Of a stretch of DNA of 54,039 bases, positions 1 through 54,039 are shown one piece after another. A model generated the notes under the pieces. That model searched no databases. It saw only the letters and a program-made list of their open reading frames with translations, and had not been told where the DNA came from. Both the position numbers and the translations under genes were made by a program. Where the stretch lies: the NCBI GenBank assembly GCA_002683405.1, contig NYTH01000008.1, forward strand, positions 1-54,039, written 5' to 3'. This stretch comes from Salinisphaeraceae bacterium. Its GTDB lineage: Bacteria > Pseudomonadota > Gammaproteobacteria > Nevskiales > Salinisphaeraceae. Position 1 is the first letter of the stretch. Each line of letters starts with the position of its first letter.

Positions 1-1244
1 GCCTGCTTGGGGTCGCCGATCAGAAAAAGCCCGCCCGCATCCGGGCGGTGGTATATGCGCTGAAGGATCCGGTACTGCAGCGGGTCGGTATCCTGGAATT
101 CGTCGACCAGCGCCCAGGGGTAGCTGTCGTGCAGTGCCCTGGCCAGCGCTTCGCCGCCCGCGTCGCTTGCAAGGGCCAGGGCCAGCGCGCCGATCATGTC
201 GGCAAAACTGAACTGTCGGCGCAGCTGCTTGCGCTCGGCTGCGGCGCGGCTGATGGCCTGCTGCGCGTCGCGCAGCGCCTGCAGGCGAATGAGCGGCTGA
301 AGGCGGCTGAGCAGACGGGGCAGGGGTTTGCCGAAAAACGCCTCGCCCGCGGCGCGCTCCTTCTTGTAGAACTCGGTAGCGGCGTCCCGCAGGTAGCCGG
401 TCCATACGGGCAGAGGCGGTGGATCAACCGGGGCCGCGAGACTGTCGGTGAGCGCGCGTTCGGCCGCTTCAAAGGCGGGATACTGAGCCAGGGCGTGCTT
501 TAGCCCGCCGGCCTTCAGCATTTTCGGCGTGTTGAAGACGGTTTCCAGCTCGCGCAGAAAAGACGCGCCCTCCTCGGGCCAACGCGCGCGCAGCTGTTCA
601 CTCAGCGCGCCTATGGCCGCTGCGTCAGGGCCCCAGATACGTGTATGGGGCCGCGTGCGCAGGTCCGACAGCGCCTTGAACAGCGCTGCCGGCGTGGGCC
701 ACCACTCGGCAAAGTGGGGCGGGCCGGGGCGGCCGATGCACAGTGCTCGCCAGTAGTCGGCAGTGACTTCCTCGAATACCGGGGCGTCGTCTACCTGCTC
801 GCCGCGGTCAAAGGGCAGCCCGCTTTCAAAGGCGTGGTCGGCCACCGCGCGCTGGGCAAAGCCGTGGATGGTGAAGATGGCGGCTTCGTCCATGCGCAGT
901 GCCGCATCGGCGAGGCGACGGGCAATCTGCGAGCGCGGCTCGTCGCCGGCCGCCAGCAGCGCGTCCGTGATTTCGTCTTCCGGCGACTGCGCCGCACCGG
1001 GTTGCGGTGCGCCGGCGCGCCGGGCCGCGTCGGTCAGCCGCTGACGAATGCGATCCCGCAGTTCCTGAGTCGCCGCGCGGGTGAAGGTGATGACCAGAAT
1101 GTCACTTACGTCCAGCCGCTTTTCGATCAGCAGACGCAGGAAAAGCCCGGCGAGACTGAAGGTCTTGCCGGTTCCCGCGCTGGCCTCTATCAGACGCTGA
1201 CCGTCCAGCGGCAGGGTCAACAGATCGAAAGGCTGCGTGCTCAT
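1..1244 (-). CDS. recB: RecB, exodeoxyribonuclease V beta subunit (N-terminal part, runs off the left edge)
   Basis: The first 414 residues of the RecB helicase-nuclease are visible; the rest lies beyond position 1. RecB is the 3'-5' helicase and nuclease subunit of RecBCD, which processes double-strand breaks for recombination. The start codon is the ATG at 1244-1242, and it overlaps the recC stop codon in an ATGA arrangement, so the two are translationally coupled. The Walker A motif ASAGTGKT is at residues 21-28, followed by VITFTRAAT (helicase motif Ia). Near the left edge the UvrD/Rep motif II DEFQDT (about residue 380) and motif III IGDPKQ are present. The frame is open throughout with no sign of damage. 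E. coli has ptrA between recC and recB; here they are directly adjacent. The identification is secure. Confidence 0.95.
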   Translation of the reverse strand, partial: MSTQPFDLLTLPLDGQRLIEASAGTGKTFSLAGLFLRLLIEKRLDVSDILVITFTRAATQELRDRIRQRLTDAARRAGAPQPGAAQSPEDEITDALLAAGDEPRSQIARRLADAALRMDEAAIFTIHGFAQRAVADHAFESGLPFDRGEQVDDAPVFEEVTADYWRALCIGRPGPPHFAEWWPTPAALFKALSDLRTRPHTRIWGPDAAAIGALSEQLRARWPEEGASFLRELETVFNTPKMLKAGGLKHALAQYPAFEAAERALTDSLAAPVDPPPLPVWTGYLRDAATEFYKKERAAGEAFFGKPLPRLLSRLQPLIRLQALRDAQQAISRAAAERKQLRRQFSFADMIGALALALASDAGGEALARALHDSYPWALVDEFQDTDPLQYRILQRIYHRPDAGGLFLIGDPKQ

Positions 1245-4200
1245 GCCGGCCCCTCGGGCGCGCGCAGCGTGTCGAAAACTGGCCCGCAGATGCTCGTCGC
1301 GAGCCGGCCGAACCGGTCGCCCTGTTCCGGGTCGGTGAGCAGCGTGTCGCCCAACAGCGGGGCGAAATAGGGGTCGCGCATTTCGGGTGGCGGCGAGAAG
1401 CTGTTGGCAAGATGCCTGTTCACGACGTCCAGGGCGTCGTGGTGATCGCCCCGCTTCTCCAGCGCGTCCAGATAGCGCTCTGCCAGATCCGGCAGTACAG
1501 GCAGCGGGTAGGTCTGCCCCTCGCTGAAGATGTCCAGCAGCGCCGACAGATGCCTTTCGGCTTTATCCGGAGGCAGTTCGGCATGCAGGGTGAACATCTC
1601 GGCGCCGCCGCTCAGCCGTTCAAGCCCCGCCAGATGCAGGCCGCCTGCGTGGCCCGCGACGCGGAGAGCCAGGAAGTCGATCCACTGCCGCAGCCGGTAC
1701 TGCATGCGAAGTCGGCCCGGCCGCATCCAGCGCAGACCATCGGTCCACACGGGGGTGATTCGCCCGGTCAGGCGGGTGGCCTGAATCTTTACATCCACAT
1801 CCACCGCTTCGGCCGGTTGGGCCTGTTTGCGCCAGTATCGCCATTCGGTCAGCAGCGCGTTGGCCTGCCGCCCCTGATCGGCGAAGGGCTGGATATCCAG
1901 CGGCGGCGGCGGCAGCAGTCCGCGCGCGCGCCAAAGGGCGTCCGGGGTCAGCTCGACCGGTTGGTCCTCGCGTTGCGCCTGTTCCAGCAGCGCCTCGCGA
2001 ATCCGGTAGGCGGACAGGCCATCCAGTGACAGCGGCTCGTCGTCGTCGATCGCCTGATCCTCGGCGGCAAGCTCGATCTGCCAAAGCTGCTGAAGGTAGT
2101 AGCGGGGCGGATGATCGAAGAAACGCTTAAGAGTACTCAGCTCGATATGTTCCAGCCGGGCCGTTGCGCGGTGCGTCACGGGGCCGAACAGTAACGGTGC
2201 CGCGCGCCTGGATTGACCCGTGGCGGCACCGGCCGGCGCCCAGGCCTGCGCAAAGGTGAATACCCGGTCGTGGCCGTCGGCACCGTCGAAATAGCGGGGG
2301 CTGAACGGCTGCATCGGTTGAAGGACCGGCCAGCGTGCGCGAAAGCTCTCTTCGCTCAAGTCCGCGAAATAACTGGCGTGCAGGAAATCGAGAAACTCCC
2401 CTACCAGCGTTGAAGGCGGGAGCGTGTCACCGGTCGTCACATCCTGACCGGTGTAGCTGATGTAGAAGCTGTCGCCGGCGGCCGTAAGAGCCTGAAGAAA
2501 CAGCAGCCGGTCATCGTCGCGCACGCTGTGGTCGCCGGTGCGCGGGGCGTGGCGCAGCAGATTCAGGTTGCGGTTTTGCTCGCGGCGCGGAAACGCCTCG
2601 TCGTTCATGCCGATCAGGCACACCATCCCGAATGGCACGGCGCGCAGGGGCATGAGACCGCAGAAGGTCACGCCGGCAGACAGGAACGGCTGGTGCGTGG
2701 ACGTCTGGGCCAGTTCATCCAACAGGGTCTCGCGAACGGTGATCCAGTCCAGCGGTTCGCCGTCCAGGCAGCGATCTGCTTCGGCGAGACCGTGTACCGC
2801 TTCGCGCAGCTCATCCAGCGCGGCCAGCTCGCTGCGGTCATCCGGATCGGCGCGGAACAGATCGTCCAGCAAAGCGTTACAGCGATCCTGCCAGGCGGCG
2901 GCGCTGACAGCGTTCTCCACGTCGTGCTGCCAGCGGGCGAGCCGGTCGACAAACAACCAGAGCCCCCCCAGGGCCGCCGTTGAGCCGCCCTCCAGGTCCG
3001 ACCAGGGAGCCACGCCGGCCGTGAGCACTTGGTCGTCGGCCTGGGCGATTCCGAGCAGGAGCCGATCCAGCCCGAAGCGCCAGCTGTTCTGCTCGAAATC
3101 GCCAGCGCCGAACTGGCGGCGCGTCTCGGCATTCAGACCCCAGCGTACGCCCGCCGAGCCAATCCAGTGCTGCAGCTGGTTCATCGCGGTGCCGTCCAGA
3201 TGGAAGCGGCGCGCGATGGCGGGCACGGCAGCCAGCGAAAGAATGTCGTCGGCTGCCCAGCGAGCCAGCGGCAGGTTCAGCAGCGTCTGAAAGCTCTGGA
3301 CGACCGGGTGCGCACTGTGGCGGGCCCGGTCTGATAGTGAATAGGGTAGGTGGCGAGCGCCGGTCGCGCCTCCGAAAACGCTTTCAATGGCGGGCCCGTA
3401 TGCGGCGACATCCGGCATCATGACCACGATGTCGCGCGGGCTGCGGTCGGGGTTGCGGCCGAGCCAGTCCAGCAGCTGGTCATGCAGGACCTCCACCTCG
3501 CGCAGTGGACCATGGCAGGCATGAATCTGCACGGATGCGTCGGGTGCGTTCTCGGCCGGCGCGTTGGGCGTCACCCGCATGCCGATGATGTCCTGCTGAA
3601 TGCGTCCGAGCAGGCCGTCATCGGCCGCGGCCTCGTAGGCCATGGCGGGTCCGAGCTCCGGCTCCTGAATGCTCGAGAGCTCGTCGGAGTAGAGCACCCG
3701 GAGCAGATCACGCGTGCCGCGGCCCAGGCTGGCGAGCAGCGGGTGGCCGGCCTCGATAGTCAGTTCGTTGTCGTCCGGCTGATCGGGCGGAGGTTCGGCC
3801 AGCGGCCGCCGCTGCGCCCGTATATCGCCCCAGTACCCGTCGCAGGGATTGGGCAGGAGATAATGCACGTCGATTCGCCGGCCCAGCGCGTAGAGAAAGC
3901 GCAGGTATTCGGGAGGCAGATGCCCCAGCCCGAAGCAGTAGACCGCTTCGGGCAGGCTGTCCGACGGTATCGGATGATCGGAATCGAGCAGACGAATCAG
4001 GCCCTCGAGCAGCTGAGCGCGGTCTGCCGGATGTCCGCGTTCGGCCAGTCTCTGCTTGAGGCGACGCCAGAGGGCGGCCTGCCAGGGTTCGGCGGGGTGA
4101 TCCGTGGCCCTGCGGCCGGCGCTCCAGTCTGTCAGCAGACTCGGGCGGTAGATCAGATACTGATCAAACAGGTCGGCCAGCTTGCCGGCCAGCTGCAGCC

Positions 4201-4564
4201 GCTGTAGCGAATCCGGCGCATCGCGCAGGTAATGCCCAATGGCCGGTTCGTCTTCTGCGGCTTCGGGCAGCACCGCGTACAGGTGCCACAGCATCGCGGC
4301 CCGGGCATAGGGTCGGCTGTCGGGCGAGCCGGGAAGACAGCGCGGAAGCAGGTCCCAGATGAAGCGGGCCATGAGCGGCAGCTCGAGATTGGCAGCTACA
4401 CCCTGGTGCCGCGCCAGCGTCATCTGCAGCCATCGCCCCACACCGCGGTTGGGCACGATGACCACGTCCGGGGCAAGCGGGCTGCGACGCGGCTGACTAT
4501 CCAGCAACGCGGCCTGGAGCGCCGCCAGGCGGGTCAGGTCATTGTGGTGATAAAGGTGGAACAC
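1241..4564 (-). CDS. recC: RecC, exodeoxyribonuclease V gamma subunit
   Basis: This 1107-residue protein has the usual length of RecC (about 1120 in E. coli). RecC is the Chi-recognition scaffold subunit of RecBCD; its helicase-like domains have lost their ATPase motifs. The N-terminus MFHLYHHNDLTRLAALQAAL and internal stretches such as VIVPNRGVGRWLQMTLA, YCFGLGHLPPEYL and MMPDVAAYGP are typical of the family. The C-terminal part, with FFDHPPRYYLQQ and the inactive nuclease-like domain, is also present. The gene overlaps the start of recB by 4 bp and is the first gene of the visible minus-strand operon. The ATG at 4564 is the only plausible start. The gene is divergent from the secreted protein at 4747. 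Confidence 0.95.
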   Translation of the reverse strand: MFHLYHHNDLTRLAALQAALLDSQPRRSPLAPDVVIVPNRGVGRWLQMTLARHQGVAANLELPLMARFIWDLLPRCLPGSPDSRPYARAAMLWHLYAVLPEAAEDEPAIGHYLRDAPDSLQRLQLAGKLADLFDQYLIYRPSLLTDWSAGRRATDHPAEPWQAALWRRLKQRLAERGHPADRAQLLEGLIRLLDSDHPIPSDSLPEAVYCFGLGHLPPEYLRFLYALGRRIDVHYLLPNPCDGYWGDIRAQRRPLAEPPPDQPDDNELTIEAGHPLLASLGRGTRDLLRVLYSDELSSIQEPELGPAMAYEAAADDGLLGRIQQDIIGMRVTPNAPAENAPDASVQIHACHGPLREVEVLHDQLLDWLGRNPDRSPRDIVVMMPDVAAYGPAIESVFGGATGARHLPYSLSDRARHSAHPVVQSFQTLLNLPLARWAADDILSLAAVPAIARRFHLDGTAMNQLQHWIGSAGVRWGLNAETRRQFGAGDFEQNSWRFGLDRLLLGIAQADDQVLTAGVAPWSDLEGGSTAALGGLWLFVDRLARWQHDVENAVSAAAWQDRCNALLDDLFRADPDDRSELAALDELREAVHGLAEADRCLDGEPLDWITVRETLLDELAQTSTHQPFLSAGVTFCGLMPLRAVPFGMVCLIGMNDEAFPRREQNRNLNLLRHAPRTGDHSVRDDDRLLFLQALTAAGDSFYISYTGQDVTTGDTLPPSTLVGEFLDFLHASYFADLSEESFRARWPVLQPMQPFSPRYFDGADGHDRVFTFAQAWAPAGAATGQSRRAAPLLFGPVTHRATARLEHIELSTLKRFFDHPPRYYLQQLWQIELAAEDQAIDDDEPLSLDGLSAYRIREALLEQAQREDQPVELTPDALWRARGLLPPPPLDIQPFADQGRQANALLTEWRYWRKQAQPAEAVDVDVKIQATRLTGRITPVWTDGLRWMRPGRLRMQYRLRQWIDFLALRVAGHAGGLHLAGLERLSGGAEMFTLHAELPPDKAERHLSALLDIFSEGQTYPLPVLPDLAERYLDALEKRGDHHDALDVVNRHLANSFSPPPEMRDPYFAPLLGDTLLTDPEQGDRFGRLATSICGPVFDTLRAPEGPA

Positions 4565-4672
4565 GCTATTCGAGCTGGCGGTTGTGAATGGCAGGGCGCC
4601 GAGGCGATGATACGGTAGCGTGAGGGTCAGATAACGACCCGCCTGGTCGCGAGCATGCTGTCGACGTTCATG

Positions 4673-4700
4673 TTTGGTTCACGCATTACGCCGCTACAAT
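4673..4700 (+). promoter_or_regulatory. Candidate sigma-70 promoter upstream of the 4747 gene
   Basis: A TACAAT hexamer at 4695-4700 matches the -10 consensus in five of six bases. A weak -35 (TTTGGT, 4673-4678) lies 16 bp upstream. It sits in the gap between divergent recC and the secreted-protein gene, 46 bp before the latter's ATG. The call rests on consensus matching only. Confidence 0.4.
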
Positions 4701-4746
4701 ACAGGCCTTCCGGCTCCCGATTCTTCCCGAATAGCGATGGTTCATC

Positions 4747-5751
4747 ATGCGAAAGATTGCCCTGTCCCTGAGTCTGCCCGTGCTTCTGCTGGCGTCCGTC
4801 GCCTGGGCGCAGGATGTCACCGAGCGTGAGCTTTACGTCGAAGTCGAATTCGAGGCCGACCAGAAATGGGAAAGCCGCACCGAGGAATTCGGCTACCAGC
4901 ACTCTACGGCCACGACGAAACAGCACTGGGTGCTCCGCACGCGCCTGCGGTCGGATTCGGGGCTGCACACGCGGAATATCCTGGACCCGTCGCTGCAGAA
5001 GAGGCTGGATGCAAAAACCATCCACCTGGCCCGCCAGGCGAAAAAGGACATCGAGGCGGCCGGTGGCCGGCTGACAATTCCCAAAACGCCGGAGGGTCGT
5101 TCGCAGTTGACGCTTCAGATGCAAGAGGAGACGGCGGCCTGCGGTACTGATGCCCGCTGCCGCCAGGACACGATGATGCGCTACGCGGCGATTTTCGCAG
5201 TAATGGACAATCCGGACGTGCTGGAAAACGACGATGAAGAGGGGCAGTTTCTCTATTACGAGCCCTATCCGGGCTGCACGGACTATTCAAAGGTCTCGAT
5301 GACGCTCGAGATCGAGGGTATCCGCTGGAGCAAATCCAAGAAAGAGCTTGTCCCATTCAGCGAGAAACGGCAGGCCGATCAGGAGAATCCGCCGCACGAC
5401 GTTGATCTGTGCACCCGCTTTCTGGCTGTCATCGACACCGAAGACGCCGATAAGCCAATGTACCTCGAAAATTTCTATCTGCCTTCCGGCGTGGGCGAGA
5501 CGGCTTACACCATTTACGGCAACACCACCCGTAAAACCGAAGAGCAGCCCATGCCGCCGGGCGTGCTGCGCTACGTTACCGAACGTTTGAAGCATGCGAA
5601 AACGTCGGGGAGCGAAACGGTCGAACAGCGGCTGACCTTCCCGCTCAACGGCATATCGGAAGAAACCGGGAGCTCCGTCGGGACAGCGCGCATCAATCTG
5701 GAATGGAAATTCAGCGACCCCGAACCGGTCGACACGACCCAGCGCCAGTAG
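4747..5751 (+). CDS. Secreted protein of unknown function
   Basis: This 334-residue protein opens with a clear Sec signal peptide (MRKIALSLSLPVLLLASVAWA, cleaved before QDVTEREL), so it is exported to the periplasm or beyond. The mature part is hydrophilic and acidic, with no further membrane segment. Cysteines occur in ACGTDARC, YPGCTDY and DLCTRF and could form disulfides. I do not recognise a family and assign no function. The gene stands alone: it is divergent from recC, has a candidate promoter at 4673-4700, and is closed by a strong intrinsic terminator at 5772-5798. The reading frame is uninterrupted, and the product looks like a real, lineage-restricted envelope protein. Confidence 0.8.
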   Translation: MRKIALSLSLPVLLLASVAWAQDVTERELYVEVEFEADQKWESRTEEFGYQHSTATTKQHWVLRTRLRSDSGLHTRNILDPSLQKRLDAKTIHLARQAKKDIEAAGGRLTIPKTPEGRSQLTLQMQEETAACGTDARCRQDTMMRYAAIFAVMDNPDVLENDDEEGQFLYYEPYPGCTDYSKVSMTLEIEGIRWSKSKKELVPFSEKRQADQENPPHDVDLCTRFLAVIDTEDADKPMYLENFYLPSGVGETAYTIYGNTTRKTEEQPMPPGVLRYVTERLKHAKTSGSETVEQRLTFPLNGISEETGSSVGTARINLEWKFSDPEPVDTTQRQ

Positions 5752-5771
5752 ACCGCGCTGACGGTGATCGA

Positions 5772-5798
5772 CGGGCGGCATGACCGCCCGTTTTTTTT
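5772..5798 (+). terminator. Rho-independent terminator after the secreted-protein gene
   Basis: A 7-bp perfect stem (CGGGCGG / CCGCCCG) with loop CATGA is followed by eight T residues at 5791-5798. It lies 20 bp past the TAG at 5749-5751. Confidence 0.9.
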
Positions 5799-5908
5799 GC
5801 CGCGCGCAGCCCGGGGCCTTTCCATCCCTGTACCGCTGAAGTAGTATGCAAGCATATCAATATGAAGCGTACCAAGTCGCGCCAACAGGCTGCGGCGAAG
5901 GAGAGTGC

Positions 5909-7075
5909 ATGCTGGACTTCAATCTGAACGACGATCAACAGGCCATCCAGGACGCCATTATCAAACTGTGCTCGGATTTCGACGACGAGTACTGGTCCGC
6001 CAAGGACGAAAAGGCCGAATTTCCGCACGAATTCCACAAGGCCATGGCCGAAGGCGGGTGGCTTGGGATCACCATGCCCGAAGAATTGGGCGGCTCGAAC
6101 CTGGGTGTGACCGAAGCGGCCATCATGCAGAACGCGCTGGCCCGCAGCGGCGGTGGCGCGGCGGCCGTGTCGACCATACAGATCAACCTGTTCGCGCCGC
6201 AGCCTGTCGTAAAACTCGGTACGGCGGAACAGAAGAAGCGCATGCTTGAGCCGCTCATCGACGGCTCGCAAAAGACCTGCTTCGGCGTGACCGAACCCAA
6301 TGCCGGTCTCAACACGACGCGCATCACCACCTTCGCCAAGAAGGTCGACGGCGGCTACGTGGTCAATGGCGGCAAGATGTGGACGTCGACCGCGCAGGTG
6401 GCCGACAACATCCTGCTGCTGGCACGCACGGCCCCGCTGGATGAGTCCCGCCCCACTGACGGCATGAGCATCTTCTTCACCAAGCTTGATCGTGAGCACA
6501 TCGAGGTGCGCCGCATTCAAAAGCTGGGGCGGGCAGCGGTGGATTCCAACGCCATTTTCATCGAGGACTTGTTCATCCCGGAAGAAGACCGAATTGGCGA
6601 AGAAGGCAAGGGCTTCAAGTATCTGCTGCACAGCCTCAACCCGGAGCGCATCATCGTGGCGGCGGGCGCGCTGGGTATTGCCCAGGACGCGCTACGGCGA
6701 GCGAGCGAATACGCCAACGATCGCGAGGTGTTCGGACGCAAGATCGGCATGAATCAGTCCATCCAGCACCCGTTGGCCGAGCGCTGGTGTCAGATCGAAG
6801 CGGCCTGGCTCATGCCCATGAAGGCGGCCACCCTCTACGACAGCGATCAGCCCTGCGGATCGTTCGCCAATGCGGCGAAGTTTCTCGCCGGGCGCGCCGC
6901 CTTCGACACCGCCACACAGGCGGTGCTGACGCACGGCGGCATGGGCTATGCCAAGGAATACCAGGTGGAGCGCCTGTTCCGCGAGTCCATCCTGCAGCGG
7001 ATTGCGCCCATCACCGAACAGCTCATTCTTTCCTTCATCGCCGAACGCGAACTCGGTCTGCCCAAGTCCTACTGA
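5909..7075 (+). CDS. Acyl-CoA dehydrogenase
   Basis: This 388-residue flavoprotein belongs to the acyl-CoA dehydrogenase family, which oxidises acyl-CoA to trans-2-enoyl-CoA with FAD and passes electrons to ETF. All three domains are present: helical N-terminus (MLDFNLNDDQQAIQ), beta domain with CFGVTEPNAG and GGKMWTSTAQVAD, and C-terminal helical domain with ANDREVFGRKIG and THGGMGYAKEYQVERLFRE. The likely catalytic glutamate is E370 in PITEQL, at the position of the family's YEGT motif. The frame extends upstream to 5846, but the ATG at 5909 is preferred because AAGGAGAG (5898-5905) precedes it at good spacing and homologues start there. The substrate is not evident. A perfect 8-bp hairpin follows the stop. 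Confidence 0.93.
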   Translation: MLDFNLNDDQQAIQDAIIKLCSDFDDEYWSAKDEKAEFPHEFHKAMAEGGWLGITMPEELGGSNLGVTEAAIMQNALARSGGGAAAVSTIQINLFAPQPVVKLGTAEQKKRMLEPLIDGSQKTCFGVTEPNAGLNTTRITTFAKKVDGGYVVNGGKMWTSTAQVADNILLLARTAPLDESRPTDGMSIFFTKLDREHIEVRRIQKLGRAAVDSNAIFIEDLFIPEEDRIGEEGKGFKYLLHSLNPERIIVAAGALGIAQDALRRASEYANDREVFGRKIGMNQSIQHPLAERWCQIEAAWLMPMKAATLYDSDQPCGSFANAAKFLAGRAAFDTATQAVLTHGGMGYAKEYQVERLFRESILQRIAPITEQLILSFIAERELGLPKSY

Positions 7076-7093
7076 TCGCCATCAAGGCGATCA
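7073..7093 (+). terminator. Perfect hairpin at the stop of the acyl-CoA dehydrogenase gene
   Basis: TGATCGCC (7073-7080) pairs perfectly with GGCGATCA (7086-7093) around loop ATCAA and includes the stop codon. No T-run follows, so it is a weak terminator or a 3'-end stabilising hairpin. Confidence 0.35.
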
Positions 7094-7196
7094 GGCCTCT
7101 ACGGCAGCCCCTCCTCCGGCCGCCGTGAGCGCCGCCGCGCCGGATTTTGCATCTGCGCGCAGTGCATTGCGCGTATTTGCCGCAATCGATTTGGTA

Positions 7197-7622
7197 TTAT
7201 TCAATCGTTTCCACGCCGTCGATCTTGAACGCGTAGAGCTCAAAGTTGAGCGCGCCGGAAATCGGCTTGCCGATGGCAATGGTGCCGCCAAAGCCGGCGT
7301 CGAAATCGGCATCCGTGCTTATTGCACCGACCGGAATGTTGCGCGACGGGTTAACCGTGCCGCCCGGCGGGGTGGCAAACACATTTTGACCGCCTTTCTG
7401 GGTGTCCCCGAAGGCCCCGTAGGTGGCCATCGGCGCGATGTAGAAGCGGCGGTCCTTGTCAGGCTGAGCCGACGCGGTGAATACCGGCCCGGCAGCAATG
7501 GCTGTACCGAGTGCGACGGCAGGCGCGGCCGGCACCGCGGGTTCCACATCTCGCTGTCGGGGGGGCGGGCTGGCCGACGGTGAGCGTTCCATGCCCCTGG
7601 TGATCAGCGTCATGACGCCCAC
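7197..7622 (-). pseudogene. Truncated OmpA-like outer-membrane protein fragment
   Basis: The minus-strand frame encodes up to 141 residues. The informative part is a signal-peptide-like stretch (PAVALGTAIAAGPVFTASAQ) followed by PDKDRRFYIAPMATYGAF, ending with GGTIAIGKPISGALNFELYAF and a stop at 7199-7197. This is how OmpA-type beta-barrel proteins begin, with the first barrel strands only; the rest of the barrel and the peptidoglycan-binding domain are missing. The N-terminal residues before the signal core look unnatural (Ser/Pro-rich), and a G7 tract at 7559-7565 marks the probable breakpoint. The fragment lies head-to-head with another fragment at 7591-7860. It is probably non-functional. 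Confidence 0.6.
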
Positions 7623-7860
7623 CCGCGATCAGCGCATCAACGCCGCCGGGACCTGTCCGGGCGAGAAGGGCAAGGTGCACTTCGTGGCCTATCAGAATGG
7701 CACCACGCTCGCGTTCAGAACTTCGGCCAATGGCGGCCAGTTCAGCAAGTCGCTGCCGCTGGACAAGGTTCTGCTCAAACCGGGCCCGGCGATCATTGCG
7801 GCGTTCTGTCCGGGTGACGAAGTCATGACTTCGCGTATCACTGTTGCCGAGAATCAGTAG
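7591..7860 (+). pseudogene. C-terminal fragment of an unknown, probably exported protein
   Basis: From the ATG at 7591 the frame gives 89 residues ending in SRITVAENQ and TAG at 7858-7860, followed at once by a strong terminator at 7881-7903. The sequence has two cysteines (TCPGEKG, FCPGDEV). The frame stays open upstream to 7477, but there it is the antisense of the OmpA-like fragment, so the natural N-terminus seems to have been lost. A genuine 3' end with its own terminator but no proper 5' end points to a truncated gene. I do not recognise the family. It could still be expressed as a short protein. Confidence 0.5.
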
Positions 7861-7880
7861 CGGTTTCAGGCGTTGAAGAG

Positions 7881-7903
7881 ACCCGGCTCCGGCCGGGTTT
7901 TTT
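7881..7903 (+). terminator. Rho-independent terminator after the 7591 fragment
   Basis: The stem ACCCGGC / GCCGGGT with loop TCCG is followed by six T residues (7898-7903). It lies 20 bp after the stop codon of the plus-strand fragment. Confidence 0.85.
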
Positions 7904-7985
7904 ATGCCTGCAATGGTAGGGATTGATGCGCGCCGGTGCCTGCTGTTGGCCCACGGAACAATTCCACACAGCGGCGCGCAGATGC

Positions 7986-8019
7986 AAAAAAACCCGGCGG
8001 GGACAATCCCGCCGGGTTT
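7986..8019 (-). terminator. Rho-independent terminator of the aldehyde dehydrogenase gene
   Basis: On the minus strand, a GC-rich 10-bp stem (AACCCGGCGG and its partner) closes a short loop and is followed by a run of T residues. It lies about 20 bp beyond the aldehyde dehydrogenase stop codon. Confidence 0.85.
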
Positions 8020-8040
8020 GATACGACAGCGGTCCTGCGA

Positions 8041-9513
8041 TCAGTTCATCAGATAGATCGACTTGAGCTGCTGATAATGGCCGAGCGTTTCGCCGGAAAA
8101 CTCCCGGCCAAGGCCGCTGGCCTTGACGCCGCCAAACGGCGAGCCCAGATGCAGTGAATAGCCGTTAACGCCGATGCTGCCGGTCTGGACCTGCCGGGCC
8201 ACGTTCAGCGCCCGTTCGTGGTCCGCCGACCAGACGGTGCCGCCCAGGCCATAGGGCGAGTCATTCGCCATGGCAATCGCTTCGGCTTCGTCCTCATAGG
8301 GAATCACGCAGAGAACCGGCCCGAAGATTTCCTCTCGGGCAATGTTCGCGTTGTTATCGAGGTCGGCAAAGATGGTTGGCTCGACAAACCAGCCGTCCAG
8401 ATCCTTGGCCGACCCGCCGCCGGTGACGCAGCGCGCCCCTTCTTTCTTGCCCTGCTCGATGAAGCCCAGCACACGCTCGCGGTGCTCCCGCGAGGCCATC
8501 GGCCCGACCTGGGTGCTGCTGTCCATGGAATCGCCGACCTTCAGTGAACTGGCGACACCGGCCATGAACTCCACGACGTCGTCGTACCGCGATTTCGGTG
8601 CAAGAATGCGCGTGCTGGCCAGGCAGGCCTGCCCATTGTTTAACAGGGAGGCGAATGCGATGCCCTGGGCCATCTCTTCGTCAAGCGTGGCGTCATCCAG
8701 AATAATACCGGCCGACTTGCCGCCGAGTTCCAGAGTGCAGGGGCGAAGTCGCTCGCCACAGGCCTGAGCAACCTTGCGACCTGCGGCGGTAGAGCCGGTA
8801 AAAGCCACCTTGTCGATGTCGGGGTGCGACACAAGATAGGCACCGGCTTCGCGATCACCCGGTACCCAGTTGATCACGCCGGCCGGAATGCCGGCCTCCT
8901 GCGCCGCTTCCGCGACGATGTACCAGTCAAGCGATGTGCCCGGAGACGGCTTGAGCACCAGCGTGCAGCCCGCCGCCAGCGCAGGGCAGATCTTGGTCAT
9001 GGACAACACCACCGGAAAATTCCAGGGCACGATGCCCGCGGCCACGCCGACCGGCGTGCGCCGCACGAGGGTGCGCTGACCCATGGCGTTCTTGCGTTCC
9101 TCTTCTTCCTGCATCTCGTCGGCGATGGCAGCGTAGAACTGCAGCATCGCGACCGGGAAGCCGCCCTCGAACTGCTGCGCCAGGGCGACCGGCATGCCGT
9201 TCTGCCTGCTCACGGTGCTGGCCAGGTCGCCGCCGCGTTTTTCCAGCGCGGCGGCAAACTTGCGCATCAACTCCGCGCGTTCGCGGGCAGAGGTCTGGCC
9301 CCAGCCCCCTTCAAAGGCAGCCTTCGCAGCCGCAACGGCGCGGTCCATGTCCGCTTCCACACCTTCCGGCACGCGGCCGAAGACCTGGCCGGTGGAGGCG
9401 TTGACCAGATCGAATGTCTTGTCGGACGAGGGCGAGACCCACTCGCCGCCGATAAAAAAGTGCTCGCGCTCGGCGGCCACGCCGCCGGTCATCTGTTCAC
9501 TGGCTGTCGCCAT
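8041..9513 (-). CDS. NAD(P)-dependent aldehyde dehydrogenase
   Basis: This 490-residue enzyme is a full-length member of the aldehyde dehydrogenase superfamily, which oxidises aldehydes to carboxylic acids with NAD(P). The substrate-channel and cofactor segments VPWNFPVVLSMTKICPAL and FTGSTAAGRKVA are present. The general-base glutamate is in LELGGKSAG, and the nucleophile is C297 in NNGQACLAST. EEIFGPVLCV and the C-terminal PFGGVKASGLGREFS complete the fold. A strong Shine-Dalgarno (AAGGAGGAAG) precedes the ATG at 9513. In this setting it may oxidise an aldehyde made by the hydroxylase encoded at 16256, but substrate specificity cannot be read from sequence. The adjacent upstream gene on the same strand is a broken short-chain dehydrogenase. 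Confidence 0.93.
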   Translation of the reverse strand: MATASEQMTGGVAAEREHFFIGGEWVSPSSDKTFDLVNASTGQVFGRVPEGVEADMDRAVAAAKAAFEGGWGQTSARERAELMRKFAAALEKRGGDLASTVSRQNGMPVALAQQFEGGFPVAMLQFYAAIADEMQEEEERKNAMGQRTLVRRTPVGVAAGIVPWNFPVVLSMTKICPALAAGCTLVLKPSPGTSLDWYIVAEAAQEAGIPAGVINWVPGDREAGAYLVSHPDIDKVAFTGSTAAGRKVAQACGERLRPCTLELGGKSAGIILDDATLDEEMAQGIAFASLLNNGQACLASTRILAPKSRYDDVVEFMAGVASSLKVGDSMDSSTQVGPMASREHRERVLGFIEQGKKEGARCVTGGGSAKDLDGWFVEPTIFADLDNNANIAREEIFGPVLCVIPYEDEAEAIAMANDSPYGLGGTVWSADHERALNVARQVQTGSIGVNGYSLHLGSPFGGVKASGLGREFSGETLGHYQQLKSIYLMN

Positions 9514-9535
9514 GTTTTCTTCCTCCTTAGATTAA

Positions 9536-9588
9536 CCGCGTTATTGGCGCGGCCTGTGTCGCTACCGCCTTACTATGCATTAACGCGG
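9536..9588. promoter_or_regulatory. Inverted repeat in the aldehyde dehydrogenase leader
   Basis: CCGCGTTA (9536-9543) is repeated as its exact reverse complement TAACGCGG (9581-9588). Both arms lie between 22 and 75 bp upstream of the aldehyde dehydrogenase start. This could be a regulator-binding site or looped operator; the arms are short, so chance is possible. Confidence 0.3.
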
Positions 9589-9632
9589 GAGCGGTATAAA
9601 TCGTTGTGGTGCAGAAGTTTCGAAGCGGTCAA

Positions 9633-10206
9633 TCACTTTTCATCCGCTGGTTTGGGCCCGTGCGTCAGCAGGCGCGGCGGCTCATCCAGGTGAAAGCCCT
9701 CATAGGCTTTCGATCTGTCATGTTTCGCCAGTTGGATCCAGCAGGGACGCGCCTGGGGCGCGCCGCCGTCCACCCGGATGCAGGCGCCCGTGATAAAGGC
9801 CGCCGCAGGGACAGCAGGTAGGTGATCGCCGAGGATACTTCGGCCACGTTGCCATAACGCTGTAGAGGCACGGTCTTGGGGAATTCCAGAATAACTTCCT
9901 GGGCTTCTCGCGTGTAGGTGTCGAAGCCGCTGCTGGCCACGCCCCCCGGCGCCACGGCATTCACCCGGACGCCTGACGGGGCCCATTCGGCGGCGGCGCT
10001 TTCGGTGAGATTCATCCTGCCTGCACGGGAAGCCCCGGAGTGGGCGTAGTTGGGCCAGCCCATCCACATGTCGGCCACCATATTCACGATGTTGCCGCCA
10101 TTATCCTGCATCCAGCGGTTGTAGACCTCCTTGCTCAGCATAAACCGGCCGTGAGGTTGAGATCGACCACCGAGCGAAAGCCGCGATCGTGCTTCCTTAT
10201 ATGCAT
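9633..10206 (-). pseudogene. Frameshifted and truncated short-chain dehydrogenase (AtuB/trans-2-enoyl-CoA reductase-like)
   Basis: The C-terminal two-thirds of a short-chain dehydrogenase/reductase is spread over three frames. From 10206 one frame reads RGFRSVVDLNLT. A one-base shift near 10157 continues as FMLSKEVYNRWMQDNGGNIV, HSGASRAG, SGVRVNAVAPGGVASSG and AITYLLS. A second shift near 9810 restores AAAFITGACIRVDGGAPQ and the C-terminus ending ...GPKPADEK at 9633. HSGASRAG in place of the classical YxxxK, plus the VNAVAPG and ITGACIRVDGG segments, resemble citronellol-catabolism AtuB and trans-2-enoyl-CoA reductases. The N-terminal Rossmann motif TGxxxGxG is absent. With two frameshifts and no N-terminus the gene cannot be functional as read. 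Sequencing error could explain the shifts but not the missing end. Confidence 0.75.
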
Positions 10207-10655
10207 GGCTGAGCCTGCTCCTCCGTTGTGCGTGTCGGGCCTCGACGCCGGCGGCGCTGAATCATGGCCGCCGAATCGATGAGCTCATCGTAAAAGATTC
10301 CTTGTAGTAAAAACCCATACGAATGATTGCCTGGCGCGGATGCTCGGGCTGATCCGCAATCAATGCTTGAAAAAGTCCCTTCCGTTGAACAGTCTGCACG
10401 GCGATCCGATGTGAGTTCTACTTTTTTCGAATTCTGTTGCCGGGTCCGCTGCGCGGGCGGGGTGGATTGTCGTTCGCGCCCGGGCAGCACACTGATGATC
10501 GCCATGTTTTCCCAAGGCGACAAATTCTGTTCGGGCGCCCACACTGATCCTGCGTCCGTGACCGACCCGGCGCTGTTCGTCAGCTGCCTGCGTGACGCAT
10601 TCGCGCTGATCTGCGGCGAGGGGGACGTCGTTTCAGCCAACGAGGAGGAGCGCTC
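10207..10655. other. Gap of about 450 bp without a convincing gene
   Basis: This stretch separates the broken dehydrogenase from the hydrolase gene. It is locally more A+T-rich (around 10285-10330 and 10415-10435) than its surroundings. A plus-strand frame from 10327 to 10659 could encode 110 residues, but it has no recognisable domain, no clear ribosome site, and contains long Ser/Arg/Cys-rich runs. I see it as non-coding or as decayed coding DNA belonging to the lost 5' end of the neighbouring pseudogene. Confidence 0.5.
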
Positions 10656-11492
10656 GTGAAACATCGAGAAAGCCGGTTTACCGGCGCCGAGGGAGTAAGC
10701 ATTTACTGGCAGACCTGGCAGCCGGAGGACGCACCCGATGCCGTGCTGGTCATTGCGCACGGTCTGGGCGAGCACGGCGGGCGCTATGCCCATGTGGCGG
10801 AGTTTATGGTCGCGCAGGGCATGGCGGTCTACGCGGTCGATCATCGCGGTCACGGCCGCTCGGAGGGACGCCGGGCGAAAATCGATCGCTTCGTCAACGT
10901 GACGCAGGATCTGGATGAGGTCGTCGAGGCCGCGCGGCGCGAGAACCGCGACAAGCCGATTTTCCTGCTGGGGCACAGCATGGGCGGCGCCATAGCGCTG
11001 GCCTATGCCATCGGTCATCAGGAGAAGCTGCAGGGGCTGCTGCTGTCAGGGCCGGCGCTGTCGCTGGACGCCTTGCCGTGGTTTGTCCGTGCGCTGTGCC
11101 AGGTGCTGACGGTGGTGGCGCCCAACCTGCCGCTGTTCGCGGTGGAGCCGGAACTCGTAAGTCGCGATCCGTCGGTGGTCGAGGACTATCGGTCCGATCC
11201 GCTCAACATGCACGACAAGGTGCCCGTGCGCACGCTGGGCGAGATCATCAAGACGGTGCAGTGGGTGCCCCGCGCGCTGGGCCTACTCAAACTGCCGATG
11301 CTCGTCATGCACGGTAGCGAGGATCAGCTGGTGCCCGCCAGCGCATCACGCACCATTCACGATCGGTCAGGGTCTGCCGACAAGACGCTACAGCTGTATC
11401 CTGGCCTGTTTCACGAAATACTCAACGAGCTGCCGCCGGACCGGGAGCAGGTCATGCAGGACGCCTGGAACTGGATTCGTGCGCGGCTCTAG
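10656..11492 (+). CDS. Alpha/beta hydrolase, monoacylglycerol lipase/lysophospholipase type
   Basis: This 278-residue protein is a serine hydrolase of the Hydrolase_4 family (monoacylglycerol lipase, PldB-like). It carries the oxyanion motif VIAHGLGEHGGRY and DHRGHGRSEG, the nucleophile elbow GHSMGG with Ser108, the acid residue in HGSEDQLVP, and the catalytic histidine in GLFHEILNE. There is no signal peptide, so it should act in the cytoplasm on monoglycerides, lysophospholipids or similar esters. The start is a GTG at 10656 with GAGGAG (10641-10646) upstream. It is convergent with the MarR gene at 11558. The family call is firm; the substrate is not known. Confidence 0.92.
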   Translation: MKHRESRFTGAEGVSIYWQTWQPEDAPDAVLVIAHGLGEHGGRYAHVAEFMVAQGMAVYAVDHRGHGRSEGRRAKIDRFVNVTQDLDEVVEAARRENRDKPIFLLGHSMGGAIALAYAIGHQEKLQGLLLSGPALSLDALPWFVRALCQVLTVVAPNLPLFAVEPELVSRDPSVVEDYRSDPLNMHDKVPVRTLGEIIKTVQWVPRALGLLKLPMLVMHGSEDQLVPASASRTIHDRSGSADKTLQLYPGLFHEILNELPPDREQVMQDAWNWIRARL

Positions 11493-11557
11493 GGCACGCG
11501 CCTTTACTGGCATGATTTTGCACTGCGACGCGGCACTGCGGTCATTGTAAACTCGCC

Positions 11558-12067
11558 CTAGGCGTCGTCCTTGCTTTCCAGATCGGTAAGGCGCACGCGC
11601 ACCTTTTGCAGCACGCGGATCAGCTGGGCCAGCTCGTCGTCGGACAGGTCGGCCAGGATGTCGTCGTTGAAATCACGTTCGAGTTCGGTCATCTGCTCGA
11701 TCAGCTTGCGCGCCTTGGGCGCGATGTGAACCCGTTTGGCGCGTCGGTCCTGCGAGTCCGCCCTGCGCTCCACCCAGCCGTTGGCTTCCAGCCGCTCGAT
11801 GACGGTGCCCAGGCTCGCCTTGCCAACATCGAGCAATTCCGCCAGCCGTATCTGGGTCAGCCCGTCGTTCCTGGACAGATGCGCAAGCACCCACCACTGC
11901 GCACGGGTAATGCCCTGCGGCTTCATGTAGGCGTCGAAGGCGTGCCGCCTCAGGCGGGAGACATCGTGAATAAGGAAGCCGAGCCGAATGCCGTTCTTCT
12001 CCCGGTTTGCGGCGGACGGATCAGCCTGCGGCGTGCTCGGCGGGTCTTTCTCGGGTTGCTGCAACAT
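11558..12067 (-). CDS. MarR-family transcriptional regulator (paralogue 1)
   Basis: This 169-residue protein is a MarR winged-helix regulator. After a polar N-terminal tail (residues 1-26) comes RLGFLIHDVSRLRRHAFDAYM, then GITRAQWWVLAHLSR, the recognition region LAELLDVGKASLGTVIERLE, and the wing WVERRADSQDRRAKRV. The family usually represses nearby genes and responds to small hydrophobic or phenolic ligands. It is closely similar in architecture to the second MarR protein at 12938, which suggests a duplication. The start ATG at 12067 has GGAG a few bases upstream. Its target may be a catabolic gene in this island, but that cannot be read from the sequence. Confidence 0.92.
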   Translation of the reverse strand: MLQQPEKDPPSTPQADPSAANREKNGIRLGFLIHDVSRLRRHAFDAYMKPQGITRAQWWVLAHLSRNDGLTQIRLAELLDVGKASLGTVIERLEANGWVERRADSQDRRAKRVHIAPKARKLIEQMTELERDFNDDILADLSDDELAQLIRVLQKVRVRLTDLESKDDA

Positions 12068-12420
12068 CGCTCCGGGGTCGACAGGAAAGGGAAGGGCGCC
12101 AGCGGGGCTGGGCAGTTCCGACTATAGTCGTAGTTGTCTGTGGCACTGACTCGTATGATACTGGCATTCGCAAAAACCCGTCGAGTTAGCGCAACCGACT
12201 TCGTCGCGACGGTCTCTCATCGTTCGGGGCTTGTTACACCCGGAGGTATGGGGCAAGCTTCAACTCGCGAGAAAACAGAAGACGTGGCGCAGGGGGTACA
12301 GATGGCGCTGCGCCCTTGCATGATGATTGCCTGCAGAGTGCAGCGCCCTGGCCATAAACGCTTGACAAAGCCGCTGCCGCGCTCTTTAGAGACATGCGGT
12401 AAGCAAAAAACTAAACATAG
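12068..12420. other. Gap of about 350 bp between marR paralogue 1 and the RND fragment
   Basis: No convincing gene is seen. It contains the 12-bp perfect palindrome CGACTATAGTCG at 12119-12130, about 50 bp upstream of the MarR start, which is a candidate operator for that gene. Further right (12362-12420) it becomes A+T-rich just before the remnant exporter and may hold that gene's original promoter. Confidence 0.45.
12119..12130. promoter_or_regulatory. 12-bp palindrome upstream of MarR paralogue 1
   Basis: CGACTATAGTCG is a perfect palindrome placed 52-63 bp before the marR start codon, a usual position for autoregulatory MarR sites. It does not match the operator at 13522-13538, so the two MarR proteins may have different targets. 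Confidence 0.35.
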
Positions 12421-12925
12421 ATGAAATCATGGTCGGGGACTTGGGCGCTGCTGCGTGCATTCTGGCGAGAGAGTTTTCGGGTAGGCGTTCCGCGACATCA
12501 ATTCATTTCAGTACCGCCTGGCCGGTTTCATTATGCGCCACCTGCTGGCGGCGACCATATTTTTTGTGCTGGTCACGGCATTCTTCACCGTTGGCCTGTT
12601 CAAGGTTCAGCTGAAAGCGATCTTCTCCTATCACCCGAGTTTCGGTAATCCGCTGACCATGACGGTCATGATCAAGCGGACCGACGGCGAATCGATCTTC
12701 AACGCCGAAACGCTCTAGAAAGTCTGGGACATGACGCTGGATATCGATCTGACCCCGGGTGTGGATCATGACCAGGTGTTGTCGATCGCCCATTCGAAGG
12801 CGCGTTACGCCGAGGCCACCCCGTTTGGCGTGGGCATCAAGCTGCTCATGGGCAACGCGCCGCCCAAGACAGAAGAAGAGCTGGCCGAGGCGGCCGAGCG
12901 GCGCAGCGACTCACCGGTGAACTGA
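12421..12925 (+). pseudogene. Decayed N-terminal fragment of an RND (MMPL-type) exporter
   Basis: The reading starts at ATG 12421 (MKSWSGTWALLRAFWRESFR), shifts frame by one base near 12508, and continues as FQYRLAGFIMRHLLAATIFF, a transmembrane helix, then FGNPLTMTVMIKRTDGESIF. An in-frame TAG at 12716-12718 interrupts it, after which KVWDMTLDIDLTPGVDHDQV and ARYAEATPFGVGIK follow in the same frame until TGA at 12923-12925. This matches the N-terminus, TM1 and first periplasmic loop of MMPL/RND transporters often found with hydrocarbon and acyl-CoA genes. The remaining roughly 650 residues are absent. A frameshift, a stop and a 3' truncation make it a pseudogene. It lies between two MarR regulators that may once have controlled it. 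Confidence 0.7.
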
Positions 12926-12937
12926 TGCAGCTGGCGG

Positions 12938-13423
12938 TCAGCGACGCTCGACCGGATGAGCGTCGTCCAGCATGGCGTTGAGCGTTTTTTTCATCGTACC
13001 CAGGCCGTCTTCCATCATCTGCACATGTTCGGCGGACAGCTCTCCCAGGATTCGCGCGTTCAGCAGTTCCGCGGTTTCCTGAATCTGGTCGAGCAGGGCG
13101 CGGCCCGCTGCGGTGGGGCAGACGGTCTTGGCACGGCGGTCGTGCGTCGCCGGACGCCGTTCGACGTAGCCGGCAGTTTCCAGCCGGTCAATCAATCCGC
13201 CCAGCGTGACCTTGCCGACGTCAAGCACTTCGGCCAGTTCGGTCTGCATCATGCCTTCATTGCGCTGGCGGGCCAGATTGGCCAGCACCCACCACTGCGA
13301 GCGGGTAATACCCATGGGCCGCAGCGCGCGATCCACCACGATGCGCCGGAGTCGCGAAACGTCGTGAATAAGAAACCCTATGCGCAGACTGTGCCTGCGG
13401 CTGGACGGTCGTACTTTCGCCAT
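12938..13423 (-). CDS. MarR-family transcriptional regulator (paralogue 2)
   Basis: This 161-residue winged-helix MarR protein resembles the one at 11558. It reads LRIGFLIHDVSRLRRIVVDR, GITRSQWWVLANLARQ, LAEVLDVGKVTLGGLIDRLE, and wing YVERRPATHDRRAKTV. The shared N-terminal core and the DVGK recognition element support a common origin. It starts at ATG 13423 with a GGGGGA ribosome site. Its upstream DNA (13498-13538) has nested palindromes typical of MarR autoregulation. The same control region borders the truncated LuxR-type gene at 13589 on the other strand, so this MarR protein could control both divergent genes. Confidence 0.92.
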   Translation of the reverse strand: MAKVRPSSRRHSLRIGFLIHDVSRLRRIVVDRALRPMGITRSQWWVLANLARQRNEGMMQTELAEVLDVGKVTLGGLIDRLETAGYVERRPATHDRRAKTVCPTAAGRALLDQIQETAELLNARILGELSAEHVQMMEDGLGTMKKTLNAMLDDAHPVERR

Positions 13424-13497
13424 TGGCTGTCCCCCGACGTCGCGCTTGCAGAAGCTGCCTGCGCTTGATGGGGCTGCAGGCTCTGAAAGTCGTCGTT

Positions 13498-13523
13498 ATC
13501 GTAATAATTCGTTAGCTTACGAT
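13498..13523. promoter_or_regulatory. Inverted repeat in the marR2/luxR divergent control region
   Basis: ATCGTAA (13498-13504) and TTACGAT (13517-13523) are exact reverse complements separated by 12 bp of A+T-rich DNA. They overlap the stronger palindrome at 13522-13538, giving a compound operator-like region. Confidence 0.4.
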
Positions 13524-13538
13524 ATTACAACGTAATAT
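13522..13538. promoter_or_regulatory. MarR-type 17-bp operator palindrome
   Basis: ATATTAC-AAC-GTAATAT is a perfect 7-bp inverted repeat with a 3-bp spacer, the size and A+T-rich character usual for MarR dimers. It is 99-115 bp upstream of the MarR start at 13423 and about 50 bp before the TTG start of the LuxR-type gene. It is a likely autoregulatory operator for paralogue 2. Confidence 0.6.
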
Positions 13539-13588
13539 TTTCCGGTCGCTGGATCAGTCTGCGTGATGGCCGCGTTGACCTGGAGGCA

Positions 13589-16054
13589 TTGCTGGGGTTG
13601 CTCGAGGCGGCGCTCCTGCCGGCATCGAATCCGGATGAGGTGCTCAGCAGCGCGCTGCACGAAGGGGATGTCTCCGTCACGGACCGGCTGGAGCGTATTG
13701 CCGAGGTTGCCTCCGCGATGCCCAGCCCGGCGGTGATTTTTCTGGATAACATCAGCTACTGCCAGGATGAGACCCTGGGGCCCGTGCTCGATATCCTGGT
13801 CTTCAATACCCCCAGCTGGGTGCATCTGGTCACCTCCGGGGTCTCCGAGCCACCCCTGCAGCGATCGCGGCTCATGCTCCAGGGCGATCTGCTCGAGATT
13901 GGCTACGACGACCTCAAGCTGGGCGAAAGCGAAGTGAGGGCGCTGTTCGGCCGTGACCTCGCCAGCGCCCTGGGCGCCGATGGGCTCGACCGTGCTCTCG
14001 ATCTCACCGAAGGATGGCCCGCCGCCCTGCGCATGACGCAGATTCGGTTGTCGCAGGAGGGCCGGCCCGCAGACGTCCTGGCCGAGCTGAGTGGCTCCAA
14101 CCGCGAGCTCGCGGGGCTGCTCAACGAACAACTACTGGAAAGTTTCAGCCACGGTTTACAGGCATTCCTGATGAAAATCGCGCCGCTGGAGCGGTTCGAG
14201 GCTTCCCTGTGCGAAGCGGTTACCGAAAACGGCGAGGCGCGCGCCTTCATTGATGAACTCGTCCGCCGCAACGCGCTCGTCATTCCGCTGGACCGCGAGG
14301 GGCGCTGGTACAGGCTCCACGGTCTGCTGCGTGATCACGTGGTTGATCTGGCGCGACGTGAGCTGTCCGACGCGCAGTTCGCCGAGCTCATGGTGCGGGC
14401 GGCCGTCTGGTTCGAATCACAGAGCCTCTGGAGCGAAGCGGTGCAGTACGCGCTGGCCGGCGGGGCCGCGACGCACGCCGCCGCGCTGCTCGAACGGGTC
14501 GCGGCGCTGATCGTACGAGATCGAGGTAATCTGAAGACCTTCATTGAATGGGTCGAATCGCTGCTGGCTGCCAACGCGGAAGTCGGGCAGGAAACGCGCT
14601 ACTGGTATGTCTGGGCGCTGATCTTTCATCGGCGCTACGAATACGCGCGCTCCCAGCTCAAGCATCTGCAAATGCTGGACGGCGAGGTTGAACCGCCGCG
14701 CGAATTCGAGCGGCGCCTGGCCGTGATCGACATGTCGCTGCATGTCTACACCGACCGCAACGAAAACGCCCGGGAACTTGCGGCGGAGTGGCTCGAGAGC
14801 CAGCAGCCCGATGATGATCCGTTCGACGTAGCCACCGTGGCCACGGCCGCCGCCATTCTGGCCTGTGCGGAAAATGAATTCGGCACCGCGCGACGCTACA
14901 TGCAGACGGCCCGCTCGGCCATCGGCCAGTCCGACAGCGAGTATGGCGTGGCGTGGGTCTATCTGCTGTCAAGCATGATTCCCGCCTCCGAGGGTGACTT
15001 TGCGCTGGCGTCGAAAGACCTGAAGGCCTGCCTGACGCGCGCCGATCGTCAGCTGGGGGACACAGCGGGCATCACCGGGTCCATCGCGCTGGTGTACGCC
15101 AAGTGTGCCGTGATGATGGGCGATACGGAACTGGCCGGTCGTCTGCTTGAAAGAGGGCTGCGCAAATTCGACTCGCACGGGATCGTGGAAACCGCTGCCT
15201 GCGGGCTGCAGGCCGGCGTGCTGCTCTGGCGCGGTCAGGATGACGACCGGATTGCCATTGGCGAGCTGCGCGAGCTGGCCGACAACTATCCGCCGCGGCT
15301 GGCATTTCTCTTTTCCTGTTTCCTGGTGCAGCGGTTGCTGCAGCTCGATCGGGTCGAGGAAGCGGAGCTGGAGGCCCGCCAGGCCCAGATCGGCGAGGAA
15401 GACATGCCGGCGGTGACTGAGCGCTTCGGCGAGCGGGCTCGCAGTATCGCTCGGATGACGCTGATTGATCTGGCCATTGCTCAGGGCCATCTGCGTGCAG
15501 CGGCCCGGCAGGTCGAGGCCGAGACCGCTATTGCGAAGAAGCAGTCTCGCTGGGAGCACCTGGTCGAACTCGCGCTGGCCGACATGACCATTGCGATCTG
15601 CTCCCACAACCAGGCCCCCGCCGCCCGACATCTCATCCGCGCCATCTCGCTGGCGGCGCGGCGCGATATTTACCGCCCGTTTCACGATCGCAAAACCATG
15701 CTGGCGGGTCTGGTGAACGAGACCAAGCCGCAGAGCTGGGGATTCGCCAACGAGGAAGAGCGTCGTTTCTTCGGGTCGATCTGCAAGGGCCTGCCCATCG
15801 AGAACAGCGCGCTGCTCGAGCAGCTCCAGATAGACATGGACGACGCAGCGTTGCTGCAGACGCCCACCCCGCGGGAACTCGAGCTGATCAGCCTGATCGA
15901 GGCCGGCTTGACGAACCAGCAGATTGCCGATCGTCTGAGCGTGTCGGTCGCGACGGTGAAGTGGCATCTCTACAATCTTTACGGAAAGCTCGGTGTGTCG
16001 AACCGGTCCGCTGCGCTGGCTCGGGCCCGCGCACTGAATCTGCTCTCCCGATAG
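13589..16054 (+). CDS. MalT/LuxR-type regulator lacking its P-loop N-terminus
   Basis: The frame gives 821 residues from a TTG at 13589. The C-terminus is a LuxR helix-turn-helix (TPRELELISLIEAGLTNQQI, IADRLSVSVATVKWHLYNLY). The middle is a long alpha-helical, TPR-like region, and the N-terminal part shows the STAND ATPase segments VIFLDNISYC (Walker B-like) and RSRLMLQGDLLEIGYDDLKL. Full MalT-type proteins begin about 80 residues earlier with a Walker A P-loop. Here the frame closes at a TAA just upstream (about 13503), and only ISLRDGR before the TTG resembles the family's WLSLDE region. The homology starts right where the MarR operator region ends, so the gene seems to be 5'-truncated by rearrangement. 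GGAGG lies 2 bp before the TTG. DNA binding may persist, but ATP-dependent control is probably lost. The XylM-type hydroxylase gene follows 201 bp downstream. Confidence 0.8.
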   Translation: MLGLLEAALLPASNPDEVLSSALHEGDVSVTDRLERIAEVASAMPSPAVIFLDNISYCQDETLGPVLDILVFNTPSWVHLVTSGVSEPPLQRSRLMLQGDLLEIGYDDLKLGESEVRALFGRDLASALGADGLDRALDLTEGWPAALRMTQIRLSQEGRPADVLAELSGSNRELAGLLNEQLLESFSHGLQAFLMKIAPLERFEASLCEAVTENGEARAFIDELVRRNALVIPLDREGRWYRLHGLLRDHVVDLARRELSDAQFAELMVRAAVWFESQSLWSEAVQYALAGGAATHAAALLERVAALIVRDRGNLKTFIEWVESLLAANAEVGQETRYWYVWALIFHRRYEYARSQLKHLQMLDGEVEPPREFERRLAVIDMSLHVYTDRNENARELAAEWLESQQPDDDPFDVATVATAAAILACAENEFGTARRYMQTARSAIGQSDSEYGVAWVYLLSSMIPASEGDFALASKDLKACLTRADRQLGDTAGITGSIALVYAKCAVMMGDTELAGRLLERGLRKFDSHGIVETAACGLQAGVLLWRGQDDDRIAIGELRELADNYPPRLAFLFSCFLVQRLLQLDRVEEAELEARQAQIGEEDMPAVTERFGERARSIARMTLIDLAIAQGHLRAAARQVEAETAIAKKQSRWEHLVELALADMTIAICSHNQAPAARHLIRAISLAARRDIYRPFHDRKTMLAGLVNETKPQSWGFANEEERRFFGSICKGLPIENSALLEQLQIDMDDAALLQTPTPRELELISLIEAGLTNQQIADRLSVSVATVKWHLYNLYGKLGVSNRSAALARARALNLLSR

Positions 16055-16096
16055 CCGCGTGGGGCGCGCCAGTGGTTTGGTGTCCACGCCAGGAAA

Positions 16097-16170
16097 TAAT
16101 CTCTAAATAATTGTTTTGCAAATAATTTATCAGTTGAAACTCGAACTAACTATCGTTTGGGGTAATCTCT
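16097..16170. promoter_or_regulatory. Direct repeats in the A+T-rich leader of the hydroxylase gene
   Basis: TAATCTCTAAA at 16097 and TAATCTCTGAA at 16163 are near-identical direct repeats 66 bp apart in an A+T-rich 200-bp leader before the hydroxylase start at 16256. Such repeats are plausible activator sites, perhaps for the adjacent LuxR-type regulator, but this is only a spatial argument. No consensus promoter stands out. Confidence 0.3.
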
Positions 16171-16255
16171 GAAAACAACGGTATTGTTCATGCTGTAGCT
16201 CGCCGTCATGGCGCTTTTGCCGTGACACGGAAGCGGTGCGAACCAAGGTGGAAAA

Positions 16256-17407
16256 ATGGACCTGAAACTACTCGATTATCCGCGGTACTTTCTCTCGACA
16301 GCCGTCGTGCTGCTGAGTACCTACGGTCTGCTGCTGGGAGGCAACTACAGCTGGATGGGGCTGGGTATCCTGATGGGGATTCTGCTTTTCGACAGCTTCC
16401 TTGAAAGCGACTACTCGATGCGTGATCAGCGGCATCCGGTCGTGTACGACATTGTCGTCGGCATCACGCTGCTCGCCGGCGTGGCCCACGTTTTCACCTA
16501 TGCCTATCTCGCCGGCGCGGGGCACTTCGCCACGTGGTCGTCCGAGATCGGCGCTTTCGTCAGCGTGGCCATGGTCGGGTTCGTGGTAGGCGCGCCGCCG
16601 CTGCACGAGCTTTTTCACCGTGAGACGTTCGTGCAGCGCTGGATGGGCCGCATCGGCAACGCGCTGATTTTCGATCCCTGGCGGGAAATCACGCATGTGG
16701 TTACCCATCACACTTACGTGTGCACGCCGGACGATCCTGACTACGCCCGCCGCGGCGAGAACATGTACCGGCACGTGGCGGTCAGCCTCTACCGGCAGTT
16801 CAAGGAGTCCTATCAGCTCGAAAAGCAGATGTGGACCAAACGCGGTCGCGCCTGGTGGCACCCGAAGAACGCCTGGGTGTGGCGCGCGTCCATTCTTCTG
16901 GGCTTCTCCACGCTGCTGTTCATCGCGGGCGGGTTCAAGGGCATGCTGCTGGCCATTGCCACCTGCCTGATCGGTCCCCGGACGTTTCTGGAAATCTTCA
17001 ACTACTGTAATCACTACGGGCTAATCTCGGCGACCCCCGGCCGGTTCGAGAATCGTCATACGTGGAATCATCTCACGCCGTTCGTGCGGGTATTCGCGCT
17101 GGAGATCACCAACCACGCCGGGCACCACACCGACAGCTATGTGCCGTTCTATGAGCTGGAACCCGACGAGGGCGGCCCGGAGCAGCCGCAATTCATGATC
17201 TGTGTCCTGCTGGCGCTGGTGCCGCCGCTGTTCTTCGCCATGATCAAGCCAAGACTGGCGCACTGGGATCGTCACTTCGCGACGGATGAAGAGCGCGAGA
17301 TCGCCTGGCGCGAAAATGCCCGGGCCGGCTGGCATGATCTGAACGAAGCCATGTTGGCGGACGAGCGTCCCATGCATAGGCCGGATATTGCCGCCGCTGC
17401 TGCCTGA
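16256..17407 (+). CDS. Membrane non-haem di-iron hydroxylase, XylM/CymAa type
   Basis: This 383-residue integral membrane protein belongs to the AlkB/XylM hydroxylase family, which hydroxylates terminal methyl or alkyl groups with O2 using electrons from a reductase. The histidine boxes are HELFHR (H117, H121), THVVTHHTYV (H147, H151, H152) and NHAGHH (H287, H290, H291), and NYCNHYGL contributes H253. The pattern TPDDPDYARRGENMYRHV, AWNHM-like TWNHLTPFVRVFALEITNHA, FYELEPDE and the C-terminal WDRHFATDEEREIAWRENAR closely follow XylM of toluene/xylene catabolism rather than classical AlkB. Several hydrophobic helices (about 12-50, 65-110, 205-240, 320-345) span the membrane. The next gene encodes the matching reductase. 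Likely substrates are alkyl-aromatics or terpenes such as xylene or p-cymene, but the exact one cannot be read. Confidence 0.88.
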   Translation: MDLKLLDYPRYFLSTAVVLLSTYGLLLGGNYSWMGLGILMGILLFDSFLESDYSMRDQRHPVVYDIVVGITLLAGVAHVFTYAYLAGAGHFATWSSEIGAFVSVAMVGFVVGAPPLHELFHRETFVQRWMGRIGNALIFDPWREITHVVTHHTYVCTPDDPDYARRGENMYRHVAVSLYRQFKESYQLEKQMWTKRGRAWWHPKNAWVWRASILLGFSTLLFIAGGFKGMLLAIATCLIGPRTFLEIFNYCNHYGLISATPGRFENRHTWNHLTPFVRVFALEITNHAGHHTDSYVPFYELEPDEGGPEQPQFMICVLLALVPPLFFAMIKPRLAHWDRHFATDEEREIAWRENARAGWHDLNEAMLADERPMHRPDIAAAAA

Positions 17408-17440
17408 TTGAGCGGCGGGACGTTATTCAGCCACCCCGGG

Positions 17441-17468
17441 GGTGGCGGGGCTTCCCGCCACCCTTTTT
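17441..17468 (+). terminator. Intercistronic terminator-like hairpin between hydroxylase and reductase genes
   Basis: GGTGGCGGG (17441-17449) pairs perfectly with CCCGCCACC (17454-17462) around loop GCTT and is followed by CTTTTT. It looks like an intrinsic terminator inside a presumed operon, so it could reduce read-through into the reductase gene. Confidence 0.75.
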
Positions 17469-17508
17469 ATAGCAATACCGAATCGATCTGCACCGAGGAA
17501 TGTGCGTC

Positions 17509-18609
17509 ATGAGTCAGGGCACCGAAGCAGCCGAAAACGCCGTTGACGGCGCAGAAGCCGAATCCGTCGCGGCCAGACCGGGGTTCCACCGCGTCGTCAA
17601 CGAGCGCGACGGCAAGGTGTTTGAAGTCAAGCACAAGGAACTCCTGCTCATGTCGGCAATTCAGCAGGAGATCGACTATCCGCACAATTGCCGGGTGGGC
17701 ACCTGCGGCACCTGCAAGACCAAGCTGCTGTCCGGCAAGATTCGGCCGCTGGTCGATTTTGCGCTGTCGCCGCTGACCAACGAGGAACTGGCCCAGGGTT
17801 ATGTGCTGGCCTGCCAGTCGATGGTCAATTCCGATCTGCGCATCGACGTGAGTATCGGTAATCACGTCACCATTCCCTATCGACGCGTGTCCGGCCGCGT
17901 ATCCAGCTGGCGGCGGCTGCCCGGCCAGGTCATCGATGTACGGGTCAGGCTGGATGAACCGCTTCCCTTCATGGCCGGCCAGTACTGCCAGCTGGCCGAG
18001 TCGGGGTCATTCACGCGCCGCAACTATTCCTTCTACGACCTGCCGCCAGACCCGGACGGAGAAGGGGCTGAAGAGGTTGGATTTCTCGTGAAGTACATCC
18101 CCGGCGGCAAGCTCTCCGGGTGGCTCAACGAGATGAACCGCACCGGCACCAAGATGTGGCTGCACGGCCCGCAGGGCCGAACCGGGCTGGAAGACGAGGA
18201 CAGCGACGCGATCTGCATCGCCGGCGGGACCGGCCTGGCGCCCATTGCGTCCATTCTTGCCGACCGCATCAGGCGTCACCCGGGCACGAAGTTCACCGTC
18301 ATTTTCGGCGTGAAGGGCGCGGATGATCTGTTTGCGCGCGAGGTAATCAGTGACCTGCTGGAGCAGGCCGGCGATCGCATCCGCTTCATCGAAATTGTCT
18401 CCGACGAGCCGGATGGCACCGGGTGGGAAGGTCCACGCGGTCTGGTGACGGACGCGCTGACGCCGGATCTGGTGGACGATTATTCAACCAAGGCCGCCTA
18501 TGTCTGCGGTAACCTGCCTATGGTCGAAGCCTGTGAGAAGAAGCTCGTCGAGCTGGGCGTCGATCCTGAGCACATCCACGCGGATAAATTCATTCCCACC
18601 GGCGCCTGA
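17509..18609 (+). CDS. XylA/CymAb-type NAD(P)H:ferredoxin-fused reductase of the hydroxylase
   Basis: This 366-residue protein is the electron-transfer partner of a XylM-type hydroxylase. An N-terminal plant-type [2Fe-2S] ferredoxin has cysteines C61, C66, C69 (NCRVGTCGTCK) and C102 (LACQ). The FAD-binding domain includes the RNYSFYD flavin motif, and the NAD domain has GGTGLAPIASI and ends with YVCGNLPMVEAC. The order ferredoxin-FAD-NAD is that of XylA. The start is set at ATG 17509 (MSQGTEAAENAV), not the upstream ATG at 17500, because GAGGAA at 17495-17500 would touch the latter. It lies 101 bp after the hydroxylase gene, separated by a terminator-like hairpin. Confidence 0.9.
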   Translation: MSQGTEAAENAVDGAEAESVAARPGFHRVVNERDGKVFEVKHKELLLMSAIQQEIDYPHNCRVGTCGTCKTKLLSGKIRPLVDFALSPLTNEELAQGYVLACQSMVNSDLRIDVSIGNHVTIPYRRVSGRVSSWRRLPGQVIDVRVRLDEPLPFMAGQYCQLAESGSFTRRNYSFYDLPPDPDGEGAEEVGFLVKYIPGGKLSGWLNEMNRTGTKMWLHGPQGRTGLEDEDSDAICIAGGTGLAPIASILADRIRRHPGTKFTVIFGVKGADDLFAREVISDLLEQAGDRIRFIEIVSDEPDGTGWEGPRGLVTDALTPDLVDDYSTKAAYVCGNLPMVEACEKKLVELGVDPEHIHADKFIPTGA

Positions 18610-18665
18610 CCGCCGAAAACCGGGATGGCCGCTTATTCTTGATCCGTGCATTAGATAGACAGAAT

Positions 18666-18701
18666 TTTTCGGATCGAAAATGCAGGCCATGGATGGCCTG
18701 C
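18666..18701. promoter_or_regulatory. Two adjacent palindromes upstream of the small membrane protein gene
   Basis: TTTTCG-GAT-CGAAAA (18666-18680) is a perfect 6-bp inverted repeat. It is followed immediately by the perfect 9-bp inverted repeat GCAGGCCAT-GG-ATGGCCTGC (18682-18701). They lie about 140-175 bp before the ATG at 18841 and after the reductase gene. They could be operator sites or a short stem-loop in the reductase 3' end. Confidence 0.4.
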
Positions 18702-18840
18702 CCGCGACCGTTAGGGCGCGAGCGCACAGACCGGACCTGCGCCGGCCAATGCGGCAACCCTGAAACGTCGAATGAGGCGTGAAAGGACTTCGCGTATTGA
18801 ATGGACAGTTTGATAATCGATAATTCAACGGGAAACAGCC

Positions 18841-19182
18841 ATGCTGACGCTCGCCTTCTTTCTGTTCCTCGCCGCGTCGGTCGGGGGCGTTCTGATGACC
18901 ACCATGCTGGCCAAGAACATGGACGTGCCGGCCTTCATGGGCAAGGGTCACGGCCTGACCGCGCTGGCAGGCCTGGCGGTATTGTTTGCCGCCTGCCTGA
19001 TGGGGGAGGGCAGCACGACGGTTCGCGCCTGGCTGGCGTTCTTTGTCTTTCTCGGCGGATTCATGGGCGGTGCGCTGGTGATTGCGCACGTGTTCTTCCA
19101 CAAGCCGCCCATGTGGTTTACGGCCATTCACGCCAGCGCCGCGGTGCTCGGTCTCGGGCTCCTGCTCGAGCCGGCTTTCTAG
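18841..19182 (+). CDS. Small four-helix membrane protein of unknown function
   Basis: This 113-residue protein is strongly hydrophobic with four predicted transmembrane helices (about 1-21, 38-55, 60-80 and 91-110), linked by short polar loops (AKNMDVPAFMGKGHG, MGEGSTTVRA, HKPPMWFTA). It has two His residues near helix ends (GKGHGL, IAHVFFHK). I do not recognise a family. It lies between the hydroxylase/reductase pair and an acyl-CoA dehydrogenase in the same direction, so a role in hydrophobic substrate handling is possible but not shown. The ATG at 18841 is preceded by a weak GGGAAA. Confidence 0.7.
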   Translation: MLTLAFFLFLAASVGGVLMTTMLAKNMDVPAFMGKGHGLTALAGLAVLFAACLMGEGSTTVRAWLAFFVFLGGFMGGALVIAHVFFHKPPMWFTAIHASAAVLGLGLLLEPAF

Positions 19183-19188
19183 GGCCTG

Positions 19189-19347
19189 GTGTAGTGCGCC
19201 ACACTGTCTGGCCCTTATACCGGCCCCATTTTCCGCCATGCGGCGTTGCACCTCCTCGCCATAGCTACGGCTATGACTCGTCGACGCGCCTTGCCTGACA
19301 AAAAATGGAACTCGGTCTAATGTGCCATCAAATGTGACGCACTACAC
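19189..19347. mobile_element. MITE-like element of 159 bp with 15-bp terminal inverted repeats
   Basis: GTGTAGTGCGCCACA at 19189-19203 is the reverse complement of TGTGACGCACTACAC at 19333-19347 except for one base. Between the ends, a second layer of imperfect symmetry runs around the central palindrome CCATAGCTACGGCTATGA, so the whole unit can fold into one long hairpin. It has no coding capacity. It sits neatly between the membrane protein gene and the acyl-CoA dehydrogenase gene. This is the anatomy of a non-autonomous transposon or large intergenic repeat; no target-site duplication is obvious. Confidence 0.65.
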
Positions 19348-19433
19348 GAGCGCCCCAGAATTGATCATGTCTACCCGGCCCGGTGACGCCCGGGCCTCTC
19401 GATTTTCAAACCCCTGCAACAAAGGTATTCAAG

Positions 19434-20651
19434 ATGAACTTTCCCGCTCGCCGCGCCGACACGTTGTTCACCGACCGGGGTCTGCCGCAGGAGACGCTCG
19501 ACGTTCGCGCCGAAGTCCGCGCCTTTGCCGATGAGCATATCCGTCCGGTTGCCCATACACTCAACACCACGCCGGAATCGGCCGAGGCCTTCCCGCGTGA
19601 TTTATTCAACGCCATGGCGTCGGCCGGCCTGTACGAAATTCCCTTCCCCGCCGATGTCGGCGGGCGGGGTCTGGCGTATCCGACCCTGGCGACGGTGACC
19701 GCGATTGAGGAAATTGCCTACTACTCGCCCAGCCTGGCGTCCTCCATGTATGACGGGCAGGCGATTCTGGTGGGCAAGACACTCGATAACGCGCCCGGCC
19801 TGCGCGAAATCTATCTGCCGCGCCTGATCCGGGGCGAGTTTGTCGGCTCCTTTGCCACCAGTGAGCCGGAGGCCAGTACCGATCTGTCGGTCGAGTCGCT
19901 GCAGACACTGGCCGAGAAGGTGGACGGTGGCTATCGCATCAACGGCACCAAGCGCTGGATCACCAACTCCCCCGTGGCCGATCTGATCGTGGTGCTGTGC
20001 AAGACCGGCAGCGGCCTTACGATGCTGCTGGCCGACATGCACGACCCCGGCGTGACCGTCAGCGAGCCCGACCTGAAAATGGGTAATTACGTGCAGTTGA
20101 CCGCGGACATTCAGTTCAAGGATGTCTTCGTTCCGGACGACCATGTGGCAGGCAGCGAAAACGGCGGCTTGCGCGCCGCCATCGGCTCACTGGTGCTCGG
20201 TCGCATGGGTATCGGCGCCTGCGGTGTGGCCATGGGGCAGGCGGCGTTCGATTTCGCGGTTGACTACATGGGCAAGCGCAAGGTCTTCGGCCAGGCGCTG
20301 GCACGCTTCCAGCACTGGCAGTTCCGGTTTGCCGATCACGCCATGGCGCTGGAATCCGCACGCGCCCTGTACCAGAAGGCCGCAATGATCTACGACGAGA
20401 ACGGCCGCTGCGATCTGGAAACCGCCATGTGCAAGGTCAAGGGCAGCGAACTGGCGGTGGATATTGCGCGTGACGCCATTCAGGTGTGCGGCGCCTACGG
20501 CTTTGTGCGGGAGCTGAAGGGTCCCGGTCAGGCCTTCCCGCTGGAATCCATCTACCGGGATGCCAAGATCGGTGAAATCTACGAAGGCGCCAACGAGATT
20601 CAGCGCTGGGTGATCGCGCGCAGCATATTCGGCCGTGACCTGACCGGCTAG
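19434..20651 (+). CDS. Acyl-CoA dehydrogenase (second copy, distinct subgroup)
   Basis: This 405-residue flavoenzyme is a canonical acyl-CoA dehydrogenase. It has SFATSEPEASTDLS and GTKRWITNSPVADL for FAD and substrate binding, KRKVFGQALARFQHWQFRFA, VCGAYGFVREL, and the catalytic glutamate E384 in IYEGANEIQRW. It differs clearly from the protein at 5909, so the two are not recent duplicates. The frame reaches upstream to 19383, but the ATG at 19434 is chosen because AAAGG (19421-19425) precedes it and homologues begin near MNFP. The stop overlaps the stop codon of the convergent GGDEF gene by 4 bp. It probably takes part in beta-oxidation of an acid derived from the hydroxylated substrate. 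Confidence 0.93.
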   Translation: MNFPARRADTLFTDRGLPQETLDVRAEVRAFADEHIRPVAHTLNTTPESAEAFPRDLFNAMASAGLYEIPFPADVGGRGLAYPTLATVTAIEEIAYYSPSLASSMYDGQAILVGKTLDNAPGLREIYLPRLIRGEFVGSFATSEPEASTDLSVESLQTLAEKVDGGYRINGTKRWITNSPVADLIVVLCKTGSGLTMLLADMHDPGVTVSEPDLKMGNYVQLTADIQFKDVFVPDDHVAGSENGGLRAAIGSLVLGRMGIGACGVAMGQAAFDFAVDYMGKRKVFGQALARFQHWQFRFADHAMALESARALYQKAAMIYDENGRCDLETAMCKVKGSELAVDIARDAIQVCGAYGFVRELKGPGQAFPLESIYRDAKIGEIYEGANEIQRWVIARSIFGRDLTG

Positions 20652-21229
20652 GCGTCGGGCGTATCGAAGCTGGTCTGAACGGGCGCCGCGTCACCGGCCC
20701 TGATGGCGCGGGCCAGCGCCTCGTCGGTAGCCACCAGCAACGACTGGGCGAACTTGTGGGTCGGCGGGATCTGGCAGGCGGCGCCGATACGGATCCCGAC
20801 AGTAGCCGCCTGAGCCACGCCGGCGGCCTCCAGCGCCGGCGTGGCGGCATGCGAGAGAATCTGCTCGGCCAGATGCCGGGTACCTTTTTGTCCCACGTCG
20901 GTCAGGCTGATGCCGAACTCGTCGACTCGAAGCCGGCCGGCAAAGTCCGCACGGCGGCGGCAGCTGCGGCGGATGGCTTCGGCGACGGCGTAGATCAGGC
21001 GGTCCGCCGCCGGCTGTCCGTGGCGGGTCTGGTAGGCCTCGTAGCCGTCAATATGAACAAACAGAGCGCTTGCCGGCAGCTGTTCGCGCTGCGCCCATTC
21101 CCAGGCCTGCTCGCAGCGCTGACGAAACAACGCACGCTGGGCCAGACCGCTGGCTTCGTCGAAAGCAGCCGAGTGAGTCTTGAGCTTGTCGGTAGAGCGT
21201 CTGTGCAAGCTGGGATCGTGGGTTTCCAT
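20648..21229 (-). CDS. Degenerate GGDEF-domain protein
   Basis: This 193-residue protein carries one GGDEF (diguanylate cyclase) domain and little else. The fold is recognisable from SALFVHIDGYEAYQTRHGQP (the metal-site helix), ADRLIYAVAEAIRRSCR, and the signature strand RLRVDEFGISL. The signature reads RVDEF in place of GGDEF, so the two glycines needed to bind GTP are gone. Cyclase activity is unlikely; it may bind nucleotides or partners, or be a decaying enzyme. There is no sensor or membrane domain, only a 45-residue polar N-terminus. The start is the ATG at 21229 with AGGGGA upstream. The longer frame to 21370 lacks a good site. Confidence 0.8.
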   Translation of the reverse strand: METHDPSLHRRSTDKLKTHSAAFDEASGLAQRALFRQRCEQAWEWAQREQLPASALFVHIDGYEAYQTRHGQPAADRLIYAVAEAIRRSCRRRADFAGRLRVDEFGISLTDVGQKGTRHLAEQILSHAATPALEAAGVAQAATVGIRIGAACQIPPTHKFAQSLLVATDEALARAIRAGDAAPVQTSFDTPDA

Positions 21230-21463
21230 GCGGTCGTCCCCTGTCGGATCAGGATGATTCCGGTGAGGCGCTGCGCGCGTCGCACCTGTTCGGGATATCG
21301 GCCACATGAGTCCGCACTGAACTTGTGCGATCATGCGGTCGGGACCGGTGCGTTCGAGCCGGGCCCCCACGTTGTATAACGTCGAAAAACGGTTTCATTT
21401 CCCGAGCTTGCCGCCCCCGCACGATCGGTCTGGCGCAGCTCGGCATACTGCGGTTCAACGTCA

Positions 21464-23962
21464 ATGATGCGAAAGCGCCTGGCAGACTTCTACTACGGAC
21501 TGGTGATCAACAGGTGGTGGCTCGTGGGCCTGGCGGTGGTAGGTCTGCTGGCGGCAGCCGTGTATTCCGCGCAGTACTTCAAGCTCGACGCGTCGGCCGA
21601 TGCGCTGGTCCTGGAAAACGACGAAGATCTGCTCTACTACCGCAAGATCCGGGCGAAGTACGGCTCGGACGATGTGCTCATCGTGACCTACGCGCCCAAC
21701 AGCGGGAAGCTGTTCAGCGATGAGACCCTGCAGCATCTGAAGTCGCTGCGGGATGACCTGGACGGGATGGACCGCGTGGCCAACGTGCTGAGCATGCTCG
21801 ATGTGCCGCTGCTGGCCAGCCCCAGCACCTCGCTGAGCGAACTGCAGAGCGATCCCAAGACGCTGACCGACGAGGACGTTGATCGCGACCTGGCCCGCAG
21901 GGAGTTCAAGACCAGCCCGCTGTACCGCGAACTGGTGATGAACCTGGACGCCGACACGACGGCGATGCTGATCACCCTGCAGCCCAACGAGCAGGCGCGC
22001 GAGCTGCTCCGGCAGCGTGACGCGCTGCGCGTCAAGCGCGATGAATCGGGGCTGACCGAGCAGGAGGCAACCGAGCTGGAGCGGGTCGAGGCGCGCTACG
22101 AGGCCATCAAGACCGAACTCCAGGCGCAGAACGACGCCGATATCGAAAACATACGCGGCGTGCTCGAACAATATCGGGGCCAGGCGACCATTCACCTGGG
22201 CGGTGTGCCCATGATCACCGCCGACATGATCGACTTCGTCCGCGACGACATTCGCACTTTCGGCATTGGTGTGTCGGCGTTCATCGTGGTGTTGCTCGCC
22301 ATTTCCTTCCAGGCAGTGCGCTGGGTTCTTATTCCCTCGGCCATCTGCGGGCTGGTGGCCGTGATGATGGTGGGCTTTCTCGGCGCCATGGACTGGCGGG
22401 TGACGATTGTCTCGTCGAACTTCGTGTCGCTGATGCTGATCATCACCCTGTCGCTCATCGTCCATCTGGTGGTGCGCTACCGTGAATTGCAGGCGATGGC
22501 GCCGGGCGCGAGCCAGCGTGAGCTCATCCGCGGCACCGTGGACAGCAAGCTGACGCCGACGGTCTACACGGTGCTGACCACCGTGGCGTCCTTTGCCTCG
22601 CTGATGGTGGCGGATATCCGCCCGGTCATCGATTTCGGGCTGATGATGGTCTGCGGCGTCATACTGGCGTTTCTGATGACCTTCCTGTGTTTTCCCGCGG
22701 CGCTATCGCCGCTCGGGCCCGGTTCGCAGCCGCGCGAGATGCGGGACGTGACGGCGCGAATCAATGCGGGTTTTGCCTGGCTGGTGGAGCGACAGAAAGC
22801 GCTGCTCTGGCTGCTGTTCGGCGCCATCGTGGCGGTCAGCGCCTGGGGCATGTCCCAGCTGACGGTGGAGAACCGCTTCATCGACTACTTCAAGCAGGAC
22901 ACCGAAATCTTCCAGGGCATGCGGCTGATCGACCGCGAGCTCGGCGGCACGACGCCGGTCGACGTGATCATCGACGCGCCCAAGCTGGAGGAAGAAGAGG
23001 GCGACGATCTGTACGAGGACGAATTCGACGATGAATTTGCCGCTGAGGCGGGCGCCACCGCCGGCTACTGGTACAACCCCTTCCAGATGGAGCAGGTCCA
23101 CGCAATCCACGATTATCTGGACGGGCTGCCGGAAACCGGCAAGGTGTTGTCGCTGTCGACCACCATGCGGCTGGCAGCGCAGATCAATGGCGGGCAGGAA
23201 CTCGACGGTTTTGCCATGGCGGTGATGTACCAGATGCTGCCGCCGGACCTGAAGGGCACGCTCATCGACCCATTCCTGTCCGATGACGGCAACCAGATTC
23301 GCTTCGATATCCGCGTGGTCGATTCCGACCCGAACCTGCGACGCGATCAGTTTCTCAAGGACCTGCGCTCGGGCCTGATCGAAAAATTCGACCTGCAGCC
23401 CGAGCAGCTGCGTGTGTCCGGCATGCTCGTGCTCTACAACAACGTCATGCAAAGCCTGTACAGCTCGCAGTTCACCACGCTTTTCGTGGTGTTCGGGGCG
23501 ATCATGTTCATGTTCTTCCTGCTGTTCCGCAGCCTGAAGATGGCGGTCATCGGCGTCATGCCCACGCTGGTGGCGGCGGCGTCGGTGCTGGGTCTGATGG
23601 GTCTGATGGGGATACCGCTGGACATCATGACCATCACCATCGCCGCCATCACGATCGGTATCGGCGTGCACGACACCATTCACTATTCCGACCGCTTCAA
23701 GATTGAGGTGGCCAGCGGCGATGGTTACCGCGGCGCGGTGCAGCGCTCGCACGCCAGCGTGGGCCGGGCCATGTTCTATACCACGGTGATCGTGACGCTG
23801 GGCTTTTCCATTCTGGCGCTGTCGAACTTCAAGCCGACGATCTACTTCGGCCTGTTCACCGGTGCGGCCATGGTGTTCGCGCTGATCAGCAATCTGGCGC
23901 TTTTGCCGCTTCTGCTGGTCAAGTTCAAGCCGTTTCCGCCGGCCGCCCCGGACAGGCAGTGA
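21464..23962 (+). CDS. RND-superfamily (MMPL-type) exporter
   Basis: This 832-residue protein has the two-fold RND architecture: TM1 (residues about 19-36), a large periplasmic loop, five TM helices (about 263-400), then a second TM1 (about 444-462), a second loop, and five more helices (about 660-820). Features such as PVIDFGLMMVCGVIL, MTITIAAITIGIGVHDTIHY and SHASVGRAMFYTTVIVTLGF are typical of MMPL/sterol-sensing-type transporters. They are proton-driven exporters of lipids or hydrophobic compounds. The second loop has a very acidic stretch (EEEEGDDLYEDEFDDEF), unusual for the family and possibly a metal or cation site. It could replace the broken RND fragment at 12421. Its start is ATG 21464, with no strong ribosome site. 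Confidence 0.9.
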   Translation: MMRKRLADFYYGLVINRWWLVGLAVVGLLAAAVYSAQYFKLDASADALVLENDEDLLYYRKIRAKYGSDDVLIVTYAPNSGKLFSDETLQHLKSLRDDLDGMDRVANVLSMLDVPLLASPSTSLSELQSDPKTLTDEDVDRDLARREFKTSPLYRELVMNLDADTTAMLITLQPNEQARELLRQRDALRVKRDESGLTEQEATELERVEARYEAIKTELQAQNDADIENIRGVLEQYRGQATIHLGGVPMITADMIDFVRDDIRTFGIGVSAFIVVLLAISFQAVRWVLIPSAICGLVAVMMVGFLGAMDWRVTIVSSNFVSLMLIITLSLIVHLVVRYRELQAMAPGASQRELIRGTVDSKLTPTVYTVLTTVASFASLMVADIRPVIDFGLMMVCGVILAFLMTFLCFPAALSPLGPGSQPREMRDVTARINAGFAWLVERQKALLWLLFGAIVAVSAWGMSQLTVENRFIDYFKQDTEIFQGMRLIDRELGGTTPVDVIIDAPKLEEEEGDDLYEDEFDDEFAAEAGATAGYWYNPFQMEQVHAIHDYLDGLPETGKVLSLSTTMRLAAQINGGQELDGFAMAVMYQMLPPDLKGTLIDPFLSDDGNQIRFDIRVVDSDPNLRRDQFLKDLRSGLIEKFDLQPEQLRVSGMLVLYNNVMQSLYSSQFTTLFVVFGAIMFMFFLLFRSLKMAVIGVMPTLVAAASVLGLMGLMGIPLDIMTITIAAITIGIGVHDTIHYSDRFKIEVASGDGYRGAVQRSHASVGRAMFYTTVIVTLGFSILALSNFKPTIYFGLFTGAAMVFALISNLALLPLLLVKFKPFPPAAPDRQ

Positions 23963-24103
23963 ATTCGGCTGGCACCGCTCTTGCAAACGCTCTGGCGGGC
24001 CAAGGCAGGGCCCTGAGGCGGCGCGCGAGGGCCGATGGGCCGGGATACGGAGTTATTGCGGCGTAGGCCTGATGTACAGGCTCGCCAGAACGGACAGAAC
24101 ATC

Positions 24104-27100
24104 ATGACAATCAGCGTGGGTCTGAACCATGTGACCCGCTACGACTACGACCGCAAGGTACGCATGGGGCCGCAGATCATCCGTCTGCGGCCGGCGCCCC
24201 ACGCGCGGACACTGGTGACGGCCTATTCACTGTCGGTCTCGCCGCAGCCGCACTTTCTGAACTGGCAGCAGGACCCGCACAACAACTGGCAGGCACGGGT
24301 GGTGTTTCCCGAGCCGGTGAGCCATTTCCGCGTGGAGGTGGATCTGCTGGCCGACATGGCCGTGTTCAATCCCTTCGACTTTTTCATCGAGGATTGGGCC
24401 GAGCGGCTGCCGTTCAGCTACCCGACCGGGCTCAAGCGCGATCTGGCCCCGTATCTGCAGCGTGATCTGCCGGACGAGGCGCTGGGCAGCGAGTTCCTGA
24501 AGCTGGTTCGTCAGTGGATGCCCAACGGCCAATGGCGCGGCGAGCGCTGCATCGACTTCCTGGTCGCGCTCAATCAGGCGGTGGCCGGGCGAGTGCACTA
24601 CGTCATTCGCATGGAGGCCGGTGTGCAGACCCCGGCGCATACGCTGGCGGCGGGCTCCGGTTCCTGCCGCGATTCGGCCTGGCTGCTCGTGCAGGTTATG
24701 CGCTACCTGGGGCTGGCGGCGCGATTCTGCTCGGGCTATCTCATCCAGCTCAAGCCCGACGTCAAGTCGCTCGACGGGCCCAGCGGGACCGATCACGACT
24801 TCACGGATCTGCACGCCTGGTGCGAGGTGTTCATTCCCGGCGCCGGCTGGGTCGGGCTGGATACCACGTCCGGGCTGCTGTGCGGGGAAGGCCATATTCC
24901 CCTGACTGCGTCGCCCGAGCCGGCGGGCGCGTCTCCCATCGCGGGCGAACTGGAGGACTGCCAGGTCGAGTTCAGCCACGACATGAGCATTCGCCGGCTG
25001 GTGGAGCAGCCGCGCGTGACGCTGCCCTATACGGATGCTCAATGGGCGGCGATCGACCGCCTGGGCCAGCACATCGACGACGAGCTGCGGGACCGCGACG
25101 TGCGCCTGACCATGGGCGGCGAGCCGACCTTCGTATCGGTCGATGATTTTCAGTCAGCCGAATGGAACACCGCGGCGGTCGGTCCGACCAAGCAGGGGCG
25201 GGCGCGGGAACTGCTGGATCGGCTGGCCGAGCGGTTTGCACCGCAGGCGCTGATGACCTTCGGCCAGGGCAAGTGGTATCCGGGGGAATCGCTGCCCCGC
25301 TGGGCCTATTCGCTGATTTTTCGACGAGATGACCAGCCGGTCCTGCTGGCCGGTCTGTCCGACGCCCCGGCGCCGGACAAGGACCTGGTGCAGGGCGCCC
25401 GGGTGCTGGGAGAGGGTATTGCGACGCGGCTGGGGCTGGAAGACGAATTCGTCCAGCCGGTCTACGAAGACCCCTGGCATTATCTGTATCGCGAGCAGGG
25501 GCTGCCCGAAAATGTCGACCCGCTGGACAGCCGGCTCGACGACCCCGAGGAGCGGGCCCGACTGGCGCGCGTATTCTCGCAGGGGCTCGGGCGGCCGCGC
25601 GGCATCGTGCTGCCGCTGCAGAAACAGCAGGCCGGTGCCCGGGCCGGCTGGCTGTCGGAGGTCTGGCGCACGCGCAGCGGCCGGCTGATGCTCAAGCCGG
25701 GCGATTCGCCGGCCGGTTTTCGCCTGCCGCTGGACAGTCTGCCCTGGCTGCCGGGCACGGCCTATCCGCAGGTCTGGGCGCAGGATCCCACCGAAGAGCG
25801 CCCGCCGCTGCCGCAACGCGAACAGAGAGTACAGCTTCGCTCGGACGATGCGCTCACCGAGCACACGCACCCGAGTCCGCAGGTGCTGGATACGACCAGC
25901 AGCGCCGTGCGCACCGCGCTGGCCGTCGAGCCTCGGGATGATCGTCTCTATGTCTTCATGCCACCCACGGAAAACGCCGCCGATTATCTTGAGCTGGTGG
26001 CGGCCGTGGAAGACAGCGCCCGTGCGGCCGATCTGCCGGTACGCATCGAGGGCTATCCGCCGCCGGGCGATCCGCGGCTGCAGCGCATTTCGATTACCCC
26101 GGACCCGGGCGTGATTGAGGTCAATATCCATCCGGCTGCCGACTGGCCAAGCCTGAAACACATTACCGAAGGGCTCTACGACGACGCCCGCAGCGTCCGG
26201 CTGGGTACCGAAAAATTTCTGATCGACGGCCGCGCGGTCGGCACCGGGGGTGGTAATCATCTGGTGCTCGGCGGCGCGCGAACCGTGGACAGCCCGTTTC
26301 TGCGCCGGCCGGATCTGCTGGGCAGTCTGCTGCGCTACTGGCAGAACCATCCCGGATTGTCCTATCTGTTCTCCGGGTTGTTCATCGGGCCGACGTCGCA
26401 GAGTCCGCGCGTGGACGAGGCGCGCGACGATGCGCTCTACGAGCTCGAGATCGCGCTGTCGCAACTGCCCGAGCCGGGCCGGGACTGCCCGCCCTGGCTG
26501 GTCGACCGCGTGTTGCGTCATCTGCTGACGGATCTGTCCGGGAATACCCATCGCAGCGAAATATGCATCGACAAGCTGTATTCGCCCGACTCGGCCACCG
26601 GTCGTCTGGGGCTGGTCGAGTTTCGCAGCTTCGAGATGCCGCCTCATGCCCGCATGAGCCTGGCTCAGCAGCTGCTGATTCGGGCGCTGATCAGCTGGTT
26701 CTGGCAGCAGCCCTACCGCGGCGAACTCACGCCGCTGGGTACCGCCCTGCACGACCGGTATCTGCTGCCCGAATTCTGCTGGCGCGATTTCCGCAGCGTG
26801 CTGGAAGACCTGCGGCAGGCGGGCTATGCGTTCGAGGATGACTGGTTCGCGCCGCATTTCGAGTTTCGCTTCCCGCTGCACGGCACAGCCGTGTATGAAG
26901 GCGTGGAGCTGGAACTGCGGCACGCGCTGGAGCCCTGGATCACGCTGGGCGAGGAACCGGGCGCCGGCGGCACGGCGCGCTACGTGGATTCGTCTACCGA
27001 GCGTATGCAGATCAAGCTGCGCGGGCTCACCGGCAATCGTTACGCCGTGGCCTGCAATGGCGTGGAGCTGCCGCTCACGCCGACGGGCAGGGCGGGGGAA

Positions 27101-27430
27101 TATGTGGCGGGGCTGCGATTTCGCGCCTGGAAACCCTGGTCGGCGCTGCATCCCACGCTCGAGGCGGATTCGCCGCTGGTCTATGACCTGGTGGACCGGT
27201 GGAATCAGCGGTCCGTGGGCGGCATTACCTATCACGTCGCGCACCCGGCGGGACGCGCTTACGAGACGTGTCCAGTGAATGCCTACGAGGCCGAGGCGCG
27301 TCGCCTGTCCCGCTTTGAAACCCGCGGCCATACGCCGGGCCACCGCATCGAGCTGCGGCGGCCCCGCGTGAGCGACCACTATCCGGTCACGCTGGACCTG
27401 CGTCGTCAGCCGCGGCCGGGCCGCTCATGA
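24104..27430 (+). CDS. Transglutaminase-like protein with DUF2126 domain
   Basis: This 1108-residue protein has an N-terminal transglutaminase-like cysteine protease domain and a long C-terminal DUF2126 domain. The N-terminal beta region begins MTISVGLNHVTRYDYDRKV. The catalytic triad is C188 (GSGSCRDSAWLL), H237 (DLHAWCEVF) and D253 (GLDTTSG). DUF2126 features include TMGGEPTFVSVDD, GQGKWYPGESLPRWAYSLI, HPAADWPSLKHITEGLY, TGGGNHLVLGGARTVDSPFL and EICIDKLYSPDS. Homologues of this length are usually encoded with a circularly permuted ATP-grasp and alpha-E proteins; none is seen here, so this copy is an orphan. The start is ATG 24104. Its stop codon overlaps that of the convergent oxidoreductase gene by 6 bp. 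Confidence 0.9.
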   Translation: MTISVGLNHVTRYDYDRKVRMGPQIIRLRPAPHARTLVTAYSLSVSPQPHFLNWQQDPHNNWQARVVFPEPVSHFRVEVDLLADMAVFNPFDFFIEDWAERLPFSYPTGLKRDLAPYLQRDLPDEALGSEFLKLVRQWMPNGQWRGERCIDFLVALNQAVAGRVHYVIRMEAGVQTPAHTLAAGSGSCRDSAWLLVQVMRYLGLAARFCSGYLIQLKPDVKSLDGPSGTDHDFTDLHAWCEVFIPGAGWVGLDTTSGLLCGEGHIPLTASPEPAGASPIAGELEDCQVEFSHDMSIRRLVEQPRVTLPYTDAQWAAIDRLGQHIDDELRDRDVRLTMGGEPTFVSVDDFQSAEWNTAAVGPTKQGRARELLDRLAERFAPQALMTFGQGKWYPGESLPRWAYSLIFRRDDQPVLLAGLSDAPAPDKDLVQGARVLGEGIATRLGLEDEFVQPVYEDPWHYLYREQGLPENVDPLDSRLDDPEERARLARVFSQGLGRPRGIVLPLQKQQAGARAGWLSEVWRTRSGRLMLKPGDSPAGFRLPLDSLPWLPGTAYPQVWAQDPTEERPPLPQREQRVQLRSDDALTEHTHPSPQVLDTTSSAVRTALAVEPRDDRLYVFMPPTENAADYLELVAAVEDSARAADLPVRIEGYPPPGDPRLQRISITPDPGVIEVNIHPAADWPSLKHITEGLYDDARSVRLGTEKFLIDGRAVGTGGGNHLVLGGARTVDSPFLRRPDLLGSLLRYWQNHPGLSYLFSGLFIGPTSQSPRVDEARDDALYELEIALSQLPEPGRDCPPWLVDRVLRHLLTDLSGNTHRSEICIDKLYSPDSATGRLGLVEFRSFEMPPHARMSLAQQLLIRALISWFWQQPYRGELTPLGTALHDRYLLPEFCWRDFRSVLEDLRQAGYAFEDDWFAPHFEFRFPLHGTAVYEGVELELRHALEPWITLGEEPGAGGTARYVDSSTERMQIKLRGLTGNRYAVACNGVELPLTPTGRAGEYVAGLRFRAWKPWSALHPTLEADSPLVYDLVDRWNQRSVGGITYHVAHPAGRAYETCPVNAYEAEARRLSRFETRGHTPGHRIELRRPRVSDHYPVTLDLRRQPRPGRS

Positions 27431-28480
27431 CGGCTCGGCGATCTTGACCAGCAGCTTGCCCGTATTGCGGCCGTCATAGAGCATGTTGATGGCGGTCATG
27501 GCCGACTCGAGCCCGGCGATTTCCTGATCGCGGTAGCGCATCCTGCCGGCCTTGAGCCATTCGATCAGTTCCGCCTCCATGCCCGCGCGCAGCTCGGGAT
27601 AGTGGTCCAGCACGATGAATCCCTCCATCCGGCCGCGCTTGAGCAGTAGCGCCAGGTAGTTGTCGGGGCCGTCGCTGCCCTGTTCGAGGCTGGTGTACTG
27701 CGAAATGGCGCCGCAGAGCACCACCCGGCCGTGCATCGCCATCAAGGCCAGCGCCGCGTCGAGGGTCGGGCCGCCGACGTTGTCGAAGTAGATATCCACC
27801 CCGTCGGGGCATTCGCGCGCAAAGGCTTCGAGCAGGTCTTCCTGCTTGTAGTTGATGGCGGCGTCGTAGCCGAATTCGTCCGTGAGCATCCGGCATTTCT
27901 CCTCGCTGCCGGCCGTGCCCACGACGCGCCCGGCGCCCTTCAAGCGGGCCACCTGCCCGGCGATGGACCCCACCGCGCCGGCCGCGCCCGAGATCAGCAC
28001 GGTGTCGCCCTGTCTGATCTGGCCCACGTTCACGATACCGTGATAGCCGGTCAGGCCGGTCGTGCCCAGCACGCTGACCCCGGTGCTGATGGGCAGCCCC
28101 GCCGCCTGGATGGCCTTCAGGTTCCACGTGTCCTGAGTGCCCTGGGTGTTGTAGTTCACGCCATTGGACACGGCGTAGTCCTGCCAGCCATCCATGCCGT
28201 TGACGATGTCGCCGGCCGAGAAATCCGGATGGCGGGACTCGACCACCTGACTCACCGTGAAGCCGCGCATGACTTCGCCCAGCTGCACGGGCGGCGCGTA
28301 GCCGTCCACGGGGGCGGCCCAGATGCGCATGGCCGGGTCCAGCGACAGGTACAGATTCCGGACCAGGAACTCACCCTCGTCGGGAACCGGGATGCTGCTT
28401 TCCTTGAGTTCGAAGTTGTCGGGCGAAAAATTGCCGCTGGGATTGCTCTTGAGCACGATCTGGCGGTTGATTGCTGTCAT
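27425..28480 (-). CDS. NADP-dependent oxidoreductase, curcumin reductase/PTGR (MDR) family
   Basis: This 351-residue protein is a zinc-independent medium-chain reductase of the CurA/prostaglandin reductase family, which reduces activated double bonds with NADPH. Markers are LYLSLDPAMR, GEVMRGFTVSQVV, VLGTTGLTGYHGIVNVGQ, the nucleotide-binding motif SGAAGAVGSIAGQ, and YFDNVGGPTLDAAL. No structural zinc cysteine cluster is present. The ATG at 28480 has a strong GGAGGAG; the longer frame to 28525 reaches into the glyoxalase gene. It lies 41 bp after gloA in the same direction, probably in one operon. Such enzymes detoxify enones and aldehydes, which fits the pairing with glyoxalase. Confidence 0.93.
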   Translation of the reverse strand: MTAINRQIVLKSNPSGNFSPDNFELKESSIPVPDEGEFLVRNLYLSLDPAMRIWAAPVDGYAPPVQLGEVMRGFTVSQVVESRHPDFSAGDIVNGMDGWQDYAVSNGVNYNTQGTQDTWNLKAIQAAGLPISTGVSVLGTTGLTGYHGIVNVGQIRQGDTVLISGAAGAVGSIAGQVARLKGAGRVVGTAGSEEKCRMLTDEFGYDAAINYKQEDLLEAFARECPDGVDIYFDNVGGPTLDAALALMAMHGRVVLCGAISQYTSLEQGSDGPDNYLALLLKRGRMEGFIVLDHYPELRAGMEAELIEWLKAGRMRYRDQEIAGLESAMTAINMLYDGRNTGKLLVKIAEPS

Positions 28481-28521
28481 TGTCTCCTCCTTGGGCCGCG
28501 GGCCGCGTTTTTGGTGATAGG

Positions 28522-29049
28522 TCAAAGCGTCATGTTTCCGCGCTCGACGATTTCGATCCAGTAACCATCGGGGTCCTTGATGAATGCAATGCCCTTCATG
28601 CCGCCTTCATCGGGTCGTTTGACGAACTCCACGTTGTTTTCATCGAACCAGCTCACGGCGCGGTCCATATCTTCCACCGAAATGCAGATATGGCCGAAGC
28701 CCTGGGGCTCGTCGTTGCCGTTGTGGTAGTGAAAGCCGGGTTCCTTTTCGGTGCCCCAGTTATGGGTGAGTTCCAGCAGGGCCGACTGAGAGAAGAGCCA
28801 GTTGGTTCTTTCGCCTTCGTCCCGGGGCGCCGGGCCGATATCCATCGGGCAAGCCAGGAAATAGAGCGTGAAGCTGAACTGCTCGAAATCGAGCTTCCGG
28901 ATCACACGCATACCGAATACGCGGGTGTAGAAGCTCAGCGCGCGCTCGGGGTCCTTGACGCGCAGCATGCTGTGATTCAAACGCATGCCCTGCGCGGCGG
29001 GCGGGACGTCCTCGCAGACGCCGGGATGCTGTTCCGTATTGAAACTCAT
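28522..29049 (-). CDS. gloA: Glyoxalase I (lactoylglutathione lyase)
   Basis: This 175-residue protein is a glyoxalase I that isomerises the glutathione hemithioacetal of methylglyoxal to S-lactoylglutathione. Metal ligands are readable as histidine in LNHSMLRVKD, glutamate in LLELTHNWGTE, histidine in GFGHICISVED, and glutamate in GYWIEIVER. Its length and N-terminal region match the longer (eukaryote- and Pseudomonas-like, zinc-type) GloA proteins, with VFGMRVIRK and NGNDEPQGFGH. It starts at ATG 29049. It is upstream of the oxidoreductase gene and follows the DUF815 ATPase on the same strand with a 69-bp gap. Confidence 0.95.
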   Translation of the reverse strand: MSFNTEQHPGVCEDVPPAAQGMRLNHSMLRVKDPERALSFYTRVFGMRVIRKLDFEQFSFTLYFLACPMDIGPAPRDEGERTNWLFSQSALLELTHNWGTEKEPGFHYHNGNDEPQGFGHICISVEDMDRAVSWFDENNVEFVKRPDEGGMKGIAFIKDPDGYWIEIVERGNMTL

Positions 29050-29118
29050 GGTCCGTCGATCCTTGGCTGCAGTGAACGGTCAGTCTGCCACAGCGCTACC
29101 CCGCGAACCGACGATGCG

Positions 29119-30006
29119 TCAGTCTTGGCCGGGCAGTTGATTTCGGCCGGCATAGTCGCGCGCGAACTGCCATGCGGTGCGGCCGCTGCGTGAGCCGCGC
29201 AGCAGCGCCCAGGCCAGCGCATCGTCACGCCAGTCGTTCCCGCCGGGCCCATTTGGGATCAGACGGTTCAGATACTCGGCCACGATGTCCAGATACTGCG
29301 CCTGGCTATAGGGGTGAAACGACAGCCACAAGCCGAAACGATCGGACAGCGATATCTTTTCCTCGACGGCTTCGCCGTGATGCAGCTCTTCGTTGACGAT
29401 GCGGGCCGAGGCGTTGTCGGCATGGAATTCGGGCATCAGGTGCCGACGGTTCGACGTGGCGTAGAGGATGACGTTGTCCGGCGGCACGGCGAGCGAGCCG
29501 TCCAGCATGGCCTTGAGCGCCTTGTAGCTGGCGTCCTGCGCCTCGAAGGACAAGTCGTCGACGAAAATGATGAACCGCTCCGGTCGCTGCGCCAGTAGCG
29601 GTGTCAGGCGCGGCAGCTCGATCAGATCCTGGGCGTCGATTTCGATCAGGCGCAGGTGGCTGTCGGCGAACCGGACCAGCAGGGATTTGACAAGCGACGA
29701 TTTCCCCGTCCCGCGGGCGCCCCAGAGCAGGGCGTCGTTGGCGGGTGCGCCCGCCAGAAACTGCTGCGTATTGCGAAACAGCGTGTCCTTTTGTGTGTCG
29801 ATGCCCAGCAGCTGGTCCGGGTCGACTTGGTGCGGTCGCGTTATGGCTTCCAGTCGGTCGGGCGCGCGCCAGCGGAATGCGCGGGCGGACCAGTCGGGCG
29901 GCTCAAGCCCCGATGGCGAAGCCCCCGAGGCTGATGCCAGACGCTCGAGCGCGTCGGCCGCGCGCGCCAGCTGCGTGACGACTGCGTCGTTTTGACTGTC
30001 CTGCAT
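29119..30006 (-). CDS. DUF815-family AAA+ ATPase
   Basis: This 295-residue protein is an AAA+ type ATPase of the DUF815 family. It has Walker A GARGTGKSSL, Walker B FIIFVDDLSFE, the sensor region VILYATSNRRHLMPEF and the characteristic LSDRFGLWLSFHPYSQAQYL. The N-terminal 60 residues contain a short helical element (LARAADALERLAS). Its cellular role is not established. The start at ATG 30006 (MQDSQND) is chosen by comparison with homologues; an upstream ATG at 30042 is possible, and neither has a good ribosome site. It is the first gene of a likely ATPase-gloA-oxidoreductase operon. Confidence 0.88.
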   Translation of the reverse strand: MQDSQNDAVVTQLARAADALERLASASGASPSGLEPPDWSARAFRWRAPDRLEAITRPHQVDPDQLLGIDTQKDTLFRNTQQFLAGAPANDALLWGARGTGKSSLVKSLLVRFADSHLRLIEIDAQDLIELPRLTPLLAQRPERFIIFVDDLSFEAQDASYKALKAMLDGSLAVPPDNVILYATSNRRHLMPEFHADNASARIVNEELHHGEAVEEKISLSDRFGLWLSFHPYSQAQYLDIVAEYLNRLIPNGPGGNDWRDDALAWALLRGSRSGRTAWQFARDYAGRNQLPGQD

Positions 30007-30057
30007 GGTGCCATCATGCGGCGCAATCACGGCGGCCGGCAAGCCGGGTGCGAGGCC

Positions 30058-30083
30058 GAAAAAAAACCCGGCAGGCGCCGGGT
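30058..30083 (-). terminator. Rho-independent terminator of the 30112 repeat-protein gene
   Basis: On the minus strand, stem ACCCGGC / GCCGGGT with loop GCCT is followed by at least seven T residues. It lies about 30 bp past the stop of the repeat-protein gene. Confidence 0.85.
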
Positions 30084-30111
30084 CAATTTCGAGGAGGATG
30101 AAGAGAAGGGG

Positions 30112-30975
30112 TCAGGGCAGCATCGGCAGCGCCGGCAGACCACCGGCCAGGTTCACGACCGAAACCGGCACCGCCTGTCCTGCCGGCAGCAGGCCTGCGG
30201 GCACGGTTTGGCCGATGACCTGGTCGAGCAGGGCGGCGTCGAGGCCCTGGGTCGGAATGGGTAGGTCGGCCGGCAGGCGTCCCGCGGCAATGCGTCCGTC
30301 CACCACGTCCGCCAGAAGCGACGGGTCAAGACCACCGAGCACGTCCACCGGGATCGGCAGACCGTCCGGCAGCGCGCCCGCGGGCAGCGCCGACCGAGCC
30401 TGACGGGCAATATTGTCTACCAGCGAGGCGTCAAGACCGGCCACCGGCACGGGCAGATTGCCGGGCAGGACGCCGGCCGGCACGCCGCTGGCCAGTAAAT
30501 CCGCAAGCACGGACGCATCAATGATGTTCAGGGGGATCGGCAGCCCGTCTGGCAGAACGCCGACCGGGACCGCGGTCGGCAGTCTACCGCCAGGCAGCGT
30601 CGGCAGGGCGCCGTCGAACAGGTCCGAGACCAGCTGCGGATTCAGCGCGTCCAGGGCGATCGGCAGATCGGCCGGCAGCAGCGCGGCGGGCAGGCTGTTG
30701 CCCAGCAGCGACGTGAGGCCGCCCGGGTCAGCGAGTCCGGTCAGGCCGTTGAGTCCGGACAGGCCGCCGGGCTGGGGCAGTCCGGACAGACCGGCACCGC
30801 CGAGATCGAGCCCCAGCCCCAGCCCCAGCGGGCCGGATCCGGCATTCGGGTTCAGGCCGCCTGCAGCGCCGTTGCCGCTGCCCAGCAGCCCCTGCACGAT
30901 GTTGGCGTTCTGGGCCTGGGCGAGCGAGCTTGCGCTCAAAGCGACCAGGGCGATGGCATACAGGGATCGTCTCAT
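30112..30975 (-). CDS. Secreted Leu/Pro/Gly/Asp-rich repeat protein
   Basis: This 287-residue protein has a signal peptide (MRRSLYAIALVALSASSLAQ, cleaved near AQAQ/NA). Residues about 25-90 are Gly/Leu-rich (GLGLGLDLGGAGLSGL). From about residue 95, roughly 30-residue degenerate repeats of the pattern LPxxLPIPxxxLDxSLLxDxxxxxxPAG follow, about five copies (for example LPDGLPIPLNIIDASVLADL, LPADLPIPTQGLDAALLDQV). There are no cysteines and very few basic residues. I do not recognise a family; the regular spacing suggests a solenoid or extended surface/periplasmic structure. A distant likeness to the protein at 35275 (LP and DLL repeats, signal peptide, own terminator) suggests related roles. 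It is divergent from the TPR operon at 31297. Confidence 0.8.
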   Translation of the reverse strand: MRRSLYAIALVALSASSLAQAQNANIVQGLLGSGNGAAGGLNPNAGSGPLGLGLGLDLGGAGLSGLPQPGGLSGLNGLTGLADPGGLTSLLGNSLPAALLPADLPIALDALNPQLVSDLFDGALPTLPGGRLPTAVPVGVLPDGLPIPLNIIDASVLADLLASGVPAGVLPGNLPVPVAGLDASLVDNIARQARSALPAGALPDGLPIPVDVLGGLDPSLLADVVDGRIAAGRLPADLPIPTQGLDAALLDQVIGQTVPAGLLPAGQAVPVSVVNLAGGLPALPMLP

Positions 30976-31296
30976 TGGTGTCTAGCCTCCGGCTTGAAAA
31001 CGGCGTATTTCGCCGCGTGACTGCTTCTCACGAGGCTATCGGCACCGCTGCCGACCGGCACAGAGCGCAAATGGGCTAAAAAGATAATCCAGATCGGCCG
31101 ATAACAGACCCGGTAGCGGCCAGTGCTTCCGAGGAACGGCCGCGGCGATCGGAAACCACAGCGCTGATGCTTGCGTGCCGTCAGAAAAGCATTATCTTGG
31201 TCGCCTCGCTGCGGTATCGACGCCGCGAGCACGAATCCGGTGCAACGCCACGGACGGGCGTTGCAGTTATTTTCTCAATAGGTGATCAGCCAGCCG
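30976..31296. other. Divergent control region between the repeat-protein gene and the TPR operon
   Basis: About 320 bp with no convincing gene. It must hold the promoters of both divergent transcription units. The stretch 31070-31105 is locally A+T-richer. I see no strong consensus promoter or palindrome. Confidence 0.4.
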
Positions 31297-34086
31297 ATGA
31301 GGTCAACGCGACGACAAGGAGTGCCGGCGATAAGGCGTGCAAACCGGTATTGGCTCACGATCACGCTGCTGCTGTGCTGCGGTGCGTTGAGCGCGCAGGT
31401 CTCGGATCGCGGCGGCGCCGGCTTCGAGGATTTCTCCGCGCTCTCCCAGTCGGACCTGACGAGTGAAATTCGCCGGGTGGAAACGTCGCTGCCGACGGTC
31501 ACCGACGGTACGCGACGCTTTCAACTGCAGCGCCGCATAGCCGATCTGCAGCTCGAACTGGCCACGCGCGTGGATCGACCCTACGACCATGCCCGGGCGG
31601 CGCTGACAATCTACAACCGCCAGCTGAGCTTCCGGACCTTCCCGGCGCAGGAAGCCGAGTTGCTGTATCGCAGCGCCTACGCCGCTGAACTGGCGGGTGA
31701 CTTTTCGGCCGGTATCGTCGCGTTGACGCGATTGATCGCCAATTATCCCAACGCCGAACTTGTGCCCGAGGCATATTTCCGGCGCGCCGAGATGCGTTTC
31801 GTGACGGGCAGTTATGGCCCCGCGGAAGGCGACTACGGGTATCTCGTGCCGCTGGGGCGCGACACCGCGTTCTTCATTGAATCACTTTACAAGCGCGGCT
31901 GGAGCCGCTACCGCCAGCGCGACTATCGCGGCGCGCTGCAGGATCAGGCCCGGGTGGTGGCCGAAGTGCTGGGTCGCACGGCGGTCACGCCACGAGGACG
32001 ATTCGACTTTTCCAGGCTGAGCCTGGCGCAGAAGTCGATCGTGGAGGACGCGATCCGCAACATCGTGCTTGATCTGGCGGCCCTGGGCGATCGCTACTCG
32101 GTGGCGCGCTTCGTCAGCGATGCCGAACTGGCTGCCTACGACTACGCGCTGTCGCGCCGACTGATGGCGTACTGGCGGGAGATCGGGCGGCCGGATATCG
32201 CGGCGCTGGAGGCCGGCCAGTTCGTCGAGCGAAATCCGACACATCCGTCCTCGGACGAGTTGCGGCTGGTGATGATCGAATCGCTGGAGCAGACCGGCCA
32301 GCCAGCGCAGGTCATTCCGGCCAAGAAGGCGTTCGTGAAGCGCTATGGGCTGGAAAACAGTGCCTGGCAGGATCAGCCGTCGATGCAGCAGCCCGCGCAG
32401 CGCGAGCGCATCGAGGCCTATGCCCGCGAGATCACGCAGTGGGAACATGCCCAGGCGCAGCGTACCGGGCAGCCAGCAGCCTACGACGAGGCCGCCCGCT
32501 GGTACGAGCATTACCTGACGCTGTTTCCGCAAACCACCTTTGGTCGCCGGGTGCCGCTGCTGATGGGCGACCTGCTGCTGGAGTCAGGCCGAGCCGATGC
32601 CGCCGCCCGGAGTTATCAGCGCGCCGCCTACGACACGCCGGACAACCCCGAGGCCGCGGAGGCCGCGCTGGCCGGGGTGCTGGCCCTGCGCAAGGCGGCG
32701 GGCAGCGGTTTTGCCAGCGATGCCGGTGTTGAGGCGGCGTCGATACGGTTCGCCTCGCAGTTCCCGGACCATCCGCAGGCGACCGCCGTACTGGCCAATC
32801 TGGCGGAGGCGCGCTATGACGCCCGTGATCTGGAGGCCGCCGGCGCCATGGCGGATCGGGTCCTGGCGCACCAGCCGCCGGCATCACCGGCCGTGCGCCG
32901 CAGCGCGCTGCAGATTCAGGCCGCCGCCGCCAGTCAGACCGGCCAGTATGCCCAGGCCGAGGCGGCGCTGCGGCAACGCCTGGCGCTGGCCTCGCCGGAG
33001 GAGTCGGCCCTGTGGCGCGAACATCTGGCCAGAGCCATTTATCGCCAGGGGGAAGCCCAGCTGCAGGCCGGCGAGCCGGCCGCCGCCGGCCAGACCTTTC
33101 TGCGCCTGGTCGAGGAAATGCCCGCCCAGGGCGAGGCCGCCAGTCGGATACGGGCGACGGCCATGTACGATGCGGCGAACGCATTCGGTCAGGCCGGGCA
33201 GAGCGAGCTGAGCCTGAGCATTCTGGAGCGTTTTCGCAGCGCCTATCCCCAGCATCCCCGGGCGCAGGACGCCAACAACCAGCTGGCCACCGGCTATCTG
33301 GATAGCGGCAATAACGAGCGAGCGCTCGAGGAATTGCGGCGTTTGCTGAACCAGCCCGGGGTCGATGCGCGCACGCGCCGCGACGCCACGCTGGAAATAG
33401 GCCGTCTGCAGGTCGAGACCGGGCAGTACGAAGCGGCATCCCGCACCTACAAGGATTTCTATTATCGGGGCGACCCGTCACCGGAAGAGGCGCTGGAGCT
33501 GCAGGGCCGACTGATCAACCTCTACGTGCGCAGCGGCGACAAGGAGAAGGCGGACTACTGGCGCGAGCAGATTATCCAGACCGATCGTCAGAACAGCACG
33601 CCCACCAGCCGAACGCTGGCAGCCGAGGCCGCGCTGTCGCTCGCCGATGACGCCCGGCTGCGCTACGAAGACATCACGCTGACGGTGCCGCTGCAGCGGT
33701 CCCTGGCGGCCAAACGCGCCGCGTTCCAGACGGCGCTTGAGGCCTATGCCCGCGCGGATGATTACGGTATTGCCAGCGTATCGACGGCCGCCGCCTTTCA
33801 CACCGCCAGTCTGTATCTGGAACTCCATGACGCGCTGGTCCAGGCGCCTCGGCCGGCCGGCATGACGGAAGAGCAGGCGCTGGAGTACGAGCAGGCGATC
33901 AATGCGCGCGCGCTGCCTTTCCGCAGCGACGGTGTCGACATTCTGCAGGCGAATCTGCAGCGGGCCGATCGCGTGGCGGCAGACGATCCCTGGATTGCGC
34001 AGTCACGCGAGCGTCTGCGCGCGCTTGAGCCGGCACAATTTTCGCGTACCGAGCGGCTCGGTGACGCCGTAATCCGCAGGCCCTAG
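31297..34086 (+). CDS. Large exported TPR protein
   Basis: This protein of about 929 residues begins with a basic stretch and a hydrophobic signal segment (RYWLTITLLLCCGALSA, cleaved before QVSDRGG), so it acts in the periplasm. The mature protein is almost wholly alpha-helical and built from tetratricopeptide-type repeats (for example YDHARAALTIYNRQLSF, ALTRLIANYPNAELVPEAYF, AARSYQRAAYDTPDNPEAAE, ALEELRRLLNQPGVDARTRR). Size and context resemble AglT/gliding-type TPR proteins found next to TonB-like energisers, but no ExbBD genes are seen here. The start is uncertain: ATG 31297 is preferred over GTG 31282. A TPR lipoprotein follows after 2 bp, so the two are surely co-transcribed and probably form an envelope complex. 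Confidence 0.85.
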   Translation: MRSTRRQGVPAIRRANRYWLTITLLLCCGALSAQVSDRGGAGFEDFSALSQSDLTSEIRRVETSLPTVTDGTRRFQLQRRIADLQLELATRVDRPYDHARAALTIYNRQLSFRTFPAQEAELLYRSAYAAELAGDFSAGIVALTRLIANYPNAELVPEAYFRRAEMRFVTGSYGPAEGDYGYLVPLGRDTAFFIESLYKRGWSRYRQRDYRGALQDQARVVAEVLGRTAVTPRGRFDFSRLSLAQKSIVEDAIRNIVLDLAALGDRYSVARFVSDAELAAYDYALSRRLMAYWREIGRPDIAALEAGQFVERNPTHPSSDELRLVMIESLEQTGQPAQVIPAKKAFVKRYGLENSAWQDQPSMQQPAQRERIEAYAREITQWEHAQAQRTGQPAAYDEAARWYEHYLTLFPQTTFGRRVPLLMGDLLLESGRADAAARSYQRAAYDTPDNPEAAEAALAGVLALRKAAGSGFASDAGVEAASIRFASQFPDHPQATAVLANLAEARYDARDLEAAGAMADRVLAHQPPASPAVRRSALQIQAAAASQTGQYAQAEAALRQRLALASPEESALWREHLARAIYRQGEAQLQAGEPAAAGQTFLRLVEEMPAQGEAASRIRATAMYDAANAFGQAGQSELSLSILERFRSAYPQHPRAQDANNQLATGYLDSGNNERALEELRRLLNQPGVDARTRRDATLEIGRLQVETGQYEAASRTYKDFYYRGDPSPEEALELQGRLINLYVRSGDKEKADYWREQIIQTDRQNSTPTSRTLAAEAALSLADDARLRYEDITLTVPLQRSLAAKRAAFQTALEAYARADDYGIASVSTAAAFHTASLYLELHDALVQAPRPAGMTEEQALEYEQAINARALPFRSDGVDILQANLQRADRVAADDPWIAQSRERLRALEPAQFSRTERLGDAVIRRP

Positions 34087-34088
34087 GC

Positions 34089-34805
34089 ATGAACTCGATT
34101 CGACATCATCTCGCCGGATGCCTCGCGGCGGCGCTGCTGGCCGGTTGCGGCGGCTCGACAGCTACGAAACCGACGCCCGCGCCTCAAACTGTGTCGGACC
34201 CGCAGGTCGCGCCGGCCGAACCGACTGGCGCCTCCGAAATCCCGCGCGCCGCAGGCGTGAAGGATGCCGATGTCGCGACCCGCAGCGATGCCGGCGGAGA
34301 GGCTGGCCCGGCACCGGCGGAAGACGTCCCGGCCGGACAATTGACCGAGGCGGACCGCGCGCGCTTTCTCGAGGGCGTCGACGCGCTGGATGCCGGCAAC
34401 TTCGTGCGGGCCGAGACCCTGTTTGCCGCCCTGTCGGAACGCTATCCGACGCGTGCTTCGGTCTGGGCCAATCTCGGCACCGCGCGCATGGGCGGCGGCG
34501 AGGACAACGCGGCGCTGAGCGCCTACCAACGGGCCGTGGGCCTGGATGCGGCGCTAGCCGCCGTGCACGGGCGTCTGGGCATTCTGCATGCCCGTCGCGG
34601 TGAGGCGGACAAGGCGCGCCAGGCCTACGAAGCCGCGCTGGAGGCCGATCCGCGCCGCGCGCTCGTGCATCTGAATCTTGGCATTCTGTTCGAGCGTGAT
34701 CTGGGTCAGCCCCGACAGGCGCTGACTCATTACCGTGAATTCATGGATTTATCCAGCACGAACGACCCGCAGGTACAGGCATGGATCGATCAGCTTTCGC
34801 AGTAA
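34089..34805 (+). CDS. TPR lipoprotein
   Basis: This 238-residue protein has a lipoprotein signal with lipobox LLAGC (cysteine at residue 19), so it is anchored in a membrane. After a low-complexity Ala/Pro linker (about 22-80) come three to four TPR units: LEGVDALDAGNFVRAETLFA, ASVWANLGTARMGGGEDNAA, AVHGRLGILHARRGEADKAR and ALVHLNLGILFERDLGQPRQ. It starts 2 bp after the large TPR gene and its end overlaps the next small gene by 25 bp, which points to a translationally coupled operon. The likely role is a partner or assembly factor for the large TPR protein. Confidence 0.88.
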   Translation: MNSIRHHLAGCLAAALLAGCGGSTATKPTPAPQTVSDPQVAPAEPTGASEIPRAAGVKDADVATRSDAGGEAGPAPAEDVPAGQLTEADRARFLEGVDALDAGNFVRAETLFAALSERYPTRASVWANLGTARMGGGEDNAALSAYQRAVGLDAALAAVHGRLGILHARRGEADKARQAYEAALEADPRRALVHLNLGILFERDLGQPRQALTHYREFMDLSSTNDPQVQAWIDQLSQ

Positions 34806-35056
34806 TACTTCTCGTCGGTGCCGCGGTATCCGGCACGGCGTATGCCCAGTTGCCTACGCCGCAGCCCGTTTATCCGGATCTCGCGCCCACCGAACTGCCC
34901 AAGGGCCTCACGATTCTGCCGTGGCGGCTGGGTATCTCCAGTGATTACGACGGCCGGTCCGGCAGCAGCCCGGCTCAGCCGGGACAGCAACCGGCTGGCC
35001 GACCCGCCGGTGCCGCGTCGGAACCCGCTCGCGATAGAGAGTCGGCCCGCCCCTGA
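34781..35056 (+). CDS. Small secreted proline-rich protein of unknown function
   Basis: This 91-residue protein starts inside the 3' end of the TPR lipoprotein gene (25-bp overlap). It has a signal peptide (MDRSAFAVILLVGAAVSGTAYA, cleaved before QLPTPQPV). The mature part is short and rich in Pro, Ala and Gly, with PTELPKGLTILPWRLGIS as the most hydrophobic section and a disordered C-terminal tail. No family is recognised. The overlap and common direction make it the third gene of the TPR operon. The bidirectional terminator at 35230-35261 lies downstream. Confidence 0.65.
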   Translation: MDRSAFAVILLVGAAVSGTAYAQLPTPQPVYPDLAPTELPKGLTILPWRLGISSDYDGRSGSSPAQPGQQPAGRPAGAASEPARDRESARP

Positions 35057-35229
35057 GATCGGTCGGCCGCACGGCGGTCTGCCATTACGGAGCGACCGCT
35101 GACAGGCTTTCGCGCTGGCTACAGCGCGGCGACCCCTATACACGGATGATCAGGCCTGGCTCGTAGCCACGGGCAGCGGCTCACCGCGCCCTGCGGATGA
35201 GAAAGCCGCTGGACAGCCACCTGCAACCC

Positions 35230-35261
35230 AAAAAAAACCCGGGCCGAAGCCCGGGTCTTTT
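35230..35261. terminator. Bidirectional terminator between the TPR operon and the 35275 repeat protein
   Basis: ACCCGGGC (35237-35244) pairs perfectly with GCCCGGGT (35249-35256) around loop CGAA. A7 or more on the left serves the minus-strand gene, and CTTTT on the right serves the plus-strand operon. Confidence 0.85.
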
Positions 35262-35274
35262 AGTGGTACGCCGA

Positions 35275-36267
35275 TCAGGGCGTGGGCAGCGTCGGCAGAT
35301 TGGCGGGATCGAGCAGGCCGATCAGGTCGGGCAGGCCATCCGCACCCGGGAGAGCCGGCAGCTCACCAGCGCCCGGCAGGTTGGCCGGGTCGATCAGGCC
35401 GATCAGGTCCGGTGCGCCATCTTCACCGGGAATGAGAATACCGACCAGGTCGGGCAGACCATCCGCGCCCGGCAGGGCCGGCAGTTCGCCCGCACCCGGC
35501 AGATTGGCCGGATCAAGTAGGCCGATCAGATCGGGCAGGCCGTCCGCACCCGGCAGGGTCGGCAGGTCGCCGGCGCCGGGCAGGTTGGCGGGATCAAGCA
35601 GACCGATCAGATCCGGCGCGCCGCCTTCACCAGGAATGAGAATGCCAAACAGGTCGGGCAGGCCGTCGGCGCCCGGCAGGGTCGGCAGTTCGCCAGCACC
35701 TGGCAGATTGGCCGGGTCGAGCAGGCCGATGATGTCGGGCAGGCCGTCGGCGCCCGGCAGGGTCGGCAGTTCGCCAGCACCTGGGAGATTGGACGGGTCA
35801 AGCAGGCCGATCAGGTCGGGCAGACCGTCCGCGCCAGGCAGAGCCGGCAGGCCGGGCACGCCCGGTGCGTCGCCATCGCCACCCGGAAGGCCGGGCAGGG
35901 CGTCCAGGCCCGGCAGGCCGGGGAAGTTGCCGGAGCCGATGAGTGCGTTCAGCACGCCGTCCTCACCGATCACGCCCGGGTCGATAATGAACGTCAGTCC
36001 GTCGGCCACGCCGCCGGGATCAGCGCCCGTCAGTCCGTGCAGCACGGCATTCAGGCCGGCGCCGGTACGACCGCGCACCACGCCGGTATCCGAACCCGCC
36101 AGACCATCGATCAGCGGGGCCGGGTTGGCGGTTGTCAGGGTCGTGGTCAGACCCTGAACCGGGCCCTGCGGGCCGGTGACGAGGTCGACGAAGGAATTCT
36201 GTGCCAGGGCGGGGCCGCTGGCCAGCAGACCGGCGGCCAGGCCACCGTACGCAAATTGCTTGATCAT
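35275..36267 (-). CDS. Secreted Gly/Pro/Asp/Leu-rich tandem-repeat protein
   Basis: This 330-residue protein starts at ATG 36267 (MIKQFAYGGLAAGLLASGPA, signal peptide cleaved after ALA before QNSF). Residues about 20-125 form a unique N-terminal region (GPVQGLTTTLTTANPAPLID). From about residue 130 to the end there are six tandem copies of a unit of the type LPGADGLPDLIGLLDPANLP. Four are about 27 residues, and two carry a 14-residue extension containing ILIPGEGGAPD or ILIPGEDGAPD. The order short-short-long-short-long-short gives a 68-residue higher-order repeat. There are no cysteines and virtually no basic residues, so the mature protein is very acidic. A calcium-binding or surface-adhesive solenoid is plausible but unproven. 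The longer frame to 36363 has no signal sequence at its start. Confidence 0.8.
   Translation of the reverse strand: MIKQFAYGGLAAGLLASGPALAQNSFVDLVTGPQGPVQGLTTTLTTANPAPLIDGLAGSDTGVVRGRTGAGLNAVLHGLTGADPGGVADGLTFIIDPGVIGEDGVLNALIGSGNFPGLPGLDALPGLPGGDGDAPGVPGLPALPGADGLPDLIGLLDPSNLPGAGELPTLPGADGLPDIIGLLDPANLPGAGELPTLPGADGLPDLFGILIPGEGGAPDLIGLLDPANLPGAGDLPTLPGADGLPDLIGLLDPANLPGAGELPALPGADGLPDLVGILIPGEDGAPDLIGLIDPANLPGAGELPALPGADGLPDLIGLLDPANLPTLPTP
35281..35890. repeat. In-frame tandem DNA repeats inside the 35275 gene
   Basis: Units of 81 bp (27 codons) and 123 bp (41 codons) alternate and are close to identical at the DNA level. This implies recent expansion by recombination or slippage, and copy number may vary between strains or be mis-assembled. 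Confidence 0.85.
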
Positions 36268-36400
36268 CGGGACAGATCTCCAGTAATTGAAAATGGGCTT
36301 CGAAAAAGTCCTGCCTATGATATCGGCAATGCAGGCGTATAGACCATATAGGCTATGCATCATTCAGCCGCCGTTCGTCTGAAAAAGGCCGCCTTGCATT

Positions 36401-36430
36401 AAAAAACCGCCGGCTCCGAGGAGCCGGCGG
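36401..36430 (-). terminator. Rho-independent terminator of the OmpA-family gene
   Basis: CCGCCGGCTC (36407-36416) pairs perfectly with GAGCCGGCGG (36421-36430) around a 4-nt loop. On the minus strand six T residues follow. It is about 40 bp past the OmpA-family stop. Confidence 0.88.
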
Positions 36431-36466
36431 CTGATAAAGGGCCCGCCGGAGGCGGGCAGTCATTTC

Positions 36467-38035
36467 TTATTGTCGACCGATCACGCGGAACTCGGTACGG
36501 CGGTTGGCCGCACGGCCTTCCGGATTATCCGCACCGCTCGGCGTGGTGTTCGGCTCGATGGGCTGCGATTCGCCGTAGCCACGGGCCCGCAGGCGACTGG
36601 CGTCGATGCCGGCCGTAATCAGGTAGGCCATGGCCGCCTCGGCACGCCGCTGCGAGAGGTCCTGATTGTAGGAATCAGAGCCCTTCGAGTCGGTGTGACC
36701 GGCCAGTTCCACCACGAATCCCGGAGAGTCGCGCAGCGTCTGAGCAACCTGATCGAGAATCCGTTCGGCGTTCGCGGTCAGCGTCGCCTTGTTGAACTCG
36801 TAGTTCACGCCGCGAAGAATCTGCTTCTGACCCACGGCACACCCGTCGGACGTGACCGGCACGCCGGCAGGCGTATCGGGACACTTGTCCTGGTCATCGG
36901 GTACGCCGTCGCCGTCCGCATCCACGACCAGCGGACAACCGTCCGCGTTGACCTGGACACCGGCCGGGGTATTCGGACACTTGTCCTTGTAGTCCGGTAC
37001 GCCGTCACCGTCGGAGTCGATCGGGCAGCCCGTATCGTCCACGGCAACGCCGGCCGGCGTGTTGGGACACTGGTCACGATCATCCGGCACGCCGTCTGCG
37101 TCGGCATCCAGCGGACAGCCGTCTGCACCCACCGTCACGCCGGCCGGAGTGTTCGGGCACTTGTCCAGATTGTCGAGCACGCCGTCACCGTCTGAATCCA
37201 GCGGGCAGCCGTCGACATCGACGGGCGCGCCCTCCGGGGTGTTGGGGCACTTGTCCTTGTAGTCGGGCACGCCATCGCCGTCGGCGTCAGCGCGGCCGGT
37301 GGGCGCGAAGACCCAGCGCAGCGACAACATGGCGGCCTGCTGCTCGTACTCTGAATCGACGTCAAGGTTCTGGCCGTTGAAGTCGCCGGAGTACGTGGGG
37401 TCGTCGGTCGCGAAGTACCGGTAGCCCAGATCCGCAGTCAGCCGGTCGGTGATGTCGAAGGCGATACCCGCACCAGCCTGGTAGGCAAATACGGTATCGT
37501 CATCCAGATTGAATCCATCGATCAGGTCGGCTTCAAGTTGCGCTGCACCGACCCCGACACCGATATATGGGTGAAAGCGACCGTGTGCGTTGAAGTCGTA
37601 CCAGCTGTTGAGCATGAGCGCCGCGGCCTCGACCTGGCCGTCCATATCCTCGAAGTCATTCTCGGAATAACGACCCTCCAGTTCGAGGCGCCATCCGCGC
37701 TCCCACTGGTGACCAATGGTGAAATTGCCCAGCCAACCGTCATCGGTTTCGGTTCCAAACCGCGCATCCTGGCCGGGCGTTAAGCTAGCCGGGCTGCCCG
37801 GCATACCCGGTGTCGGGAAAAGCGTAATAATGCCGGGAAGTTCCAGGAAGCTCCCGCCGCCCGTACCCGGTGTTCCGGGGTCGAAATCGGGGTCGGTCTC
37901 CAGCGCGTTATCCATGTCTTCCAGGAAACTGGCGCCGCCACCACCGCCGATATACCAACCTGGCGTTCCTGCGCCAGCCGAAAACGCCGCAACAGCGAGT
38001 ACGCCTGCGGCTGCAGTCAAATGCCTGAACTTCAT
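36467..38035 (-). CDS. OmpA-family protein with thrombospondin type 3 repeats
   Basis: This 522-residue outer-membrane protein starts at ATG 38035 with AGGGAGAAGGA upstream. After a signal peptide (MKFRHLTAAAGVLAVAAFSA) comes an N-terminal beta-barrel of eight-strand type (about 24-245), with aromatic-ended strands such as YIGVGVGAAQLEADL and YEQQAAMLSLRWVF. Residues about 247-400 hold five thrombospondin type 3 calcium-binding repeats (DADGDGVPDYKDKC, DSDGDGVLDNLDKC and variants), each with paired cysteines (KCPNTP, DGCPL). The C-terminal OmpA domain (YEFNKATLTANAERIL, LAGHTDSKGSDSYNQDLSQR, RRTEFRV) binds peptidoglycan. It links the outer membrane to the cell wall through a calcium-stiffened spacer. 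The frame extends to 38113, but the start at 38035 fits the signal peptide. Confidence 0.93.
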   Translation of the reverse strand: MKFRHLTAAAGVLAVAAFSAGAGTPGWYIGGGGGASFLEDMDNALETDPDFDPGTPGTGGGSFLELPGIITLFPTPGMPGSPASLTPGQDARFGTETDDGWLGNFTIGHQWERGWRLELEGRYSENDFEDMDGQVEAAALMLNSWYDFNAHGRFHPYIGVGVGAAQLEADLIDGFNLDDDTVFAYQAGAGIAFDITDRLTADLGYRYFATDDPTYSGDFNGQNLDVDSEYEQQAAMLSLRWVFAPTGRADADGDGVPDYKDKCPNTPEGAPVDVDGCPLDSDGDGVLDNLDKCPNTPAGVTVGADGCPLDADADGVPDDRDQCPNTPAGVAVDDTGCPIDSDGDGVPDYKDKCPNTPAGVQVNADGCPLVVDADGDGVPDDQDKCPDTPAGVPVTSDGCAVGQKQILRGVNYEFNKATLTANAERILDQVAQTLRDSPGFVVELAGHTDSKGSDSYNQDLSQRRAEAAMAYLITAGIDASRLRARGYGESQPIEPNTTPSGADNPEGRAANRRTEFRVIGRQ

Positions 38036-38084
38036 TCCTTCTCCCTTGCCGGGTTTCCCCGGGTTTGCTGACCCAATAGCGCGA

Positions 38085-38113
38085 ATAGTCTGCCGCGCGC
38101 CGATTGGAGTCAA
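38085..38113 (-). promoter_or_regulatory. Candidate sigma-70 promoter of the OmpA-family gene
   Basis: On the minus strand TTGACT (38113-38108) is separated by 17 bp from GACTAT (38090-38085). The -35 matches five of six consensus bases; the -10 is weaker. It is 50 bp before the start codon. Confidence 0.4.
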
Positions 38114-38140
38114 GGACTTACGGGGTTTTCCCCAAAAATT

Positions 38141-39802
<1,662 letters not shown>

Positions 39803-39902
39803 TGCTTGATCCAGGCGGTTGGATTGAATCTGCCGGGCAGTGCCGGGCGCGAAGGCGCGCAAGTCTAAAGCATTGCGCCGGGCGGCTGGTACGGCGCGGC
39901 GC

Positions 39903-41951
39903 TCAGCCGTCTTTCGGGTAAAGCAGGCAGCGCGCGCTGTGGGTGTCCGAGAAGTGTCGCGCGTCGGGATAGCTGCGCCGGCAGGCGTCCATGACCTGCG
40001 GGCAGCGGGGCGCGAAATGACAGCCGGCTGGCGGATGCGACGGGGAGGGCAGGTCGCCCTTCAGCCGGATGATCTCGCGCCGGTCTTCCTCGCGAATGCT
40101 GGGCGTGGCGGACAGGAGCGCTTGCGTGTAGGGGTGCCTGGGGTTGTCGAGAATTTCATCGGCACGCCCCTGCTCGACAATCCGGCCCAGATACATCACG
40201 GCCACCTCGTGCGCCATGTAGGCCACCACGGCCATGTTGTGGGTGATGAACAGATAGCTCAGCCCGAGTTCGCGCTGCAGGCGCTGCATGAGGTTGAGGA
40301 CCTGCGCCTGGACGGACACGTCAAGCGCGCTGGTGGGCTCGTCACAGATGATCACTTTCGGGTCCACGGCCAGCGCGCGGGCGATGCAGATGCGCTGGCG
40401 CTGACCCCCCGAGAATTCGTGCGGGTAGCGATCCAGCGCGGCCCGCGTCATGCCGACTTGTTCGAGCAGCTCGGCGGCGCGCTGGCGGCGCTTTTCGGCG
40501 TTGCCGCCCAGCCCCTGCGCCTGCATGCCCTCGGCAATGATGTCGCCCACCATCAGCCTCGGATTCATTGAGGAGAACGGGTCCTGGAAGATCATCTGCA
40601 GGTCGGACCGGCTGCGCTTGAGCTGCGCGCGCGGCGCGTCGGTCAGGTTGCTGCCGCCCAGTTGAATGCGGCCCTCGGTGGGGCGGATGAGCTGCGCGGC
40701 GGCGCGGCCCAGGGTGGTCTTGCCGCAGCCGGATTCGCCCACCAGCGCCAGCGTTTGGCCGGGGGTGATGTCCAGCGAGACTCCGTCCACCGCATAGACG
40801 TGGCCGACGGTGCGCTTGAATACGCCTTTCTGGATGGGGAAGTGCACCCGGATGCCTTTAAGCGACAGCGCCGCCGGACCGGCGTCGGCCGGGGCGGGCG
40901 AGTCCGTGATCGCGTTGCCGGCGTCCGGCGTTTCTTCCAGCGCATCGTCTGGAGGCGGGTGGTCGGGGTAGTCCGGGTCGTACAGATGGCACAGCACGCC
41001 GGTCTGCGCGTCGCCCTGCCAGGCCGGTGGCCGGGCGCGGCAGTCCGACCAGGCGTGCCGGCATCGATCGGCGAAATGGCAGGCGGGCAGGGTCTGCGTG
41101 AGGGGCGGCACCGTGCCCGGAATGACGGACAGATCGCCGCCGCGCCGATCCGGGCCGGGCAGGGAGCGAAACAGCGCGCGGGTGTAGGGATGGCGCGGCC
41201 GCGAGAACAATTCGTCGCGTGGGGCGAGCTCCACGATGCGCCCGGCATACATGACCGCCACCCGGTCCGCCACATCCGCCACCACCGCCAGGTCATGGGT
41301 GATCAGCAGCATGGCCATACCCCGCTCGCGCTGGATACGCGCCAGCAGGTCGAGAATCTGCGCCTGGATCGTGACGTCGAGGGCGGTCGTGGGCTCGTCC
41401 GCAATCAGCACCTCCGGCTCGCCGGCCAGGGCAATGGCAATGACCACGCGCTGCTTCAGGCCGCCGGACAGCTGATGCGGATATTCCTGCCAGCGTCGCG
41501 CCGGGTCGGGCATGCCGACTTCGTTGAGCAGGTCGATACCGGCCTGACGTATTACGGCGCCGTCCAGGCCACGATGCAGCCGCAGCACTTCCGCGATCTG
41601 TTCGCCGACGCTCAGCACCGGATTCAGCGCCGACATCGGCTCCTGGAAAATCATGCCGATGCGTTTGCCGCGAATACGGCGCAACGCCACCTCGGGCAGG
41701 CCAAGCAGATCGACCTGCGCGTCACCCTGGCCGAGCAGGATGCGCCCGCCCGCGTGAATGCCGGCCGGTTGCGGCACCAGCCGCATGAGCGACAGCGCCG
41801 TCATCGACTTCCCGCAGCCGGATTCGCCCAGCAGCGCCACGGTTTCGCCGGCCCGCAGGTTCAGGCTGATGCCGTCCACCGCGCGCAGACGTCCGTCCGG
41901 CGTTTTAAGGTGGGTGCGCAGATCCTCCACGCTCAGCACGGGCGAACGCAT
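39903..41951 (-). CDS. Peptide ABC transporter ATP-binding protein, two ATPases fused (YejF-type)
   Basis: This 682-residue protein has two complete ABC ATPase domains in tandem, as in YejF and other fused Dpp/Opp-type ATPases. The first has [35 protein letters not shown] and [21 protein letters not shown] linker carries the oligopeptide transporter C-terminal signature with cysteines ([14 protein letters not shown]). The second has [37 protein letters not shown] and [20 protein letters not shown], and ends with another oligopeptide signature ([15 protein letters not shown]). It is translationally coupled to the permease upstream by a 1-base TGATG overlap. It powers the transporter encoded by the next two genes. 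Confidence 0.94.
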
Positions 41952-43408
41952 CAGCGGGCTCCCACGTTGGACTGGGCGTGCTGCTCGTCCGGCGTGTGGC
42001 TGTCATCGCCGGTGCCGCCGCGCAGTCTCGGATCGAAGGCATCGCGCACCACGTCGGCAAACAGATTGGCTGCCAGGACCAGCGCCAGCATGAAGAAGAA
42101 GGCCGCCGCCAGCGGCCACCAGACCACGGGATCGCGCGACATCTCCAGCCGCGCGCCGTTGATCATGTTGCCCCAGCTTTCCGTGCTCGGGTCGACCCCC
42201 ACGCCGATGTACGACAGCACGGCCTCGGCCAGTACCAGGGCGGAAAAATCGAGCACGATCTGGATAAGCACGATGTGCATGACGTTGGGCAGGATGTGCC
42301 GCGCCATGATGCGCATATGCCCCACGCCCAGGGCGTTGGCGGCCTGGACGTAGTCCAGCTCCACCAGCTTGAGCGTCTCGGCCCGCAACAACCGGCACAG
42401 ACCTGTCCAGCTGGTGATGCCGAGAATCATGCAGAGGAACAGCAGCCGCAGATCGGCGCGCTCGGTGGTGGTGCGATAGAGCTCGGGGTGGTTCTCCATG
42501 TACACCTGCAGCATCAGCACGGCCGCGGCGATGAGCAGCACGCCCGGAATGGACGACAGCGTCGTGTACAGGTACTGGATGACGTCGTCGACCCAGCCCT
42601 TGAAGTAGCCGGCCATCACGCCGAGTACCAGCGCGAAGGGCAGCATGACCAGCGTGGTCAGCGTACCGATGAGCAGACCGGTGCGAATGCTCTTGACCGC
42701 CTGCAGCAGCACGTCCTGCCCGACCTTGTCGGTACCCAGCACGTGGTAATGGCCGGCCAGCTCGATGATGGCGCCGCCCAGCGCGGCGATGACGGCGGCC
42801 GTGAGCAGTGCGGCGCGCCAGCGCAGCGGCGTTTGATCGTGCCACAGCGCGCGCGTCGTGGCCGGCAGACCGCGTCTGCGGCTGAGCAGCAGGACCAGCA
42901 GCGCCGCCAGCGCCAGCCAGACGATCAATCCCTGAATCGCCCCGGCCGCGCCGCGCAGCGCCACGTCGAGCGGCACTGACGCCGACTCGCCCTCCAGATG
43001 GGCGCCCCCATGCGCCAGACGCGGGAAGATCTGCCGCGTGTTGCCGGCCTCATCCGTAACCACCTGCTGCACATAGCTGCGGGTGGCAAAGGGGGCAGAA
43101 TAAGTCTGCTCGGTGCGCTCGGCCAGGTCACCGGCGATGACGTCGAGCACGCTGACGATCTGCGCCGCGTAGCGGGGCTGGCCATCCTGGCCTGCCTGTG
43201 CCTGCAGGGGACGGAAGTGCACCGAGTCCAGGATGCCGATGATGGCAAACGCCAGCAGGACCACGGCCGAGGCCATGCCCATGCGGCTGCGGAATACGCG
43301 CAGCCAGGGCTCGCGCAGCGGTTTGCTGCGGGCCGCGAAGAACACGAACAGTCCGATGCCGGCCAGCAGCAGATAGAGCAGGAAATCTGTCCAGAGAAAG
43401 ACCGGCAT
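41951..43408 (-). CDS. Peptide ABC transporter permease, DppC/YejE type, unusually long
   Basis: This protein of about 485 residues is the second permease of the oligopeptide transporter. The C-terminal 280 residues are a standard BPD_transp_1 domain with the EAA loop (ETLKLVELDYVQAANALGVG, ARHILPNVMHIVLIQIV) and SYIGVGVDPSTESWGNMING. The N-terminal half is longer than normal (family length about 300-350): it contains TM helices at about 10-25, 48-65 and 155-175, and a polar insertion of about 90 residues (SVHFRPLQAQAGQDG, EGESASVPLDVALRG) that should lie in the periplasm. The start is set at ATG 43408, in TGATG overlap with the upstream gene; a GTG at 43411 is an alternative. Confidence 0.9.
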   Translation of the reverse strand: MPVFLWTDFLLYLLLAGIGLFVFFAARSKPLREPWLRVFRSRMGMASAVVLLAFAIIGILDSVHFRPLQAQAGQDGQPRYAAQIVSVLDVIAGDLAERTEQTYSAPFATRSYVQQVVTDEAGNTRQIFPRLAHGGAHLEGESASVPLDVALRGAAGAIQGLIVWLALAALLVLLLSRRRGLPATTRALWHDQTPLRWRAALLTAAVIAALGGAIIELAGHYHVLGTDKVGQDVLLQAVKSIRTGLLIGTLTTLVMLPFALVLGVMAGYFKGWVDDVIQYLYTTLSSIPGVLLIAAAVLMLQVYMENHPELYRTTTERADLRLLFLCMILGITSWTGLCRLLRAETLKLVELDYVQAANALGVGHMRIMARHILPNVMHIVLIQIVLDFSALVLAEAVLSYIGVGVDPSTESWGNMINGARLEMSRDPVVWWPLAAAFFFMLALVLAANLFADVVRDAFDPRLRGGTGDDSHTPDEQHAQSNVGAR

Positions 43409-44385
43409 CACGACAGCCTGATGCGCGGGTCGACCAGCGTGTAGGAAATATCGGTGAGCAGCAGGCCGATGATATAGAGCACCGAGCCCAGGAAGACCAT
43501 GGCGCGGACGATCGCGAAATCCTGCTTGTTGATGGCGTCAATCGTGTAGCTGCCCAGCCCCGGAATGCCGAAGAACGATTCCATGATGAGGCTGCCCAGA
43601 AACAGCAGCGGCAGAATGACCACGACGCCGGTCAGGATGGGAATCATGCCGTTCTTGAGGACGTGCCGGAACAGCACCCGCAGCTCGGACAGTCCCTTGG
43701 CCCGCGCAGTGCGCACGTAGTCCTTGCCGGCCTCCTCGAGGAACAGCGTGCGATACCAGCGCGTCTGCGCGCCAATGCCGCCGACCACGCCGATGATTAC
43801 CGGCAGGATCAGAAACTTGATCGAATCCCAGCCCGGCGAGTAGCCGGAAATGGGGACCAGATGCATGAGCTTGCCCGCTAGATACTGCCCGCCGATGATG
43901 TAGAACAGCGACGAAATGGACATCAGGAAGACGCAGAGCACCACCCCGGCGGTGTCGATATAGCTGGCCCGGAAGAAGACCAGCAGCAGCGCGAAGGTAA
44001 TGTTCACCAGCAGGCCCACCAGCAGGGTGGGAATCGCCAGCGCGAGACTCGGACCCATGCGATCAAGTATGTCGCGGCTGATGCTGCGGCCATCATCCGA
44101 GCGACCGAAGTCGAAGGCCATCACGCGCACGGACTTGTCGAAGAAGATGGTGTTGGTGAAGCGGTTCGGCCCGTCTTCGGCCGCGTTGTAGAAGTAGGGC
44201 CGGTCATAGCCGCGCTCGGCTTTCCAGGCCTCGATGGCTGCCGGCGTGACCCGCTTGGCGCCCAGCTGCATGCGGGCGATCGAGTCGGGCGTGTTGACCA
44301 CGAAGAACAGCATGAAGGTGATCAGGTTCACGCCGATGAGCACCGGAATGGCATAGAGCAGGCGGCGGATGATGTAGGCGAGCAT
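43408..44385 (-). CDS. Peptide ABC transporter permease, DppB/YejB type
   Basis: This 325-residue inner-membrane protein is the first permease of the oligopeptide transporter. It starts MLAYIIRRLLYAIPVLIGVN, typical of DppB/YejB, and has about six TM helices. The EAA loop is EEAGKDYVRTARAKGLSELR followed by VLFRHVLKNGMIPILTGV, and GSLIMESFFGIPGLGSYTID is the signature near the C-terminus. A polar insertion at residues 46-85 (RVTPAAIEAWKAERGYDRPY) matches the YejB subgroup. It overlaps the next permease gene by 1 base. A 145-bp gap holding a repeat separates it from the binding-protein gene upstream. Confidence 0.93.
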   Translation of the reverse strand: MLAYIIRRLLYAIPVLIGVNLITFMLFFVVNTPDSIARMQLGAKRVTPAAIEAWKAERGYDRPYFYNAAEDGPNRFTNTIFFDKSVRVMAFDFGRSDDGRSISRDILDRMGPSLALAIPTLLVGLLVNITFALLLVFFRASYIDTAGVVLCVFLMSISSLFYIIGGQYLAGKLMHLVPISGYSPGWDSIKFLILPVIIGVVGGIGAQTRWYRTLFLEEAGKDYVRTARAKGLSELRVLFRHVLKNGMIPILTGVVVILPLLFLGSLIMESFFGIPGLGSYTIDAINKQDFAIVRAMVFLGSVLYIIGLLLTDISYTLVDPRIRLS

Positions 44386-44417
44386 GGGTGGGATTTGGCT
44401 CGGGTTCTTTAAAGACT

Positions 44418-44533
44418 AACCACAGAGGCCACAGAGAAAAGACGGTTTGAAACCACAAAGGGAAGAAAAAACAAACTTTGTGTCCTTTGTGGCTTTGTGG
44501 TTAAAACGCTTCATCTTCTCTCTGTGCCTCTTA
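44418..44533. repeat. Interspersed CACAGAG-type repeat between transporter genes
   Basis: AACCACAGAGGCCACAGAGA at the left faces CTTTGTGTCCTTTGTGGC and TTTGTGGTT at the right, as an imperfect inverted repeat with A-rich centre. Similar CCACAGAG...CTCTGTGG blocks are common as interspersed repeats in bacterial intergenic DNA. It is much less G+C-rich than its surroundings. It fills the gap between the binding-protein and permease genes, and part overlaps the binding protein's stop region at 44531-44533. Confidence 0.65.
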
Positions 44534-46702
44534 GGATTTCACCACGGGGGCCTGGCGCTCGCGACGCCGATAGACCAGGAACCCGGGCAGCAGTCCCGCC
44601 AGCAGAATGCCTGCCAGAGCCGGCAGGGGCCAGATGACCGGATCATTCCAGGCGTTTTGTTTGGCCAGCCGCTGCTGCGGCTCGATCTGCAGATACTTCA
44701 GCGTGTTGTTGGCCATGGCGTTGGGGTTGCCGTTGTTCAGCCAGGCCTGATGCAGGATGTAGGTGCGCGGGTAGAACCCCCATATCCAGGGTGCATCACG
44801 CTGCACGATGTCCACCATCTGCCGGATCAGTGCCTGTCGCTGCGGGCCGTTGTCCATGATGCGCATTTGCCGGAAGAGCTGGTCGAAGCGCTCGTTGTCG
44901 TAGTTGGCGACGTTTTCGCCGTTGTGGTCCACCGAGCCGTTGGGCCCGTAGAGCAGAAACAGGAAATTCTCGGGGTCTGGATAATCCGCCAGCCAGCCGG
45001 ATTGGAACAGCTGGACCGCGCCGCTGGCCAGCTTTTCCTGAAAGCGGTTATAGGCGGTCGCGCGCACCACGAGCTGGATGTTCAGCTTGCTGAACTGCTT
45101 GCGCATCCAGTCCAGCTGGGCCTTGAATTCCGGGCCGGTGGCCGGCGTATCCAGATTGAGCAGCAGCGGTTCGCCGGTCTGCTCGTTTACGCCGCCGGGA
45201 TAGCCGGCCCGGGCGAGCAGTTCGCGGGCGTGTTCAACGGATTTTCGCCGGGCCCGGCCGTTGTCCCAGTCGTAAACATAGGGGTTGATGCCCTGTTCGC
45301 CATCCTGGGTGCCGAAAATGCCGGGCGGAATGGGGCCCTGCGCGGCAATCCCGCGGCCGTTGCGAAAAATGGCGATGTAGCTTTCGTAATCCAGCGCGAT
45401 CGAAATGGCCCGGCGCAGCAGGCGAGCGCGCTCGTCGTCGCCGCCGACCACGTCGTCCTGCATGTTGAAGCCCAGGTAGTAGATGGCGGGCGACACGGTG
45501 GTTTTCAGCGTCACGCCGCGCCGCGCCATGGTCTGCGTCAGATGCGGTTCGCCATTCCGATCCACGCGGATGGCTTCCCCGAAACTGTCAGAGCTGATCC
45601 CCGAGGCGTCGTAATAGCCCTGCAGAAACTTGTTCCAGTAGGGAATCTGTTCCTTTTCCAGGGAGAACACCACGCGATCAATGAAGGGCATGGTCTGCCC
45701 CACGGGGTAGTCGGACGCGGCTTCGGGATCGGCAGGTGCGGGGAAGGGCTCGCCGCGGAAATTCGGGTTCTTCTCCAGCACCATCCGCCGGTTCGGGTCG
45801 TTGACCGTCAGCATGTAGGGACCGGTGCCCACGGGGAAGGTATCCAGCGTCATGTTCCGGTCGCGCAGCGCTTTCTGCTGGTAGAAGCGGCTGGCTTCCG
45901 GCGGCACGGGGGCGAAAAACGGCATGGCCAGCCAGAAGCGCAGCTGCGGATACTGGCCCTCCACGAGGATGGAGAAGCGGTGGTCGCCGAGCACTTCCAC
46001 GCCCTCGATGTCGTATTGCGTCAGGTCGACGTAGGCGTCGCGGCCGCGCTCGGCCTGCAGCGCAGCGTCGGCCTGTTTGACGCGCTCGGTAAAGGCCGCC
46101 AGCCCGACGATGTGTTCGTTCATCAGCCCCAGGATCGGCGAATGCGCGCGGGGATTGGCCAGCCGCTTGATCTGGTGCACATAGTCGGCCGCCTTGAGCT
46201 CGCGGCTGCCCAGCTGCGCAAATTGCTGCGGACTCTCCAGAGACGACACGTCCTGCGCAGACAGATTCATGTACAGCGGCTTGCCGCCAGCGTCTCGCGC
46301 GAACGCCGGGTGGGGCTGGTAGCGAATGCCCGGCTGAATATCGATGGTGTAGCGCGAGAACGCGATGTCGGCGGCGGGCGCGTTCGCCGGCAGGGGCCGC
46401 CGCTCGGCGTCGAGATATTCGGGCTCGGGCACGGCGTCGGCGGCCAGCGGCACGAGTTCGTAGGGACGCCGGAAATAGTGATACTGCAGCGCCGGTTCAT
46501 AGATTTGCGCCGTGAACTCCACCTCGTTGGCGGCATAGGACAGGGCCGGGTCCAGGTGGCGCGGCTTTTCGAAGAACGATTCGAACAGCACGCTTTCGCC
46601 GCTGCCGATATCGGGGTAGGGGTCGTTCCAGGGCTGGCTGCATCCAGCCACGCCGGCGGCGACCAGCCCCGCGAGCCACAACTTGCCCACGCGTATATCC
46701 AC
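44531..46702 (-). CDS. Peptide/oligopeptide-binding lipoprotein of the ABC transporter
   Basis: This 723-residue protein is an extracytoplasmic solute-binding protein of family 5 (SBP_bac_5). The signal ends in a lipobox VAGC (MDIRVGKLWLAGLVAAGVAG, cysteine 21). Family features include GTGPYMLTVNDPNRRMVLEK, MPFIDRVVFSLEKEQ, LRRAISIALDYESYIAI, LLARAGYPGGVNEQ and WLADYPDPENFLFLLYGPNG. It is longer than the usual 550-620 residues, and it ends with a C-terminal transmembrane helix (about 697-712, LPALAGILLAGLLPGFLVY) followed by basic residues, so it appears anchored at both ends. It is upstream of the two permeases and fused ATPase and probably delivers peptides to them. It lies 8 bp after mltF. 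Confidence 0.92.
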   Translation of the reverse strand: MDIRVGKLWLAGLVAAGVAGCSQPWNDPYPDIGSGESVLFESFFEKPRHLDPALSYAANEVEFTAQIYEPALQYHYFRRPYELVPLAADAVPEPEYLDAERRPLPANAPAADIAFSRYTIDIQPGIRYQPHPAFARDAGGKPLYMNLSAQDVSSLESPQQFAQLGSRELKAADYVHQIKRLANPRAHSPILGLMNEHIVGLAAFTERVKQADAALQAERGRDAYVDLTQYDIEGVEVLGDHRFSILVEGQYPQLRFWLAMPFFAPVPPEASRFYQQKALRDRNMTLDTFPVGTGPYMLTVNDPNRRMVLEKNPNFRGEPFPAPADPEAASDYPVGQTMPFIDRVVFSLEKEQIPYWNKFLQGYYDASGISSDSFGEAIRVDRNGEPHLTQTMARRGVTLKTTVSPAIYYLGFNMQDDVVGGDDERARLLRRAISIALDYESYIAIFRNGRGIAAQGPIPPGIFGTQDGEQGINPYVYDWDNGRARRKSVEHARELLARAGYPGGVNEQTGEPLLLNLDTPATGPEFKAQLDWMRKQFSKLNIQLVVRATAYNRFQEKLASGAVQLFQSGWLADYPDPENFLFLLYGPNGSVDHNGENVANYDNERFDQLFRQMRIMDNGPQRQALIRQMVDIVQRDAPWIWGFYPRTYILHQAWLNNGNPNAMANNTLKYLQIEPQQRLAKQNAWNDPVIWPLPALAGILLAGLLPGFLVYRRRERQAPVVKS

Positions 46703-46710
46703 CGGGGCCG

Positions 46711-48156
46711 CTACAGCACTGGTGTGTTGATGTGCAACGCCCGCTCGCCGGGCGGCAGCGGCGCCTTCTCGGTCAGCGTTTCGGGCATTTCCATGGGCGT
46801 GTCGGAAGTCATCCAGAGCAGGATATCGTAATAGGCGCGAATATTGCCCACGTAGGCCACGGCCTCCTGACCGCGGGTGTAGCCGTAGCGCGTCTGGCGG
46901 TAGTACTTCTCCTGCGTCAGAAGCGGAAAGGTGTTGCGCACATCCACCCAGAGATCGGGGTTGCCGCCCCGTTTGGCCGTGAGCCGGCGGGCGTCCATCA
47001 AGTGGCCCATGCCCTGGTTGTAGGCCGCCAGCGCCATCCAGGTGCGATCGGGTTCGGCGAGCTGTCCCTGCAGGCCTTCCAGCCGTCGGTGCAGCGCCGC
47101 GAAGTAGCGGGAGCCCGCGTTGATGCTTTGCAGCGCATTGCGCCGATCGGACACGCCGAGGTCGGCCGCGGTGTCCTTGGTCAGCATCATCAGCCCCTTG
47201 ACCTGGGTGTAGCTAACGGCCTGCGGGTCCCAGTGTGATTCCTGGTAGCCGATCGCGGCGAGCAGCCGCCAATCCACCGCGTTCTTCCGGCCGGCCTTCT
47301 GGAACGCGTCGCGAAACTTCGGCAGACGCACCTCCACCTGCCGGGCGAAGGTCTTGCCACCCACGAATCCCAGATACTCCAGGTGGCCGAAATAACGATC
47401 CTCGATGGTGCGCAGGCGGCGTGAGCCGCGCAGCTCCGTGAGAAAGCGGTTCACCGAGCGGAACAGGGGGTCGCCCTCGGCGCTGTCGGACGCAAACGCC
47501 CAGGCCATTTCGGCCTTTTCGTCCAGGCTGAAGGCCTTGCGCAGGCCCGTGTAATAACGCTGGTTGAGCTTGACCAGGTTCGAATCGGCCACCGCATAGT
47601 CAATTTCTCCCTGCGCGATGCTGAACAACAGGGCTTCGGTATTGCTGTCGGGCACCTGATTCAGCGCCAGTCCGGGCGCAGCGCGGTGCACCAGTTCCGC
47701 CACTCCGCCATTGCCGGCCACGAACAGCTTTCCGTCCAGGTCCTCGAGACTGCGGGGCCGCCGGTTGCCGCTGCGATAGACAATTTCCTGGGCGATGTTG
47801 GCGTAGCTTTGCGTGAAGCGCAGGCCGGGCTGCGTTCCGCTGCTGCGCATGACGCCAGCGGCAAAATGCGCCTGGCCGTTCAACACGGCCTCCATGGCGA
47901 GCTGGAGGTTGTCGACGACCAGCACCTTGAGCGAGACGCCCAGATGCTCGGCAAACAGGCTGGCCAGATCGTATTCGTAGCCTGCGGGTCCGTCGGCGCT
48001 GATGAAATAGGTGGTGGCAGAGTTCACGGTGGCCATGCGCAGCTCACCCGCGGTGCGCACCGCGTGCAGTCGCGACACGGGCGGCGAGCATGTGCCGAGC
48101 AGGGCGAGCACGGTGAAGGCCAGCAGGAGACGGCTGATCAGCCAGGCCTGGCGCAT
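46711..48156 (-). CDS. mltF: MltF, membrane-bound lytic murein transglycosylase F
   Basis: This protein of about 481 residues is a lytic transglycosylase that cleaves peptidoglycan to 1,6-anhydro-muropeptides. After a lipoprotein-like signal (MRQAWLISRLLLAFTVLALL then GTC) comes a periplasmic binding domain (ELRMATVNSATTYFISADGP, GYEYDLASLFAEHLGVSL) and a C-terminal SLT domain with catalytic E306 in AIGYQESHWDP. MMLTKDTAADLGVSDR, AALAAYNQGMGHLMDAR and the C-terminal VAYVGNIRAYYDIL are family features. E. coli MltF has 518 residues. The start may also lie at ATG 48189; no ribosome site decides. It lies just upstream of the binding-lipoprotein gene, so it may be co-transcribed with the peptide transporter; this fits peptide or muropeptide recycling. 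Confidence 0.92.
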   Translation of the reverse strand: MRQAWLISRLLLAFTVLALLGTCSPPVSRLHAVRTAGELRMATVNSATTYFISADGPAGYEYDLASLFAEHLGVSLKVLVVDNLQLAMEAVLNGQAHFAAGVMRSSGTQPGLRFTQSYANIAQEIVYRSGNRRPRSLEDLDGKLFVAGNGGVAELVHRAAPGLALNQVPDSNTEALLFSIAQGEIDYAVADSNLVKLNQRYYTGLRKAFSLDEKAEMAWAFASDSAEGDPLFRSVNRFLTELRGSRRLRTIEDRYFGHLEYLGFVGGKTFARQVEVRLPKFRDAFQKAGRKNAVDWRLLAAIGYQESHWDPQAVSYTQVKGLMMLTKDTAADLGVSDRRNALQSINAGSRYFAALHRRLEGLQGQLAEPDRTWMALAAYNQGMGHLMDARRLTAKRGGNPDLWVDVRNTFPLLTQEKYYRQTRYGYTRGQEAVAYVGNIRAYYDILLWMTSDTPMEMPETLTEKAPLPPGERALHINTPVL

Positions 48157-48206
48157 CGATAAACCGGATTGTCGCGCAAGCGATGCCATGCAAAATGAGA
48201 ATTGGC

Positions 48207-48235
48207 TTGGGACGAAGCGCACAATACATTAGAAT
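48207..48235 (+). promoter_or_regulatory. Strong sigma-70 promoter with GC-rich discriminator (stable-RNA type)
   Basis: TTGGGA (48207-48212), a 17-bp spacer and TAGAAT (48230-48235) form a near-consensus promoter. It is followed at once by the GC discriminator CCGCGCCC, the hallmark of growth-rate-controlled tRNA and rRNA promoters. The first tRNA-Ser-like unit begins about 80 bp downstream of the expected start. Confidence 0.7.
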
Positions 48236-48321
48236 CCGCGCCCTGACGCATCGCGCCCCGGTTTGGACGGACTCCGGAACAGTGAATCTGACGGCGGTGG
48301 CCCACAGGGTGCGAACAAGAT

Positions 48322-48448
48322 GAAGAGGTACCGAAGCGGTCCCTCTTTAAGACAACAGGCACCGACTCGAAATCGGTCGGTGTCGAAGCGCAGCGTAGAG
48401 ACCGGACCGATGATCGCTACTTTGCGCTGGGACAATTAGAGAGTTAAT
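48322..48448 (+). repeat. tRNA-Ser-derived tandem unit 1 (5' half only)
   Basis: The sequence from AGAGGTACCGAAGCGGTC through the anticodon arm ACCGACTCGAAATCGGT matches the intact tRNA-Ser(CGA) at 48578, including the anticodon CGA. The D-loop is expanded by CCTCTTTAAGACAAC, and the T-arm and acceptor 3' strand are replaced by CGGTGTCGAAGCGCAGCGTA and unrelated sequence. The inserted CCTCT can pair with the 5' AGAGG to make an alternative hairpin. It differs from unit 2 at only two positions over about 88 bases (48324-48411). Confidence 0.8.
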
Positions 48449-48577
48449 GGAGAGGTACCGAAGCGGTCCCTCTTTAAGACAATAGGCACCGACTCGAAAT
48501 CGGTCGGTGTCGAAGCGCAGCGTAGAGACCGAACCGATGGATTTCTACTCGCGCGCTGAGACAATTGATGAGTTTTA
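48449..48577 (+). repeat. tRNA-Ser-derived tandem unit 2 (5' half only)
   Basis: This is a near copy of unit 1, with the complete acceptor 5' strand GGAGAGG, D-arm, the same D-loop expansion, and the anticodon arm, but no T-arm. Even the spacer after it (CTACT...GCGCTGAGACAATT...AGTT) resembles that of unit 1, so the whole unit of about 128 bp was duplicated in tandem, and the intact tRNA begins where unit 3 would. Confidence 0.8.
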
Positions 48578-48668
48578 GGAGAGGTACCGAAGCGGTCATA
48601 ACGGCACCGACTCGAAATCGGTTGGGGGCTTACGCCCCACGTGGGTTCGAATCCCACCCTCTCCGCCA
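48578..48668 (+). tRNA. tRNA-Ser (CGA)
   Basis: This 91-nt sequence folds as a class II tRNA. The acceptor stem is GGAGAGG/CCTCTCC. The D-arm has CCGAAGCGGTC, and the anticodon arm is ACCGA-CTCGAAA-TCGGT with anticodon CGA, reading serine UCG. A long variable arm TGGGGGCTTACGCCCCA marks tRNA-Ser. The T-arm is GTGGG-TTCGAAT-CCCAC, followed by discriminator G and an encoded CCA (48666-48668). It is preceded by two tRNA-like partial repeats. Confidence 0.95.
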
Positions 48669-48669
48669 A
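48650..48669 (+). repeat. tRNA 3' end, left copy of a 20-bp direct repeat (att-like)
   Basis: The last 20 bases at the tRNA-Ser 3' end, AATCCCACCCTCTCCGCCAA, recur exactly at 48818-48837. Such duplications of tRNA 3' ends are the usual trace of tyrosine-recombinase integration. Confidence 0.6.
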
Positions 48670-48738
48670 CAATCAGGTGACGTCAAGGTACAGATGGGCG
48701 CCGGTCGTTTAATTCGGCACAATTCGAACGCACGAAGT

Positions 48739-48812
48739 GGGTCGACCGATTGGCCGGGAGCCAATCGACAGCTGCCGAAGGCAGACCCGAAGGGCGGAGC
48801 ACAGGGATGTGC
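48739..48812 (+). other. Hairpin-rich segment between the two tRNA 3'-end copies
   Basis: Three perfect stems follow each other: GATTGGC/GCCAATC with loop CGGGA (48748-48766), CTGCC/GGCAG with loop GAA (48772-48784), and GCACA/TGTGC with loop GGGA (48799-48812). GGGT (48739-48742) and ACCC (48785-48788) could close the first two into a branched structure. It may be a structured RNA or tRNA-derived relic. The call rests on inspection of pairing only. Confidence 0.4.
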
Positions 48813-48817
48813 GGAGT

Positions 48818-48837
48818 AATCCCACCCTCTCCGCCAA
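48818..48837 (+). repeat. tRNA-Ser 3' end, right copy of the 20-bp direct repeat
   Basis: AATCCCACCCTCTCCGCCAA is repeated here without the rest of a tRNA, 168 bp right of the first copy. Together with 48650-48669 it brackets a 148-bp segment with hairpins and no integrase gene. Confidence 0.6.
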
Positions 48838-49122
48838 TCAACAGACCGCGATAGACCGTCGACGAGTGACCGCGTCCCCCGCTGTCTCAGCCCCCTGGTT
48901 CAGGCCGCGGGCTCGCAAACCCGGGGCGTAGCCGCTGCATTCGAAACGGCCGGACTGTGGCTGCGCAAACGCGTGCCCCGTGCCCGTGTGACATCCGGTC
49001 CACTACCATTACTCAGGCGGCCGCTAATGCCACGCGACTGTCGCCGCTGATGAACGAATTGATTCCTCGCCGCCAACCGATCAAGGTTCTTCGGCAAGCG
49101 TACAGATAACGGTCGGGACTCT
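48838..49122. other. Non-coding gap before the DUF1820 gene
   Basis: No gene is evident. Together with the segment from 48669 it makes a gap of about 450 bp between the tRNA and the DUF1820 gene. Apart from the repeats and hairpins listed, I see no promoter of good consensus or further structure. Confidence 0.4.
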
Positions 49123-49455
49123 ATGGCGGACAAAAAGCAACTCTACCGCGTCACCTTCATGAATCAGGGTGAGGTTTACGAGGTTTACGCGAAATCCGTT
49201 TCGCAGGGCGGGTTGTTCGGCTTCATCGAGATCGAGCAGATGGTGTTTGGCGAGCGCACCCAGGTCGTCATCGATCCGGCGGAAGAGAAGCTGGCGGACG
49301 AATTTGCCGATGTGGTCCGCTCCTATGTGCCCATGCACGCGATCATCCGTATCGACGAGGTGAAAAAGCAGGGTCCGGCCAAGGTCACCAAGGTGGAGGG
49401 CGACGGCAAGGTCATGCCGTTTCCGGTCTACACCGGCCGGGGTCCCGAGAAGTAG
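49123..49455 (+). CDS. DUF1820 family protein
   Basis: This 110-residue protein matches the DUF1820 family found in many Gammaproteobacteria. It begins MADKKQLYRVTFMNQGEVYE and continues VYAKSVSQGGLFGFIEIEQM, VFGERTQVVIDPAEEKL and YVPMHAIIRIDEVKKQGPAK. It has no signal peptide or membrane helix and should be cytoplasmic. The function of the family is not known. Genes for an MBL-fold hydrolase and purL follow in the same direction. Confidence 0.88.
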   Translation: MADKKQLYRVTFMNQGEVYEVYAKSVSQGGLFGFIEIEQMVFGERTQVVIDPAEEKLADEFADVVRSYVPMHAIIRIDEVKKQGPAKVTKVEGDGKVMPFPVYTGRGPEK

Positions 49456-49487
49456 CGCACGTGAGTCCGACGGAGTAGCCCGCCACA

Positions 49488-50258
49488 GTGAGATTCGCCA
49501 GCCTGGGCAGCGGAAGCCGCGGCAACGCCACGCTGATCGAACGCAACGGCACCCGCCTGCTGGTGGACTGCGGTTTCTCGGCGCGGGAGGCCGAGCGGCG
49601 ACTGCTGGCGCTCGGGGTCGGCGCCGACAGCCTCACCGCCCTGGTCGTGACGCATGAACACATCGATCACGTACGGGGTATTGCGCGCCTGGCGGCCCGG
49701 TACCGGCTGCCTGTCTGGATGACGCCGGGCACCCATGCGGCGTGGGGGGCTCAGGCCGGGCTGGCCGACATCGAGCTTTTCAGCCCGCATGAGGCGTTTG
49801 CGCTGAACGACCTGGAAATGCTGCCCTTTCCCGTGCCGCACGACGCGCGCGAGCCCTGCCAGTTCGTGGTGTCGGATGGCGCCTGGCGGCTGGCGCTGCT
49901 GTCCGACGCGGGGCGGGCGACACCCCATATGCGCGAGATGCTCAGGGGCTGCGATGCGCTCATGCTCGAATGTAATCACGACCCCGACATGCTGGCTGCC
50001 GGTCCTTACCCGGCCAGCGTGAAGCGCCGCATCAGCGGCCGGGAAGGGCACTTGAGCAATGGCCAGGCTGCCGGTCTGCTGCGCGAGATTCTGGATAGCG
50101 GGTTGCAGCACGTTATTGCGACCCATCTGAGCGAGAACAACAATTCCCCCCAGGCGGCCCGCGATGCGCTGGCCGCGGTACTGGGCTGCGAACCCGAATG
50201 GGTGACGGTGGCAGGACAAAAGGACGGATTCACGTGGCGGCAGATCATCAGCACCTGA
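49488..50258 (+). CDS. MBL-fold metallo-hydrolase (YycJ/WalJ-like)
   Basis: This 256-residue protein is a metallo-beta-lactamase fold hydrolase close to YycJ/WalJ nuclease-like proteins. It starts at GTG 49488 with VRFASLGSGSRGNATLIERN. The metal-binding motif is THEHIDH (HxHxDH), with further ligands in the LLSDAGR, LECNHDP and ATHLSENNNS segments. Members bind two metal ions; some act on DNA ends, but activity here is unknown. The gene lies 33 bp after the DUF1820 gene, and its end overlaps the GTG start of purL by 25 bp, so the two are probably co-transcribed. Confidence 0.9.
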   Translation: MRFASLGSGSRGNATLIERNGTRLLVDCGFSAREAERRLLALGVGADSLTALVVTHEHIDHVRGIARLAARYRLPVWMTPGTHAAWGAQAGLADIELFSPHEAFALNDLEMLPFPVPHDAREPCQFVVSDGAWRLALLSDAGRATPHMREMLRGCDALMLECNHDPDMLAAGPYPASVKRRISGREGHLSNGQAAGLLREILDSGLQHVIATHLSENNNSPQAARDALAAVLGCEPEWVTVAGQKDGFTWRQIIST

Positions 50259-53200
50259 TTCTTCAAGGCGGACCCGCGTTATCGGGCTTTCAGTCGCAAC
50301 AGCTGGCGGATCGACTGGCGTCGCAGGGTCTGCCGGGGCCAGTGGCGGCGCATTACTTCTATGTGGCGCAGCTTGCAGTCGAGCAGGCCGCCGCCACGCG
50401 CGACGGGCTGGTCCGGCTGCTGGGCGACGTGGCCGGCGACCTGGCGCCGGATCAGGCCGGCCTGGTCGTCATTCCGCGCCTGGGGACGCTGTCCCCCTGG
50501 TCGAGCAAGGCCGAGGATATTGCCCGCAACTGCGGACTCGCCGGCCTGCTGCGGCTCGAGCGAGGGGTGTTGTTCCGGTTTGACGCGGCGCCGAGCGCGG
50601 CGCAGGCCTCCGCCATGGCCGCGGCGCAGGCCTCCGCCATGGCCGCGGCGCTGCACGACCCGATGACCGAGACCGTGGTGGGCTGCCCGCGTGAAGCGCT
50701 GGCGCTGTTCGACGCGCCGCCGCCCGGCCCGCTGCGGCGGGTCGAGTTTCTGGCCGAGGGCGTGGCTGCGCTACAGCGGGCCAACCGCGATTGGGGCCTG
50801 GCGCTGTCGGCTGCGGAAATCGACTATCTGGCCGAGCACTACGCGCAGGCCGGCCGCAACCCCAGCGATGCCGAGCTGGTGATGTTCGCGCAGATCAATT
50901 CGGAACACTGCCGCCACAAGATATTCAACGCGGACTGGACCCTGGACGGCGAAACGCAGCCGCATTCGCTGTTCCAGATGATCAAGGCCAGCCATGCGGC
51001 GAGCCCGACGGGCGTGCTGTCCGCCTACAAGGACAACGCCTCGGTGGTCGAAGGACACCTAACCGGCCGATTCTTCCCGCAGGCGGATCGACGCTACGCG
51101 CTGATCGAGGAGCCGGTGCATCTGCTGATGAAGGTGGAAACCCATAATCATCCCACCGCCATTGCGCCGGATCCGGGTGCCGCCACGGGCGCCGGGGGCG
51201 AAATCCGGGATGAGGCGGCCACCGGTCGCGGGTCGCGCACCAAGGCCGGACTCTGCGGGTTCTCTGTATCCAACCTGGCCATTCCGGGCGCCGCGCGCCC
51301 CTGGGAGGTGGACCACGGCCGACCCGAACGGGTGGCTTCGGCGCTGGACATCATGCTGGAAGGCCCCATCGGCGCGGCGCGCTACAACAACGAGTTCGGC
51401 CGGCCCAATCTGGCCGGTTACTTCCGCAGTTTCCAGATGGATACGCACGTCGGCCTGCGGGGCTATCACAAGCCCATCATGATTGCGGGCGGCATGGGGA
51501 ATATCCGCGCCGACCACGTGGAAAAGCGCGCGGTCGAGGCCGGGGCCCGGCTGATCGTGCTGGGCGGACCGGCCATGCGTATCGGGCTGGGCGGCGGCGC
51601 CGCCTCGTCCATGGCCAGCGGTGCCTCCACGGCCGCGCTGGATTTTGCGTCCGTCCAGCGGGCCAATCCGGAACTGGAGCGCCGCTGTCAGGAAGTCATT
51701 GACGGCTGCTGGGCGCTGGGAGACGGCAATCCGATCGCTTCGATCCACGATGTCGGGGCCGGGGGGCTATCCAACGCGCTGCCGGAAATCATCGATGCCG
51801 ACGGTCGCGGCGGCACCGTTCGCCTGCGCGACATCCAGAGCGCCGACGCGAGTCTCTCGCCGATGGAAATCTGGTGCAACGAGTCGCAGGAACGCTACGT
51901 GCTGGCGGTGGATGCGGCCGATCTGCCCGCATTCGAGGCGCTATGCGCGCGCGAGCGCTGCCCTTACGCCGTGGTGGGTGAGGCGACACTCGAAACGGGT
52001 CTGAGCGTCATCGACAGTCAGTCGCAGGAGCAGCCCGTGGATCTGCCCATGCCGGTGCTGCTGGGCAAGACGCCAGGCATGCACCGGACCGGCCGCACGC
52101 CGGCGACACAGCCTGGTCAGTCCCTCCCGGCCGACATCGACCTGCGTCAGGCCGCCTATAGGGTCCTGCGTCTGCCGAGCGTGGCCGAAAAGGGATTCCT
52201 GGTGACCATCGGCGATCGCAGCATCGGTGGCCAGGTCGCGCGCGAACAGATGGTCGGGCCCTGGCAGGTGCCGGTGGCCGACTGTGCGGTCACGACCACG
52301 GGCTTCACGGGCGTAACGGGTGAAGCCATGGCCATGGGGGAGCGCAGCCCGCTGGCCCTGCTCGACGCGCCGGCGTCGGGCCGCATGGCCGTGGGCGAGG
52401 CGCTGACGAATATCGCGGCGGCCCGGATCGAGCGGTTGTCCGATATCCGGCTGTCCGCCAACTGGATGGCGGCCTGCGGCGACGAGGAAGAAGACGCGCG
52501 GCTGTTCCGGACGGTCCGCGCGGTCGGCGCCGAACTGTGTCCCGCGCTGGGCATCTGTATTCCGGTGGGCAAGGACTCGCTGTCCATGCGCAGCCTGTGG
52601 GAGACGCCCGAGGGCCCGCGCGACATGCGCGCCCCGGTGTCTCTCATCGTTTCGGCATTCGCCCCGGTCAGCGACGCCGGGCGCACGCTCACGCCCCAGC
52701 TTCGACTGGATGCCGGCCCCACGCGACTGATCGCCGTGGATCTCGGGCGCGGCCAGCACCGTCTGGGCGGCTCGGCGCTGGCCCAGGTCTACAACTGCCT
52801 GGAGTCGACGCCGCCTGACCTGGACGATCCCGACCTGCTCCGCGGCTTTTTCGAGTGCCTGCAGCGGCTCACGGACGACGGGGCCGTGCTCGCCTATCAC
52901 GACCGCAGCGACGGGGGCCTGCTGGCGACGCTGGTCGAAATGGCCTTTGCGGGACGGTCCGGGCTGGATATCGACCTGGCGCCCCTGGGCGGCATGCCCA
53001 TGGCGGCCCTGTTCACCGAGGAACTGGGGGCGGTGCTGCAGGTGCCGCAGGCGCGGGCGAAGACGGTGTGCGAGGCGTTTGAGCAGGTCGGCGTGCCGGC
53101 GCATGTCCTGGGCGAGCCCACCTCCGCCAGCACATTCCGGCTGCGCTGGGGCGATACCCCCTTGCTGACGGAAGAGCGCGTCGATATGCACCGTGCCTGG

Positions 53201-54039
53201 GCCGAAACAAGTCATGAAATCAAGAATCTGCGAGATAATCCTGACTGCGCACTTGAAGAATTCGAGGCGCTGCTGGATGACTCAGACCCGGGTCTGCCGG
53301 CCCGGCCCGCCTTTGATCCGGATGACGATCCGGCGGCGCCCTACCTGAACCTGAAGCGGCCCCGCGTGGCGATTCTGCGCGAGCAGGGCGTCAACGGCCA
53401 CGTGGAGATGGCTTGGGCCTTCCACGCGGCCGGCTTCGAGGCTGTCGACGTCCACATGACGGAGCTGCATGACGGGCAGGTTGATCTGGAGCAGTTCAGC
53501 GGTCTGGCGGCCTGCGGTGGCTTCTCGTATGGCGATGTGCTGGGCGCCGGCCGCGGCTGGGCCGCCAACGTGCTCTACCACGAGCAGACCCGCGCCGCGT
53601 TCGCCCGCTTCTTCGAGAACGACAGCCGGTTTGCGCTGGGCGTGTGCAACGGTTGCCAGATGCTGTCGAATCTGGCGGAACTGATCCCCGGCACCGAAGA
53701 CTGGCCGCGTTTTCACGCCAACCGATCGGCCCAGTTCGAGGGGCGTACGGCGGGGGGGGAGATCATGCAATCGCCCGCGGTGTTGCTGGACGGCATGGCC
53801 GGCTCGAAGCTGCCGATTGCGGTGGCGCACGGCGAGGGTCGGGTGGTTCATGCCGATGAAGGGGCCGCGGCCCGGCTGGCGGCTTCGAATCAGCTCGCCC
53901 TGCGGTATGTGGATGGCCAGGGCCAGCCGGCGGAACGCTACCCGGCCAATCCGAACGGCTCGCCCGGCGGCGCAACGGGTTTCTGCAACGCGGACGGCCG
54001 TGTGCTGATCCTCATGCCGCATCCCGAGCGGGTCACGCG
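50234..54039 (+). CDS. purL: PurL, phosphoribosylformylglycinamidine synthase (C-terminal end beyond the window)
   Basis: The frame is open from GTG 50234 to the right edge, giving 1268 of the expected roughly 1295 residues of the large-type PurL. This enzyme makes FGAM from FGAR, glutamine and ATP in purine synthesis. The N-terminal domain begins VAADHQHLILQGGPALSGFQ. The FGAM synthase core has QINSEHCRHKIF, KVETHNHPTAIAP and GAATGAGGEIRDE. The C-terminal glutaminase has nucleophile C1138 in GVCNGCQML, catalytic His in AVAHGEGR, and MPHPERV at the edge. The start overlaps the MBL gene. A perfect 24-bp tandem duplication at 50597-50644 adds eight residues of Ala/Gln/Ser/Met in a variable surface part. 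Confidence 0.95.
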   Translation, partial: MAADHQHLILQGGPALSGFQSQQLADRLASQGLPGPVAAHYFYVAQLAVEQAAATRDGLVRLLGDVAGDLAPDQAGLVVIPRLGTLSPWSSKAEDIARNCGLAGLLRLERGVLFRFDAAPSAAQASAMAAAQASAMAAALHDPMTETVVGCPREALALFDAPPPGPLRRVEFLAEGVAALQRANRDWGLALSAAEIDYLAEHYAQAGRNPSDAELVMFAQINSEHCRHKIFNADWTLDGETQPHSLFQMIKASHAASPTGVLSAYKDNASVVEGHLTGRFFPQADRRYALIEEPVHLLMKVETHNHPTAIAPDPGAATGAGGEIRDEAATGRGSRTKAGLCGFSVSNLAIPGAARPWEVDHGRPERVASALDIMLEGPIGAARYNNEFGRPNLAGYFRSFQMDTHVGLRGYHKPIMIAGGMGNIRADHVEKRAVEAGARLIVLGGPAMRIGLGGGAASSMASGASTAALDFASVQRANPELERRCQEVIDGCWALGDGNPIASIHDVGAGGLSNALPEIIDADGRGGTVRLRDIQSADASLSPMEIWCNESQERYVLAVDAADLPAFEALCARERCPYAVVGEATLETGLSVIDSQSQEQPVDLPMPVLLGKTPGMHRTGRTPATQPGQSLPADIDLRQAAYRVLRLPSVAEKGFLVTIGDRSIGGQVAREQMVGPWQVPVADCAVTTTGFTGVTGEAMAMGERSPLALLDAPASGRMAVGEALTNIAAARIERLSDIRLSANWMAACGDEEEDARLFRTVRAVGAELCPALGICIPVGKDSLSMRSLWETPEGPRDMRAPVSLIVSAFAPVSDAGRTLTPQLRLDAGPTRLIAVDLGRGQHRLGGSALAQVYNCLESTPPDLDDPDLLRGFFECLQRLTDDGAVLAYHDRSDGGLLATLVEMAFAGRSGLDIDLAPLGGMPMAALFTEELGAVLQVPQARAKTVCEAFEQVGVPAHVLGEPTSASTFRLRWGDTPLLTEERVDMHRAWAETSHEIKNLRDNPDCALEEFEALLDDSDPGLPARPAFDPDDDPAAPYLNLKRPRVAILREQGVNGHVEMAWAFHAAGFEAVDVHMTELHDGQVDLEQFSGLAACGGFSYGDVLGAGRGWAANVLYHEQTRAAFARFFENDSRFALGVCNGCQMLSNLAELIPGTEDWPRFHANRSAQFEGRTAGGEIMQSPAVLLDGMAGSKLPIAVAHGEGRVVHADEGAAARLAASNQLALRYVDGQGQPAERYPANPNGSPGGATGFCNADGRVLILMPHPERVT
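50597..50644 (+). repeat. Perfect 24-bp tandem duplication inside purL
   Basis: The same 24 bases occur twice in direct succession (50597-50620 and 50621-50644), and a third copy begins with GCGGCG. It keeps the frame and adds AAQASAMA-type residues near residue 125, before the first conserved core motif. Confidence 0.9.

Follow-up and report, generated by a model that had tools for sequence, protein, structure and literature searches.

The stretch of DNA analysed here (the window; 54,039 nt, contig NYTH01000008.1 of a Salinisphaeraceae bacterium) contains an intact tRNA-Ser(CGA) gene with partial copies of itself on both sides (Table 1). Upstream lie two tandem units resembling the 5' half of the tRNA, as the original prediction had described, and ahead of them is the promoter-like site that it had also pointed out, the one such site found against 0.2 expected. 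Downstream is a copy of the 3' end of the tRNA, which was absent from that first reading, and with it the gene has copies of both of its ends. A scan found no terminator-like site between 48100 and 49120. The six neighbouring frames (41951-50258) were named through Pfam as a lytic transglycosylase, DUF1820, a beta-lactamase-fold protein and parts of a peptide transporter.

Table 1. Features at the tRNA-Ser(CGA) locus, in coordinates of the window
Feature	Position	Strand	Evidence
Promoter-like site TTGGGA-17-TAGAAT, upstream of the array	48207..48235	+	consensus match only, 9/12
Unit 1: tRNA-Ser(CGA) 5' half with D-loop insertion, plus non-tRNA tail	48320..48446	+	repeat search, fold, alignment
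Predicted hairpins of unit 1	48321-48349, 48358-48384, 48387-48428		whole-unit fold
Unit 2: architecture as unit 1, core 97% identical	48447..48576	+	repeat search, fold, alignment
Predicted hairpins of unit 2	48448-48476, 48485-48511, 48514-48557		whole-unit fold
Intact tRNA-Ser(CGA)	48578..48668	+	ARAGORN; Rfam RF00005, 53.3 bits
RtT-like hairpin element K in sense, immediately ahead of the copied tRNA 3' end	48741..48818	+	model R2, 73.6 bits (copy in R2 seed); layout by eye
Last 19 nt of tRNA-Ser(CGA), copied exactly with the CCA	48818..48836	+	repeat search

The two upstream units share a direct repeat of 93 nt (48320-48412 and 48447-48539; 97% identity, spacing 127 nt), and their lengths of 127-130 nt bracket the single figure of about 128 bp given before. 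In a global alignment of the units, the first 93 columns hold 89 matches, 3 substitutions and 1 gap, making three substituted sites in the core rather than the two first counted. The tails, with 28 matches, 6 substitutions and 4 gaps, are less well conserved than the cores (Fisher test on substitutions, p = 0.012). Alignment to the tRNA agrees with the proposed anatomy: both units keep the acceptor 5' strand and the anticodon arm with its CGA, diverge from the tRNA past the anticodon stem, and lack the variable arm and the 3' acceptor strand with the T side. The D arm had been described as kept, and most but not all of it is. The first 18 nt of the units retain 17/18 and 18/18 positions of the tRNA start. 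Only the intact tRNA is reported by ARAGORN and by Rfam at its gathering score, and neither half unit is. The leaders of the units are not duplicated, the outer match being 0-2 nt. A group I intron was considered and dropped, the anticodon loop sequence being uninterrupted as judged from the sequence. A homology of the unit tail to that of the unit at tRNA-Arg(ACG) was rejected when 143 of 500 shuffles reached its score.

Folded whole, each unit is predicted to form three hairpins (-50 and -51 kcal/mol, z of -4.1 and -4.6). The first of these forms as had been proposed, with the D-loop insertion (CCTCTT..) pairing to the 5' AGAGG. The second is in a shifted register, and the CGA anticodon falls outside any seven-base loop. 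The predicted fold varies with the stretch supplied: the 91-nt cores folded alone (z of -2.9 and -2.8) keep the first hairpin and lose the second, and the third hairpin differs in the centroid of unit 1. Both tRNA-derived hairpins of the units exceed the tRNA's own in length. Following CGGT(C) there is CCTCTT, complementary to the upstream AAGAGG of unit 1, and following TCGGT there is CGGTGTC, a near-complement of GGCACCG.

The original prediction had named absence from close relatives as something that would speak against it, and in the relatives searched the units are absent. Among 85 genomes of the order (own genome included), 14 others match a unit over 21-34 nt only, and the D-loop hairpin pattern, looked for in 369 genomes of the class, occurs in the own genome alone, where it is found twice. 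When the whole region was compared with 100 genomes (own included), the matches listed outside the own genome covered the tRNA part alone. No unit match was found in phage and plasmid collections by blastn, nor was the unit found in viral contigs by exact pattern. A looser pattern, applied in a broad scan of genome contigs, returned six stretches from unrelated organisms. We rejected these as relatives and take them as chance because ARAGORN finds a tRNA gene at none of the six loci. Titles and the opening parts of abstracts, mostly from outside the subscription literature, held no report of 5'-end tRNA copies with hairpin elements, nor of RtT-like units behind many tRNAs.

Copied tRNA ends are common in the own genome even so. 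Each tRNA gene's own first and last 18 nt were compared with its 400-nt flanks at a match of at least 16/18, for the tRNA sets of four genomes. In the own genome, a 5'-end copy lies upstream of 9/43 tRNA genes and a 3'-end copy downstream of 10/43, together affecting 15/43 genes. The copies on the wrong side number 0 and 0, and controls with reversed queries and with other tRNAs also gave 0. The three further genomes, with all controls again at 0, are G010 of the own family (one contig; 2/46 upstream and 7/46 downstream), G044 of the own order (two contigs; 4/43 and 8/43) and G174 of another order (0/45 and 2/45). In all, the four genomes contain 51 units with lengths from 98 to 352 nt; 44 fall between 127 and 200 nt, and several are in tandem. 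The nearest copies are 80-352 nt from the gene. Two loci of G010 (L193 and L200) were seen by eye to have near full-length copies of tRNA-Gln(TTG) and tRNA-Ser(GGA) upstream of the intact genes, with the T-loop interrupted by an RtT-like element.

Most of the downstream units examined resemble a known RNA by eye. In RtT (Rfam RF00391; rttR at tyrT/tyrV of E. coli), a T-loop-like GGTTCGA and an exact tRNA 3'-end copy flank a hairpin element, and this arrangement recurs downstream of the tRNA. The unit in the window (48741-48836) likewise has an exact tRNA 3'-end copy behind its element, downstream of the tRNA. At tyrT/tyrV of E. coli K-12 the RtT units have the same layout, and the 19-nt tRNA end is found at six places, two of them inside intact tRNAs. 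Many of our downstream units share a common layout by eye, consisting of TTCGA, a stem, a second hairpin, CCCGAAGGG, a stem, GAGTA or similar, and the copied tRNA end. By eye the window unit seems to follow this layout too; the R2 seed contains this copy, and RNAalifold recovered only 12 pairs from a 31-sequence alignment of 3' units. Alongside E. coli RtT, 26 of 32 downstream units (the window unit and 25 others) could be aligned by layout, 18 with K in sense and 8 in antisense as assigned from a text pattern. The six left out comprise two missed by the text pattern and four not aligned (three misfits by eye and one duplicate). That both orientations occur fits the palindrome TTCGAA present in many T-loops. 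The window 3' unit is identical at 158/168 positions to the unit behind tRNA-Ser(TGA) on another contig. In the own genome, 17 of 20 matches to R2 are within 500 nt of an intact tRNA gene (150 of 4273 candidates scored, several of the matches being in the seed). R2 gives no match at 48320-48576.

The RF00391 model itself finds two units behind tRNA-Tyr in G010 (65.9 and 59.3 bits; gathering score 45), and one unit behind tRNA-Gln reaches 43.3 bits, under that cut-off. It has no match in the window, nor in locus L009 up to an E value of 0.5. Unlike RtT, our units are found behind a variety of tRNAs and occur both in sense and in antisense. The 5' units of the window differ further in being on the opposite side of the gene and in carrying the 5' rather than the 3' tRNA end. 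A tandem GA motif is named for RtT in PMC7657543. The K-12 RtT unit is present at 1 to 9 places in 4680 of 5426 E. coli genomes, and 746 of the 5426 are without a match. At tyrTV of E. coli SK1144 (L254) no RtT unit was seen behind tRNA-Tyr, and at that of K-12 (L255) there are several.

On the 5' side, a different hairpin element, H, recurs. At six of the nine own-genome genes with 5' copies (Arg CCT, Gly CCC, Gly TCC, Thr CGT, Ser GGA and Ser TGA), the copy ends at the D-loop GG and H follows. The other three (Ser CGA, Ser GCT and Arg ACG) show no match to H. The own-genome copies of H have a common predicted fold, in which 7 of 20 pairs are changed on both sides among 10 copies. Those ten copies are the seed of the H model, R1, and match it by construction. 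Eight of them are near tRNA genes (one about 450 nt downstream of tRNA-Pro), one is at a contig end beside a tRNA-Thr 5' copy, and one is at the start of murG. R1 has no match to the window units at 48320-48576. It does recognise H, without training on them, in 5' units at the tRNA-Ser(CGA) genes of two other genera (L038 with 33.1 bits and L019 with 24.4 bits), and it gives no match at the other 13 of the 15 loci tested with them, including 5' units of G010 and G044. Across the order, at least 43 of 85 genomes have matches to R1, with up to 60 candidates scored per genome.

From the matches listed across the order, 69 copies of H outside the own genome were tested further. Only 7 of the 69 are within 400 nt of a tRNA. 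At 19 of the 69, the left flank of H recurs downstream of it (at least 19/24 nt), and at the other 50 no such flank repeat was found. The mirror test gave 0/69 and the cross-locus control 1/682. These flank repeats measure 19-68 nt, with a median of 31 and with 0-6 mismatches, and in 19/19 cases GG forms the last two bases of the restored copy. Only this restored-side GG is independent; the left-side GG belongs to the first two positions of the R1 model. The following gene was scanned at nine of the 19, and eight of these score above curated cut-offs as mnmG, aroC, ddl, mtnC (in two genomes), cca, murG and gmhB. The ninth is a HAD phosphatase, below the cut-off for phosphoglycolate phosphatase. 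The mnmG (L284) and cca (L324) frames reach the end of the fetched stretch and are visibly intact to that point. Two more of the 19 are at tRNA genes, tRNA-Pro (L321) and tRNA-Arg (L331). A second case of murG is in the own genome (L129; G000:C42, about 32750-32819), where H is at the gene start with a 27-nt gene-start repeat without mismatches, followed by a murG frame above the NCBIfam cut-off.

The original prediction, whose anatomy and promoter-like site hold up, had read the units as possible decoys for serine tRNA processing or charging or as tRNA-fragment-like RNAs. That part does not fare well. We set decoy function back because 5' and 3' copies are found at many tRNA genes (9/43 and 10/43) and H is found at protein gene starts with a like duplication, which a tRNA decoy does not predict. 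Behind tRNA-Gln(CTG) of the own genome the 3' copy lies beyond a terminator-like site, and the scan places a duplicate of that site after the copy. Both SerRS and RNase P depend on the long variable arm and on the T/acceptor 3' side of a tRNA. The units have neither that arm nor a complete acceptor stem, and the callers recognise the intact gene alone, which speaks against a functional tRNA-Ser or SerRS decoy. At another tRNA with a 3' copy, in G010 (L162), a terminator in between was suspected by eye and was not found by the scan.

We think it probable, on the sequence comparisons above, that the window units are truncated 5'-end copies of the tRNA-Ser(CGA) gene next to them, and that such tRNA-end copies are target duplications which small hairpin elements left behind, rather than decoys. 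A hairpin element of about 60-170 nt would arrive inside or beside a gene end, after a GG in the case of H or in the T-loop in the case of K. A stretch from a point inside the gene to a point outside it would be duplicated, leaving one intact gene and one truncated end. The flank repeats, read from occupied sites, would be the target duplications of the moving element. Insertions whose duplication spans the gene end would persist with an intact gene remaining, and a duplication that does not span it would cost the gene, a case that would go unseen. The need for the duplication to span the gene end would then explain both the one-sidedness of the copies and the preference for gene starts. As a general statement, that the H class of this bacterial order moves by duplicating 19-68 nt before a GG, at tRNA genes and at the starts of essential protein genes, with an intact gene restored downstream and with RtT as its T-loop counterpart, this is a tentative proposal to which we would give somewhat less than even chances.

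The window units themselves would have arisen by a related event, and we regard them as likely to be an aged or related case of the hairpin-element process. They are placed and sized like the other 5' units, are likewise tandem and made up of hairpins, and stand at a gene that also carries a K unit. As in the H class, the 5' end of a gene is copied upstream of the intact gene, beside an array of hairpins. They differ from the other 5' units in that the copy extends through the anticodon arm, and in having neither a recognisable H nor a duplicated leader. We consider them the least typical members because neither R1 nor R2 matches them and their leaders are not duplicated, and since they have no recognisable H, we can only infer their link to the process. 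Their tRNA-derived hairpins may have been lengthened by template switching at existing palindromes (ACCG-AAG-CGGT with CCTCTT, and GGCACCG answered by CGGTGTC). Several further observations count against the hairpin-element reading. The conservation of the cores is equally compatible with selection acting on an RNA, or with conversion of one unit by the other, and some pairs of H stay paired through change, as those of a functional RNA would. Most H copies tested (50 of 69) showed no flank repeat, most of the loci searched with the H model beyond its seed (13 of 15) gave no match, and the common layout of the 3' units is judged by eye.

An alternative is that the units are functional RNAs, tRNA-half-like or RtT-like, that would be co-transcribed with tRNA-Ser and selected, for example, for precursor processing or stability. 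The promoter-like site with no terminator-like site in the scanned region, the stable predicted hairpins of the whole units, the cores less diverged than the tails, and the nearly complete retention of the tRNA-derived first 18 nt would all suit such an RNA, and the related E. coli unit is annotated as a small RNA, RttR/RtT. We nevertheless consider it unlikely. The units were not found in the relatives searched, one copy in the wider set lies past a terminator-like site, H also stands at protein genes, and the whole-unit fold puts the anticodon outside a normal loop.

That the tRNA gene was simply duplicated in tandem and then decayed, with no element involved, is doubtful too, and we would give this a small share of the probability. 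It would account simply for tandem units directly upstream of the gene and for the lack of H in them, and the near full-length interrupted copies beside intact genes in G010, read by eye, would also suit it. It would not bring hairpin elements that resemble one another to tRNA genes and protein genes without relation to each other, nor yield breakpoints at GG and in the T-loop or the strict one-sidedness of the copies.

Integration relics were among the options named at the outset, and tRNA genes are indeed common integration sites at which partial tRNA copies result, as PMC9897764 describes. The partial tRNA genes of integrative elements in that paper resemble ours in being truncated copies beside an intact gene; they differ in that here there is no island between the copies, the spacing is short and both tRNA ends are affected. 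That the units are attachment-site remnants (attL/attR) of integrated phages or islands is very improbable: the nearest copies are 80-352 nt away and not kilobases, 5' and 3' copies occur in nearly equal numbers in the own genome (9 and 10), no integrase is among the six neighbouring frames, and the plasmid and phage collections gave no match. An assembly artefact is extremely improbable. Although this is a draft genome of 58 contigs, some ending in such repeats, the two units are set apart by substitutions at 9 sites and by 5 gap columns, and the wider pattern is also present in the one-contig G010 and the two-contig G044.

If hairpin elements are the source, REP sequences and other bacterial palindromic repeats are the natural comparison. 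These are moved by RAYT (Y1) transposases. Like them, our elements are short, hairpin-forming, non-coding and present several times per genome. Unlike them, ours have flank repeats of 19-68 nt, and to our knowledge none are described for REPs. The Y1 transposase family also seems not to be needed here. As the mover it finds no support, with 3 matches in the own genome and 8 in G010 but 0 in G044, although units of this kind are present there. Should the flank repeats be target duplications, their variable length of 19-68 nt together with a surviving essential gene would point to an unusual bacterial insertion mechanism, and a mobile origin would be suggested for RtT. The same explanation, if true, would account for some of the tRNA fragments met by annotation programs.

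H was seen in the same gene at about the same position in different genomes for murG (L293 and L129), cca (L324 and L329), mtnC (L309 and L344) and the HAD phosphatase (L300 and L301), with L329 and L301 named by eye. This recurrence could come from insertions that hit a favoured site more than once, or from regulation that has been conserved. At another locus of the own genome (L270; G000:C28:257104-257188), an RtT-like element was seen by eye beside a sequence like the 3' end of tRNA-Phe, uncalled by ARAGORN. At two loci (L079 and L247), Rfam places sX4 (RF02223) on tRNA-Ser plus its downstream stretch with 41.7 and 48.8 bits against a cut-off of 70; because sX4 scores this combination, that family may include tRNA-Ser sequence.
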